Assembly: GCA_029225065.1 (NCBI GenBank)
Contig: JAQXVT010000022.1
Span: forward strand, 1-55,085
Reading direction: 5' to 3'
Source of the DNA: Lachnospiraceae bacterium
GTDB taxonomy: Bacteria; Bacillota; Clostridia; Lachnospirales; Lachnospiraceae
DNA: 55,085 nt
Shown: in pieces, positions 1 through 55,085 of the stretch
How the letters are laid out: every line of letters begins with the position of its first letter
Numbering within the stretch: the stretch's first letter is position 1
Program-made: the position numbers and the translations under genes
Notes under the pieces: model-generated
Told to the model about the DNA's origin: nothing
Seen by the model: only the letters and a program-made list of their open reading frames with translations
Database searches by the model: none

Positions 1-417
1 TTTGGATTATCTGAAAATAAAGTACAGATTTCTACTCTCAGCGATATTATTTGGGTTTTACTGCAAATGAATGAATCCAATGAACTCCGGTATGAACTGG
101 ATATAAATAATAAACTTCCCGGTGATATAGAAACAGAAACACAGAAATGGTATGCCGGACTTCGCTTTTATGGAAATGATCCGGAACACTCTTTAAATGC
201 AGATATGTGTAATTTTCTTGCCGATCTGCAAGAGAATAGGGAAAGCCTGGAATCTTATTTCACAGGCAAAGATATGTTTGACATGTGGAAAAAACAGATG
301 TTAGAATACTACACTTCCAAACCCGTCACTCATAAAGAAATTGAAGAACTGGATTTTGAGACACGAATCCATAAACGAGATGAACTTTTAGCACAGAAAT
401 TTTCCAATAACGAATAG
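1..417 (+). CDS. C-terminal part of a probable XRE-type regulator (partial)
   Basis: The reading frame is open from the first base of the window, so the gene starts upstream and only the last 138 residues are visible. The fragment begins with FGLSENKVQ, the kind of sequence that follows the helix-turn-helix of XRE/Cro repressors in Clostridia ('...LLGLSEN'), and continues into an acidic, helical tail rich in W, Y, E and D. The DNA-binding part itself is not in view, so the regulator assignment is an inference from the junction motif. It is followed directly by a rho-independent terminator and is transcribed towards the convergent tuf operon. Confidence 0.5.
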   Translation, partial: FGLSENKVQISTLSDIIWVLLQMNESNELRYELDINNKLPGDIETETQKWYAGLRFYGNDPEHSLNADMCNFLADLQENRESLESYFTGKDMFDMWKKQMLEYYTSKPVTHKEIEELDFETRIHKRDELLAQKFSNNE

Positions 418-439
418 AAATAGTATCATAACAGTATCA

Positions 440-490
440 CAGGCAGATATGCGGAGATTTTCATTTTCTTCCCATATCTGCCTGTTTTTA
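440..490 (+). terminator. Terminator of the left-edge gene
   Basis: A perfect 12-bp stem, CAGGCAGATATG (440-451) paired with CATATCTGCCTG (473-484), is followed by TTTTTA. It lies 23 bp after the stop codon of the partial plus-strand gene. Confidence 0.85.
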
Positions 491-537
491 ATTTATTCGC
501 TATTCTTTACAGCCTTATTTTAATCTTTTACACAACA

Positions 538-570
538 GAAAAACCCCGGAAACCTTACGGTTCCGGGGTA
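538..570 (-). terminator. Terminator of tuf / str operon
   Basis: Read on the minus strand, CCCCGGAA (568-561) pairs with TTCCGGGG (551-544) and is followed by TTTTTC. It is about 65 bp beyond the tuf stop codon and ends the rpsL-rpsG-fusA-tuf unit. Confidence 0.85.
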
Positions 571-634
571 TCTTACGCTTGGACACATATACCTTACGGT
601 ACTCAATATATATAATTAAGATGTTATGCTAAAA

Positions 635-1828
635 TTACTCGATGATTGTAGCAACACGTCCTGATCCTACAGTACGTCCACCTTCACGAATAGCGAATGT
701 AAGACCCTGCTCCATAGCGATCGGATGGATCAGCTCGATGGTCATCTCAACGTTGTCGCCCGGCATGCACATCTCAGTTCCTTCCGGAAGGGAGATAACG
801 CCTGTAACGTCAGTTGTTCTGAAGTAGAACTGCGGACGATAGTTGTTGAAGAACGGAGTATGACGGCCACCCTCGTCTTTGGTCAGTACGTAAACCTGTG
901 CTGTGAATTTCTTATGGCATTTGATTGAGCCCGGTTTGCAAAGAACCTGTCCTCTTTCGATCTGCTCTCTCTTGATACCACGAAGCAGAGCTCCGATGTT
1001 ATCACCAGCCTGAGCCTCGTCAAGGAGCTTACGGAACATCTCGATACCAGTTACAGTTGTCTTCTGGATCTCTTCCTTAACACCTACGATCTCAACTTCC
1101 TCGTTCAGATGAAGAACACCACGCTCTACACGGCCTGTAGCAACAGTACCACGACCTGTGATTGTGAATACGTCCTCAACCGGCATCAGGAACGGCTGAT
1201 CTGTTGCACGCTGCGGATTCGGAATCCATGTATCAACAGCATCCATCAGCTCCATGATCTTATCGCCCCACTCGCTTGACGGATCCTCAAGAGCCTTCAG
1301 AGCAGAACCCTGGATGATCGGTGTGTCATCGCCCGGGAACTCATACTCGTTCAGCAGCTCACGGATCTCCATGTCTACCAGCTCAAGCAGCTCCGGATCG
1401 TCTACCATATCGCACTTGTTCATGAATACTACGATATACGGAACGCCTACCTGACGGGACAGAAGGATGTGCTCTTTTGTCTGAGCCATAACACCATCGG
1501 TAGCAGCTACTACAAGGATAGCGCCGTCCATCTGTGCAGCACCTGTGATCATGTTCTTTACATAGTCAGCATGGCCTGGGCAGTCAACGTGTGCGTAATG
1601 TCTCTTCTCTGTCTCATACTCAACGTGAGCAGTAGAAATTGTGATACCACGCTCTCTCTCTTCCGGAGCCTTGTCGATGTTCTCGAAATCTGTAGCTGTA
1701 TTACCAGCAACTCTTGCAGCCAGAACCTTTGTGATTGCAGCTGTCAGGGTTGTTTTACCATGGTCAACGTGTCCGATGGTACCAATGTTACAATGCGGTT
1801 TTGTTCTGTCAAATTTAGCCTTTGCCAT
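635..1828 (-). CDS. tuf: Elongation factor Tu
   Basis: EF-Tu, 397 aa, the GTPase that delivers aminoacyl-tRNA to the ribosomal A site. The G-domain motifs are all present: GHVDHGKT (P-loop), the RGITI effector region, DCPGHADY and NKCD; domains 2 and 3 follow with the usual [13 protein letters not shown] stretch. Length is normal. The start is fixed by AAGGAGGACATTCAAAATG. It is the last gene of the str operon, 203 bp after fusA, and has its own sigma-A promoter in that gap, so it is probably transcribed both from the operon and independently. A strong terminator follows. Confidence 0.98.
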
Positions 1829-1896
1829 TTTGAATGTCCTCCTTGAATAGATTGCTTTCGCATCTTTTACTGATTAATTTATACCGGCTAGATTCG

Positions 1897-1925
1897 ATTA
1901 TATTTCAAAACGCCAGTATTTTCAA
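1897..1925 (-). promoter_or_regulatory. tuf promoter
   Basis: On the minus strand TTGAAA and TATAAT are separated by exactly 17 bp, about 70 bp upstream of the tuf start codon. This gives tuf an internal promoter within the str operon. Confidence 0.8.
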
Positions 1926-2031
1926 GCCTTTTTTGAATATCTGTCCTGGATATTCAAAAAAATAAGGATTTATTTTTGATTCGCTGCGGCCGCTTTATAA
2001 CTGCCGCAGCAAATGGTCGAAACCGAATGAA

Positions 2032-4149
2032 TTATTTTGCTTTCGCGCTCAGAACCTTCTCCTGTACGGACTTCGGAACCTGCTCGTATTTCTCGAAGAA
2101 CATGGAGTAGTTACCACGTCCCTGAGTCTTGGAACGAAGGTCTGTAGAGTAACCGAACATCTCAGCAAGCGGTACATAACCCTTAACCATCTTGCCGCCG
2201 CCGATATCTTCCATACCCTCGATACGTCCACGACGGGAGTTGATATCACCGATAACATCACCCATATACTCTTCCGGCATCGTTACCTCTACCTTCATGA
2301 TCGGCTCAAGCAGTACCGGATTACCCTTCTTCATAGCATCCTTGAATGCCAGGGATCCAGCGATATGGAATGCCATTTCACTTGAATCGACTTCATGGTA
2401 GGAACCGTCGTATACGTTTGCATGAACACCGAGTACCGGGAATCCGCCAAGAACACCAGCCTTAGCTGCTTCTTCGATACCTTCACCGACTGCCGGGATG
2501 TACTCCTTCGGAATAGCTCCTCCGACAACGGTTGACTCGAACTTGAAGGTCTCTTCGCCGTTCGGATCCATCGGTGTGAAGATAACTTTACAGTGACCGT
2601 ACTGTCCACGTCCACCAGACTGCTTTGCATACTTGCTGTCGACGTTGACTTCTTTCGTGAAGGTCTCCTTGTAAGCAACCTGCGGAGCACCTACGTTTGC
2701 TTCTACCTTGAACTCACGAAGCAGACGGTCAACGATGATCTCCAGATGAAGCTCACCCATACCAGCGATGATGGTCTGGCCTGTTTCCTGATCGGTATGA
2801 GCACGGAAAGTCGGATCCTCTTCAGCCAGCTTTGCAAGAGCCTCGCCCATCTTGCCCTGACCAGCTTTGGTCTTCGGCTCGATTGCCAGCTCGATAACCG
2901 GCTCCGGGAACTCCATGGACTCAAGGATTACCGGATGCTGCTCATCGCAGATTGTATCACCAGTCGTAGTTGTCTTAAATCCAACTGCTGCAGCGATATC
3001 TCCGGAGTATACCTTATCCAGCTCTGCACGCTTGTTTGCATGCATCTGAAGGATACGGCCTACACGCTCTTTTTTGCCCTTTGTTGCGTTGAGTACATAA
3101 GAACCGGAATTCATTGTACCGGAATATACACGGAAGAATGCAAGCTTTCCTACAAACGGGTCAGCCATGATCTTGAATGCCAGTGCGGAGAACGGCTCGT
3201 CGTCAGAAGAATGTCTTACAACTTCGTTGCCATCCAGGTCGGTACCCTTGATTGGCGGAATGTCTGTCGGAGCCGGCATATACTCAAGGATTGCGTCCAG
3301 AAGCTTCTGAACACCCTTGTTTCTGTAAGCAGATCCGCAGCATACCGGAATTGCGGTACACTCACAGGTTGCCTTTCTCAAAACTTTCTTCATATCTTCA
3401 ACAGACGGCTCTTCGCCCTCGAGGTACTGCATCATCAGATCATCATCCAGCTCGCAGATCTTCTCTACCAGCTCAGTGTGATACAGCTCTGCTTCATCCT
3501 TCATATCTTCCGGAATCTCGCAAACGGTGACATCCTCACCCTTATCATCATTGTAAATATAAGCTTCCATCTCGAACAGGTCGATGATTCCCTTGAACTC
3601 ATCTTCCTTACCGATCGGCAGCTGCAGACAAATGGCATTCTTGCCAAGTCTGGTACGGATCTGATCTACTGCGCCGTAGAAGTTTGCACCCAGGATATCC
3701 ATCTTGTTGATGAATGCCATACGCGGTACGTTGTACGTATCAGCCTGACGCCATACGTTCTCAGACTGCGGCTCAACTCCACCCTTTGCACAGAACACAC
3801 CAACTGCTCCGTCCAGTACACGCAGGGAACGCTCAACCTCTACTGTGAAGTCTACGTGACCTGGTGTGTCGATGATGTTGATACGATGCTCCAGCGCGCC
3901 TGCCTTCGGCTTGGTATGGTCTTCCAGAGTCCAATGGCATGTGGTAGCTGCAGATGTAATTGTGATACCTCTCTCCTGCTCCTGCTCCATCCAGTCCATG
4001 GTAGCAGTACCTTCATGAGTATCACCAATTTTATAATTGACACCGGTATAGTAAAGAATACGCTCGGTCAATGTAGTTTTACCAGCATCGATATGAGCCA
4101 TGATACCGATATTTCTGGTTCTCTCCAACGGATATTCTCTTCCAGCCAA
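2032..4149 (-). CDS. fusA: Elongation factor G
   Basis: EF-G, 705 aa, the GTPase that drives ribosomal translocation and, with RRF, ribosome recycling. Motifs seen: AHIDAGKTT (P-loop), the RGITI switch, DTPGHVDF and NKMD, then domains II-V ending in the [16 protein letters not shown] region. The start codon is TTG: no ATG fits, and AGGAGG lies eight bases upstream of TTG-GCT-GGA. It is 18 bp downstream of rpsG and is cotranscribed with it. The 203-bp gap to tuf holds a GC-rich hairpin and the tuf promoter. Confidence 0.98.
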
Positions 4150-4167
4150 AACTTTTTCCTCCTATGA

Positions 4168-4737
<570 letters not shown>

Positions 4738-4834
4738 CTATCTTACCTGCAGCCATACGGTAAACAGAAACTCCGGCATAAGGTGAAACAAATGTTACTT
4801 ACTGTGATTCTTCAAAACCAAAACGCCTGTTTTA

Positions 4835-5257
4835 TTATTTCTTAGCGTCTTTCGGTCTCTTAGCACCGTATTTAGAACGGGCCTGTCTTCTTTTTGCAAC
4901 ACCTGCGGTATCAAGTGTTCCTCTGACAATGTGGTATCTGGTACCCGGAAGGTCCTTTACTCTACCACCACGAATCAGAACAACGCTATGCTCCTGAAGG
5001 TTGTGTCCCTCACCCGGGATGTAGCTTGTAACTTCGATTCCGTTTGACAGACGTACTCTGGCGATCTTACGAAGAGCTGAGTTCGGCTTCTTCGGGGTTG
5101 CGGTCTTAACTGCGGTGCACACACCTCTCTTCTGCGGTGCAGAAGTGTTGGTCTGTTTCTTCTGAAGGGAATTGAATCCTTTCTGGAGAGCCGGTGCAGT
5201 AGATTTCTTTACGGATGTCTGTCTGCCTTTTCTTACTAACTGGTTAAATGTTGGCAT
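4835..5257 (-). CDS. rpsL: 30S ribosomal protein S12
   Basis: Ribosomal protein S12, 140 aa, located at the decoding centre. It carries the invariant [11 protein letters not shown] segment (streptomycin-contact lysine) and [11 protein letters not shown] (second resistance-site lysine replaced in the usual motif by the local context). The start ATG follows GGAGGTGAAAGAATAA. It is the first gene of the str operon, behind a consensus promoter and a 148-nt structured leader. In many Firmicutes an L7Ae-like gene lies between rpoC and rpsL; here that place is taken by a convergently and divergently spaced VanZ-family gene on the other strand. Confidence 0.97.
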
Positions 5258-5282
5258 TTATTCTTTCACCTCCTGATTTGAT

Positions 5283-5405
5283 ATGCAGAACGCATCATCT
5301 GACTTCTGTTCTGCATTCCAAATGCCTTTCTGCATTTGCTGAGCATGTGCTCGTGTGGCTGCAAGAACAAACTGTTCTACAATAAGTGTGCATAATCACG
5401 CACAC
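5283..5405 (-). promoter_or_regulatory. Structured 5' leader of rpsL mRNA
   Basis: From the predicted start site near 5405 the leader can form, in order: GTGTGC/GCACAC at the very 5' end (5405-5386), AGAACA/TGTTCT (5378-5364), GAGC/GCTC (5352-5341), CAAATGC/GCATTTG (5338-5319) and a 9-bp stem ATGCAGAAC/GTTCTGCAT (5316-5283). The last ends nine bases before the rpsL Shine-Dalgarno. I do not recognise a named leader family. Autoregulation by an operon protein is possible but is inference. Confidence 0.45.
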
Positions 5406-5411
5406 CTTAAC

Positions 5412-5440
5412 ATTATACTTAGAGGCTTCGCGCTTGTCAA
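5412..5440 (-). promoter_or_regulatory. str operon promoter
   Basis: TTGACA, 17 bp, TATAAT on the minus strand: a full consensus sigma-A promoter. Transcription should start near 5405, giving a leader of about 148 nt before rpsL. Confidence 0.9.
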
Positions 5441-5654
5441 GGAGATTTTAAAATATTTCAGCGGTTTAGCATGTCAGCAATTACTGTCCTGAGCAAGGCA
5501 ACATTTCATAAAACAATTGTAAAATATCTCGCATTTTTTATTTTTTCCGGCGGATACGTTATACCGATAAAATATGCAGCATTTTGGAACTGACTCTGAA
5601 CAATCACTTATAGTATTATAATAGGAAGAGATTCTTACTTTTTTGTGAAATTAC

Positions 5655-5683
5655 TGGACAGTCTGCATCCTCGATGTTAAAAT
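5655..5683 (+). promoter_or_regulatory. Probable promoter of the VanZ-family gene
   Basis: TGGACA and TAAAAT are separated by 17 bp, ending 29 bp before the chosen ATG. Each hexamer is close to the sigma-A consensus. Confidence 0.55.
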
Positions 5684-5712
5684 AGCGTGAAATCACGAAG
5701 GGAGTGTTTGCC

Positions 5713-6846
5713 ATGAAACTTATACGAGCTTTATTGAAGCCTTTGTCTTTTGTTCCGGCTCTGTGCCTGATGTATATGATTTTCAGTTTTTCCGCGCAGG
5801 ACGGAGTCACCTCCTCCACGCTCAGCTATAAAGTCAGCTATAAAATCGTAGAGGTTGGTGCAAAAGCTCTGGGAGAAAATCTGGAACCTTATCAGATTGA
5901 CAGCCTCGCCACACGCTTTCACGGACTGGTTCGCAAGATCGCGCATATGACTGAATATTTTGCACTTGCTGTCGCCGTTGCATTTCCACTTTATGTCTAT
6001 GGACTGCGCGGAATCTGGCTGATGCTGGTGGCCGGTTTGATCTGCGTCGCCTTTGCCTGCGGCGATGAATATCACCAATCCTTTGTCGCAGGCCGTTCTC
6101 CATCGAAGCGTGATGTTGCGATTGATTCCTTCGGTGTCTTCTGGGGTATTATTCTTGCCCGCATCATCGGCTGGACCGGCCGCAAGACGATATTCCGGCC
6201 GTTCAGTGATGAAGCCCTCCAGAAGCGTGAAGAAAAAAAAGCACGCAAAAAGCAGAAAAAAGCTGCAAAAAAGAATTCGGCAGCTGGTGCAAATCAGGCA
6301 GCCGGATATCAGCCATACCAGCGAGCGCCGCAGGGCGCCTATGTCCCGCAGCAGGGAAATGCGTACGGCGCTCCTCAGAATAATGGATATGCTCCATATT
6401 CCGGAAACACTTACGATAACCCAAATGGCTATGCACCATATCCAAACAATGGATATGAAGCACCGCAGAATGCTTCTTCTTATCAGGCTTCAAAAAATGG
6501 ATATGTTCCACAGGCTGGCGATGGATATGGCGAGCCTCAGGCTGGCGGTTATCCTTATCAGAACAATCCAAACGGATACACACCGTATCCGGACAATGCC
6601 TACGGCGCTCCTCAGCAAAACGGATATCCTTATCAGAATCACTCAAACGGATATGCGCCGTACCCGTATGACAATCCTCAGCAAAACGGATATACTCCTT
6701 ACCAGGAAATGGATGACGACGATGACGACTACGTTTCCGACAAGCTTTCCGAGGACATGTCTTTCCGGAAGCTGATGCACGATATTAAAGATCAGAAACA
6801 GGAACGCCACAACGCCGGGAAATATCCGGTTCATAAAGCGGAGTAA
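5713..6846 (+). CDS. VanZ-family membrane protein with long low-complexity tail
   Basis: A 377-aa protein with an N-terminal VanZ domain (about residues 1-160). Several hydrophobic segments surround the family signature: KIAHMTEYF, then DEYHQSFVAGRSPSKRD and a final glycine-containing helix. VanZ homologues are integral membrane proteins; one confers low-level teicoplanin resistance, but most have no known role. A lysine-rich stretch (about 170-190) follows, then about 130 residues of repeats such as NGYAPY, PYQNN and QQNGY, an acidic MDDDDDDY patch and a charged C-terminus. The start is ATG at 5713 behind AAGGGAG; a GTG three codons earlier overlaps that site. It is the only complete protein gene on the plus strand and interrupts the usual rpoC-rpsL order. 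Confidence 0.85.
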   Translation: MKLIRALLKPLSFVPALCLMYMIFSFSAQDGVTSSTLSYKVSYKIVEVGAKALGENLEPYQIDSLATRFHGLVRKIAHMTEYFALAVAVAFPLYVYGLRGIWLMLVAGLICVAFACGDEYHQSFVAGRSPSKRDVAIDSFGVFWGIILARIIGWTGRKTIFRPFSDEALQKREEKKARKKQKKAAKKNSAAGANQAAGYQPYQRAPQGAYVPQQGNAYGAPQNNGYAPYSGNTYDNPNGYAPYPNNGYEAPQNASSYQASKNGYVPQAGDGYGEPQAGGYPYQNNPNGYTPYPDNAYGAPQQNGYPYQNHSNGYAPYPYDNPQQNGYTPYQEMDDDDDDYVSDKLSEDMSFRKLMHDIKDQKQERHNAGKYPVHKAE

Positions 6847-6860
6847 ACAAGGCAAGCAGC

Positions 6861-6912
6861 AAGAGCCATCACCTCACAGGAGAAAACCTGTTGGGTGATG
6901 GCTCTTATTTTT
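6861..6912 (+). terminator. Terminator of the VanZ-family gene
   Basis: A 13-bp stem, AAGAGCCATCACC (6861-6873) with GGTGATGGCTCTT (6894-6906), is followed by ATTTTTAT, 15 bp after the stop codon. Confidence 0.85.
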
Positions 6913-6934
6913 ATACTTATACAACTTCATCAGA

Positions 6935-6961
6935 CAACAAAGCGGATCTTAATGATCCGCT
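6935..6961 (-). terminator. Terminator of rpoBC
   Basis: Minus strand GCGGATC-ATTAA-GATCCGC followed by TTTGTTG, about 40 bp past the rpoC stop codon. The U-tract is imperfect. Confidence 0.7.
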
Positions 6962-6999
6962 CTGCCACTATCTTATCTTATATTTTACATCTCAAAGCT

Positions 7000-9900
7000 T
7001 TACTCTTCATCCGAATCAGCAGCGGTATCTTCTGCAGTCTCCTGCTCGTCTGCGCCCTCATTGGAATCGTCATATGCGCCAAGATCCTCGTCGGATGCTC
7101 CGTCCAGCTCAGCAAGATCCAGTGTATCGTCTCCTGCGTCCTCGTCAAGGTCGATCACTTCATCTTCTGCTTTATCGTCTGCAGCCGGCTCCGGCTTTTC
7201 CTCATGTTTTACGTACTTGTAATCATCGGTGCCTGATGTATCAATCTGTACATTGCTGTAACGCTTCATACCGGTACCAGCCGGAATCAGCTTACCAATG
7301 ATAACATTTTCCTTCAGACCGATCAGCGGGTCAACCTTACCCTTGATCGCTGCCTCTGTCAGAACCTTCGTCGTCTCCTGGAAGGATGCGGCTGACAGGA
7401 AGGAGTTCGTTGCAAGAGAAGCCTTCGTGATACCAAGGATGACACGTTTTCCTTCTGCCGGCTCTTTGCCCTCAGCAAGCATCTGCTCATTTGCATCCTC
7501 GTAATCAAGGATGTCAACAAGCGTACCCGGAAGAAATTCGGTATCTCCGTTGTTCTCGATGCGGATCTTCTTCAGCATCTGACGTACAATAACCTCGATA
7601 TGCTTATCGTTGATTTCTACACCCTGCAGACGGTATACACGCTGTACCTCGCGGATCATGTAGTCCTGTACTGCCTCGACGCCCTTGATTCTCAGGATGT
7701 CGTGCGGGTTGATACTACCTTCTGTAAGTTCATCGCCGGCCTCAAGATGCTGGCCATCTACCTGTCTGATTCGTGAACCGTATGGAATCAGGTATGTCTT
7801 GGACTCACCTGTCTCCTCATTCGTAACGATAATCTCACGTTTCTTCTTGGTATCTTTCAGGGTTGCAAGACCACTGATCTCTGTAATGATGGCAAGTCCT
7901 TTCGGCTTTCTTGCCTCAAAAAGCTCCTCGACACGCGGAAGACCCTGTGTGATATCTCCGCCGGCAACACCTCCTGTATGGAAGGTACGCATCGTCAGCT
8001 GAGTACCCGGCTCACCGATGGACTGTGCGGCAATGATTCCGACAGACTCACCAACCTGTACCGGCTCACCGGTCGCCATGTTCGCGCCGTAGCATTTTGC
8101 ACAGATACCGACGTGGGAACGGCAGGTCAGGATCGTACGAACCTTGATCTTCTTGAACGGCTGTCCGTCCTTGTCCACGCCTTCCTTCATGACACGTGCG
8201 GCACGCTTCGGTGTGATCATGTGGTTTGCCTTTACAATCACTTCGCCGTCCGCTGTCTTGATATCCTCGCAGGAGAAACGTCCTGTGATACGCTCCTGAA
8301 GGCTCTCGATCTCCTCTTTTCCGTCGGAGAACTGCTTTACATACATGCCCGGAATCTCTCCGCCATGGCTGCAGTCCATCTCACGGATGATCAGATCCTG
8401 TGATACGTCTACCAGACGTCTGGTCAGGTAACCGGAGTCTGCGGTACGAAGAGCGGTATCGGACATTCCCTTTCGTGCTCCATGTGCAGACATGAAGTAT
8501 TCCAGTACCTGAAGTCCCTCACGGAAGTTTGACTTGATCGGCAGCTCGATCGTATGACCGGTCGTATCTGCCATCAGTCCACGCATTCCGGCAAGCTGCT
8601 TGATCTGCTTGTCAGAACCACGAGCTCCGGAGTCCGCCATCATGAAGATGTTGTTGTATTTATCCAGACCGCTCAGCAGCGCTTTCGTCAGCTTGTCGTC
8701 GGTCTCTTTCCAGGTCTCGATAACCTCTTTGTAACGTTCCTCGTCTGTAATCAGACCACGCTTGTAGTTGCGGGTGATCCGGTCTACGACTTCCTGTGCA
8801 CTCTTGATCATTTCCGGTTTTTCCGGCGGTACCGTCATATCAGAAATGGATACGGTCATCGCTGCTCTGGTCGAATATTTGTAACCCATGGATTTGATGT
8901 TGTCCAATACCTCTGCGGTCTTGGTTGCTCCATGTGTGTTGATTACCTTCTCCAGGATCTGCTTCAGCTGTTTCTTTCCTACCAGGAAATCCACCTCAAG
9001 CTTCAGCTCATTGCCCGGAACGCTGCGGTCTACAAATCCAAGGTCCTGCGGAAGGATCTCATTGAAGAGGAATCTTCCCAGTGTGGAGGATACGTTGCCT
9101 GTCATGACTGTGCCGTCTGGCATTGTTTTGCTGACACGCACCATAATCTTGGACTGCAGTGTGATATATTTGTTTTCGTAGGCAAGAATTGCCTCGTTGA
9201 TGCTCTTGAAGAACTTGCCTTCACCGAGCACACCCGGTCTCTCCTGCGTCAGGTAGTAAATACCAAGGACCATATCCTGAGAAGGTACGGCTACCGGGCC
9301 TCCGTCAGACGGCTTCAGCAGGTTGTTCGGGGAAAGAAGCATGAAACGGCACTCCGCCTGTGCTTCTACGGTCAGCGGAAGATGAACAGCCATCTGGTCT
9401 CCGTCGAAGTCCGCGTTGAATGCGGTACAAACGAGCGGATGCAGCTTGATTGCCTTACCTTCTACCAGGATCGGCTCGAACGCCTGAATACCAAGACGGT
9501 GCAGTGTAGGAGCACGGTTCAGCATAACCGGATGCTCTTTGATGACTTCCTCGAGAACGTCCCACACCTGCGGCTCGAGTCTCTCGACCATCTTCTTTGC
9601 ATTTTTGATGTTGTGTGAGGTTCCGTTTGCAACGAGTTCTTTCATAACGAACGGTTTGAACAGCTCGATTGCCATCTCCTTCGGAAGACCGCACTGATAA
9701 ATCTTCAGCTCCGGTCCTACGACGATAACGGAACGTCCGGAATAGTCTACTCGTTTTCCGAGCAGGTTCTGACGGAAACGTCCGGATTTACCTTTCAGCA
9801 TGTCGGAAAGGGATTTCAGAGCTCTGTTTCCAGGACCGGTAACCGGACGGCCGCGGCGGCCGTTGTCGATCAGCGCGTCAACCGCTTCCTGCAGCATACG

Positions 9901-10782
9901 CTTCTCGTTGCGGACAATGATATCCGGAGCGCCAAGCTCCAGCAGTCTTTTCAGACGGTTGTTTCTGTTGATGATACGGCGGTACAGATCATTCAGGTCG
10001 GACGTTGCAAAGCGGCCGCCATCCAGCTGTACCATCGGGCGAAGGTCAGGCGGAATAACCGGGATTACGGTCATAACCATCCACTCCGGACGGTTGCCTG
10101 ACTCGCGGAATGCTTCTACGACCTCAAGGCGCTTGATGATTCTTGCGCGCTTCTGGCCGGTGGACTCCTTCAGACCTCTTTTCAGCTCCTCGGACTCCTT
10201 TTCCATATCGATCTCTTCCAGAAGCTCCTTGATGGACTCTGCACCCATGCCTGCACGGAATGCATTTCCCCATTTTTCCTTTGCTTCCTGGTACTCTTTT
10301 TCTGTCAGAATCTGCTTTTTCGTCAGGTCTGTTGTACCCGGATCAAGAACGATGTAGTTCGCAAAGTACAGTACTTTTTCAAGAGTACGCGGAGAAAGGT
10401 CCAGAATCAGACCCATTCTCGACGGAATTCCCTTGAAATACCAGATATGGGATACCGGAGCTGCAAGCTCGATATGGCCCATACGCTCACGGCGGACGCT
10501 GGATTTTGTAACCTCAACGCCGCATCGGTCGCAGACTACGCCTTTATAGCGAATTTTCTTGTACTTTCCGCAGTGGCACTCCCAGTCCTTGCTCGGTCCG
10601 AAGATCCGCTCACAGAACAGGCCGTCCTTCTCCGGCTTTAAAGTTCTGTAATTTATTGTTTCAGGCTTTTTTACCTCTCCGTGAGACCACTCTCTGATCT
10701 TCTCCGGAGAAGCCAGCCCGATCTTGATTGCATCAAACGTCATCGGCTGATACACTTCGTTGTTAGTAGTTGTCTCTGGCAT
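7000..10782 (-). CDS. rpoC: RNA polymerase subunit beta'
   Basis: RNA polymerase beta' subunit, 1260 aa, which holds the catalytic Mg2+ site. Seen in order: the N-terminal zinc site CHCGKYKK...CDRC, the rudder/lid region, the invariant [12 protein letters not shown] catalytic loop, the trigger-loop region (about residues 870-950), and the second zinc site [11 protein letters not shown]. The C-terminus is an acidic D/E-rich tail. The start is ATG at 10782, behind AAAGGAG; a GTG six codons earlier would overlap that site. It begins 21 bp after the rpoB stop codon and is cotranscribed with it. A hairpin with a T-tract follows the gene. Confidence 0.98.
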
Positions 10783-10803
10783 TGATGGTACTCCTTTCAC
10801 ACG

Positions 10804-14658
<3,855 letters not shown>

Positions 14659-14750
14659 CGATGTTTCACCTCTGTTCTTTCTGCAGTCTGATTCAACTTT
14701 TGGGCATAGTAATGCCGCAGGGCATAATCCTGCACAATAGTGCAACTTAC

Positions 14751-14779
14751 ACTCTAGCACATATAACAATTTATGTCAA
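14751..14779 (-). promoter_or_regulatory. rpoBC promoter
   Basis: TTGACA, 17 bp, TAGAGT on the minus strand, about 90 bp upstream of rpoB. It separates rpoBC transcription from rplJL, whose terminator lies about 230 bp further upstream. Confidence 0.8.
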
Positions 14780-14805
14780 TACGTTTTGTAACTTTTTTCT
14801 GTTTA

Positions 14806-15004
14806 CTGTTCAGAGCTCACAATAAAGAGGATATTCGCAATCCGCATTCGCTGCTTGCTCATGAACACATTCGCTTCGCTGCTTGTGTTCAAAGTGCTGC
14901 GCATTTCGTCGGTGCGGCGTATCCGCCAAATAAAATTTCAAAAACAAGCTTAAAAATGCAAGCATTTTACGCATGTTTATGAAATTTTACTTAGCTCTGA
15001 ACAG
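14806..15004. repeat. MITE-like element with 12-bp terminal inverted repeats
   Basis: The 199-bp segment is bounded by perfect inverted repeats, CTGTTCAGAGCT (14806-14817) and AGCTCTGAACAG (14993-15004). It holds nested palindromes: GAACAC/GTGTTC, GGCG-GATA-CGCC, a 10-bp TAAAATTTCA/TGAAATTTTA pair and AAAATGC/GCATTTT. There is no ORF. It sits between the rplL terminator and the rpoB promoter. A shortened second copy is visible at 34239-34316 with the same end and the same spacing to an internal 14-mer. I see no clear target-site duplication. Confidence 0.6.
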
Positions 15005-15006
15005 GG

Positions 15007-15057
15007 CAAAAAAGAAAGGAAACACGCGCCAGGAAATAATTCCTTCTGCGTGTTTCC
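15007..15057 (-). terminator. Terminator of rplJL
   Basis: Minus strand GGAAACACGC (15057-15048) pairs with GCGTGTTTCC (15027-15018), followed by TTTCTTTTTTG. It ends the rplJ-rplL unit 35 bp after rplL. Confidence 0.85.
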
Positions 15058-15091
15058 CTATGCTTTCACACGTCTCGCAGTATGCGCTCTA

Positions 15092-15469
15092 TTATTTCAG
15101 AGTAACCTTTGCGCCTTCTGCCTCAAGCTTTGTCTTCAGCTCTTCAGCCTCTGCCTTGGAAGCGCCTTCCTTAACTACCTTCGGAGCGCCGTCAACTACT
15201 TCCTTAGCTTCCTTCAGGCCAAGACCAGTTGCCTCACGAACAACCTTGATAACCTTAACCTTGTTCGGGCCAACCTCTGTCAGCTCTACGTCGAACTCAG
15301 TCTTCTCCTCAGCTTCCTCAGCTGCACCAGCGCCTGCTGCTGCTACAACAACGCCTGCTGCTGCAGATACACCAAACTCCTCCTCGCAAGCCTTTACCAG
15401 CTCGTTCAGCTCAAGTACAGATAACTCTTTGATTGCTTCAATAAACTCAGCAGTTGTCAACTTTGCCAT
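15092..15469 (-). CDS. rplL: 50S ribosomal protein L7/L12
   Basis: Ribosomal stalk protein L7/L12, 125 aa, which recruits and activates translational GTPases. The N-terminal dimerisation helix ([20 protein letters not shown]), the alanine-rich hinge (about residues 38-52) and the C-terminal domain ending [16 protein letters not shown] are all clear. The start is ATG at 15469 behind GGAGGAAAAAGAA. An earlier in-frame ATG exists 15 codons upstream but has no ribosome-binding site and lengthens the conserved N-terminus. Second gene of the rplJ-rplL unit, followed by a terminator. Confidence 0.97.
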
Positions 15470-15582
15470 TTCTTTTTCCTCCTGATTATATAATGTAATT
15501 TTTCTGTCTGCCATATGCAGACTTCTTCAGCGGCCTTTGGCCATTCACTGCATGATGCAGCACGGTTTTCACCGGAAATCTC

Positions 15583-16083
15583 TTACTCAGCAGCAGCCTC
15601 TGTCTTGGACTCTGCGATCTGATTAAGCACACGAGCGAGATTTGTAATCGGTGACTGGATGCTTCCAAGGAGTTTTCCAAGAAGTTCTTCTCTTGACGGA
15701 ACAGTTGCCAGTGCAGCAACACCCTTCTCGTCATAGTAATTGCCCTCAACGACACCTGCGATCATCTTCAGTGTCGGAGCCTTCTTGGCATACTTGGAAA
15801 TAATTCTTGCCGGAGCTGTTGCGTCGTCTTTAGAGATAGCGACAGCGTTCGGTCCTTCCAGATGCTTCGTCAGCGGCTCATAGTCTGTACCCTGGAACGC
15901 GAAGTTCATCATGGTGTTCTTGTATACTTTGTAGGTAACGCCAGCCTCACGAAGCTCCTTACGAAGCTCTGTGTCAGCCTCTACCGTGATACCGCAATAG
16001 TTTACCAGAACAACAGCCTGTGCGTCTTTGATGTTCTCAGAAATCTCGGCTACAACCGGTTTCTTCAGTTCAACTTTTGCCAT
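15583..16083 (-). CDS. rplJ: 50S ribosomal protein L10
   Basis: Ribosomal protein L10, 166 aa, which anchors L7/L12 dimers to the 23S GTPase centre. The N-terminus MAKVELKKPVVAEISE and the VVLVNYCGITVEADTELRK segment are typical. The alanine-rich C-terminal helix that binds L12 is at the end. The start follows AAGGAGGTGCACCATTC. It is preceded by its own promoter and an L10 leader with attenuator; in this family L10 (with L12) binds that leader and represses its own operon. The gap to rplL is 113 bp. Confidence 0.97.
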   Translation of the reverse strand: MAKVELKKPVVAEISENIKDAQAVVLVNYCGITVEADTELRKELREAGVTYKVYKNTMMNFAFQGTDYEPLTKHLEGPNAVAISKDDATAPARIISKYAKKAPTLKMIAGVVEGNYYDEKGVAALATVPSREELLGKLLGSIQSPITNLARVLNQIAESKTEAAAE

Positions 16084-16136
16084 GAATGGTGCACCTCCTT
16101 ATAGATTTGAGTGTACCGCCGTATAAACAGGAATAT

Positions 16137-16251
16137 CAAAAAACCCCTCTGCGCACAGAGGGGTAGTCAAATTCTTCCTTAGAATCCTATACTCCTCGGC
16201 AGGCGTTTTCTCCTTATGCCTTGCGGCACCTGCTGTCTTCGGCAGTCATCG
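16137..16251 (-). ncRNA. L10 leader (ribosomal protein L10 autoregulatory RNA)
   Basis: Downstream of the rplJ promoter the minus strand carries the known L10-leader hallmarks: ACTGCCGAAGACAGCAGGTG, then GCCTGCCGAGG. An intrinsic attenuator follows, CCCCTCTG-TGCG-CAGAGGGG plus six T (16163-16138). The layout matches the L10 leader family of Firmicutes, where L10-L12 binding controls read-through into rplJL. The match is by eye. Confidence 0.85.
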
Positions 16252-16257
16252 TTTAAC

Positions 16258-16286
16258 AGAATAACATATCAGATTAAATATGTCAA
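16258..16286 (-). promoter_or_regulatory. rplJL promoter
   Basis: TTGACA, 17 bp, TATTCT on the minus strand, ending just before the L10 leader. Confidence 0.85.
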
Positions 16287-16305
16287 GCATTTTTTGAAAT
16301 AAATT

Positions 16306-16342
16306 TTAAAACCCCCGAAGCGCGTACCTTCGGGGGTTTTGT
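16306..16342 (-). terminator. Terminator of rplKA
   Basis: A 13-bp perfect stem, AAAACCCCCGAAG with CTTCGGGGGTTTT, about 12 bp after the rplA stop codon. It separates rplK-rplA from rplJ-rplL. Confidence 0.9.
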
Positions 16343-16351
16343 GAGTCTTAC

Positions 16352-17044
16352 TTAAGCAAGTTTTACCGGATTGAGCTTTACGCCCGGTCCCATTGTCGGA
16401 GCCAGCGTTACGCTGCGCAGGTACTGACCTTTCAGTGCTGCCGGTTTTGCTTTATTAATTGCCTCAATAAGCGTCTGGAAGTTGTCGGTTAACTGCTCCT
16501 CTGTGAAAGAAGCTTTTCCAATTGGCACATGAATGATGTTTGTCTTGTCCAATCTGTATTCAATCTTACCAGCCTTGATATCGTTGACAGCCTTTGTTAC
16601 ATCCATGGTAACTGTGCCTGCCTTCGGGTTCGGCATTAAGCCCTTCGGTCCAAGGATACGGCCAAGACGTCCTACAACGCCCATCATGTCCGGTGTAGCT
16701 ACAACTACATCGAAGTCAAGCCATCCCTCATTCTGGATCTTCGGAACGAGCTCCTCAGCTCCAACGAACTCAGCGCCTGCTGCCTTTGCTTCGTCAGCCT
16801 TTGCATTCTTGGCAAATACAAGAACGCGAACCTGCTTACCGGTACCGTGCGGAAGAACTACCGCGCCACGGATCTGCTGATCAGCATGACGGCCATCGCA
16901 GCCTGTTCTGATATGAACTTCGATTGTCTCATCAAACTTTGCTACTGCAGACTTTTTCACGAGAGCAATAGCGTCATTTACATCGTAGAGTGCTGCGCGG
17001 TCGATTGCCTTTGCAGCCTCAGCGTATTTCTTTCCTCTTTTCAT
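16352..17044 (-). CDS. rplA: 50S ribosomal protein L1
   Basis: Ribosomal protein L1, 230 aa, which forms the mobile stalk near the E site. It contains the signature [14 protein letters not shown] and the C-terminal [15 protein letters not shown]. The internal [20 protein letters not shown] region of domain II is intact. The start ATG follows GGAGGTTATTTAAT. L1 is the classical translational repressor of rplKA; two near-identical candidate binding sites lie in front of rplA and rplK. Downstream is a strong terminator. Confidence 0.97.
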
Positions 17045-17060
17045 ATTAAATAACCTCCTG

Positions 17061-17088
17061 GTGGTATTCGCGGGAATAACCCTCCCAC
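17061..17088 (-). promoter_or_regulatory. L1-type autoregulatory site before rplA
   Basis: Minus strand GTGGGAGGG..TTCCCG....TACCAC ends just before the AGGAGG of rplA. GTGG/CCAC closes an outer stem and GGGA/TCCC an inner one. It matches the site before rplK. The link to L1 rests on known L1 autoregulation plus this similarity. Confidence 0.6.
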
Positions 17089-17099
17089 TTGTTCAACGT

Positions 17100-17525
17100 T
17101 TACTCTTCAACCGTGATACCCATGCTGCGTGCGGTACCTGCGATCATGCTCATAGCAGCCTCGATGCTTCCTGCATTCAGGTCCGGCATCTTCATCTCTG
17201 CGATCTCTTTGATCTTATCTTTGGAGATCGTAGCTACCTTTGTCTTGTTCGGAACTCCGGAACCAGATTTCAGGTTGCATGCCTTCTTCAGCAGAACTGC
17301 TGCAGGCGGAGTCTTTGTGATGAAGCTGAAGCTTCTGTCTGCATATACAGTGATAACAACCGGGATGATCAGATCTCCCTTATCAGCTGTTCTTGCGTTG
17401 AACTCCTTGGTAAACTGAACAATATTTACACCATGCTGACCAAGAGCCGGTCCAACTGGTGGTGCTGGTGTTGCTTTGCCAGCAGGAATCTGTAATTTAA
17501 TATAACCTGTTACTTTTTTTGCCAT
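17100..17525 (-). CDS. rplK: 50S ribosomal protein L11
   Basis: Ribosomal protein L11, 141 aa, part of the GTPase-associated centre and required for RelA activation. The N-terminal [20 protein letters not shown] and C-terminal [19 protein letters not shown] are diagnostic. The start is ATG at 17525 behind ATAGGAGGTGCCTGAC; an ATG three codons earlier lies inside that spacing and is less likely. First gene of rplK-rplA, 107 bp downstream of nusG. No strong promoter is visible in that gap, so at least part of its transcription probably comes from the nusG operon. Confidence 0.97.
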
Positions 17526-17541
17526 GTCAGGCACCTCCTAT

Positions 17542-17570
17542 GTGGTAATGTCGGGAGTTCTCCCTCCCAC
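17542..17570 (-). promoter_or_regulatory. L1-type autoregulatory site before rplK
   Basis: Minus strand GTGGGAGGG..ACTCCCG....TTACCAC, followed after two bases by AGGAGG of rplK. Its outer GTGG/CCAC and inner GGGAG/CTCCC pairs are the same as in the site before rplA. This placement is the classical one for L1 control of the L11 operon. Confidence 0.65.
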
Positions 17571-17619
17571 GTCCGACGGACTGCTCCGCGGAAGATTAAC
17601 TGTTACATGATTTGGGTCT

Positions 17620-17641
17620 CAAAAAAGCGCCGTTACGCTTT
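17620..17641 (-). terminator. Weak terminator-like hairpin over the nusG stop codon
   Basis: Minus strand AAAGCG-TAACGG-CGCTTT followed by TTTTGAG. The nusG stop codon lies in the loop. The stem is only 6 bp, so it may be leaky and allow read-through into rplK. Confidence 0.4.
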
Positions 17642-18148
17642 CTTGATTTCTGCGAAACCGATCTCAACCGGTGTTTCACGGCCGAACAGCTCGATGTTGA
17701 TTGTAACGATCTGTTTGCTTTCGTTGATGGACTGGATGACACCTACCGTATCTTTCCATACACCGTCTGTGACGGTCACCATATCTCCTACGGCAAAATC
17801 GACGGAAATGTTGCCTGCCTGGATGCCCAGATTGAACATCTCCTGGTCAGTAAGCGGCACCGGCTTGGATCCCGGGCCAACAAATCCGGTCACACCACGC
17901 GTATTTCTTACTACGTACCAGGTGTCATCGTTCATCACCATGTTGAGAAGTACATAGCCCGGAAACATCTTTTTCTGAACTATTTTCTTCGCTCCATTTT
18001 TCACTTCGACAACATCCTGAAGCGGCACCCGAACCTCCAGTATCTGATCTTCCAGATGCCGGTTCTCGATTGTCTTCTCGATGTTGGCCTTCACTTTGTT
18101 TTCATACCCGGAATAAGTATGAACTACATACCAGCATGCTTCTGCCAT
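17633..18148 (-). CDS. nusG: Transcription termination/antitermination factor NusG
   Basis: NusG, 171 aa. The NGN domain begins AEACWYVVHTYSGYENKVK and binds the RNA polymerase clamp; the C-terminal KOW domain (VGDMVTVTDGVWKDTVG) binds S10 or Rho. The RNAP-binding segment FPGYVLL is intact. The start at 18148 is chosen because AAGGGTG lies five bases upstream and because family members begin directly before WYVVH. An ATG eight codons earlier (18172) starts three bases after secE and lacks a ribosome-binding site, but cannot be excluded. Third gene of rpmG-secE-nusG. Confidence 0.95.
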   Translation of the reverse strand: MAEACWYVVHTYSGYENKVKANIEKTIENRHLEDQILEVRVPLQDVVEVKNGAKKIVQKKMFPGYVLLNMVMNDDTWYVVRNTRGVTGFVGPGSKPVPLTDQEMFNLGIQAGNISVDFAVGDMVTVTDGVWKDTVGVIQSINESKQIVTINIELFGRETPVEIGFAEIKKA

Positions 18149-18175
18149 ACAATCACCCTTGTCCTCACTCATCTT

Positions 18176-18394
18176 TTAGAAACTGATATTCACCAGAATG
18201 TCGACGCCGTACTGGAAAATAAAATCCAGAAGCGCGATCATTACCCCAAGTACGATAGAAACGGCAACAACGGCGCCGGTCTGCTTTACAAGCGATTTCT
18301 GATCCGGCCAGATGATCTTTTTGAACTCCGCTTTCAGGCCGTTCATCCAGCTCTCCATTTTCGAGCCTTTCTCTGTCTTCTCTGTTTTTGCCAT
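18176..18394 (-). CDS. secE: Preprotein translocase subunit SecE
   Basis: SecE, 72 aa, the small clamp subunit of the SecYEG translocon. It has a charged N-terminus, the conserved amphipathic segment LKAEFKKIIWPDQKSL and a single C-terminal transmembrane helix (about residues 42-65). Length is normal for single-span Firmicutes SecE. The start follows AAAGGAAGTGAAGGT. It lies between rpmG and nusG, the standard order. Confidence 0.95.
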   Translation of the reverse strand: MAKTEKTEKGSKMESWMNGLKAEFKKIIWPDQKSLVKQTGAVVAVSIVLGVMIALLDFIFQYGVDILVNISF

Positions 18395-18424
18395 ACCTTC
18401 ACTTCCTTTGCTCGAATCTACCGA

Positions 18425-18574
18425 TTATTTGGTTTCCTTGTGTAATGTGTGTCTCTTGCAGAAACGGCAGTACTTCTTCGTTTCCATTCTGTCCGGATGA
18501 GTTTTCTTATCCTTCGTCATGTTGTAATTACGCTGCTTACACTCCGTGCATGCCAATGTGATTCTAACGCGCAC
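18425..18574 (-). CDS. rpmG: 50S ribosomal protein L33
   Basis: L33, 49 aa, too short for many ORF filters. Translation from GTG at 18574 gives [17 protein letters not shown]..., then [17 protein letters not shown] and the end LHKETK. Two CxxC pairs (CTEC and CRFC) make it the zinc-binding form of L33. The start is supported by GAGGTGG six bases upstream. It is followed after 30 bp by secE, the usual Firmicutes arrangement. It is the first gene after the operon promoter at 18675-18704. Confidence 0.93.
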
Positions 18575-18674
18575 AACTTCCACCTCGCTCTCCTATTTAA
18601 TGTACGCCGACAGCTAATGCTGTCGTTTTTTGTTTTAGGCACAAAAAAAAAGCCTGCTTCCATAACGCCTGTTT

Positions 18675-18704
18675 ACTATATCACAGGGGAGTATGGGAAG
18701 TCAA
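18675..18704 (-). promoter_or_regulatory. rpmG-secE-nusG promoter
   Basis: TTGACT, 18 bp, TATAGT on the minus strand, about 100 bp upstream of rpmG. The rest of 18705-18871 shows only a CCGGCT/AGCCGG hairpin (about 18772-18787) and no gene. Confidence 0.7.
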
Positions 18705-18871
18705 GCTTTTTCTGCATCTTCCGTGCGGTTTGCACACGCTCCACAGCAATCAGTTACCACGCACCGGGGGATCTCCGGCTCAAGCCGGTTTATTCCAATC
18801 AGCAGCCGGCATTTTCACGGAGTCCGGCAGATTGAAAAGCCCGCGACAGAAGCCCCCGCGTCCCCAGGTGG

Positions 18872-19354
18872 TTACAAATAGTGAATTTCATACTTCGGAG
18901 CCGTATTTTCCTCCAGCTCCATTGTAATATAGCTTGGACGGCGTCCTTCCTGGCGCGGGAACGAAAGACTGCCAGGATTCAGCACCGTAAGTTCCGGATC
19001 GCTCTGATCCACGAATGGCTTGTGTGTATGTCCGAACATTGCAATCGTGCAGTGATTTGCCTTCGCCTCCTCAGTGAGGTCACGCGTCCCTACCGATACA
19101 TAATAGTAATGACCATGTGTAATCAAAATCCTCTGCCCGCCAATCTCGATAATCTGCGTTTTCGGAAGATTGGAAAAGAAATCGCAGTTTCCGGCTACCA
19201 TATGCAGCGGACATGTCACCAGATTTCGGATCGCGTGCTCTCCTTTTTCCGAATCGCCAAGATGAATCAGGTGATCCGGCATGCCATCCTCTAAAAGGAT
19301 TTTTTCTAAATTTTCCTCATGGCTGTGTGTATCGCTTATAATCAGAACTTTCAT
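18872..19354 (-). CDS. YfcE/MJ0936-type metallophosphoesterase
   Basis: A 160-aa calcineurin-like phosphoesterase. The dimetal motifs appear in order: DTHSH (residues 8-12), HLGDSE, GNCDF, THGHYY and GHTHKP. Members of this family hydrolyse phosphodiesters in the cytoplasm; physiological substrates are mostly unknown. It is the last gene of a tight five-gene operon, 21 bp after the XTP pyrophosphatase gene. A second member of the same family (22547-23110) opens that operon. No clear terminator follows. Confidence 0.9.
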   Translation of the reverse strand: MKVLIISDTHSHEENLEKILLEDGMPDHLIHLGDSEKGEHAIRNLVTCPLHMVAGNCDFFSNLPKTQIIEIGGQRILITHGHYYYVSVGTRDLTEEAKANHCTIAMFGHTHKPFVDQSDPELTVLNPGSLSFPRQEGRRPSYITMELEENTAPKYEIHYL

Positions 19355-19375
19355 AATCTTCTCTCCCCTGCCCTG

Positions 19376-19978
19376 CTATTTTTCCAGACAGCCCGCAAGC
19401 TGCTTTTTCATCTCCCGAAGCGCTTTTCCCCGGTGGCTCAGCTCATTTTTTTTCTCCGGCGAAATCTCCGCGGACGTGCATCCCTGCTCCGGCAGATAAA
19501 AAATCGGATCGTAGCCGAATCCGTTTTCTCCACGGATCTCATGCGCAATCAGCCCTTCCATCGTGCCGCGGCTCGTCAGAATCCGTCCGTCCGGGAATGC
19601 ACAGGCAATTGCACAGACAAAACGCGCTGTCCGTTTTTCCTCCGGAACTCCGTCCAGACGATCGATCAGGTTCTGATTTTTGATGTCATAGGAGGTATCT
19701 TCACCCATATAGCGTGCCGAATAGATGCCCGGTTCCCCGTCAAGTGCATCGATCTCAAGCCCGGAATCATCCGCCATCGTGATTTCGCCGGTCTTTTCCA
19801 TAATCGTCCGGGCCTTGATGATCGCGTTTTCCTCAAAGCTCGTCCCGTTCTCCTCGATATCTGCCGCCGTCCCGGCCTCCTTCATTGACACGACCGGAAC
19901 GCCGAGATCTCCGAGAATCATCCGAATCTCCCTCATTTTTCCTTCGTTTCCGGTCGCAAATATCATTCGCTTTTCCAC
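19376..19978 (-). CDS. rdgB: XTP/dITP pyrophosphatase (RdgB/HAM1 family)
   Basis: A 200-aa Maf/HAM1-type house-cleaning nucleotidase that hydrolyses XTP, ITP and dITP to monophosphates and keeps deaminated purines out of nucleic acids. Motifs: ATGNEGK (residues 8-14), DDSGLEIDALDG and GVYSARY-like GIYSARYMG, and the C-terminal FGYDPIFYLPE and SHRGKAL. Length is typical. It lies 15 bp after the C1 peptidase gene and 21 bp before the phosphoesterase, in one operon. RdgB next to a YfcE-like phosphoesterase is a common Clostridia arrangement. Confidence 0.93.
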   Translation of the reverse strand: MEKRMIFATGNEGKMREIRMILGDLGVPVVSMKEAGTAADIEENGTSFEENAIIKARTIMEKTGEITMADDSGLEIDALDGEPGIYSARYMGEDTSYDIKNQNLIDRLDGVPEEKRTARFVCAIACAFPDGRILTSRGTMEGLIAHEIRGENGFGYDPIFYLPEQGCTSAEISPEKKNELSHRGKALREMKKQLAGCLEK

Positions 19979-19993
19979 CTTTTTCTCCTTTTC

Positions 19994-21391
19994 TTACTCT
20001 GATGTACGCGTATACGCTTTCAGACATACATTACTGCCATACTTTTTCTCCGTGTGATCCCAGTCGACCCCATCATGGCTGATAAACCCGTATTTCCCAT
20101 CAGTTGTAACATTCTTCGTATCCGTGTCTCCCCGGTATTCTACCGCCACCGGATTTTTGACTCCGGGCGTACTGATCTTCACCAGGAGTGCAAATTGTTC
20201 TCCGTTTTTTAACGGGATCTCCTCTGATAATTCCACGGTATAGTAGCCGCTCCGCAAAAATGTTCCACTTTTTAAAAGACGCCGGTTTGAAAAATCTGCC
20301 GTTCCGGAAGGCGCCTCCACCAGATACAATTCATAGGAAGTGTGTTCTCCAACCGCATAAAACCCGGCCGCCGCAAGCTGCTCTCCGTCACCTGCACGGT
20401 AAACATTCGCAAACCAGCATTCTCCGTCGTCGTACCCCTGTCTGCCCCGCCAGCCGCAGTCATCCGTCTGATAAATCCGGTCATAATTGTCTGTTGGTTC
20501 AATCTTCGTGTAGACCATCGCCGTTCCGGCAATAGCTGCATCCGCGTACGAAACATAAAAAATGCCCTGATCTCCGAACTCCTCTCCCCAGCTATTCTGA
20601 CATATAAATGCGCCGTCCACATCCGGTACCTGTGCAAACAGAAATCTTGAAAAGCTGTCATCCCATCCAAGAATCAGAATCTCATGGTTCTGCGTCTCCT
20701 CCTGCGGATTATAATAAGCAGCCGTCCATTCGTTATAATAACCGGCATCAGGCAAAACGGTCTCGCGGGTCAGATACAGGGATGTCTGCACCGCCCCATA
20801 CTTTTGTACCGCTCTCTTAATCTCCTGGCGGTCTGCCCCGTCCAGCAGCTGAATTTCCTGCACATGCACAACCGGCGATAATCCGTCCGGTGAATAACCG
20901 TCACCATAAGGATCCTCCGTTTCCGCCACAGGTCCCTGCCAGCCACTCAAATACGCCATCGTCATCCGGGCGTCCCCACCGTCGTTTACCGGCACAGTAA
21001 ATGCATTATGCAGTGCCAGATGATCCGCAGAAAAAACTATCCGTTCTTCCGGCAGAAGTGCGCTCTCCAGCGCTGACGTTGCCGCCAGTGCCCAGCAGGT
21101 CCCGTAACTGCCCTGGCTTTTTACAGTTGGTTTTCGGCCATGCTCCGCAGAACTGTAACGTGAGGGAATGACGCCCGGGAGATTGAAAAAATCCGGAAGC
21201 AGCTCGTCCGTTTCTGATACAGAACTTGGCAAAACAGCCTCCGGAAACAGAACATTCAAAACTATAGAATCTTTTTCCCCGACAGCAGATGTTTCCGTAA
21301 TTCTGTCATTTCCCATGTACACAATTCCGCCCACAACCGCAGCGCACCAGACTCCGCACATCCATCTGATTTTATTTCTCGTATTTCTCAA
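19994..21391 (-). CDS. Papain-family (C1) peptidase with lectin-like domain
   Basis: A 465-aa exported cysteine peptidase. After a short cytoplasmic start there is one hydrophobic segment (about residues 12-27, CGVWCAAVVGGIVYM), a signal anchor or signal peptide. The catalytic domain shows the oxyanion glutamine and nucleophile in KSQGSYGTCWALAA, the catalytic histidine in NHEILILGWDD and the asparagine in CQNSWGEEFG. The C-terminal ~150 residues resemble the lectin-like domain found behind C1 domains in Clostridia. The start is TTG at 21391, overlapping the upstream methyltransferase by 20 bp with a weak GGGGAAAG site; an ATG ten codons later would remove part of the basic N-terminus. Same operon as rdgB. 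Confidence 0.85.
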   Translation of the reverse strand: MRNTRNKIRWMCGVWCAAVVGGIVYMGNDRITETSAVGEKDSIVLNVLFPEAVLPSSVSETDELLPDFFNLPGVIPSRYSSAEHGRKPTVKSQGSYGTCWALAATSALESALLPEERIVFSADHLALHNAFTVPVNDGGDARMTMAYLSGWQGPVAETEDPYGDGYSPDGLSPVVHVQEIQLLDGADRQEIKRAVQKYGAVQTSLYLTRETVLPDAGYYNEWTAAYYNPQEETQNHEILILGWDDSFSRFLFAQVPDVDGAFICQNSWGEEFGDQGIFYVSYADAAIAGTAMVYTKIEPTDNYDRIYQTDDCGWRGRQGYDDGECWFANVYRAGDGEQLAAAGFYAVGEHTSYELYLVEAPSGTADFSNRRLLKSGTFLRSGYYTVELSEEIPLKNGEQFALLVKISTPGVKNPVAVEYRGDTDTKNVTTDGKYGFISHDGVDWDHTEKKYGSNVCLKAYTRTSE

Positions 21392-22550
21392 TCGCTTTCC
21401 CCGTTTCGCGGCGCGGCGGACGCGGTCCGATAAACTGATAATAATAGGTTTTGATCATTCCATTATAAATCTTCCGGTTCTTATCCGCCTTGCGTCCAAT
21501 GTATTTCTCCGCATCTTCATAGGAGGTAATCACATATTCTGACCAGCTGTCAAGCCTTGAAAATGCCTGTCCGATCTCCGTATACAATGCCGGGAGGTTC
21601 GCCCGGTCCTCGATCCGCTCGCCATACGGCGGATTGGTAATCACAAAACCATATTTTTTCGGATGATTCAGCTCTCTGACACCGCGCTTCTGGAAGTGGA
21701 TCAGATGATCAACTCCAGCCAGCCGCGCGTTTTCTCTCGCTGCCTTAATCACCTCGCCGTCGATGTCATAACCCTGAATATCCGTCTCAACCTTATCATC
21801 AATCAGATCCTGCGCTTCTTCCACCGCGTGATACCAGTGCTTGCGCGGCACAAGATTCTTCCAGCTTTCAGCAAGGAAGCTGCGGTTCATACCCGGCGCA
21901 ATATTTGCAGCCATCATTGCAGCCTCGATTGGGAAAGTACCGCTTCCGCAGAACGGATCAACCAGGATGCGGTCTGCCTTCCACGGGGTCAGCATGATCA
22001 GCGCCGATGCCAGTGTCTCTGAGATCGGAGCTTTTGCAGTCAGTTTGCGGTAACCGCGTTTATGCAGGGATTCCCCCGTCGTATCCAGTCCGATTACCGC
22101 CTCATCCTTCATCATAAAAATGCGGATCGGATAGCTTGCTCCATCCTCCTTAAACCATTCGATTCCATAAATACTTTTCAGGCGTTCCACAATTGCCTTT
22201 TTCACAATCGACTGGATATCCGACGGACTGAACAGTTTACTTTTCACAGATGTCGCTTTGGTCACCCAGAATTTCGCGTCACTTGGCAGATATGCCTCCC
22301 ATGGCAGTGCCTTCACTCGTTCAAACAGTTCCTCAAACGTCGTCGCATGCACCGATCCGACCTTCAGTAAGATGCGCTCAGCGCTGCGCAGAAAAATGTT
22401 TGCTACCGCGATTGCTTCCGCATCCCCGATAAACGTTACTCTTCCATCCTCTACACTGCTGATCTCGTAGCCAAGGTCCAAAATCTCTCTTTTGAGCACC
22501 GCTTCCAATCCAAAATGACACGGCGCCATCAGTTCATATACTTCTCTCAT
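21372..22550 (-). CDS. THUMP-domain 23S rRNA methyltransferase (RlmL/YpsC-like)
   Basis: A 392-aa class I SAM-dependent RNA methyltransferase. The N-terminal half (about 1-160) is the ferredoxin-like plus THUMP RNA-binding part, starting LMAPCHFGLEAVLKREI. The catalytic half has DPFCGSGTFPIEAAMMA (SAM site) and the NPPYGERI motif of amino-group methyltransferases. By family it should form m2G in 23S rRNA; the exact site cannot be read from sequence. Its start overlaps the stop codon of the upstream phosphodiesterase by four bases, which points to translational coupling. Confidence 0.9.
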   Translation of the reverse strand: MREVYELMAPCHFGLEAVLKREILDLGYEISSVEDGRVTFIGDAEAIAVANIFLRSAERILLKVGSVHATTFEELFERVKALPWEAYLPSDAKFWVTKATSVKSKLFSPSDIQSIVKKAIVERLKSIYGIEWFKEDGASYPIRIFMMKDEAVIGLDTTGESLHKRGYRKLTAKAPISETLASALIMLTPWKADRILVDPFCGSGTFPIEAAMMAANIAPGMNRSFLAESWKNLVPRKHWYHAVEEAQDLIDDKVETDIQGYDIDGEVIKAARENARLAGVDHLIHFQKRGVRELNHPKKYGFVITNPPYGERIEDRANLPALYTEIGQAFSRLDSWSEYVITSYEDAEKYIGRKADKNRKIYNGMIKTYYYQFIGPRPPRRETGKAIEKYEK

Positions 22551-23110
22551 GCATTCTCCTCATCCACATGAAGCTTCGCTTCCTTTATTATCTCACCGTC
22601 AAACGTAAGAATGCGGAATATTCCATCTTCCAGCACTGCATAAGTCGGCGGATTACCTTCTTTCGGGATCGAAACAGAACCCGGATTCAGAATCAGAATG
22701 CCGTCCTTCCGCTCCGCCCGAAGGACATGCGTATGGCCATGCAAAAGTACATCTCCTTTTTTCATCGGCGGAAGATTCTTTTCATTATAAACATGACCGT
22801 GCGTTGCATAGATCGCACATGTGCCATCAAATAGCAGCATATAATCAGCAAGCACCGGAAACTCCAGTACCATCTGATCCACCTCAGCCTCACAGTTTCC
22901 GCGAATCGCATAGATTTCGTTTTTATGCTCATTGAGCATTTTGATTACTTCCTTCGGCGCATACTCCTTCGGCAAATCGTTGCGCGGCCCGTGATACAAA
23001 ATATCTCCAAGCAATACTATTCTCTGTGCGTTTTCCTTTTTATATGCTTCCAGCAGCTTTCTGCAGTAAAACGCAGAACCGTGGATATCAGATGCGATCA
23101 ACAGTTTCAT
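22547..23110 (-). CDS. yfcE: YfcE-type phosphodiesterase
   Basis: A 187-aa metallophosphoesterase close in length and motif spacing to E. coli YfcE. Motifs: SDIHGS (7-12), LLGDILYHGPRNDLP, RGNCEAEVDQ, ATHGHVYNE and LLHGHTHV. It acts on phosphodiester bonds in vitro in the characterised homologue. The start follows AAAGGAGGAAAGGC. First gene of the operon continuing into the THUMP methyltransferase (4-bp overlap), C1 peptidase, rdgB and a second phosphoesterase. No convincing promoter is visible in the 81 bp between it and the rhodanese gene. Confidence 0.9.
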   Translation of the reverse strand: MKLLIASDIHGSAFYCRKLLEAYKKENAQRIVLLGDILYHGPRNDLPKEYAPKEVIKMLNEHKNEIYAIRGNCEAEVDQMVLEFPVLADYMLLFDGTCAIYATHGHVYNEKNLPPMKKGDVLLHGHTHVLRAERKDGILILNPGSVSIPKEGNPPTYAVLEDGIFRILTFDGEIIKEAKLHVDEENA

Positions 23111-23191
23111 GCCTTTCCTCCTTTTGTCTGAACAGATTTCTCTGTTTTCCCTTTCATTTTTCTTTTTTTTAGAATCGGTTTATTCCTTATC

Positions 23192-23539
23192 TTAATGCCC
23201 GCCCGCTTTGCTGTCAATCCCTATCTGACCATCCCGCCTCTTTCCAGTTACAATATTTTTCCCTCGATATGCCCGATATCCGCCAACCACACTTTTCACC
23301 TGATATCCTTTTCCTGCCAGACGGCGCGCCACCTCCAGGCTGAACCCTCCGCGGCCACAATACAAAACCAGCATCCGGTCTTTTCCAGGACGCAGCCCCA
23401 TCAGTTCCTGCGGCGGCACATTTAAGGCTCCTGCGATATGCCCCGCCTCATATTCTTCCTCTATTCTCAAATCCACGATCAATACAAGCGGATCGTAAAC
23501 GTACTGATCCAGTTCTTTTGCCGGAATTGTCTCCAGCAT
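23192..23539 (-). CDS. Rhodanese-like domain protein
   Basis: A 115-aa single rhodanese domain. It shows the LIVDLRIEEEYEAGHIAGALNVP-type N-terminal signature (positions about 20-42) and an active-site loop around the cysteine in LYCGRGGFS. Rhodaneses transfer sulfane sulfur through that cysteine; stand-alone short ones serve varied sulfur-trafficking roles. The last 15 residues are basic. The start is ATG at 23539 behind GGAGG with nine bases spacing; a GTG three codons earlier overlaps the ribosome-binding site. It lies 81 bp upstream of the yfcE operon. Confidence 0.88.
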   Translation of the reverse strand: MLETIPAKELDQYVYDPLVLIVDLRIEEEYEAGHIAGALNVPPQELMGLRPGKDRMLVLYCGRGGFSLEVARRLAGKGYQVKSVVGGYRAYRGKNIVTGKRRDGQIGIDSKAGGH

Positions 23540-23756
23540 CGCTTCCACCCTCCAATCGCCTGCGTCTCTGCTGTATCATATGTAGAAAACCGCAGAACGT
23601 GTTGCTCTCATTTTTTATTTCATCCAGTCAGAGTTTTCCGCAACTTATCAAACATGGTCTGATTCGTCCCAAACGGCATATCCAGATCCGGCATTCACAA
23701 TCTTTTTTCGCTTTTTGCAGCACTTGACTTTATTCAGCCTAATGAAAAGCTGTGCA

Positions 23757-23786
23757 GAAACAGGCCGGGAATTTTCTTCCCGGCCC
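23757..23786 (-). terminator. Terminator of the small hydrophilic protein gene
   Basis: Minus strand GGCCGGGAA-GAAAA-TTCCCGGCC followed by TGTTTCTG, 15 bp past the stop codon. The stem is strong and the T-tract weak. Between here and the rhodanese gene (23540-23756) I see only a 24-codon frame at 23620-23694 without a ribosome-binding site. Confidence 0.7.
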
Positions 23787-23800
23787 ATCTGCATTCACTC

Positions 23801-23995
23801 CTAATATTCGTCTTTTTCACTTCCGTACGAGTCATGACAGTCTTCTTCATACTCGGACTGCTCGTTTCTCGCACTGCGTGCTTTCGTATTTTCCGCATTT
23901 TTGTATGCAGCCTTATTTTCATACTGCATTCCGGATACATCTTCTCTCTTGGACTTTGCATTTGATGCCTTTGAATTCGTCGTATTTTTTGCCAT
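23801..23995 (-). CDS. Small hydrophilic protein of unknown function
   Basis: A 64-aa protein starting MAKNTTNSKASNAKSKRED and ending in an acidic DCHDSYGSEKDEY tail. It has no hydrophobic segment and is rich in N, S, A, K and E, so it is probably disordered. I do not recognise the family. The start is ATG at 23995, set by AGGAGG eight bases upstream; the frame is open 12 codons further but without a site. Upstream lies a sequence resembling a forespore sigma-F/sigma-G promoter, which would suggest a spore-associated protein. Its composition is reminiscent of small acid-soluble spore proteins, but no SASP signature motif is present. Confidence 0.7.
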   Translation of the reverse strand: MAKNTTNSKASNAKSKREDVSGMQYENKAAYKNAENTKARSARNEQSEYEEDCHDSYGSEKDEY

Positions 23996-24084
23996 TTTCA
24001 CAGCCTCCTGCAGATTATTGCACTGCCGCACAGACAGCGCCGCAGATACCGGAAACCCTGCATTTCAACGGCTTCTGCATTCTC

Positions 24085-24113
24085 TAGTATGCCGATAAAA
24101 TTATAAAATATGT
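24085..24113 (-). promoter_or_regulatory. Possible sigma-F/sigma-G-type promoter
   Basis: Minus strand ACATA, 17 bp, CATACTA. The -10 matches the sigma-G consensus CATnnTA and the -35 matches G[C/A]ATA in four of five positions. It lies about 85 bp upstream of the small protein gene and next to the divergent promoter of the candidate sRNA. Confidence 0.3.
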
Positions 24114-24114
24114 A

Positions 24115-24143
24115 TTGCAATTTTCTGGAAACTGTATTATAAT
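24115..24143 (+). promoter_or_regulatory. Promoter of candidate sRNA
   Basis: TTGCAA, 17 bp, TATAAT on the plus strand. No ORF follows before a terminator 100 bp downstream. Confidence 0.7.
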
Positions 24144-24149
24144 TTGACT

Positions 24150-24254
24150 TGTAAAAAACTTACCCTTCAAAACATTTTTTACAAACCCCTTATTAATTAT
24201 TTATACTCCCCTCGAAGCGGTCGACAGCTCCCCTGTCGATCGCTTCATTTTTTA
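24150..24254 (+). ncRNA. Candidate C-rich small regulatory RNA
   Basis: A complete transcription unit of about 105 nt. It opens right after a sigma-A promoter with an 8-bp hairpin, GTAAAAAA (24151-24158) with TTTTTTAC (24175-24182), whose loop contains ACCCTTC. A single-stranded stretch with CCCCTT (24186-24191) and TCCCCTC (24207-24213) follows. It ends in a 14-bp terminator stem, 24214-24227 with 24233-24246, loop CTCCC, then ATTTTTTA. No start codon with a ribosome-binding site is present. C-rich loops and tails complementary to Shine-Dalgarno sequences are the hallmark of RsaE/RoxS-like sRNAs; homology to any named family is not shown here. Confidence 0.6.
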
Positions 24255-24269
24255 CTTTGTAATTTCTCA

Positions 24270-24311
24270 GAATAAAAAAGACAGCAGGATGATTGTCTCC
24301 GGCTGTCTTTT
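24270..24311 (-). terminator. Terminator of the beta-galactoside operon
   Basis: Minus strand AAAAGACAGC (24311-24302) pairs with GCTGTCTTTT (24285-24276) and runs into TTATT, about 80 bp after the GH35 stop codon. Confidence 0.8.
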
Positions 24312-24392
24312 CTGTCTTATCTACCAGGCGAATAAATGCAAATCCGCCGCCTGTCATTTTCCAATATTCACAGAGCGTAGATCTCTCCAGAT

Positions 24393-26978
24393 TTAGTTCA
24401 CTCCGCTCTTATATCGCTTCACTGTGATACGTTCTACCTTTGCATCCTCCCCGATAGCCTGACACCATATCTTGACTGGTACATTTTGTAGCCATTCACC
24501 AAGTACCAATGCCGTATCCACCGTACCGCCGCCAACCACCGGTGTGTCTTTCTCGGAAAAATAGATTCTTCCCATCACATGGTTCCCTGCATAAACAGTA
24601 AATTTCACATTTTTTCCAGTAAAAAACAACTTCAGATCCTCACCAGCGGCCGCATCTGCTTTCACCTCAAGCATTTTATTTTCGCCCTCTGAAAGCACAA
24701 GCGGAAGACGCGTTCCGGTTTTCTCTCCCCGTTTTGGAAGCACTGTTCCATACGAACACTTCTGTATTTTCCTTCCAGCAAAAAGTGTGACATTCCCCAT
24801 CTCATCTGTATAGTATCTCCTATACACATACAGTGTAATCTCCAACTCACCTTGCCCCGCATAGGCGGAAAGATCCACATATGGATCATCCTTTACTACA
24901 CTGGCTGCCTTCTGATTGTTGACATATACTGTGATCATACATTCTGCCTTTTCAAAATGAAGAAACAGCCCGTCCTCTCCCTCCGGTGAACAGATCGTGC
25001 GATTAATCAGCGTCACCAGCGGCGAAACAGCACGGTTGTAACCGTCTGCATTCATGATGGCGTTGTATGGCGAATGGCGAAAATAGCAGGTCTGCCGCGG
25101 CATTTCATCCGTTTCATATCCGCGCCAGTCATTCGTCAGATCTTCTGTGCGAGTGATCTGCAGTAACGTCTCTATTCCTTTTAAAGAACCCATGCGAAGG
25201 CTTTTTACACGGATATCATCAAAATTGGCGTGTCCCCAGATCTCCGTCATTATCTGAAGATGTCCTGCTTCAAAATTTCGGACTGCTGTGCTACAGTTCG
25301 CATAAAAAATCTCACTTTTTTCTTTCTGGGTTATCGTGACAATATCCGCAAGACCAGACAAAAGGTATGCTCCCTTTTCCGGAAGCTCTGTCTCATATCT
25401 TCCGATGCCGCGATACTGTCCAAAATACTCCATCGGAGCGATCTGCCCCTTCTCATGTTTTTCTGTTTCCAGTTTACAGTCATAAACGGAAGTCCGCACA
25501 CCAGGTACTATTTCTTCCTGCTCTCCTGGCAGCACAGCAAGCGGTGGAAGGAACGGCAGGCCGTGCTCAGACACATAATCATAACGACCAAAGCAAAACA
25601 GCAGACGACCTTTCTGCACTTTTCGTCCGTTTTCCGGTTCTCCGATACAGATCGTATCACTCACTCCATTTTCCTCAACCACAAGAACTGCATTACCGTT
25701 TCCGTAAAGCCATATGACAGTGTTCCCATCTTCCTTGTAAACAGAAGCCAGCTCATAATTTGAAAAACGAATCTTCGCTGTCTCCGTAATTTTTACATTC
25801 ACCGGCAGCAGCTTCGTCTCACAGCGGTCCATACAGAGTTCATATGTCTCACCGTCTAATAAAAGTCCCACTGTCTGCTTTTCTCCGAGATTCGATACAT
25901 CGAGCAGACTGCCCAGATCAGTCTTTAGTTCCGGCACAACCTCATTGACACACGCACCGAAAATCACGGCGTTGCTTTTCTCCGGCTTTCCAGCTCCGAT
26001 CGCTGTTCCAAATGTATACAACAAACCTGCAAACAGTCTTGCCTTTAAAATTGCCTCATCATAATTTCCAGCCGAACCGATCATAGACTTAAAATCATAA
26101 TCCGTCGCCATGATCGCTACCGGCTTATCCTTCGGTCCCCAGTTCGTAATTCCGGTATAAAAATCCATTGTCGTTCCGGATGTCTGATTGTACGGTCCAA
26201 GCAGCTTCGCTCCGCACGCTAAAAGCCGCTTCAGGAAATCATGCTCCCGGTTTGTCTCCGTAATCATAAACGGCATCCTGCGAAGTGCAACGGCCTCATT
26301 TAAATGCAGTGCTCTCTGCTCCAGTCCTTTAAAATCTCCTGATGAATAAACATTAAATGCAGAGTATAATCCCTCCGTAAGGCCTCCACTTTTTACAATA
26401 TCATCCTGCCCGCAGCAGTAAAACAGTGGAATTTCCATTCCGAAAGACTCTGCCATTTTTTTGAGCTTTCCCATATATGTAACCGGGCTTTTGCAGTCAT
26501 AAAAGTCCAGTTCGTTTTCAATCTGCATGCAGATAATACTGCCCTGCTTTGTGATCTGATATCGATCAAGAATTGGCAGAATATGGGAATACCAGGTATA
26601 CATTGCCTTCAAAAATGTCGGTTCATCCTGTCTCACTGGAATTCCATCCACGTAAAGCCATGACGGAATCCCGCCACCATCCCATTCTGAGCAGATGTAT
26701 GGACCCGGTCTTGCAATCACGAACAGGTCATTTTCTTTTGCAAGCTTTAAAAAACGCTCCACATCACGATTATCCTCAAACGTCCACTTTCCTGGTGATA
26801 TCTCATGGTAATTCCACGGAAAATAAACATCGATTGCATTATACCCAGCCGCTTTTAAAAGTTTCATTCTCTGTTCCCAGCGCTCATTCGGAATCCGGAA
26901 ATAAAATAAGGAAGATGCCAGAATCACCCGACAGCTCCCATTGATCCAGATTCCATTTTCATTCAATTCTATCTTCAT
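24393..26978 (-). CDS. GH35 beta-galactosidase
   Basis: An 861-aa glycoside hydrolase family 35 enzyme, predicted to release terminal beta-linked galactose. The TIM barrel (about 1-320) shows WNYHEISPGKWTFE, RPGPYICSEWDGGGIPSWL, QIENE (putative acid/base Glu156) and MITETNREH (putative nucleophile Glu241). Beta-sandwich domains with jelly-roll character fill the rest. There is no signal peptide, so it should act in the cytoplasm on imported oligosaccharide. The start follows GGAGGTATTT. Last gene of the operon: DUF5597 enzyme, two permeases, binding protein, GH35. Confidence 0.88.
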   Translation of the reverse strand: MKIELNENGIWINGSCRVILASSLFYFRIPNERWEQRMKLLKAAGYNAIDVYFPWNYHEISPGKWTFEDNRDVERFLKLAKENDLFVIARPGPYICSEWDGGGIPSWLYVDGIPVRQDEPTFLKAMYTWYSHILPILDRYQITKQGSIICMQIENELDFYDCKSPVTYMGKLKKMAESFGMEIPLFYCCGQDDIVKSGGLTEGLYSAFNVYSSGDFKGLEQRALHLNEAVALRRMPFMITETNREHDFLKRLLACGAKLLGPYNQTSGTTMDFYTGITNWGPKDKPVAIMATDYDFKSMIGSAGNYDEAILKARLFAGLLYTFGTAIGAGKPEKSNAVIFGACVNEVVPELKTDLGSLLDVSNLGEKQTVGLLLDGETYELCMDRCETKLLPVNVKITETAKIRFSNYELASVYKEDGNTVIWLYGNGNAVLVVEENGVSDTICIGEPENGRKVQKGRLLFCFGRYDYVSEHGLPFLPPLAVLPGEQEEIVPGVRTSVYDCKLETEKHEKGQIAPMEYFGQYRGIGRYETELPEKGAYLLSGLADIVTITQKEKSEIFYANCSTAVRNFEAGHLQIMTEIWGHANFDDIRVKSLRMGSLKGIETLLQITRTEDLTNDWRGYETDEMPRQTCYFRHSPYNAIMNADGYNRAVSPLVTLINRTICSPEGEDGLFLHFEKAECMITVYVNNQKAASVVKDDPYVDLSAYAGQGELEITLYVYRRYYTDEMGNVTLFAGRKIQKCSYGTVLPKRGEKTGTRLPLVLSEGENKMLEVKADAAAGEDLKLFFTGKNVKFTVYAGNHVMGRIYFSEKDTPVVGGGTVDTALVLGEWLQNVPVKIWCQAIGEDAKVERITVKRYKSGVN

Positions 26979-27055
26979 AAATACCTCCGCCCATCTTTTT
27001 TTGTTTTACTGACCCCTTGCTTTTCCAGCTTCGATCAGCAAGCAGCAGAAATTTT

Positions 27056-27086
27056 ATCCAGAGAGCGGCTCTTCCGCCCCCTGGAT
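27056..27086 (-). other. Intercistronic hairpin after the binding-protein gene
   Basis: A perfect 13-bp stem with two G.U pairs, ATCCAGGGGGCGG with CCGCTCTCTGGAT on the minus strand, loop AAGAG, without a following T-tract. It lies in the 159-bp gap between the binding protein and GH35 genes and could stabilise the upstream mRNA end. Confidence 0.5.
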
Positions 27087-27137
27087 ACTACAAACTGGTA
27101 AAATCCGTCAATTTCTTTTATTGTATCTGATTTTTCT

Positions 27138-28394
27138 TTACTGTGCAATGTTATCAAACGCTGTATCGAGATCATTCAGTAGCGCATCCACATCAAACTC
27201 ATCACCCATGCATGCATTCATGATTGTCTCAAATACGATATCCTGATGCTCAGAATCCAGTCTCGTAAGCCCTGCTTCGCTGAACGACTGCTCTGACGGA
27301 TAATTCATTATCTCAGCCAGTGCCGGGAGCATATCATAATCACCTGCCACAGACGGCATCTGGTGCGCTTCCTCTGCATAAACCTTCATAGAATCCTGCG
27401 AATATATCAGGTTGTAAAGATTGCGTGCCGCTTCTTTTGTCGCCTCGTCCTCAAAATTGTAAAGTACCAGCTGCTGTCCCGGCTCCTTGATCATCAGCGC
27501 TTCTTCTGGATTTTCGCTTACCGGCATCGGAAATACACCGATGTTGATATCCGGATTATAAGATGTAATACCATCTACCGCCCAAGAGCCATGAACGCAC
27601 ATCGCTGCCTCTCCATTTGCCATCAGCTGCTGTGCAGAATCCCAGGAAGTACCAAATGCATCATCATTCCAGTATTCATGAAGTGACCACGTGGTTTCCA
27701 TCTGTGTCTTAAAGCTCTCAGAATCTGCAAATTTCTCGCTGCGGTCCATCAACTTTGCCCAGAAATCACCATCATCATGCCAGCACACTTCGTCGTAAAG
27801 TGCACGCGGATAGCAGCTAAATGCCCACGCCTCTGCAAACGGAGTTGCAAATGGGGTCACACCGTTTTCTTTCAGTGTATCACATATCTGTCTTAATTCC
27901 GAAAGCGTTTTCGGCTCCTCCAGACCGTACTGTTCAAAAATATCTACATTGTAAAATACACCATAGCCAGAAAGTTCAATCGGAATACCAAGCTGCTTTC
28001 CGTCTACCATACCCTCCTTCAAAAGATCTGCGTCCACATTATTCAGACATTCAAAATCGCTCAGATCAGCAAGATAACCTGATTCATTGTAAATTGCCAA
28101 ATCCGCGTTACTTGCAAGGTCAAAGATCGCCGGAGCGTCATCCGATGCCAGCTTCGTCTGCAAGATCGTTTTATGACTATCTGCATCTACGGTCTCAATG
28201 TTTAGAATAACATTGTCGTACTTCGCCTCAAATTGCTCTTTCACGCTCTGAATCCACGCCTGCTTTCCAGCCTCTGCATAATGGTTCAGCCAAGTCAGAG
28301 TGATCGTGTCACCAGAATCTCCAGCTGCCATCACTGTTCCGCTCATTGATGCAACCATTGCCGCCATCATCATAACCACTGTCGCTTTTTTCAT
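27138..28394 (-). CDS. ABC transporter sugar-binding protein
   Basis: A 418-aa family 1 extracellular solute-binding protein. An N-terminal signal peptide (about 1-24, ending TVMAAG) is followed by the typical ITLTWLNHYAE opening and the CVHGSWAVDGI segment of the second lobe. There is no cysteine at the cleavage site, so it is not a standard lipoprotein, which is unusual for a one-membrane bacterium. It probably presents a beta-galactoside oligosaccharide to the two permeases encoded just upstream. No ATPase gene is in the operon; a shared MsmK-type ATPase elsewhere is the usual solution. Start behind TAAGGAGGAAAACAAC. Confidence 0.9.
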   Translation of the reverse strand: MKKATVVMMMAAMVASMSGTVMAAGDSGDTITLTWLNHYAEAGKQAWIQSVKEQFEAKYDNVILNIETVDADSHKTILQTKLASDDAPAIFDLASNADLAIYNESGYLADLSDFECLNNVDADLLKEGMVDGKQLGIPIELSGYGVFYNVDIFEQYGLEEPKTLSELRQICDTLKENGVTPFATPFAEAWAFSCYPRALYDEVCWHDDGDFWAKLMDRSEKFADSESFKTQMETTWSLHEYWNDDAFGTSWDSAQQLMANGEAAMCVHGSWAVDGITSYNPDINIGVFPMPVSENPEEALMIKEPGQQLVLYNFEDEATKEAARNLYNLIYSQDSMKVYAEEAHQMPSVAGDYDMLPALAEIMNYPSEQSFSEAGLTRLDSEHQDIVFETIMNACMGDEFDVDALLNDLDTAFDNIAQ

Positions 28395-28523
28395 GTTGTT
28401 TTCCTCCTTAGATGATAGATAATTTTATATTGTCTCCCTGCCAGACAGTCATTCCGTTTTCCTTTTGTACGAAACATCTGCACAGAGACAGATTTCATAG
28501 AGAACCTGCTAATAGGTCGAATT

Positions 28524-29363
28524 TCATGTTTTCACTGCTCCCACGGTAATTCCATTTACAATATATTTCTGCATAAACACAAAGCAGAGTACTACTGGAA
28601 TCATTGAGAGAATTGCAGCCGCAAAAGCCATCCCGTAATCGGCTGTATACTGTCCGAAAAAATAAAACTGCTTGATTGTAATTGTCCGAACTGCTTCTTT
28701 CTGGAGAAGAATCACAGAAATATTAAAATCATTCCACAGCCACATCACATGCAGCGATGCGACTGTTGCCGAAATCGGCTTCAAAAGCGGAAATGTAATC
28801 AGCCAGAAGCTTTTGAACTCACTGCATCCGTCCATATACGCTGATTCTTCGATCTCTCTTGGAATTGATTTGACAAAACCAACGTATAAAAACGATGCAT
28901 ATGCAATACTCGTTCCAACCAACATCAGCACCATGCCAGGCAAAAAATTCAACATCTTCAAGGTTTTGTAAATCTTGTATACCGGAATCATCAGGATCTG
29001 AAACGGAATCATCAGTGACGCAAGATACAGTTTATCCAACACGCGGAATGCCCGCTTCTCCTTTGCATACCGTGCCACCGCATAGCCGCTCATCGAAGAG
29101 CACAGCACAATCAGTACCACCGACGGCAATACAACAAGTGCCGTGTTTTTTAACGAATGTACAAAATCGCTTCGTATCATCGCTTCACTGTAATTTTTCA
29201 GATAAAGCGCTTTCGGAAGACCAATGACCGATTTTGCCAGTTCCGGCTTACTTTTAAAGGAAGTCAGAACAGCAAGACCGATTGGCAGTATAAAAACTGC
29301 CATAGCCAGAAATACCAGAAGCAGGTAAACGATTGTCCAGACACTTATTTTTCGTTTTCTCAT
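28524..29363 (-). CDS. ABC sugar permease, MalG type
   Basis: A 279-aa inner-membrane permease with six predicted transmembrane segments. The ATPase-contact EAA loop is EIEESAYMDGCSEFKSFWLI (about residues 180-199). The C-terminus ends GITVGAVKT, typical of MalG-type CUT1 permeases. Its start overlaps the stop codon of the MalF-type gene by four bases, so the two are translationally coupled. Second permease of the beta-galactoside importer. Confidence 0.92.
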   Translation of the reverse strand: MRKRKISVWTIVYLLLVFLAMAVFILPIGLAVLTSFKSKPELAKSVIGLPKALYLKNYSEAMIRSDFVHSLKNTALVVLPSVVLIVLCSSMSGYAVARYAKEKRAFRVLDKLYLASLMIPFQILMIPVYKIYKTLKMLNFLPGMVLMLVGTSIAYASFLYVGFVKSIPREIEESAYMDGCSEFKSFWLITFPLLKPISATVASLHVMWLWNDFNISVILLQKEAVRTITIKQFYFFGQYTADYGMAFAAAILSMIPVVLCFVFMQKYIVNGITVGAVKT

Positions 29364-30211
29364 AGTTCAACCTCTCTTTTCCGAAAGAAAGAGGACACCA
29401 GCAGTCCTACCACAATCAGGACAAGCGCAAACAGCAATGATACAGCCTGACCATACCCCGCTTTGTAGTATTTGTACAGATTTTCAAATACGTAAATCGA
29501 TACTGTCCGTGAAGAACCGCCTGGACCGCCGGAAGTCGCTGACAATGTTGTGGCAAACTCCTTGAGCCACGAGGTCAGTGTAAGCGTAACACACACAGAA
29601 AACGACGGCATGAGCAGCGGCAGCGTAATTTTGAAAAAGCGCTGTGAGCCAGAGGCACCGTCCACAGTTGCCGCCTCATACAGTTCCGCTGGAATGTTTT
29701 TCAGACCCGAGAGATAAATCAGCATATTCGTACCGGCCGTATTCCATACGCCGATAATTACGATGCCTAGGATAACGTACTTTGAACTTCCGAGAATGTT
29801 TTTCCAGCCAAATACCTTCGGAAAAAATTCATGATACAGAAACTTCCACAAAAATGCAGTCAGTACCGAGCTTAAGCACACCGGAATAAAAAATGCCACC
29901 CTTGCTACAGTATTCAGCTTTTGATATTTCCCATTTACAAACATTGCCAGAGCAAGTGGAACTACGTTTCCGAGGATTGTGCCAATTACTGCAAATTTCA
30001 AGGTATTAAGGAATGGACCGCGGACGCGGATATCTTGAAAGATCGCCTGAAAATTTTTCAACCCAACGAAATTGTATTTTATTCCTACACCGTCCCAGTC
30101 CGTGAATGCTATATGGAATCCCATGCAGAATGGGATCAGCATTGCAAATGCAAAGAAACAAAATCCCGGAAGTACGAACAGATATTTTGAAATACTTCTT
30201 TTCTTTCTCAT
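29360..30211 (-). CDS. ABC sugar permease, MalF type
   Basis: A 283-aa permease with about six transmembrane helices, starting MRKKRSISKYLFVLPGF. The EAA loop is AELYEAATVDGASGSQRFFK. It pairs with the MalG-type protein to form the membrane channel of a CUT1 importer. The start is ATG at 30211 because AAGGAG sits just upstream; an ATG seven codons earlier has no such site and would overlap the upstream gene by 8 bp. Confidence 0.92.
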   Translation of the reverse strand: MRKKRSISKYLFVLPGFCFFAFAMLIPFCMGFHIAFTDWDGVGIKYNFVGLKNFQAIFQDIRVRGPFLNTLKFAVIGTILGNVVPLALAMFVNGKYQKLNTVARVAFFIPVCLSSVLTAFLWKFLYHEFFPKVFGWKNILGSSKYVILGIVIIGVWNTAGTNMLIYLSGLKNIPAELYEAATVDGASGSQRFFKITLPLLMPSFSVCVTLTLTSWLKEFATTLSATSGGPGGSSRTVSIYVFENLYKYYKAGYGQAVSLLFALVLIVVGLLVSSFFRKREVEL

Positions 30212-30224
30212 ACCACTCCTTCTT

Positions 30225-31814
30225 TCATACATCCAGCAGCACGCGTACTACTCCGACATCGCTTGAAACCCATAATCCCATGTCACACTCATCTCCAGTG
30301 CGTTCCCTGTCCGCTACAAAAACGCCTTTTTCATCAAAATGTCCTTCTTCAACACTCAGATACGGCCCATTGTTTGCATTCAGCCCTTTCGTCCCGCGCA
30401 GAACAGAAGCCCTCTTTGTCGCAGTCTGTTTTGGAAACAGAACCAGTTTAAAACCCTCGCCGGCCAGATAAAGCTCCGACTCCTGTGCCGTTATAATCAG
30501 TCCCTTGCCACGATATTTTTTATATTTTTCATCCTCATGGCAATTATCCAGATGAATATACGGTTCATCCGGTATCCTGTCCAGAAAATAAACTCTTCCG
30601 TACATCGTCCCAAGATCCAGAAACATAGAATCTGCATACTCCTGCTGCACAACACTACGAATCTTTCCGGTTCCCCGATACTGCTCCAAAAGTGGTTTTA
30701 CCGAAGACAGGATCTGTGTCGTCCGGCGATACGCCTCTCCAGCCGGTGTTAGTGCTCCCTGCTCATCAACTGTCGCATCAATTGCAAACACATGAATTCC
30801 GGTAAGACCAAAATACTCAATTGCCTCAAAAACATACAGGGAATTAATCTCATCCGCATGCGATTCCGGAATATACAGTGGATTATCTTCTCTCGCATAA
30901 GCTCTGCAAACCTCCAAATACGTTTTCTGGTCATCAAAATAAATATCAGGACAGATACAGTCGATATCTGGCGCAAACTCTTTCCAAATACCAAGCACAA
31001 GGCTCGTCGCTCCACCACATGGGTAATCCACACCCGGCACACGGTTCTGTGTCTCCATCACCCATACATTCACATACAGTGGAATGTCAAAGCATTGTTT
31101 TCCCGCTATTGCAACCTGCTCAATATACTTTGCAAAATAATAGGCAGAAAAAAATTCCTCAGCTTGAATTCCAAAGAAATCACGCCAACTTCCGCTGCTG
31201 ACTGCTCCGGCCTCCTGCCACTTTGTTGTCACAGCTGTATCTTTTTTTTCAAAAACAAATTTAGAAAGCTCCTCCGGGATTTCTTCTTCAAACAGTCGGT
31301 TTGCCATGCCAGAATAATCTCTCGGCGCAGCATGAATTCCCGGCTCATTCTCAACCTGAATCGCCAATACACAGTTATTTTTGTCATACTTTTTTACATG
31401 GCGCAAAAGAGCCGAAAATGCTTTGGCATCTGCCGCGCAACTTTCTTTTGAAAACGGAGACAACACCATTGACTCATTTCCAAGTGCATCGATCACTCGC
31501 CAAAAGCGCTCACGATCCTTTTTTACCCAGCCAGGCACGTAATGAGAAGCTCCGTTCTTCCATGTGCCAAACCATAAGAGCGTCAGCTTCAAGCCATTTC
31601 TCACCGCTCCGTCAATGATGTAATCAACCTGGCTGTAATCAAACGTATTTTCTTCCGGCTCCAGCCTGTTCCAATAAACCGGGAAAGCCGCCGTATTCAT
31701 TTCATACCTTTTGATGATAGAAAATGCCCGATCGATCGCCTCCCTGTCACGCGAACTGCTGTTGTTCACCTGGCCACCGATCGTAAAAAAATTCAATCTT
31801 TCTTTCTGAAACAT
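30225..31814 (-). CDS. GH35-like beta-galactosidase with DUF5597 domain
   Basis: A 529-aa enzyme. The barrel carries FPVYWNRLEPEENTFDYSQ, LLWFGTWKNG, YVPGWVKKD, the acid/base motif QVENE (residues 153-157) and a probable nucleophile in YIPESHAD. The last ~130 residues correspond to the DUF5597 region. This layout is that of Cellvibrio Bgl35A, a beta-galactosidase acting on galactosylated xyloglucan oligosaccharides. The substrate here is not proven. There is no signal peptide. Start at ATG 31814: an ATG ten codons upstream lies inside an operator and lacks a ribosome-binding site. First gene of the operon. Confidence 0.82.
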   Translation of the reverse strand: MFQKERLNFFTIGGQVNNSSSRDREAIDRAFSIIKRYEMNTAAFPVYWNRLEPEENTFDYSQVDYIIDGAVRNGLKLTLLWFGTWKNGASHYVPGWVKKDRERFWRVIDALGNESMVLSPFSKESCAADAKAFSALLRHVKKYDKNNCVLAIQVENEPGIHAAPRDYSGMANRLFEEEIPEELSKFVFEKKDTAVTTKWQEAGAVSSGSWRDFFGIQAEEFFSAYYFAKYIEQVAIAGKQCFDIPLYVNVWVMETQNRVPGVDYPCGGATSLVLGIWKEFAPDIDCICPDIYFDDQKTYLEVCRAYAREDNPLYIPESHADEINSLYVFEAIEYFGLTGIHVFAIDATVDEQGALTPAGEAYRRTTQILSSVKPLLEQYRGTGKIRSVVQQEYADSMFLDLGTMYGRVYFLDRIPDEPYIHLDNCHEDEKYKKYRGKGLIITAQESELYLAGEGFKLVLFPKQTATKRASVLRGTKGLNANNGPYLSVEEGHFDEKGVFVADRERTGDECDMGLWVSSDVGVVRVLLDV

Positions 31815-31828
31815 AGCACCGCCCTTTC

Positions 31829-31844
31829 TTGCAATCGTTTTCAT
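31829..31844 (-). promoter_or_regulatory. Downstream cre/LacI-type operator
   Basis: Minus strand ATGAAAACGATTGCAA fits the cre consensus WTGNAANCGNWNNCA at all defined positions. It lies just before the first gene and 97 bp (centre to centre) from the promoter operator. Confidence 0.6.
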
Positions 31845-31925
31845 AATTATTTTTTAAATATGCAGTAAAATAAACGGCTTATTCACTGCATTTCTATGTC
31901 TTTTTTAATTGCTTTTTCTTTTATT

Positions 31926-31941
31926 TTGCAATCGTTTACAA
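31926..31941 (-). promoter_or_regulatory. Promoter-proximal cre/LacI-type operator
   Basis: Minus strand TTGTAAACGATTGCAA matches the strict cre form TGTAANCGNTTNCA exactly. It starts three bases after the -10 hexamer and covers the transcription start, so a bound LacI-family protein would block transcription. CcpA or either of the two neighbouring LacI proteins could use it. Confidence 0.7.
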
Positions 31942-31943
31942 AA

Positions 31944-31972
31944 AGTATAAAACTAATTTTGTCTTTTGTCAA
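31944..31972 (-). promoter_or_regulatory. Promoter of the beta-galactoside operon
   Basis: TTGACA, 17 bp, TATACT on the minus strand. The AT-rich 130-nt leader contains two operators. Confidence 0.88.
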
Positions 31973-31994
31973 TCAAATATTTCACAATTTTTTC

Positions 31995-32033
31995 ACAAAA
32001 AAATAAACCGGATATTCATAATCCGCTTTATTT
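31995..32033 (-). terminator. Terminator of the LacI pair
   Basis: Minus strand AAATAAAGCGGAT pairs with ATCCGGTTTATTT (one mismatch), then seven T, about 50 bp after the second LacI gene. It insulates the regulators from the operon they face. Confidence 0.75.
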
Positions 32034-32082
32034 TTCCTCATAAGAAATCTCCCAGCAAGTAGGTTCTTTCTTACGATATTGG

Positions 32083-33099
32083 TCAAATCCTTTCACAAGA
32101 AGCTCGGACAGAAAACATCAGCGGAACATCATAGATGTCTTTTGTCTCTTTTTTTTCAATCATGTCAATCATCGTATCAATGATCATCTTTCCGAGTATT
32201 TCATAATCTGTAGAAACCGATGTCAATTCCGGTTCCAACATTTCCGCAATATATGTATTGTCAAAGGAAACGACCGAAACGTCCTTTCCGCACTGCAAAC
32301 CACTTTCACTCAACGCCTGCATCACGCCCATCGCACAAGTGTCAGTAACTGCAACAACTGCTGTAAATGTCTCACCACGCCGCAGAAGATTTTTTACCGC
32401 AAAATATCCATCCTCTTTCCCATAATTTCCCTCACAGATAAGCTGCTGCGCAATACCGCATTCCTTCAGCACCTCTGAATAAGTCCGACGCTTTTCTACC
32501 GTGGACCAGACATCACTCCTTCCGCCGACAAATGCAATTCTCCTATGTCCAAGACCAATCAGATATTCCAAAAGTGTTCGCATGCTTCTGGCATTATCCA
32601 CATAAATGCAGCGACAGTCCGTATTTTTTACCGGGACCGAGGTGATTACCGGTATTTTTTCCGCTGTCGATTTGATCTGACTGTAAAGCTGCGGTGGGAT
32701 CGTCTGACGGTCAAGTGATCCTCCAATCTGAACGATTCCACAGGCATGCTGTGCCAGAAGATGTGTATAAAAATGCGTTTCCAGTTTCAGGCTGTTAAAT
32801 GAATTGCACAATGCCAGAACATAGCCTTTCCGCAAAGCTCTTCGTTCACAAACCGAAAAAATCCGTCCATAAAAAGGAGTCCGAATATCAGGGATCAGCA
32901 TACCAATCATATTGCTAGTCGATGTTCCAAGACTTCTAGCCAGATAATTAGCCTGATAGCCAAGCTCTTCTGCTGCATCCAGCACCTTTTTTCTGGTCTC
33001 TTCTTTCACCGATGTCTGTCGATTGAGCACTCTTGAAACGGTCGCCACCGACAGTCCAGTCTTTTTAGCTATATCCACAATTGTTACATTTTTTTCCAT
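32083..33099 (-). CDS. LacI-family transcriptional regulator 1
   Basis: A 338-aa LacI/GalR repressor. The helix-turn-helix and hinge are VTIVDIAKKTGLSVATVSR and NYLARSLGT; the effector domain follows from about residue 60. The start is ATG at 33099 behind GAGG with nine bases spacing. It lies 11 bp after a second LacI gene (33111-34151) and directly upstream of the beta-galactoside operon, the likely target of one or both. The two share the same fold and length but are clearly divergent in sequence, so a recent duplication is unlikely. Confidence 0.93.
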   Translation of the reverse strand: MEKNVTIVDIAKKTGLSVATVSRVLNRQTSVKEETRKKVLDAAEELGYQANYLARSLGTSTSNMIGMLIPDIRTPFYGRIFSVCERRALRKGYVLALCNSFNSLKLETHFYTHLLAQHACGIVQIGGSLDRQTIPPQLYSQIKSTAEKIPVITSVPVKNTDCRCIYVDNARSMRTLLEYLIGLGHRRIAFVGGRSDVWSTVEKRRTYSEVLKECGIAQQLICEGNYGKEDGYFAVKNLLRRGETFTAVVAVTDTCAMGVMQALSESGLQCGKDVSVVSFDNTYIAEMLEPELTSVSTDYEILGKMIIDTMIDMIEKKETKDIYDVPLMFSVRASCERI

Positions 33100-33110
33100 A
33101 ATCAAATGCC

Positions 33111-34151
33111 TCAGTTGTATGATTTTACAGAATCCCGGATTACAAAGACCGATTCTATGATCTCTGTCTTTTTTATCAGATAGTAATCTGGTTCATTAAT
33201 AGCATCAAGCGCCGTATAGATCAACCGTTGGGCAAACTTTTCATAATTGCAGCCCACAGTTGTAAGCTTCGGCGTAATACTTTCTGAAATAAAAGAATTA
33301 TCAAAACAGACAATCGAAATATCCTCTGGAATACTCAGATGCTTTTCCTTAATTGCCCGTATTGCTCCAATCGCAACAATTTCATTCACTGCGATCACTG
33401 CCGTCGGTTGTTCTCCTCTTAACAAAATGCGGCGCATTTCCTGATAGGCGCCTTCTTTTTCATATCCGCACGTATCGATCATGCTTTTTTTCTCAGGAAT
33501 CCCATAACGCCGCATCATATGCGAAAACTCTTCCGCCTTATCTTCATAGGAACGTGCATTCAATACTCCCCCCAGGAAAAGGAAGCTTTTATGACCAAGC
33601 CCGATCAGATATTCGATCAACGTCCGCATTGCCCGTCCCTCGTCGGTGATCACATTACAGACGTTTTCGCACTCCATCCGTCCCATAGTGACAATTGGTG
33701 TATTTTTCGCAATTCTCTGCACACAACTGTAATATGCCTCATCGATCCGTGCCCAGTCTGATTCTCCGCCCAGCAAAATAATTGCTTCCATTTTCTGTTC
33801 TGATAACAGATTCAGGAATTTCATTTCAATTTCCGGAACATCGTGTGTCTCATATGAAAAAACAGAATAGCCATTTTTCTCGGCAATCTGATTGCATTCA
33901 TACACGATCCGTGAAAAAAAAGGATTACACACATCCGATACAATAATCCCGATGCATCTTGTTCTCTGCTTTTTTAAGGATCTGGCGAATTCGTCCGGCA
34001 CATAATTGTGCTTTTTTAGCAGGCCTTCGATCAGTTCCCTTTTTGCCCTGGAAACACCTGGTTTCTGATTGTAGACTCTGGAAACCATCGATGGAGACAC
34101 ATTTGCTTCACGTGCAATGTCATATATCGTTGCATTACTTTTTTTCGTCAT
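33111..34151 (-). CDS. LacI-family transcriptional regulator 2
   Basis: A 346-aa LacI/GalR repressor. HTH: ATIYDIAREANVSPSMVSR; hinge: DEFARSLKKQRT. The effector domain contains the segment RTLIEYLIGLGHKSFLFLGG, nearly the same as RTLLEYLIGLGHRRIAFVGG in its neighbour. The start follows GAGGGAAAAGCT. It is the first gene of a two-gene regulator operon with its own promoter. Having two LacI proteins in front of one operon suggests control by two ligands, or one repressor acting on another target; the sequence does not decide. Confidence 0.93.
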   Translation of the reverse strand: MTKKSNATIYDIAREANVSPSMVSRVYNQKPGVSRAKRELIEGLLKKHNYVPDEFARSLKKQRTRCIGIIVSDVCNPFFSRIVYECNQIAEKNGYSVFSYETHDVPEIEMKFLNLLSEQKMEAIILLGGESDWARIDEAYYSCVQRIAKNTPIVTMGRMECENVCNVITDEGRAMRTLIEYLIGLGHKSFLFLGGVLNARSYEDKAEEFSHMMRRYGIPEKKSMIDTCGYEKEGAYQEMRRILLRGEQPTAVIAVNEIVAIGAIRAIKEKHLSIPEDISIVCFDNSFISESITPKLTTVGCNYEKFAQRLIYTALDAINEPDYYLIKKTEIIESVFVIRDSVKSYN

Positions 34152-34207
34152 AGCTTTTCCCTCAGTATATTTGAATCTGCTACATGAGTGCTGCAGACTT
34201 TTCTCTT

Positions 34208-34236
34208 ATTTTGCTGGATTTTTCCTGCAATGTCAA
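34208..34236 (-). promoter_or_regulatory. Promoter of the LacI pair
   Basis: TTGACA, 17 bp, CAAAAT on the minus strand, about 55 bp upstream of the first LacI gene. The -35 abuts the degenerate MITE-like element. Confidence 0.65.
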
Positions 34237-34238
34237 CC

Positions 34239-34316
34239 CTGCTCAGAAGATGAACCAAAGCAGATATTCGCAATCCAACCGACATAGTCATCCCTACCAC
34301 TTAGTGCTCTACATAC
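34239..34316. repeat. Shortened second copy of the MITE-like element
   Basis: CTGCTCAG (34239-34246), 16 bp, then GATATTCGCAATCC (34263-34276) reproduces the left end of the 199-bp element near rpoB (CTGTTCAG, 16 bp, the same 14-mer). A degenerate right end, ACTTAG..CTCT, may follow at 34299-34316. The interior is missing. As at rpoB, it lies immediately upstream of a minus-strand promoter. Confidence 0.45.
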
Positions 34317-34351
34317 TTGAAGCAAAGGAATGCTTATCTACGTTCAAAATG

Positions 34352-34390
34352 CAAAAAAGCAGCCGCATCGCATTCTCGCGAGCGGCTGTC
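34352..34390 (-). terminator. Terminator of the LCP gene
   Basis: Minus strand AGCCGC, 15-nt loop, GCGGCT, then GCTTTTTTGC, about 35 bp after the stop codon. Confidence 0.7.
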
Positions 34391-34421
34391 TTTTCTGTCT
34401 TATTTTCTATGGGTTTGTTTA

Positions 34422-35567
34422 TTACCCGTAAATCTGTTCCTGCAGTTTGGCCAGTGTCTCGTCCCAGTACGGCACCAGCATATCCTGACCCTTTACGTAG
34501 ATCACATCATACATATTATCGTACGGCACGCGGCTCTGCTCAAACTCATAATCGAGCATCTCCGGAACCTCGGTAATCATGCTCCAGATTTCTGTCTCTG
34601 GAATATTCATTGTCACATGCTGAAGGATCTCCTGCATTTTCTCCGTCATCTGTGCAAGGCTCATCTGCTTTGCCTCTGCCATCAGCTGTGTCATAACATA
34701 GCGCTGACGCTCAGTACGCTCAAAATCGGAATTGCCGACGTAACGATTTCTTGCAAACCCGACTGCCTGCACGCCATCACAGTGAACCATTCCACCCTCA
34801 GATGGAATCATATGCTCGGAACCATCAATATCCATCAGATTGCACATATCCATAATATAGCCATTTGCCACTTCAGCTTCGTCCGCGCTGATCTCCAGAT
34901 CGACACCTCCGATGATATCTATGATATCGATGAGATCAAAGAAATCTACCGCCACATAACGATCTACCTGAATGCGGAATGTATCCGTAATCGTCTGGCA
35001 CAGGAGCGGGCCTGCTCCGTATGCATAAGCTGCGTTCAGCTTCGCATAACCGACTCCGTCAATGTCCACATACGTATCACGCATCAGGGATACCATTGAC
35101 ACTTTATTTTTTGCCTTGTTGATTGACACAAGGATCATACTGTCAGAGTTTCCGTTCCAGGTTTTATCCCGACGGTCTACCCCGATCAGAAGCAGGTTGT
35201 AAATATCATCGTCCGACTTTGTTTCTACGTCTGTTGTGCTCTGCTTCATCTTATCATGAATGCTCGCAAGCTCGCTTTCATTAACCGCAACACCGGTACG
35301 TTCCTCCGTGCTCAGTGTCTCCTCCACAGCTTCCTCCGGAAGCGTCTCTACCGTCTTGACATCCTCATCTGCGACATAATTCACATTGCTATAAAGGTCA
35401 TGCCCCAGCTTGTAAATCACTCCTCCGCTGATCAGTACCACACCAAGTACAATACAAAAACTGATTGCGAACACTTTTTTCATATTCATTCCCGGCTTTT
35501 TCCTGTTTCCGGAACCGTTCCTTCCATCTCCCATGGAACCAGAACGGTCATCTCTGTTCTTTGACAT
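34422..35567 (-). CDS. LytR-CpsA-Psr family cell-wall ligase
   Basis: A 381-aa LCP protein. A polar cytoplasmic N-terminus of about 35 residues precedes one transmembrane helix (KVFAISFCIVLGVVLISGGV, about residues 30-50). The extracellular LCP domain contains LLIGVDRRDK, SDSMILVSIN, SLMRDTYVDI, the KLNAAYAYG loop and GGVDLEIS. LCP enzymes transfer undecaprenyl-linked glycopolymers such as teichoic acid or capsule to peptidoglycan. The start is ATG at 35567 behind GGAGG; the frame is open 24 codons further upstream without a site. Single-gene unit with own promoter and terminator. Confidence 0.92.
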   Translation of the reverse strand: MSKNRDDRSGSMGDGRNGSGNRKKPGMNMKKVFAISFCIVLGVVLISGGVIYKLGHDLYSNVNYVADEDVKTVETLPEEAVEETLSTEERTGVAVNESELASIHDKMKQSTTDVETKSDDDIYNLLLIGVDRRDKTWNGNSDSMILVSINKAKNKVSMVSLMRDTYVDIDGVGYAKLNAAYAYGAGPLLCQTITDTFRIQVDRYVAVDFFDLIDIIDIIGGVDLEISADEAEVANGYIMDMCNLMDIDGSEHMIPSEGGMVHCDGVQAVGFARNRYVGNSDFERTERQRYVMTQLMAEAKQMSLAQMTEKMQEILQHVTMNIPETEIWSMITEVPEMLDYEFEQSRVPYDNMYDVIYVKGQDMLVPYWDETLAKLQEQIYG

Positions 35568-35641
35568 CTCAGAGTCCCTCCTGCGTTTATCACTTTTCTG
35601 CCCGGTAAAAGCAACTGACATTTTTATAGGATACTTCATTC

Positions 35642-35670
35642 ATTATTACAGTATCCCCGCAAAATGTCAA
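35642..35670 (-). promoter_or_regulatory. Promoter of the LCP gene
   Basis: TTGACA, 17 bp, AATAAT on the minus strand, about 75 bp upstream of the start codon. Confidence 0.75.
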
Positions 35671-35713
35671 ATAAATTTTACGCGAATTCCTTTGTCAGAA
35701 TTCTTCTATACAG

Positions 35714-35747
35714 AAAAAAAGAGCTTTCTGATTCACTCAGAAAGCTC
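35714..35747 (-). terminator. Terminator of tRNA-Leu(CAG)
   Basis: Minus strand GAGCTTTCTGA-GTGAA-TCAGAAAGCTC followed by seven T, starting three bases after the tRNA end. Confidence 0.9.
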
Positions 35748-35749
35748 CA

Positions 35750-35833
35750 TGCGGAGAATGGGACTTGAACCCACACGATGTTGCCACCACAGGCACCTGA
35801 AGCCTGCGCGTCTGCCTATTCCGCCATCTCCGC
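35750..35833 (-). tRNA. tRNA-Leu (anticodon CAG)
   Basis: An 84-nt class II tRNA. Acceptor stem GCGGAGA/TCTCCGC with discriminator A; anticodon arm CAGGC-TTCAGGT-GCCTG gives anticodon CAG (reads CUG); a long variable arm and GGTTCAAGTCC T-arm follow. The CCA end is not encoded. It has its own consensus promoter and terminator and is divergent from a second tRNA-Leu 175 bp away. Confidence 0.95.
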
Positions 35834-35870
35834 GTCTTTGTGAGTGCTGCACTCGCAACTCACAGTCGAT

Positions 35871-35899
35871 ATAATACCTTATCTTTTTTAAATTGTCAA
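35871..35899 (-). promoter_or_regulatory. Promoter of tRNA-Leu(CAG)
   Basis: TTGACA, 17 bp, TATTAT on the minus strand. The sequence GTGTTGACAATTTAAAAAA is an inverted copy of the same stretch in the opposite tRNA promoter. Confidence 0.88.
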
Positions 35900-35966
35900 C
35901 ACCTTTTTTGAATTTTTTTAAAAAAATATTTTCTTCGAATTTTTTTAATTTTTTTGAATTTTAGTG

Positions 35967-35995
35967 TTGACAATTTAAAAAACCGATGCTATAAT
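35967..35995 (+). promoter_or_regulatory. Promoter of tRNA-Leu(TAA)
   Basis: TTGACA, 17 bp, TATAAT on the plus strand. It mirrors the divergent promoter; the A/T-tract region between the two -35 boxes (35900-35966) could serve as an UP element for both. Confidence 0.9.
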
Positions 35996-36008
35996 TCATC
36001 TTGTTCCT

Positions 36009-36093
36009 GCGGAAGTGTCGGAACTGGCAGACGAGCAAGACTAAGGATCTTGTGAGCATTGCGCTCGTGTGGGTTCAAGTCCCATCTTCCGCA
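36009..36093 (+). tRNA. tRNA-Leu (anticodon TAA)
   Basis: An 85-nt class II tRNA. Acceptor stem GCGGAAG/CTTCCGC with discriminator A; anticodon arm CAAGA-CTAAGGA-TCTTG gives anticodon TAA (reads UUA). The long variable arm TGAGCATTGCGCTCG and a normal T-arm follow. CCA is not encoded. Confidence 0.95.
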
Positions 36094-36103
36094 TAACTGA
36101 TGA

Positions 36104-36146
36104 AACGTGGAAAGCTTGATTTTAAGCAAGTTTTCCACGTTTTTTC
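36104..36146 (+). terminator. Terminator of tRNA-Leu(TAA)
   Basis: AACGTGGAAA pairs with TTTTCCACGTT (with an inner GCTTG/CAAG pairing) and is followed by TTTTTC. Confidence 0.85.
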
Positions 36147-36240
36147 TTTTTTGAAAAACTGACTACTTTGGTGTTTTGGTATAATACTTTTCTCCGGGAG
36201 TTCATTTTTTATCTGCACTTCATACTTTATCCAGCACTGA

Positions 36241-36270
36241 TAAAAGGGGCTGCCAAATGTCAGCCCTTTA
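36241..36270 (-). terminator. Terminator of the coiled-coil protein gene
   Basis: Minus strand AAAGGGCTG..CAGCCCCTTTT hairpin, about 30 bp after the stop codon. The short T-tract makes it moderate in strength. Confidence 0.5.
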
Positions 36271-36299
36271 TCAAACTAAAATCCTTATCATACATATTT

Positions 36300-36656
36300 T
36301 TATTTAATCTGCCTTAATTCCGTTGTATTTCTTACAGTCTGTCTGGAATAAATTGCAAACAAACTCTGCATTTCTTCCATCTGTTCCTGCTGTGCTATAT
36401 TGTACTCCTGCTGCTTTCCATAAAACTCAAGTGTTTTGTCATAATTCCGGCTCACGATATCCTTGACCTCTACCATGTCTTTCTTCAGACCGGCTACGTC
36501 TGCCTTCACCTCTACCATGTCTTTCTTCAGACCGGCTACATCTGCCTTCACCTCTACCATATCTTTTTTTAGATCGGACACATCTGCCTTGATCGGATCC
36601 AGTTTCACGTCCATTAGCTGTGAAATCGCCTGTAAGTCTTCTTTTGTCAATGCCAT
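36300..36656 (-). CDS. Small coiled-coil protein with 14-residue repeats
   Basis: A 118-aa protein that I cannot assign to a family. After MALTKEDLQAISQLMDVKL come three 14-residue repeats of the form KADVAGLKKDMVEV, giving a regular amphipathic coiled coil (about residues 22-65), then a charged helix with YGKQQEYNIAQQEQMEEM. No membrane segment. The start is ATG at 36656 behind GGAGGGGAATT. Encoded by three 42-bp DNA repeats, so allele length may vary between strains. It stands alone between the tRNA pair and the VWA gene. Confidence 0.75.
   Translation of the reverse strand: MALTKEDLQAISQLMDVKLDPIKADVSDLKKDMVEVKADVAGLKKDMVEVKADVAGLKKDMVEVKDIVSRNYDKTLEFYGKQQEYNIAQQEQMEEMQSLFAIYSRQTVRNTTELRQIK
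36466..36591. repeat. Three tandem 42-bp repeats inside the coiled-coil gene
   Basis: Units at 36466-36507, 36508-36549 and 36550-36591. The first two differ at one base; the third differs at several, and is the older copy. Each encodes one KADVAGLKKDMVEV-type repeat. Confidence 0.9.
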
Positions 36657-36774
36657 AATTCCCCTCCTTCTCATTCTATTTTATTTCTTATTTAGTATGT
36701 ATGATATAACATATTATTTATATTTTTTCTACGCTTTTAGAAAATTTTTTTTAATATGCTTTACCACGATCAAA

Positions 36775-36798
36775 GAAAAAGCCAAACTTCGCTTTGGC
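36775..36798 (-). terminator. Terminator of the MoxR/VWA operon
   Basis: Minus strand GCCAAA-GCGAAG-TTTGGC followed by TTTTTC, 19 bp past the VWA stop codon. Confidence 0.75.
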
Positions 36799-36816
36799 AC
36801 CTCCGCATCCCAGGTA

Positions 36817-38529
36817 TTACACTATATCTTTCAGTTCCGCCAGAATCCGCAATAACAGATGTATCACTGCATCGGTCAGCTGACTGATCATTCGAATGCG
36901 CACAAAGGAGTCGCTGTATATTTTCCGCAAATTCTCTACCGCATAATTTCCGCCCCAGAAGATTGCTGCCACGCGCATTCCGTTTTGGCGCAGGGAACGC
37001 ACCGCCGCGCAGGTGTCTTCCACCGCAAGTGTTTCGTCGTAGTCTCTGGAACTGCGCAAACGCCCGGGCACAAACGCTTTATAGGCATCGGAAGGCATTG
37101 CATCCGTCAGCACAAGCACAATCCGTTTTTGTTTTTCATAGCCGGACTGCTCCATCAGCACACGTATCGCCTGAAGCGCCAGTCCGTCCCTGTTGTTTCC
37201 CGCTGTGTAATAACGAAAAATTCCCTCTGCACTCTCTGCCTCTCCGTATCCTTTCAGACGCTGAAGCACCGTATAGCCGCGCACGCTGCGAAAGCTCACT
37301 ACCTGCACCGGAATATGAAGATTTATCAGGCTGCGCGCGATCATGTACGCCTGCGCAGCGATCCCCTCCTGTTCGTGGTATCTGGAGCTTGAGGCATCCA
37401 GCACAAGATCAACCGTAAAATCCGGCAGCGGATACACGATTTCCCTGCAAAAAACATCCAAGTCATGCATTGCACGGATCCGATAAACGACGCGTGCGTC
37501 CAGTCGTCCACTGTTTGTATGAACGATATCCGGCTCCTGCTGCTCCTCCAGTGCATTTTTCAGATGCGTGGTAATCCTTGCAATACAGCGCTCATAATAT
37601 TGACGATCCGCATGATAGTAAGCCCGGTTCTTCATCATCTGTTCTTCCTGTTCCCAGCCAAATTCCTGATCTGCTGTGCCCGAACCTGAATACCACAGCC
37701 GACATCGCTTGTGATAGCCTACGCAATACTCTTTTTCGATCTGTTGCATAACCATGTCCGAATAAATACAAGGACCAAATGTATTCTGCACAAATACACG
37801 ATCCTCCGCCTGCGTTGTCTCACTGCGCAGATGTTTCCATGCAATCCGCCATCTGGAAAGCTCCTCTCCATCTCCATTTCCACTCCCTCTGGAGCTGCGC
37901 ACGTGAAATTCACCCGCCAAAAGATGCCGCATCAGTACAATCAAAAGTCCCGCTCCGACAAACGCAGTCTCTTCTGATTTTCGTGCCTTTATCGCCTGAT
38001 AAAAATAAAAATGGCGAAATACCCACTTCGTCTTTACCACCAGCTGCGCATCCGAAAGAGAAGCCGCTTCCTCAAGTGCCGCCGCCAGCTCCAGCTCTTT
38101 TTTATGAAACCCATCAAAATCCATGCCAAGGATCTTCCGGCAGCGCAGTAGCGACTGACGTTCCCAGCCAAGTTCCCGATAGCGGTCCATCGCGCGAAAT
38201 TCCGACAGATGAATTTTCGCATATTCCTTCCTCAGTTCCAAAAGCGACGGACGCTCTTCTTTTTTCCGCTCAAAAACAGCCTGTTCCAGGACAAGCTGGG
38301 CGAGAGCACGGAACTTATCTGGATCGCGTCCAAACTCAAGCCCGCGCAGAAACGGCATCAGAACTTCCTCGTCCATGCAGGCATACGCCAATCCTTCCAG
38401 CGTATTCAGATACAAATCAGGCTCCCCATCCCCGTGAAAAAACAGATACTGCGGCTCAAAATCATAGCGATCTGCAGCCGTCCACACCATATTTATCGCC
38501 CGTTTCCGGCGGGCATCGTTTAATTCCAT
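36817..38529 (-). CDS. VWA-domain protein (NorD/CoxE-like)
   Basis: A 570-aa cytoplasmic protein. The first ~370 residues are helical and unassigned. The C-terminal ~200 form a von Willebrand A domain with a MIDAS motif, DLVLDASSSR, and a later VLVLTDAMPSD. It overlaps the MoxR-type ATPase gene by 10 bp, so the two are coupled. MoxR/VWA pairs (NorQ/NorD, CbbQ/CbbO, RavA/ViaA) work as ATP-driven chaperones that insert metals into, or remodel, a partner enzyme. No obvious client gene is adjacent, so the client is unknown. Confidence 0.82.
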   Translation of the reverse strand: MELNDARRKRAINMVWTAADRYDFEPQYLFFHGDGEPDLYLNTLEGLAYACMDEEVLMPFLRGLEFGRDPDKFRALAQLVLEQAVFERKKEERPSLLELRKEYAKIHLSEFRAMDRYRELGWERQSLLRCRKILGMDFDGFHKKELELAAALEEAASLSDAQLVVKTKWVFRHFYFYQAIKARKSEETAFVGAGLLIVLMRHLLAGEFHVRSSRGSGNGDGEELSRWRIAWKHLRSETTQAEDRVFVQNTFGPCIYSDMVMQQIEKEYCVGYHKRCRLWYSGSGTADQEFGWEQEEQMMKNRAYYHADRQYYERCIARITTHLKNALEEQQEPDIVHTNSGRLDARVVYRIRAMHDLDVFCREIVYPLPDFTVDLVLDASSSRYHEQEGIAAQAYMIARSLINLHIPVQVVSFRSVRGYTVLQRLKGYGEAESAEGIFRYYTAGNNRDGLALQAIRVLMEQSGYEKQKRIVLVLTDAMPSDAYKAFVPGRLRSSRDYDETLAVEDTCAAVRSLRQNGMRVAAIFWGGNYAVENLRKIYSDSFVRIRMISQLTDAVIHLLLRILAELKDIV

Positions 38530-39416
38530 GATTTCGGTATCCTCGCTGCGATCACATCGTGAATGATCGACCGCTCCGTACTGTCAAATACTTTGTTTGT
38601 GATGCCCATATCCATTGCCTCAAGCGGAGAAAGTCCCAGCTTCATAACGCTGACTGCATCCAGAAGGCCGCGCAGATCCACTGCGCGCGGACTGATTTCC
38701 AGATTACCAGCCTTTTCGTCCAGCTCATAAAAGATCGCACATAGCTGGCGGCACATCGCCTTGCTGATCTCCGGATATTCCCGTCGCAAAAGCTTTTCCA
38801 ACTGTTTTTCCTTGATAACAGGCATCTGCAGCACCAGAAAGCGCGAGCCAAGCGCCTCATTTAATTCCCGTGTTCCGGCATAGCCATAATTCATTGTGCC
38901 AATAAACCGCGTTGCCGGATGCAGTTCCAGACGTTCATACCCGGACACCTCCAGAATCCGCCGGTAATCCAATGTCGCATGCAGCACAGCCATCGCCTCA
39001 TTTTTCGCCATATTGATCTCGTCCAGGATCCCGAAGCCACCATATTTTGCACACTGGTAAATCGGTCCCGGTCGGAAAACTACCTTGTCTCCATCAAATG
39101 TATCAGTACCGATCAGATAGGAAGCGTCCACATTGACATGGAAAGAAACATTCCAGTACGGACGTCCGAACAGATAGGCAAGATTTTCTGCCAGTACATT
39201 TTTCCCGGTCGCCTTCGGACCGCACAGAAGCAGATTTTTCTGTGCCAACAGCGCACAGATCGCTTTTTCCATCACATCCGTTCCGTAATAATGAAACCGC
39301 GGCACAAGCATCCCTCCACGATTGCATGAAATCATCTTCCCCTCATAGTTTCTGCGAAATTCTTCAATTGCCTGACGCAGGTCTGGCCGGATTCCTTCCT
39401 CTTCTGCCCAGTTCAT
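38520..39416 (-). CDS. MoxR-family AAA+ ATPase (NorQ/CbbQ-like)
   Basis: A 298-aa AAA+ ATPase. Walker A is GPKATGKN (about residues 66-73), Walker B GGFGILDEINMA, sensor 1 FIGTMNYGYAG and the arginine-containing LGSRFLVLQMP. The MoxR-type insertion is consistent in length. It is the first gene of a two-gene operon with the VWA protein; GGAGGAG lies five bases before the start. It probably assembles as a hexameric ring that the VWA protein docks to. Confidence 0.88.
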   Translation of the reverse strand: MNWAEEEGIRPDLRQAIEEFRRNYEGKMISCNRGGMLVPRFHYYGTDVMEKAICALLAQKNLLLCGPKATGKNVLAENLAYLFGRPYWNVSFHVNVDASYLIGTDTFDGDKVVFRPGPIYQCAKYGGFGILDEINMAKNEAMAVLHATLDYRRILEVSGYERLELHPATRFIGTMNYGYAGTRELNEALGSRFLVLQMPVIKEKQLEKLLRREYPEISKAMCRQLCAIFYELDEKAGNLEISPRAVDLRGLLDAVSVMKLGLSPLEAMDMGITNKVFDSTERSIIHDVIAARIPKSWN

Positions 39417-39472
39417 GTTTCTCCTCCTCTGACAAAATTTTCCGACTTTATCTCATATGTTCCTTTCATTCT

Positions 39473-39502
39473 AATATACCGTCATCTATTCTGCAATCTC
39501 AA
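39473..39502 (-). promoter_or_regulatory. Probable promoter of the MoxR/VWA operon
   Basis: TTGAGA, 18 bp, TATATT on the minus strand, about 55 bp before the MoxR start codon. Confidence 0.5.
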
Positions 39503-39531
39503 AATATCTTCCATTATCTGAAAGTATAATA

Positions 39532-39563
39532 TAAAAACAGGACCTCAATATTTCGAAGTCCTG
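39532..39563 (-). terminator. Terminator after the GntR regulator 1 gene
   Basis: Minus strand CAGGAC, inner TTCGA/TGAG pairing, GTCCTG, then TTTTTAT. It closes the long catabolic operon that begins near 51.3 kb. Confidence 0.7.
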
Positions 39564-39659
39564 CTCTCTTTTTCTGAAATTTAGTCATCCCCTGAAAATC
39601 TTATAGATTTTTGTTAATTTTTCCGGCTTTTTCTGCATTACAGGATAAGCCCACCGCTG

Positions 39660-40316
39660 TCATCCTTCAGTCTCGCAGCCTTCAATATCCTTTCTGAGCA
39701 GCTCCAGCGTACTTTCCAGATTCCGTTCCTCCAAATGCCTGCAGATAGTTGCATGCACGCTGTTGTCCACAGAATCGTCCATGCTGCTCCAGCTGTTCCA
39801 GCGTTGCTGCGCATACGTACGTTTGAGAATCCCCATGCAGTCCCGCAGGAGCTTCATCAGTACCTTGTTACCGGAAAATGATGCCAGAAGCAGATGAAAT
39901 TCCTCGTTATCCTCCCAGACCTCCCAGACATCCGTATTCTGCTTCGCCGCAGCTTTTTTCACCTGTTCTTTCAACTGTTTCAGTTCCGCATCGCCAAGCT
40001 TTGAAAAGGAAGTCCGCAGTGCTTCCAGCTCCAGAAGACTTCTCATCCTTTTTGCATCCCGCGCGTCCTTTTCCGTCATTCGCACGACCCGATACCCAAA
40101 CCGTGGAATATTAATCAGCACATCCTCACTGCAAAGCTTGATCAGTGCTTCCCGTACCGGTGCTTTGCTGACACCGAGCAGCTCCATCAGTTTTTTTTCC
40201 GTGAGCACCATTTCTTCCTCGGAAGCATTTTTAATGATCAGCTCCAGAATCTGATCGTGCACCCGGTCAGTCAGGGATACCTGCCTTGTCGGCATAAACT
40301 CTGTCATCACGTCCAT
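39660..40316 (-). CDS. GntR-family regulator 1 (FCD/FadR subfamily)
   Basis: A 218-aa regulator. The winged HTH (about 14-80) has LTEKKLMELLGVSKAPVREAL and the wing NIPRFGYRVV. The FCD effector domain (about 85-215) carries the metal-site pattern NEEFH and later histidines HATICRHLEE. FCD regulators usually sense small organic acids. It is the last gene of the M20/M24/alcohol-dehydrogenase cluster and resembles GntR regulator 2 (51656-52288) in layout. The start has only a weak AGGA upstream. Confidence 0.9.
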   Translation of the reverse strand: MDVMTEFMPTRQVSLTDRVHDQILELIIKNASEEEMVLTEKKLMELLGVSKAPVREALIKLCSEDVLINIPRFGYRVVRMTEKDARDAKRMRSLLELEALRTSFSKLGDAELKQLKEQVKKAAAKQNTDVWEVWEDNEEFHLLLASFSGNKVLMKLLRDCMGILKRTYAQQRWNSWSSMDDSVDNSVHATICRHLEERNLESTLELLRKDIEGCETEG

Positions 40317-40411
40317 TCGTTTTCCATCCTGTGTCTAATATTCTTGCAGTTCGTCGGCGAAACACTTTTCCGCCACACTGCTGACTTTTTCCTGTATTTA
40401 TCTTAACACGC

Positions 40412-41593
40412 TTATTTCATTCTGTCCAGAAGCGCAAGGATATCTGCACGGCTCATCGCATAAAAGCTTCCGCACGTATGGCTTCCACAATCTGTCATCA
40501 GATCTGCAATCTCTTCAAATTTTTCTGTGCCGATGCCCACCTCTGCAAGTGTCAGCGGTAAGCCCGCACGGTGGATCAGATCACGCAGTCTCCGAACACC
40601 CTCCAGCGCCGTCTCCTTCGGATTTTCCAAGTTGAGATCGATATGCCATACACGCGTTGCATACTGCACCAGCTTCGGCAGGCAGTCCTCCTTTTCGGAG
40701 AGATATTCCATCCATGCCGGAGTCGAAATTGCAAGCCCTGCACCATGCGCAATATCATAAAATCCGCTGATCTGATGCTCCAGTCCGTGATTGAACCAAT
40801 CCTGTGCACGACCGCAGCCCGTCATATCGTTCTGCGCCCAAGTGCCGCAGAGCATGATTTCCGCACGTGCCGCATAATCATCCGGCTTTGCGAGTGCAAT
40901 CGGAAGGTTATGGATAACTGTCTGCAAAATAGCCTCTGTTACGCGGTCTGTCATCTCCACATTTGGCGTCCGGCTGAAATAACGCTCCATCGCATGTGAC
41001 ATCATATCCATGCAGCCGCATGCCGTCTGATACGGCGGAAGCGTGTATGTCAGCTCCGGATTCATAATTGAAAATATCGGACGCATCAGCGGGGAACCAA
41101 ATCCGGTCTTCATTGGAATCGTCTCGTCTGATACAATACAGCTGTCGCTCTCTTCACTTCCTGCTGCCGGAAGAGTCAGAATATCTGCCACCGGAATCCG
41201 TTTCTCGCCCGGCTTTACCTTTCCGCAGATCAGGTCCCACACATCTCCATCGTAATATACGCCAAAGCCCATCGATTTACACGTATCGATGACGCTTCCG
41301 CCGCCGACCGCCAGCAGAAAATCAATCCCCTCTTTTCTGCAGATCTCAATGCCTTTTCTTACCAGAGACACTCTCGGATTCGGCACAACGCCCGGCAGCT
41401 CGGTAAACCACAGGCCAGCATCTGTCAGTGACTTCACAACACGGTCATACAGCCCGCTTCTTTTAATCGATGAACCTCCATACACAAACAAAACTTTGGT
41501 CGCGCCATGCTTTTTCAGCTCCTCACCGACCTTCTGCTCCGTTCCTTTTCCAAAGATCATTTTTGTTGCACACTGAAATTCAAAATTCTGCAT
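40412..41593 (-). CDS. Iron-containing alcohol dehydrogenase (BdhA/YugJ-like)
   Basis: A 393-aa type III NAD(P)-dependent alcohol dehydrogenase. The nucleotide site is LAVGGGSVIDTCKSM. Metal ligands are in the DMMSHAMERYF segment (Asp, His) and in DWFNHGLEHQISGFYDIAHGAGLA (two His). Closest by pattern to butanol dehydrogenases that reduce short aldehydes. The start is ATG at 41593 behind AAGGAAGGAAAAAT; the frame is open nine codons upstream. Within the operon it could reduce an aldehyde or keto product of the peptidase/desulfidase steps, an inference only. Confidence 0.9.
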   Translation of the reverse strand: MQNFEFQCATKMIFGKGTEQKVGEELKKHGATKVLFVYGGSSIKRSGLYDRVVKSLTDAGLWFTELPGVVPNPRVSLVRKGIEICRKEGIDFLLAVGGGSVIDTCKSMGFGVYYDGDVWDLICGKVKPGEKRIPVADILTLPAAGSEESDSCIVSDETIPMKTGFGSPLMRPIFSIMNPELTYTLPPYQTACGCMDMMSHAMERYFSRTPNVEMTDRVTEAILQTVIHNLPIALAKPDDYAARAEIMLCGTWAQNDMTGCGRAQDWFNHGLEHQISGFYDIAHGAGLAISTPAWMEYLSEKEDCLPKLVQYATRVWHIDLNLENPKETALEGVRRLRDLIHRAGLPLTLAEVGIGTEKFEEIADLMTDCGSHTCGSFYAMSRADILALLDRMK

Positions 41594-41723
41594 ATTTTTC
41601 CTTCCTTTCTTATTTACCATATCATGCTGTTCTCATTTTTGAGCTTTTCCGCTGCTGTGATATGATTTTTCATTTTGCTCTGCGTAAATCCTGATGCAGT
41701 GGGCTTACCTGGCCAGGTTAGAA

Positions 41724-42791
41724 TCACAGCACAATCAGTTTCTTCGGGCTCTTTGCCAGATTCTCAAATCCATTTTCCCTCACTACGATCATATCCTCGA
41801 TGCGCACGCCGAAGCGCCCCTTCAGATAAATGCCGGGTTCCACCGTGATCACGATACCCGGAACCAGCCGTTCTTCACACATCTCATTGAAGCGCGGGTT
41901 TTCATGTACAACCACGCCGACACTGTGTCCCAGTCCGTGCGAAAAACACCCCCGATAGCCCATCTCATAAATATAAGTTCTCGCCGCCGCGTCCACCTCT
42001 TTGCACACAGCCCCTGGATGAATACAGTCAAACGCCCTCTTCTGTGCCTCGTACACCGTCTCATAAACCTTTTTCTGCTCATCGGAGATATGTCCGACCG
42101 CTACCGTCCGTGTCATATCTGCCAGATAGCCACCGTACACCGCGCCGAAATCCATCGTTACAAAATCACCGTTTCGAATCATACGATTTGTCGCAAATCC
42201 ATGCGGCAGAGAGCTGTTTTCACCTGATGCAACGATAAAATTAAAATTCCGGTCATCTGAACCAAGTGTTGTCAGCATCACTCCAATTTCTCTGGAAACA
42301 TCCAGTTCTGTCATCCCTGGTCGGATAAAACCGCAGATATGCGAAAACACATGATCCGTAATCTGCTGTGCCTTCCGGTGGCACGCTACCTCATCCTCCT
42401 CTTCTACTGCCCGAAGTGATTCGATCAATATACGAAGCTTTGACGTACCGTCCACAGTAAGGGGCGATATCCTCTCTTTTATGGTCTGATATTCCTCCAT
42501 CGAGGTCTCGCCGGAATGAATACTCACACGCGAGATACCTTCCGCCATAAGGAGTGTACGAATCTGTTCATACACATCTTTTTCTTCCAGTACACCGCAG
42601 TTTTTTACCTCTCTCTGTGCCTCCTCCAGATAACGGAAATCGATGATGAGCCATGCATACTTCTTTGTGATCACAACTGTTCCCGCCGACGACCGCATTC
42701 CCGTCAGATAAAAACGGTTGGCCGGGTCGCGAAAGATCGCTGCTTCCATATTCTCCGGCATTGCCGCCTGAAATCGTCTGATCTTATCCAT
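41724..42791 (-). CDS. Xaa-Pro aminopeptidase-like M24 metallopeptidase
   Basis: A 355-aa M24 peptidase of the aminopeptidase P/prolidase type. The N-terminal creatinase-like domain (1-125) precedes the pita-bread catalytic domain. Metal ligands: two Asp in MDFGAVYGGYLADMTRTV, His in SHGLGHSVGVVVHE, Glu in TVEPGIY and Glu in VRIEDM. It should cleave short Xaa-Pro peptides, although some relatives act on creatine-like amides. The start is ATG at 42791 behind AGAGGGATTGT; the frame is open 41 codons upstream without a site. It lies 128 bp after the M20 gene. Confidence 0.88.
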   Translation of the reverse strand: MDKIRRFQAAMPENMEAAIFRDPANRFYLTGMRSSAGTVVITKKYAWLIIDFRYLEEAQREVKNCGVLEEKDVYEQIRTLLMAEGISRVSIHSGETSMEEYQTIKERISPLTVDGTSKLRILIESLRAVEEEDEVACHRKAQQITDHVFSHICGFIRPGMTELDVSREIGVMLTTLGSDDRNFNFIVASGENSSLPHGFATNRMIRNGDFVTMDFGAVYGGYLADMTRTVAVGHISDEQKKVYETVYEAQKRAFDCIHPGAVCKEVDAAARTYIYEMGYRGCFSHGLGHSVGVVVHENPRFNEMCEERLVPGIVITVEPGIYLKGRFGVRIEDMIVVRENGFENLAKSPKKLIVL

Positions 42792-42919
42792 ACAATCCCT
42801 CTTTTCTGTACTCTGCTTCACGCATGTCTTTCGTTCGCCTTGCTGTACTATACTGATATTCGGCAAATGCAATGGGAACGTGCTCTCCCGTAAACGGGAT
42901 GCCGCGTAAAGCAAGCCGT

Positions 42920-44236
42920 CTACAGCTGATTTTTCAGAAGCTCATAGTAACACTGCGCTGCATCCTTCGCAGCCTTAATGTCTGCCGACTCATTATCTCC
43001 GTGCACACCGCGTCCCTGCTCCGGACTCGCATGCATCGGTGAAAAACGCAGCACCTGGTCCGTCACTTCCAGAAAATGCCTGGAGTCCGTTCCGCCGCCA
43101 AGCACAAACGGAATAACCGGAAGTCCCGGATACGTCTTTTCCACACTACGTTTCATCGCCAGATATTCTTCTGTATCCATTCGGCTCTCCGGTGCTGCAT
43201 CAACGCCTCCTGACAGTTCACAAATCAGATCATGCTTTTTTGCAAGCACCTGCAGCTTTCTCGTCACCTCTGCTTCACCTTCTACGCTGGCCACACGCAC
43301 ATTTGCCGTAAGCACCGCTTTTTTCGGCATAATATTGACGGCACTTCCTCCCTCAATCATTGTGAAGGCAATCGTACCTCCCAGCAGATTCCGCGCCTCC
43401 TTCGTCAGCTGATGCAGTGTCTCATACGGTGCTTCTTCCTGTGCTGCGCGCCGCAGCAGTACAGCCTTCTCCTCTGTACTGCAGTTGGCAATCGCCAGAA
43501 GCATCGCACGGTTTCCAGCGCTCAAACGCCGCACAAATAAGTCTTCTGCCTCCACGTCATGCATCAGCTCTGCCAGACGCACAATCGCAGAATGCGGCTG
43601 TGGATTCGCGGCATGTCCACCTTCTGAATACGCTGTAAAACGGTACGTCAAAGAACCCTTCTCTGAAATTCCAAACAGCGCCGCTTTTCCGTCGATCAGC
43701 CCCATGAAGTTCTCACAGATCGTGCCGCCCTCGTCAAATACTGCTGCAAAGTGAATTCCCATTTTTTTCAAGAACGCGGCTGCCTTTTCCGTTGTCGCTC
43801 CTCCAATTTCCTCATCGCAGGAAAAGTAAAGCCAGATATCCCGTTTAGGACGCCATCCCTCTTCAAGAAGCGCATCAAGTGCTGACAGAAGTGCACAGTG
43901 CGGTCCTTTCATATCCTGACTGCCGCGTCCCCAGATACAGCCGTCCACAATCGCGCCGGAAAATGGAGGATATTTCCACGCCGACGCATCTGCCGGAACG
44001 ACATCCATATGCCCCGTAAAAAGCACCGGAGGCTTTTTTCCCGAAGTCGGACCGGCAAGCCGCAGAAGCATCGCCTCTCCGATCATTGTCCGCTCTGCCT
44101 GCGCAAAAAGATGTTCAAATTCCTGTTCCAGATATTCCCTGTATCTTCCGATCTCATAAAGCGACTCGTTTCCATTTCCGCTTACCGTCGGGATCTGTAC
44201 CATTCCAGAAAGACTCCTGGCGATCCGTTCAAACAT
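42920..44236 (-). CDS. M20-family metallopeptidase 1
   Basis: A 438-aa dizinc hydrolase of the ArgE/DapE/CPG2 family. Zinc-site and catalytic motifs: FTGHMDVVPAD, WGRGSQDMKGP, SCDEEIGG, FDEGG and the late SPEQGRGVHGDNE. The central dimerisation domain (about 190-310) includes GGHAANPQ. M20 enzymes hydrolyse dipeptides, N-acyl or N-carbamoyl amino acids. The start is ATG at 44236 behind GGAGG. It is paralogous to the M20 gene immediately upstream (38 bp gap), with which it shares nearly every motif. Confidence 0.9.
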   Translation of the reverse strand: MFERIARSLSGMVQIPTVSGNGNESLYEIGRYREYLEQEFEHLFAQAERTMIGEAMLLRLAGPTSGKKPPVLFTGHMDVVPADASAWKYPPFSGAIVDGCIWGRGSQDMKGPHCALLSALDALLEEGWRPKRDIWLYFSCDEEIGGATTEKAAAFLKKMGIHFAAVFDEGGTICENFMGLIDGKAALFGISEKGSLTYRFTAYSEGGHAANPQPHSAIVRLAELMHDVEAEDLFVRRLSAGNRAMLLAIANCSTEEKAVLLRRAAQEEAPYETLHQLTKEARNLLGGTIAFTMIEGGSAVNIMPKKAVLTANVRVASVEGEAEVTRKLQVLAKKHDLICELSGGVDAAPESRMDTEEYLAMKRSVEKTYPGLPVIPFVLGGGTDSRHFLEVTDQVLRFSPMHASPEQGRGVHGDNESADIKAAKDAAQCYYELLKNQL

Positions 44237-44274
44237 AATTCCAGCCTCCTGTTCCAAAGTTAAAATTCTTCTCG

Positions 44275-45603
44275 TTATCTCTTCCTGTTTTTCTCATATT
44301 TTCCAAGCAGACAGCGGTAGTACGCTACCGCCTGCTCCATCTGGTCAGCATACAGCCGCTCATTTTCACCGTGTACACCGCTGCCCTGCTCCGGACTGAT
44401 ATAAATCGGTGAAAAACGAACGATATTTTCAGTCATTTTCTTGTAATGCTTGGAATCCGTTCCACCGTTTAACATGGTTGGAATCACCGGAATCTCACCG
44501 AACACCTCGCGAATGCAGACTTCCAGATTCCGATAGCCTTCGCAGTGAATATCTGTCACCTTAATTGCATCCCCGTCTCCGTCACAGGAAACCTCAATGT
44601 CCATCCGTTTTGCGATCTGCTCCAGCTTCCTTAAGGATTCCTTCAGGCTCTCCACTGAATTTACCCTCACATTGGCTGTGATCACCGCCTGCTCAGGAAT
44701 CACATTGACCGCACTTCCGCCCTCGGTAAGTGTAAATGCAATCGTTGTGCCGAGCATCGATGGTTCCAGATAGAACCGTCCAAACAGTTTCAAAAACAGA
44801 CGATTTCCATAAAGCAGTCGGTCAATCCCCTTCATATAAGGTGCCGATTTTTCGTACATCAGAAGAATCTCCTCCGGTACACGCTTTTTAAAAACTGAAT
44901 GATGCTCTACATAATGTACAAAGTCAGAAAGCCGTGCGATCGGCGTTCCCTTTGGCGGATTTGCAGCCCTGCCGCCATGCGTACGCGCCGTCAGGTACAC
45001 CTTCGCACTTCCCTTTTCTGCAATCGCAACTGCTGCGCTGCGCACTCGCACCTTTCCAAGCAGATTCATAACAAAAGTACCGCCTTCATCGTAAACCACT
45101 TCGAATCGTACTTTTTTCTTTCGAAGCATCTGCGCAATTTTTTTTGTTGTTGGTCCGCCAATCTCCTCGTCGCAGCTTAAATTCAGATAGAGGTCGCGGT
45201 CAAAGTGCATTCCCTGCTGCAAACATTCTTCTACCGCTTCCAGAAGCGCACAAAGCGCTCCCTTCATATCCAAAGAACCTCTTCCCCAGATACAGTCCTC
45301 CGCAATCGTGCCGGAGAATGGCGGATATTTCCAGTTCCCCTGTGCTGCAACTACATCCATATGTGCCACGAACAGAATCGGTTTTTTTTCTCCCACACCT
45401 TTGATCCGCAGAAGCAGCGCTCTTCCAATCTTCTGAATTTCTGCCGTTTTCCACAGAGTCGGATACAGCGTTTCAAGAAGCTGATGAAATGCTTCCATAT
45501 GATATTGCGCTTCATATCCGGACGTTGATACGGTTGGAATCCGAATCATAGAGGCCAGATGCTCCAGATATTCCGGATGTTTTGGATATGTTTGATTTTT
45601 CAT
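44275..45603 (-). CDS. M20-family metallopeptidase 2
   Basis: A 442-aa M20 hydrolase. Motifs: FVAHMDVVAAQ, WGRGSLDMKGA, SCDEEIGG, YDEGG, NGGTDSKHY and SPEQGSGVHGENE. Compared with its neighbour the lid domain has a hydrophobic LLYGNRLFLKLFGRFY insertion, which may alter substrate size. It starts 19 bp after the MalG-type permease, so imported substrate and hydrolase are in one operon. Two paralogous hydrolases in tandem suggest two related substrates or a heteromeric enzyme. Confidence 0.9.
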   Translation of the reverse strand: MKNQTYPKHPEYLEHLASMIRIPTVSTSGYEAQYHMEAFHQLLETLYPTLWKTAEIQKIGRALLLRIKGVGEKKPILFVAHMDVVAAQGNWKYPPFSGTIAEDCIWGRGSLDMKGALCALLEAVEECLQQGMHFDRDLYLNLSCDEEIGGPTTKKIAQMLRKKKVRFEVVYDEGGTFVMNLLGKVRVRSAAVAIAEKGSAKVYLTARTHGGRAANPPKGTPIARLSDFVHYVEHHSVFKKRVPEEILLMYEKSAPYMKGIDRLLYGNRLFLKLFGRFYLEPSMLGTTIAFTLTEGGSAVNVIPEQAVITANVRVNSVESLKESLRKLEQIAKRMDIEVSCDGDGDAIKVTDIHCEGYRNLEVCIREVFGEIPVIPTMLNGGTDSKHYKKMTENIVRFSPIYISPEQGSGVHGENERLYADQMEQAVAYYRCLLGKYEKNRKR

Positions 45604-45622
45604 GTTTTTCCCTCTTTCCGGC

Positions 45623-46447
45623 TCAGCCCTTCATACCTGATACCGCAATTCCCTGTACAAAGTATTTCTGGGCAAAGCAGTACAGAATAAACAGCGGGAG
45701 CATGGAAATAAATGCACCGGCCATCGACGGTCCGACCTCCGTCAGTCCCTCGCCGACAAACATGGCAAGTCCTGCCGGAAGCGTACGCATATTTGTCGAA
45801 CTCGTCATCATCATCGGATACAGAAGATCATTCCAGTTGCCCATCAATACAAAAATGAACAGTGTAATAAATGCCGATTTGCAAAGCGGCAGCATGATTT
45901 TTACATAGATACCGAATTCATTCAGTCCGTCAATCCGCGCTGCCTCCTCCAGGTCTTTTGGCAGTCCGAGAAAGAACGAACGCATAAAAAATATGCCATA
46001 TGCGGTAGCAGCTCTTGGAAGAATCAGTCCGACAAAGGTATTCAAAAGTCCAAATTTATAAGTTTCGATATAAAGTGGAATCATAGTTACCTGAAATGGC
46101 ACCATCATCGTCAGCAGAATCAGGCTGAACAAAATATTTCTTCCTTTAAATCGAATACGCGCAAACGCATATCCGGCAAGTGAATCGATCATTACCGATA
46201 CAAATGCCACACCAACCGCAAAAATCACGGTATTTTTTATGTAGGTCATAAGTGGAATTCGCTTCCAGATTGCTGTCATATGTTTCCAGGTAATTTCTTT
46301 TGGAAAAAAGGTCGGCGGAAAGGACAGGATTTCCGCATCTGTCTTAAACGCCATACTTACCATCCAAATAAAAGGAACCAGAACGATCAGCATCACCAGA
46401 ATACAGATTCCCTTTTCCAGAGCTTTTACCAGTGTCTGTTTTCTCAT
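45623..46447 (-). CDS. ABC permease, MalG type (peptidase cluster)
   Basis: A 274-aa CUT1-type permease with six predicted membrane helices. The EAA loop is DLEEAARIDGLNEFGIYVKI and the end is GIAVSGMKG. It partners the MalF-type permease 13 bp upstream. The association with peptidases rather than glycosidases is unusual for this transporter class. Confidence 0.92.
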   Translation of the reverse strand: MRKQTLVKALEKGICILVMLIVLVPFIWMVSMAFKTDAEILSFPPTFFPKEITWKHMTAIWKRIPLMTYIKNTVIFAVGVAFVSVMIDSLAGYAFARIRFKGRNILFSLILLTMMVPFQVTMIPLYIETYKFGLLNTFVGLILPRAATAYGIFFMRSFFLGLPKDLEEAARIDGLNEFGIYVKIMLPLCKSAFITLFIFVLMGNWNDLLYPMMMTSSTNMRTLPAGLAMFVGEGLTEVGPSMAGAFISMLPLFILYCFAQKYFVQGIAVSGMKG

Positions 46448-46460
46448 GTTCTATCCCTCC

Positions 46461-47381
46461 TTACGTGTTTTCTTCCACCTTTTTATCGGTGTATCTTCTT
46501 AAAACCAGCGTAAGTGCCGCAATCACAACAAAAAGCTCCACACTCAGCGCCGATGCATATCCAAGGTCGTACGTATTGCCAAATCCTCTCGAATAAATAT
46601 ACTGCACAATCGTCTCTGTTGAATTCAGCGGCCCACCTCCCGTCGTTACAAATACGACGTCAAATACCTGCATTGCTCCAATCAGGGTTGTTACAATTAC
46701 AAAGCTCAGGGTAGGCCACAGCATTGGAATCGTAATATAACGGAAGATCTGCTTTCCGGTTGCCCCGTCGATTCTCGCTGCTTCAAAATAGGTTTCTGAA
46801 ATGCTGTTAATCCCGGCTACCAGAATAATCAATGTCTGCCCAAATTTTTTCCATACCGAAATGAAAATAATTAACGGAAATGCATACCGCACATCTGTCC
46901 AGAAGCTCGGAACTCCGTTTTTCGTAATTAATGAGATCACATATGGAAAAAATCCAACTGCCGAGCCAAAAAAGATCTTAAACATAATTCCAAGGCTGGA
47001 GAAAGAACAGATTACCGGAATAAAATAAATAGAACGCATCAGCTTGCTGAATCGGTCTGTGCGGAACAGCCAGAAAGCCAGCACAAGCGACACGGCAATC
47101 TGGATCGGGACGGAAAAAATTACATACTTAAATGTATTCAGAAATGCATTCCACACACGCTCCTCACGGAATGATTTCAGGAAATTTTTAAAACCGATAA
47201 ATTTTACGTCCTGCATGAAAATATCCATGTCGGTCAGACTGATCACAAAGGAACTGACCAGCGGTACGATAACGAAAAGTGTAATGATCACAAGCGCCGG
47301 AGCGATAAACAGATATGCCGCATGTTCCGGGCGATTCCAGTACGATCTTATTTTGTAAAACCTGCCTTCTTTTGCATTCAT
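46461..47381 (-). CDS. ABC permease, MalF type (peptidase cluster)
   Basis: A 306-aa permease with about six membrane helices. The EAA loop is ETYFEAARIDGATGKQIFRY. The start is ATG at 47381, behind GAGGTG; a GTG three codons earlier is part of that site. It lies 69 bp after the binding-protein gene with a strong hairpin between them, the usual way to keep binding protein in excess over permeases. Confidence 0.92.
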   Translation of the reverse strand: MNAKEGRFYKIRSYWNRPEHAAYLFIAPALVIITLFVIVPLVSSFVISLTDMDIFMQDVKFIGFKNFLKSFREERVWNAFLNTFKYVIFSVPIQIAVSLVLAFWLFRTDRFSKLMRSIYFIPVICSFSSLGIMFKIFFGSAVGFFPYVISLITKNGVPSFWTDVRYAFPLIIFISVWKKFGQTLIILVAGINSISETYFEAARIDGATGKQIFRYITIPMLWPTLSFVIVTTLIGAMQVFDVVFVTTGGGPLNSTETIVQYIYSRGFGNTYDLGYASALSVELFVVIAALTLVLRRYTDKKVEENT

Positions 47382-47402
47382 ACTCTGCACCTCATTTACA
47401 GA

Positions 47403-47430
47403 AAAGGCTGCTGCAGACGCAGCAGCCTTA
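47403..47430 (-). terminator. Attenuating hairpin between binding protein and permease genes
   Basis: Minus strand AAGGCTGCTGC-GTCT-GCAGCAGCCTT followed by TTCTG: an 11-bp stem with a short T-tract inside the operon. It probably lets only part of the transcripts continue. Confidence 0.65.
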
Positions 47431-47450
47431 GTTCTCTTTGCTTCTTTTTC

Positions 47451-48710
47451 TTACTCGTTTTCTGCGAGGAATACTTCTACATCCTTCTGGCATTTTGCAA
47501 GTGTCTCTGCAACATCTGCGCCGTTCTGAATCTGTTCAGAAGCCGGCTCCATATAATCAGACGTGATCGATGCACCTACGGTGATCTTCTGGAACTGCGG
47601 ATATGCATAAGTCAGGGTCGGAATCAGTGCCTGTACAACCGGATCATTCTTGATCTCCTCATCCTCTGAAACGGATTTCAGATACGGCGGAACACCGTTT
47701 TTCTGTGTCCACTTCTTGCAAACCTCCGTTGTATTCCAGTAGCGAATGAAATCGTATGCAGCCAGCTTGTGCTCCTCAGAAGTGGTAGACGGAATCTCAA
47801 ATCCAACCGGAACACACAATGCCTTTGCCTCTTCTCCTTCTGCTGCCGGCACTGCAGTTACGCCGAAGTTTCTTCCTGCGTTGCGCAGTCCGTTGATCAT
47901 CCAGGAACCGTTAATGAACATGCCAACCTGACCGGAGCAAAGCACAGTATCATCAATATCGGCCGGAGATACGCCGTCGTTCCACAGGTCCTGAGCAAAG
48001 GTCATTGCTTTAATGTTATCCTCTGTATCGATTGTCGGTGTTGCCGTCTCCTCATCGAAGAAACCATCGCCAAATGCGAACATCATATACTGATACAGCA
48101 GATTTGTACCGCTGAAGTCCATTGCCAGTCCATACTGGTTTTTGCTTTTATCTGTCAGCTGTCTTGCAATCTCGCCAACCTCTTCCATGGTCTCCGGTGC
48201 CTTTTCCGGATCAAGGCCGGCTGCCTCAAACATATCTTTGTCCCAGAACAGATAATGGGAAATGATCTGCATCGGAACACTATAGTACTCACCGTCCAGC
48301 TTGAAAGACTCCAGTACGCCGTCCTGGTAATCGTCCAGGTTGCTTCCTTCATAATCAAAGTAATCTGCCATGCTTGCCAGGTTCTTTGAGCCGTATACAC
48401 GCAGACGGCTCGTTGGCATCAGTACGAAATCCGGCGCTGTACCAGTTGCAATTGCAGGTGGGAGCTTCTCATAAAACGTATCCCATGGCATAATATCCAT
48501 CTCAATCTTGATGTTTTTGTCATTTGTCTCATTGTACGTATTGACAATATCGACGAGAACCTCTCCGTCCGTTCCTGTAAATCCATTCCAGAAGGTAAGT
48601 GTTACCGGCTCTTCCGGTCCTTCATACACAGTCCCCTCTGCACCTGCCGGGATGCCTGCGAGCATCGATAAGGTGAGTCCCATTGCTGCTGCTTTTTTCC
48701 AGTTTTTCAT
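47451..48710 (-). CDS. ABC transporter binding protein (peptidase cluster)
   Basis: A 419-aa family 1 solute-binding protein. A signal peptide (about 1-23, ending AGIPAGAEG) is followed by VTLTFWNGFTGTDGE and the GMFINGSWMINGL segment. As in the other binding protein of this window, no lipobox cysteine is present. By fold it resembles sugar binders, but genes around it are peptidases, so the ligand is uncertain. The start is ATG at 48710 behind AAGGAAG; the frame is open 12 codons upstream. No ATPase gene is nearby. Confidence 0.9.
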   Translation of the reverse strand: MKNWKKAAAMGLTLSMLAGIPAGAEGTVYEGPEEPVTLTFWNGFTGTDGEVLVDIVNTYNETNDKNIKIEMDIMPWDTFYEKLPPAIATGTAPDFVLMPTSRLRVYGSKNLASMADYFDYEGSNLDDYQDGVLESFKLDGEYYSVPMQIISHYLFWDKDMFEAAGLDPEKAPETMEEVGEIARQLTDKSKNQYGLAMDFSGTNLLYQYMMFAFGDGFFDEETATPTIDTEDNIKAMTFAQDLWNDGVSPADIDDTVLCSGQVGMFINGSWMINGLRNAGRNFGVTAVPAAEGEEAKALCVPVGFEIPSTTSEEHKLAAYDFIRYWNTTEVCKKWTQKNGVPPYLKSVSEDEEIKNDPVVQALIPTLTYAYPQFQKITVGASITSDYMEPASEQIQNGADVAETLAKCQKDVEVFLAENE

Positions 48711-48800
48711 TTTTTTCTTCCTTTCCTTTTGTTTTTTTATACGCAAGAGAACTTCTCTCTTTGTATTTCTCTTTCCAATACGCTCCCGTGCCGCGTTTTA

Positions 48801-49778
48801 TCAGATACTTCTTGCTGCCTCTACTACCCAGCGGATTCTTTCCCAGTCAAGCTTTGCATCAATCGTGCAGTCGCCGCCGAGCATCAGACCGATCTTTCCG
48901 TGATTCAGAATCAGATTTCTTGTGTACTCCTGCAGCTCCTCCTTTGTACCTGTATAAATAATTCCCTGCTGTGTATGCTCATCCCAGTGGGTCTCAAACC
49001 CGCCAAGACTCGTTCTGCCATGTACGAAATACCGCCCGGCATCCAGTGACAGCCCTTCTACAAATACCGCCCAGTTTACAACCTTCGCCGGGTAATCCTC
49101 CCAGATGGCAAGCTGATTGCGATTACCTGCCCAGCCGCACATATGAAGCATATTGTTGTCCGAATAACGATTGGCGTGTTCCAGCACATACAGATCACTC
49201 GGTGTGATCGTCGCACGGTACTCCTCCGGTGTAAAGCGGGTGTACTCGCCTCCCTGTACGCAGTAGTAAACGCCGTCACAGCCTGCTTCCGTAATCAGCA
49301 GCTCTGCCAGCAGTGCGTTAGACTGTGCAATGACATCCAACGCCTTCATCACTGCATTGCGGTCTTCGTGAATGTATTCCATCACCTGATCGTCACTGAT
49401 GCCGATTGCATCTGCGCCGAAACGCAGAGAAGAAAATGGGGCAAACACGTTATAAAATACGCATCTTTCTTTTCCGATCTCATCTACAATCTTCTTCGCA
49501 CGCTCTACCTGGCCGCGGATAAACGGATCATCTGCTGTAAGAAGTGTGAGCTTTGTCCAGTCCTCTGCTTTCTCAATCTTTGGGAGCGGATACGGAAAGT
49601 AGCTGTCACACATGATCTTTACAAAATCCAGATCCGTCTCACGGTAATATTTCAGATGCGCCTGAACACATGCATCCCCCTCTGCTTCCTCTCCGCCAAA
49701 ATGGAACCAGAAGCCTACCGGCACATGATCCACTTCTTTTTTGTTCATTGCATTTAATACTCTTGTTCTCTTGTCCAT
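48801..49778 (-). CDS. URO-D-fold protein, MtaA/MtbA-like methyltransferase candidate
   Basis: A 325-aa protein of the uroporphyrinogen decarboxylase superfamily, starting MDKRTRVLNAMNKKEVDHVPVG (only the first part quoted). It keeps the zinc pattern of methylcobamide:CoM methyltransferases: His212-x-Cys214 in LHMCGW and Cys304 in GGDCTI. True HemE lacks this pattern, and no haem genes are near. A methyl-transfer role in demethylation or methylation of a small substrate is thus more likely, but no corrinoid protein gene is in view. The start follows GAGGAGGATCCGATT. It lies 90 bp before the binding-protein gene. Confidence 0.8.
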   Translation of the reverse strand: MDKRTRVLNAMNKKEVDHVPVGFWFHFGGEEAEGDACVQAHLKYYRETDLDFVKIMCDSYFPYPLPKIEKAEDWTKLTLLTADDPFIRGQVERAKKIVDEIGKERCVFYNVFAPFSSLRFGADAIGISDDQVMEYIHEDRNAVMKALDVIAQSNALLAELLITEAGCDGVYYCVQGGEYTRFTPEEYRATITPSDLYVLEHANRYSDNNMLHMCGWAGNRNQLAIWEDYPAKVVNWAVFVEGLSLDAGRYFVHGRTSLGGFETHWDEHTQQGIIYTGTKEELQEYTRNLILNHGKIGLMLGGDCTIDAKLDWERIRWVVEAARSI

Positions 49779-49970
49779 AATCGGATCCTCCTCTTTTTGT
49801 ATCTGTCCCCCCAGATATCATTCATTCTTTTTTATCTCTATATTTCAGACGGTACCTGTGTTTTTTCCTGCATGACACAGTTCCATCTGTGATATTCCAA
49901 TCCATTTTTGTCAAAGCTGTATTCACAGCCCACCCTGCGTCTTACCTGATTCGTTTCATCTCTTCAACGT

Positions 49971-51284
49971 CTAACGGCATACCATCATGTCGAGAATCAC
50001 GCGATCCGTATCTGCCATGCCGCGATTACCCAGCTCGCCGAGATTCCGAATGCTGTTTTCCACATCTGCTCCGACGATTCCGTCCAGCTCTCCTGCCCCG
50101 GAATTCTTCAGGGCCAGCAGCGAACACTGGTAAGCGCTTGAGATTACCGTTGCGATCTTCAGGGCACATCCCGCTTTCGCTCCGTCACAGATGATGCCTG
50201 AAACATCTGCGACCATGTTGTTGATCGCGCTTTTGATCTGAGAGAGACCGCCGCCCTGCAGATAAGTCAGGGCACAGCACACACCGATGGATGAACCCAT
50301 ACCACATCCGCATAGCGGAGAGAGCTTTCCGATGAACTGCTTTACATGAATCGTGATCAGACATCCAAGGGCAAGGGCACGGCACAGCATCTCTTCGCTT
50401 GCCTTTAAGGAAATTACCGCCGCTATCACAGGAAGCGTTGCTGTAATACCCTGGTTTCCGCTTCCGCAGATCGTCATCACCGGCTTTGTGCCGCCTGCCA
50501 TCCGTACATCCGCAGCGGCTGCTGCCAATGCAACAATGTAATTCTGCATGTCATCTGCTTTATCTTCTGTCTTAATGCTGTCGTAAATATTTTTTCCAAC
50601 CCCAAGTCCATATCTTCGTTGCAGACCCTCCTGCGCAATTGCCCAGTTCATCTGAATCGTCTCATTCAGAAATGAAAGCTCTTCCGGTGCCATCCTTGTG
50701 ACAGCCTCGTAAATACCATCCACAGTCAGTCCGCTTTTATCGCATTCTGCTTCTTCGATTTCTCCGCAGCTGCTTCTGTCATAAATACTGACCGCTCCGT
50801 GTGTGATCTTTGTGATATTGGTATGGCTGTCCTCGATTACAACCGATGCATTATCCTCTTCTGTCTTCAGAATCACCTCTATATAGAGCTTTTTGGATGT
50901 TACTTTCTGTTCTACCTCCACGCCGGTCTTTGCAAACTGTTCTGCCATCTGTATCTGATCCGGCGTCACACCGTCCAGCACCTCCAAAATCGCATCGCTG
51001 TTTCCGCCGATAATGCCAAGTGCAGCCGCCATCTCAAGTCCAACCACTTTTGTTCCCGGGAGTCCAACTCCCATGGCATTTTTCAAAATATTCCGACTGA
51101 CAAGAATTTTGGCGTGATTCGGCATTGTTCCAAGTACAGATCTGGCTTTTGCCGCTGCATAGGCAATTGCAACCGGTTCCGTGCATCCAAGTGCCGGAGC
51201 AAGCTCCTGCTTTAATATCTGAAGCATTTCTGCCTGTGTCATTTTCCTTAAAGCTGTTTTCTGAGACATTTCCTTTTGTATCAT
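49971..51284 (-). CDS. UPF0597/CyuA-type L-cysteine desulfidase family protein 1
   Basis: A 437-aa member of the UPF0597 (CdsB/CyuA) family, related to the L-serine dehydratase alpha fold. Conserved cysteines: Cys34 in LGCTEPVAIAY, Cys273 in ICGSGNQGI, Cys325/327 in PLCGCGMGSS and Cys366/373 in CDGAKAGC. In characterised members the corresponding cysteines bind a [4Fe-4S] cluster and the enzyme converts L-cysteine to H2S, ammonia and pyruvate. Other members may act on other beta-substituted amino acids. First gene of the operon, behind its own promoter; SD GGGAG, six bases before ATG. Confidence 0.85.
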   Translation of the reverse strand: MIQKEMSQKTALRKMTQAEMLQILKQELAPALGCTEPVAIAYAAAKARSVLGTMPNHAKILVSRNILKNAMGVGLPGTKVVGLEMAAALGIIGGNSDAILEVLDGVTPDQIQMAEQFAKTGVEVEQKVTSKKLYIEVILKTEEDNASVVIEDSHTNITKITHGAVSIYDRSSCGEIEEAECDKSGLTVDGIYEAVTRMAPEELSFLNETIQMNWAIAQEGLQRRYGLGVGKNIYDSIKTEDKADDMQNYIVALAAAAADVRMAGGTKPVMTICGSGNQGITATLPVIAAVISLKASEEMLCRALALGCLITIHVKQFIGKLSPLCGCGMGSSIGVCCALTYLQGGGLSQIKSAINNMVADVSGIICDGAKAGCALKIATVISSAYQCSLLALKNSGAGELDGIVGADVENSIRNLGELGNRGMADTDRVILDMMVCR

Positions 51285-51384
51285 TTCAATCTCCCATCCT
51301 GCTGTTGTGCCTGCGCCAAATTTCTGTCATTGCTTTTTGTTTTTTCCGCCTGTAACCTTTTTGTTCATATTTCTAATATTTTTC

Positions 51385-51399
51385 TGTTATCGTTTCTAT
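51385..51399 (-). promoter_or_regulatory. Candidate cre site in the leader
   Basis: Minus strand ATAGAAACGATAACA matches WTGNAANCGNWNNCW at all but one defined position. It lies about 25-40 bases after the predicted transcription start. Confidence 0.35.
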
Positions 51400-51430
51400 T
51401 CATATTGCTATTCATATCAGTGATGCCATC

Positions 51431-51459
51431 AATATACACCGCTTCCTGTGAAATTACAA
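51431..51459 (-). promoter_or_regulatory. Promoter of the UPF0597-1/peptidase operon
   Basis: TTGTAA, 17 bp, TATATT on the minus strand, about 145 bp upstream of the first gene. Two direct repeats of TATGAATAG follow in the leader; their role is unknown. The rest of the 371-bp gap (51285-51655) holds only the terminator of GntR regulator 2. Confidence 0.6.
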
Positions 51460-51549
51460 GTGCTTTTCATTACTTTTTTTCTTTTTGCCTTTTTATCTAA
51501 AATTGGCAGATAACTTTTGTACAGAACTGCTAAAGAATTGCCGTTTCAA

Positions 51550-51588
51550 GGAAAAGAAAAAACAGGAATCCTAAAAGAATCCCTGTTC
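51550..51588 (-). terminator. Terminator of GntR regulator 2 operon
   Basis: Minus strand AACAGGGATTC-TTTTA-GGATTCCTGTT followed by TTTTC, about 68 bp past the stop codon. Confidence 0.8.
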
Positions 51589-51655
51589 TCTATTTTCTTT
51601 GAGCAGCAAAGATGTTTGCCGCCGATCTATGCGTTTACTTTGAATCACTCCGATT

Positions 51656-52288
51656 CTACAGCAGTTCCTCCCTGAAAGCTTCCAAATCCAGCGCCAGAAT
51701 TTCTTTTGCAGTCTCCAGATCTTTTTCACGCAGTGCCTGCACGATCTTCTCATGATTTCCGGCACGTTCTTCTTTGCCACCCTCCCAGGATTTTGTATAA
51801 TACTGATTGGAAATGCCAGTACAAAGACGTAAAGCTTCCTCAAGTGCTTTCTGCAGATAAGCATTGCAACAGAAGCTGCAAAGCTTACGGTGAAATTCCA
51901 GGTTGCATTTCCAGTGCAACTTATAATCATGAATTGTCTCGATACCCTCTACCTCGTCATTTAATTTTTCCAGTTCAGCCAGATTATCCTCCGTCAGAAC
52001 AGAAAAGCTTGCCTCCAATGCCCCCAGCTCGATGACCTTGCGGTATTCGACAACCTCCCTGATCTGTTGCGGCGTGATCGCAACGATCTGATAGCCGTAG
52101 CGTGGAATATTGCGCAGGATATTTTCCCCACACAGCTGCACCAACGCTTCCCGCACAGGAGTCTTGCTGACATGATATTTCTCGATCATATCTTTCTCTC
52201 TTATCACACTGGTGACATCATACGCTCCGTCGAGGATGTCGTTTAAAATACCCTGATATACCTGATCTTTAATTGACTGGCTCTGCAT
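51656..52288 (-). CDS. GntR-family regulator 2 (FCD/FadR subfamily)
   Basis: A 210-aa regulator. The HTH has IREKDMIEKYHVSKTPVREAL and the wing NIPRYGYQIV; the FCD domain (about 80-205) shows NLEFHRKLCSF and NHEKIVQALREKD. It shares this arrangement with GntR regulator 1 at the other end of the neighbouring operon. The start is ATG at 52288 behind AAAGGAACCACA; the frame is open 16 codons upstream. It lies 127 bp after the second UPF0597 gene and is followed by a terminator. Confidence 0.92.
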   Translation of the reverse strand: MQSQSIKDQVYQGILNDILDGAYDVTSVIREKDMIEKYHVSKTPVREALVQLCGENILRNIPRYGYQIVAITPQQIREVVEYRKVIELGALEASFSVLTEDNLAELEKLNDEVEGIETIHDYKLHWKCNLEFHRKLCSFCCNAYLQKALEEALRLCTGISNQYYTKSWEGGKEERAGNHEKIVQALREKDLETAKEILALDLEAFREELL

Positions 52289-52415
52289 TGTGGTTCCTTT
52301 CCTGAATCTGCGATTTTGGCTGAGTTTTTCTGACATCTCGCATTTCTGCCACAGACATGCCCCTCCGGACTATCCGCTGCTGCACAGCTTCTGTCTGCTA
52401 AGATGCGATACTGGT

Positions 52416-53690
52416 TTATTCTATCATTATCTTAATAATCTCATCATTCGTTCCGGACATTCCCTCTTTTCCGAGACGGCCGATATTGCGAATTGTATTG
52501 TCTGCCCCCTTCGTCACAAGGCCGTCACCGCTGTAGAACTGCTGCCCTCTGACGTACATTTCATAGCCGAGAATACCGGCATTTACCGATGCTGCAATCT
52601 TCGCTGCACACGACGGCTTCGCGCCGTCGCACACAATTCCGGAGACGATTGCCAGTCCGTTTACAACCGTATGCGTGACCTCCGTGTAGCCACCACCTCT
52701 CAGGTATGCGATACCGGCACCGGCTGCAATGCCGGCACAGACTGCGCCGCAGAATGCCGACAGTCTTCCGATTCCGGTCTTCTGATGGATCGCCACCAGA
52801 TTGGAAAGTATCAGTGCACGATACATTTTCTCGTTCCCCACCTGCAATTCCCTGGCATACTCGATCACCGGAACAGAACACGTGATGCCCTGATTCCCGC
52901 TTCCAGAATTAATGACAACCGGGAGCTCACAGCCGCTCATCCGCGCATCGGAGCCAGCTGCTGCTTTGGCACAGGCGCGGTTGCGGATCTCATTTCCGTA
53001 TGCGTCGAGCATGACCTGTCCAATACACGCACCGTAGGGATGCTTCATGCCCTCTTCCGCGATCGTCATGTTACAGTGGATCTGATGTTCAAGAACCGCT
53101 CTCACATCCTCGATCTCGCACGTCATCGCAAAATCCCAAATATCTTCCATATCCAGAAGGCTGCGATCGGTCAGACCCTCTTCCTGATCTCCTTCCACGA
53201 CCGTCTCCAACAGCTTTTTGCCGTTATGCTCCTCCAGCACGATATTCGTATGGTAGTTGGCGATCCGCACCTTTGCCGTATCTTTCCCGGCAAATGCTTC
53301 AATGATAATATCAAAGACTCTTCCGCTGTCCAGGTAGCTGATTTCCATATCTACCTGATTCACATACGCGTGAAGTGCCTCGCGCTGCGCCTCGCTGACC
53401 TCTGAGATGACCTCCAGTTTTTTCTCCGGACGGCCAGCCACAAGACCTGCCGCCACAGCAGTTTTGATTCCTTTCATGCCGCCTGTGTTTGGCACAACGA
53501 CGGATTTTACATTCTTGATGATACTGCCACTTACCTCTGCTATGACCTTTTCCGGCAGCTTTCCAAGTATTTCTCTGCACCTTGCAGCTGCATACGCAAG
53601 TGCGATCGGTTCTGTACACCCCATTGCTGTAATCAGTTCTTCTTTTAAGATCTGAACGTATGCACCGTATTTTTTATTTTCCTTCTCCAT
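52416..53690 (-). CDS. UPF0597/CyuA-type L-cysteine desulfidase family protein 2
   Basis: A 424-aa paralogue of the protein at 49971-51284. Key cysteines: Cys25 in MGCTEPIALAY, Cys314 and Cys318 in AFCGAVCAG, and Cys354/361 in CDGAKPSC; the cysteine found before GSGNQGI in paralogue 1 is Asn-Ser here. This difference near the active-site loop suggests a different substrate. Length and core motifs are intact. The start is ATG at 53690 behind GAGAGGGG; the frame is open 42 codons upstream without a site. It starts 11 bp after the MalG-type permease, so it is in one operon with a transporter. Confidence 0.85.
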   Translation of the reverse strand: MEKENKKYGAYVQILKEELITAMGCTEPIALAYAAARCREILGKLPEKVIAEVSGSIIKNVKSVVVPNTGGMKGIKTAVAAGLVAGRPEKKLEVISEVSEAQREALHAYVNQVDMEISYLDSGRVFDIIIEAFAGKDTAKVRIANYHTNIVLEEHNGKKLLETVVEGDQEEGLTDRSLLDMEDIWDFAMTCEIEDVRAVLEHQIHCNMTIAEEGMKHPYGACIGQVMLDAYGNEIRNRACAKAAAGSDARMSGCELPVVINSGSGNQGITCSVPVIEYARELQVGNEKMYRALILSNLVAIHQKTGIGRLSAFCGAVCAGIAAGAGIAYLRGGGYTEVTHTVVNGLAIVSGIVCDGAKPSCAAKIAASVNAGILGYEMYVRGQQFYSGDGLVTKGADNTIRNIGRLGKEGMSGTNDEIIKIMIE

Positions 53691-53701
53691 ACGTGCCCCT
53701 C

Positions 53702-54541
53702 TCAACCCTTTACTGCTCCGGCCATCAGCCCTGCCTTTTGGAATGTCTGTAATAATAAATATAACACAACAATCGGAACAATGACAAGTGTTGTTCCTGC
53801 GAGAATGACCGGCCATGGCGTTGAAAGCCCCTCACTGACCGGAAGCAATGAAATTGTTACCATCAGCGTGTATTTTGCCTGCTTTCTCAGATATAAAAGT
53901 GGCCAGAAAAAGTCATTCCATCTCGCAATCAATGTGACGGACGCCCAGGAAGCAAGCGCCGGCTTGATCACCGGAATGATGATGCGCATGAAAATCTTGA
54001 AATCACCACAGCCGTCGATCTTTGCAGCTTCGATCAGCTCATCCGGCACATCCTTGATGTACTGATGCATGTAAAAGATACCAACTGCAGTCGCGATACG
54101 CGGAATAATCAGGGACCACAGGCTGTTGATCAGCCCGATCTTTTTCATGATGACGAACAATGGCACCGCACCTACCTCCGGCGGCACCAGCATCGTGCCG
54201 ATCACAAAATAGAACAGCACGTTTCTGCCTGGGAACGAATACTTTGCAAACGCAAAGCCCGCCAGGGAACAGAAAAACAGCGATGTCACGGTACCGAGAA
54301 TTGCGGTAAACACACTGTTGAACGTATTCTGAAGCACCGGAATCATCTCAAACAGACGGCTGAAGTTTGCCAGCGTCGGTGATTCGACGAGAATCGAATG
54401 AAAACCACTGATACTCTCCGATGCCGGTTTTACCGCGATCAGGCACATCCAAATGATCGGAAGCACACAAATCAGGGTAATAAATATAATAATGATATGC
54501 AGTAAGGCTGATTCTGCAAGCCGTTTCTTTTTTACGCCCAT
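53702..54541 (-). CDS. ABC permease, MalG type (right-hand operon)
   Basis: A 279-aa CUT1-type permease with six predicted helices. The EAA loop is DELIEAAKIDGCGDFKIFMR and the protein ends AGLMAGAVKG. The start is ATG at 54541 behind AAGGAGGGTATT. It lies 10 bp after the partial MalF-type gene and 11 bp before the second UPF0597 gene. The binding protein should lie beyond the right edge. Confidence 0.92.
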   Translation of the reverse strand: MGVKKKRLAESALLHIIIIFITLICVLPIIWMCLIAVKPASESISGFHSILVESPTLANFSRLFEMIPVLQNTFNSVFTAILGTVTSLFFCSLAGFAFAKYSFPGRNVLFYFVIGTMLVPPEVGAVPLFVIMKKIGLINSLWSLIIPRIATAVGIFYMHQYIKDVPDELIEAAKIDGCGDFKIFMRIIIPVIKPALASWASVTLIARWNDFFWPLLYLRKQAKYTLMVTISLLPVSEGLSTPWPVILAGTTLVIVPIVVLYLLLQTFQKAGLMAGAVKG

Positions 54542-54551
54542 AATACCCTCC

Positions 54552-55085
54552 TTAAATTTCACCCTGCCTGCGGCGGACTACCAGTTGAATCACAGAAATC
54601 ACCGCAAGAATTACGATCAGTACCACTCCGATACTGGACGCGTAGCCCATGTTGAAGGTGTTAAAGCCCGACTCATACATATACTGGAACAAGGAAGTGT
54701 TTGATGTACCCGGTCCCGGCAGGATGTAGGATTCGTTGAACAGCTTCCAGGAATCTACCGTCAGCGTCACCGAACAGAAAAACAGGATATTTCCAAGTGA
54801 CGGCAGGGTGATATAGCAGAACTGCTTCCATTTTCCGGCGCCATCCATCGTCGCTGCCTCATAGTAATCGCGCGGGATATTCAGAAGGCCCGATAAAATA
54901 ATCATCGTGAACCACGGCGTATTTCTCCAGACATTCAAAATGATGACCGGAATCTTGGAAAACTGCGTGCTCGTCAGCCATGGAACTCTTGAAAGTCCAA
55001 ATGCTTCCAGCGCCTCGTTGATCAATCCTGCATTTTCATCGAAAAACAGGCGGAAAATAAGTCCCATCGCGATCGCTGCGCAGAC
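54552..55085 (-). CDS. ABC permease, MalF type (partial, cut by right edge)
   Basis: The C-terminal 177 residues of a CUT1 permease. The frame is open to the last base of the window, so the start lies outside. The EAA loop is DYYEAATMDGAGKWKQFCYI and the protein ends VVRRRQGEI. It forms a pair with the downstream MalG-type permease. The internal ATG at 55067 is not the start, because membrane segments continue upstream of it. Confidence 0.9.
   Translation of the reverse strand, partial: VCAAIAMGLIFRLFFDENAGLINEALEAFGLSRVPWLTSTQFSKIPVIILNVWRNTPWFTMIILSGLLNIPRDYYEAATMDGAGKWKQFCYITLPSLGNILFFCSVTLTVDSWKLFNESYILPGPGTSNTSLFQYMYESGFNTFNMGYASSIGVVLIVILAVISVIQLVVRRRQGEI

Follow-up and report, generated by a model that had tools for sequence, protein, structure and literature searches.

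A conserved promoter-to-terminator unit of Lachnospiraceae predicted to encode a C-rich small RNA

The DNA considered here, referred to throughout as the window, is a stretch of 55,085 nucleotides from a Lachnospiraceae bacterium (assembly GCA_029225065.1, contig JAQXVT010000022.1, forward strand). Between two genes of the minus strand it holds an intergenic unit that an earlier note, made from the sequence alone, had singled out as a candidate C-rich sRNA with its own promoter and terminator. The features of the locus are as follows.

23801..23995, minus strand: small Asn/Ser-rich ORF, upstream and divergent (from the ORF list; context only)
24115..24120, plus strand: -35 element TTGCAA (from the sequence; TTGC precedes TATAAT in 30/30 genus loci)
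24138..24143, plus strand: -10 element TATAAT (from the sequence; kept in 30/30 genus loci)
24150..24183, plus strand: 5' hairpin in which 24150-24158 pairs with 24175-24183, ACCCTTC in the loop (computed fold)
24151..24253, plus strand: predicted sRNA of about 103 nt, +1 at G24151 (conserved G; matched at 24151-24257 by covariance model R1, not independently, as the window itself is in the R1 training set)
24186..24213, plus strand: single-stranded core CCCCTTATTAATTATTTATACTCCCCTC (exact in 28/30 genus loci, 27 nt of it in 30/30)
24195..24211, plus strand: inner 17-mer of the core (at most one mismatch in 114/250 family genomes)
24214..24246, plus strand: terminator hairpin of 14 pairs with loop CTCCC (fold and pair conservation)
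24248..24253, plus strand: T6 tract (from the sequence; weaker in relatives)
24393..26978, minus strand: GH35 gene, downstream and convergent (domain match; context only)

The small Asn/Ser-rich ORF, queried as 23801-23992, has no Pfam match, and similar small ORFs adjoin the RNA in other genera. Farther upstream on the minus strand are genes for a rhodanese, a metallophosphoesterase and an RlmL-like methyltransferase. Elsewhere in the window, a ribosomal protein L10 leader (RF00557, 73.7 bits) is found at 16129-16260 on the minus strand.

The signals that the earlier note had described are largely as it gave them. The sigma-A-type promoter is present at 24115-24143, with a 17 nt spacer between TTGCAA and TATAAT, and the 14-bp terminator is followed by its T-tract. 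The distance of 100 nt that was placed between promoter and terminator is right when measured from the -10 element to the end of the terminator and wrong when measured from +1, from where the terminator starts at about 63 nt and ends at about 96 nt. No plausible ORF lies within the unit, the listed TTG ORF (24144-24275) being interrupted by indels in relatives. The computed fold of the window RNA has a minimum free energy of -27.7, against -6.8 +/- 2.1 for 200 dinucleotide shuffles (z -10), and it contains the 5' hairpin with ACCCTTC in its loop and the C-rich terminator loop, as claimed. Between the two hairpins runs an unpaired C- and AU-rich strand of about 30 nt, in which both C-runs of the core are single-stranded, again as the earlier note had it. 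By its sequence signals the unit thus has the free-standing form, with its own promoter and terminator, of the C-rich trans-acting sRNA class, and its fold has the C-rich loops and single strands that are a trait of the RsaE/RoxS type.

Within the promoter spacer, the segment 24120-24134 (TGGAAAC) is largely kept within the genus and not beyond it, and may be a site for a genus-specific regulator. The spacer also holds a CodY-like box, AATTTTCTGGAAACT; by eye it is absent outside the genus, and the candidate was dropped.

A search with 151 nt of the locus found the unit in 31 of 35 congeners as well as in its own genome, some copies being truncated at contig ends, together with bare exact matches of 28 and 30 nt in two genomes of the order that belong to other families; its own genome gave no second match. 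Thirty genus loci were oriented and aligned. TATAAT followed by 7 nt and a G (24151 in the window) occurs in all 30, as does every base of the 28-nt core except the first. ACCCTTC of the 5' loop is kept in 29/30, and so is GCTCCCC of the terminator loop, where the exception is a locus cut short. Three truncated loci (L019, L020, L022) were excluded before alignment A1. Among 27 full-length sequences in an alignment made without reference to structure, all 14 pairs of the terminator stem are kept, 9/14 are compensated and none is broken. Helix 1 shows compensatory change at 10/10 pairs in alignment A2, which was fitted to the model. Across 47 diverse sequences placed on the model, 24/24 pairs have a compensatory change, 97.8% of cells are paired and covariation scores 0.776, dropping to 0.098-0.124 when partners are slid by 1 to 3 columns; the fitting of this alignment to the model structure flatters these figures. 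Several contigs end in or near the unit (L015, L018-L020, L022, L029, and C116 of G021 and C121 of G028), as though assembly were interrupted by the hairpin or by a repeat.

Beyond the genus, the covariance model R1 (E<=0.01) recovers the RNA in 84/392 genomes of the order, representing 43/173 genera; 65 of these genomes belong to the family of the window and 19 to three other families. A pattern search with the 17-nt core, allowing one mismatch, finds it in 114/250 family genomes and 113/249 genera; the reversed pattern, run as a control, hits 10 genomes. The match is exact in 106/250, and eight genomes have a one-mismatch copy only, one of them a chance match. Twenty 17-mer matches, picked by hand (13 exact, 7 with one mismatch, 3 from one genome), were fetched; 19 fit the RNA model, the exception being a one-mismatch match inside an ORF. 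The exact 27-nt core occurs in at least 119 sequence stretches. Among the matches listed, record titles name Lachnospiraceae, Roseburia, Lachnoclostridium phytofermentans, Faecalicatena, Anaerostipes, Mediterraneibacter and Dorea, as well as Vallitalea, Vallitaleaceae and Petrocella, or merely 'Clostridia', 'Eubacteriales' or 'bacterium'. Taken together, the searches place the unit in close to half of the family's sampled genera and in three further families of the order.

No convincing match was obtained outside the order in samples of the phylum and the class (299 and 291 genomes). The phylum-wide pattern, allowing two mismatches, hit 2/299 genomes, the genome of the window itself and G650, which has no model match. 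The class-wide pattern, allowing one mismatch, hit 4/291, namely the same genome, one other of the family, G789 and G823. The core matches in G789 and G823 lie inside ORFs, have no model match and were rejected.

After removal of L082, L083, L086, duplicates and loci with short flanks, 197 unique loci were kept for counting features and 151 for the orientation of flanking genes. Counted without a shuffled control, the 3' hairpin (<=-10 kcal/mol) folds in 197/197 loci and the 5' hairpin (<=-5 kcal/mol) in 192/197, and the C-runs are unequally kept: the first core run is found in 194/197, that of the terminator loop in 150/197 and that of the 5' region in 94/197. Examples from Mediterraneibacter and Dorea have just an 8-bp stem as their 5' hairpin, and the C-rich loop is absent. 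The AU-rich linker of the core is about as fixed as the two C-runs that it joins, and in divergent copies the first C-run is lost or the linker is altered (L326, L331). Comparison of the sequences indicates that the two core C-runs are the constant part of the RNA, the linker between them being about equally fixed. Outside the genus this constancy is biased upwards, since the model and pattern matches were selected for the core; fairer measures are the one-mismatch family search and the genus set, which was obtained with a 151-nt query. The tail is more variable, with at least four T in the first eight bases after the terminator in 132/197 loci and a weak T-tract in many relatives. Its commonest form is ACTTT (43/197 loci) instead of a plain T-run, and the AC recurs.

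Conservation of the C-runs and of stem pairing had been set beforehand as the test of the proposal, and it holds for the core runs and for both stems. That the window contains a promoter-to-terminator unit exceeding chance is confirmed, in so far as sequence comparison can do so, because of this conservation and covariation. The same comparative evidence makes it almost certain that the unit is a real structured RNA gene.

As to what this RNA does, the likeliest reading, which we judge somewhat probable, is that it represents a new family of C-rich, Hfq-independent trans-acting sRNAs, likely to pair with G-rich ribosome-binding sites. The comparative steps that point this way are the promoter and terminator signals, the compensated hairpins, the fixed and apparently unpaired core and the mostly orphan setting of the predicted gene, together with its single match in its own genome, the lack of an Hfq match in RNA-positive genomes of the family and the copies on phage contigs. 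Transcription from the conserved promoter would release a free small RNA, stabilised by the 5' hairpin that starts at +1, which would act in trans without Hfq. Its CCCCUU and CUCCCC runs would pair with selected Shine-Dalgarno sites of the AGGGG or GGGGAG type, and the outcome would be a block of translation or decay of the mRNA. Against such a role stand the same-strand downstream ORFs in 40/151 loci and the weak T-tract in many relatives. The AU-rich linker, being as fixed as the C-runs, is also more than seed pairing to Shine-Dalgarno sequences requires.

Possible targets were sought in 984,521 of the 3,177,703 bases (about 31%) of the genome of the window, covering 923 genes called with a home-made ORF caller. 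The earlier note had all four C-runs complementary to Shine-Dalgarno sequences, which is too general a statement: GGGG lies upstream of 55/923 starts and AGGAGG upstream of 154/923. Duplexes of the core with the start region at <=-12 kcal/mol are predicted for 31% of the 923 genes, fewer than for 20 mononucleotide-shuffled cores (44 +/- 8%). Three candidate pairings were followed: an RsuA-like gene matches the 5' loop over 9 nt, an Hpt gene gives a duplex of -24.4 kcal/mol, and a transporter gene of the NSS type offers 8 nt. Pairing at the same site is not conserved in 29, 16 and 13 relatives, respectively (loci inspected: 30 for the RsuA-like gene, 17/28 for Hpt and 14/25 for NSS). Different short complements occur in a few relatives, such as one of 9 nt in L287 and one of -20.9 kcal/mol in L342, and two relatives of the NSS-type transporter gene pair slightly better than the gene of the window's own genome, elsewhere in the sequence. 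A Crp-like candidate was found in 9/36 genus genomes, mostly as distant relatives. The computed target search with the C-runs that the earlier note had advised gave mRNA targeting no support, with no pairing above that of shuffled cores and none of the three candidates conserved, so that pairing with translation starts is something we infer from the C-runs and the RoxS precedent.

The main rival, distinctly less probable in our estimation and still to be reckoned with, is an RNA that binds a protein, as a sponge, a scaffold or a chaperone guide, with pairing only secondary. The fixed 27-nt strand held open between the hairpins would then be a site for, for example, the KhpA/KhpB pair of KH-domain proteins or a cold-shock protein. 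Several of the results above suit such a role: the linker is as fixed as the C-runs, the sequences of the hairpins change freely and that of the strand between them does not, and neither an excess of pairing nor a conserved target was found. The recurrence of the C-runs in the terminator loop and the 5' loop, at the frequencies given above, suits a pairing RNA instead.

The distribution of Hfq bears on both readings. Hfq scores over the cut-off in 107/392 genomes of the order, none of them in the family of the window, where the lone match (G412, not RNA-positive) is below the cut-off; the apparent absence of Hfq extends across this family, and many genomes in other families of the order have a match. 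All 65 RNA-positive genomes of the family, that of the window included, are without an Hfq match, and 18/19 RNA-positive genomes of the three other families have one, counts for which the Hfq and RNA searches, made as separate draws of 392 genomes, are taken as the same set from their shared handles. In the loci looked at, lineages with and without an Hfq match have an identical core, and Hfq therefore does not account for its constancy, a point that also favours the protein-binding RNA. The genome of the window has two matches over the cut-off to the KhpA/B family, and we infer that these proteins are possible partners or helpers of the RNA.

Much less likely is a cis element, that is, a leader, attenuator or antisense of an adjoining gene. 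In 40/151 loci the first ORF of 100 aa or more on the downstream side is on the same strand, and one copy on a viral contig (L387:698-814) lies just before a portal gene (phrog_64). The downstream ORF is convergent in 107/151 loci and lacking in 4/151, clustering of the flanking proteins gives 211 clusters, 180 of them with a single member (from a simple and noisy ORF caller), and the 3' hairpin folds in every locus counted, all of which tells against a cis role. Recurrent neighbours, noted by eye, are RlmL-like, rhodanese-like and DUF1700-like proteins; they reflect a chromosome order held in common, not a cis target. From its surroundings the unit is predicted to be mostly an orphan, giving a free RNA rather than a leader.

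It is a shade less likely still that the unit is an element acting at the level of DNA, a protein-binding site or spreading repeat that merely resembles an RNA gene. Several copies are indeed present in some genomes: G1126 carries four exact cores, G318, G1123 and G1072 carry two (those of G318 about 1.8 kb apart), and G225, G104 and G166 give three model matches apiece. A single exact core per genome is the rule (102/106 exact-core family genomes), and the compensatory changes in both stems and the fixed promoter position and +1 within the genus are those of an RNA gene.

The earlier note had called the RNA RsaE/RoxS- or FsrA-like, and in its C-rich, single-stranded design this stands. Membership of a known RNA family, whether RsaE/RoxS, FsrA or another in Rfam, is very improbable. 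Rfam gives no family at gathering, and the seven weak matches obtained up to E=10 (24030-24400) include neither RsaE/RoxS (RF01820) nor FsrA, which also has an Rfam model. RoxS/RsaE, known from Bacillus and Staphylococcus, is about 100 nt long, and its promoter is controlled by ResDE and Rex-type redox regulators, to be compared with the promoter of the unit, which is conserved in its genus. As far as the cited passages of PMC4409812 go, RoxS carries C-runs in a loop and in a single strand, a layout that resembles that of the window RNA and is the point in favour of kinship. Each is an orphan sRNA, a predicted one in the case of the window, that has a stem-loop at its 5' end and C-rich regions in several places, and the cited parts of PMC4409812 and PMC8216469 describe pairing of RoxS with Shine-Dalgarno sites and an effect on ppnKB that is little changed without Hfq. 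Unlike the window RNA, RoxS/RsaE has a 10-nt duplication, CCCCUUUGUU (PMC4409812, in the part cited), that is lacking from 24151-24253. The window RNA has instead one fixed core, CCCUUAUUAAUUAUUUAUACUCCCCUC, and within the genome samples searched it is seen in one order only.

FsrA, of the Fur regulon of Bacillus, shares C-rich predicted single strands with the window RNA (cited passages of PMC4409812 and PMC8216469), and there is neither an Rfam match nor a sequence relation seen between the two. RsaA of Staphylococcus aureus is likewise a C-rich sRNA, with pairing to a Shine-Dalgarno region (PMC3961350, in the part cited), and is set apart here by the Rfam result. The ModT or raiA motif RNA resembles the unit in being a very widely conserved noncoding RNA of Bacillota and, going by the cited part of PMC11706538, is a structured RNA, whereas the window unit consists of two simple hairpins and an unpaired core, with no Rfam match. 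What the earlier note proposed at its most general, an orphan, structured and conserved unit with C-rich single-stranded regions and without a match in Rfam, is borne out.

Least likely of all is a short mRNA for a tiny peptide, for although one reading frame of the core is, by eye, open for about 10 codons, the frame would be shifted in some genera by indels ahead of the core and a single inserted base within it, and by eye no start codon has a ribosome-binding site.

Searches of the open-licence literature on Lachnospiraceae, Roseburia, phytofermentans, Hfq loss and clostridial sRNAs, and for 25 nt of the core as text, yielded no description of the RNA, and we provisionally regard it as new; the same searches yielded no characterised trans-acting sRNA of Lachnospiraceae. 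A study of transcription start sites in C. phytofermentans does present candidate noncoding transcripts, from cDNA libraries with a 200-bp size threshold (PMC5171806, in the part cited).

Copies of the RNA are also likely to be real in the phage DNA of several contigs, judging from their sequence. The exact 21-nt core occurs in four viral contigs and the 17-nt core in 13, these four included; six of the 13 are model-positive (E <0.001), and the other seven have no model match at the core and were taken as chance. Apart from the copy before the portal gene, the RNA lies downstream of ORFs resembling late regulators in L389:629-745, L390:39-130 and L394:492-577 (a likeness resting on phrog_36 in L389 and judged by eye in L390 and L394). 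The L389 copy begins within the end of a predicted tRNA-Thr, that of L394 is directly behind a tRNA-like gene, and the one at L391:202-318 follows an ORF that is endolysin-like by eye. L388 resembles a host locus adjoining phage portal and terminase genes. The 151-nt unit has no match among plasmids and annotated phages, where partial matches to 35 nt of the core (41 and 1 records, E>=1) were not counted.

These copies lend themselves to a bolder proposal, which we hold only tentatively and think rather doubtful: a riboregulator of the whole order that outlasted Hfq and was taken over by phages, its core acting as a universal 'plug', made of RNA, in a machine or regulon of the host. If this were so, the 27-nt core would be kept letter for letter in Lachnospiraceae and its sister families while the surroundings change, and the phage copies, which adjoin late-regulator, tRNA, packaging or lysis genes, would let the phage work the same lever while it infects.

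In animal guts, Lachnospiraceae rank among the dominant bacteria. For this family, the unit offers one testable RNA family across cultured species (Roseburia inulinivorans, Lachnoclostridium phytofermentans, Faecalicatena, Anaerostipes), and it poses the question of how an RNA of the pairing type keeps its core unchanged in a family showing no Hfq. The copies on phage contigs suggest that the RNA may matter in infection, and within the bacteria it is likely to be a shared switch for gene activity.
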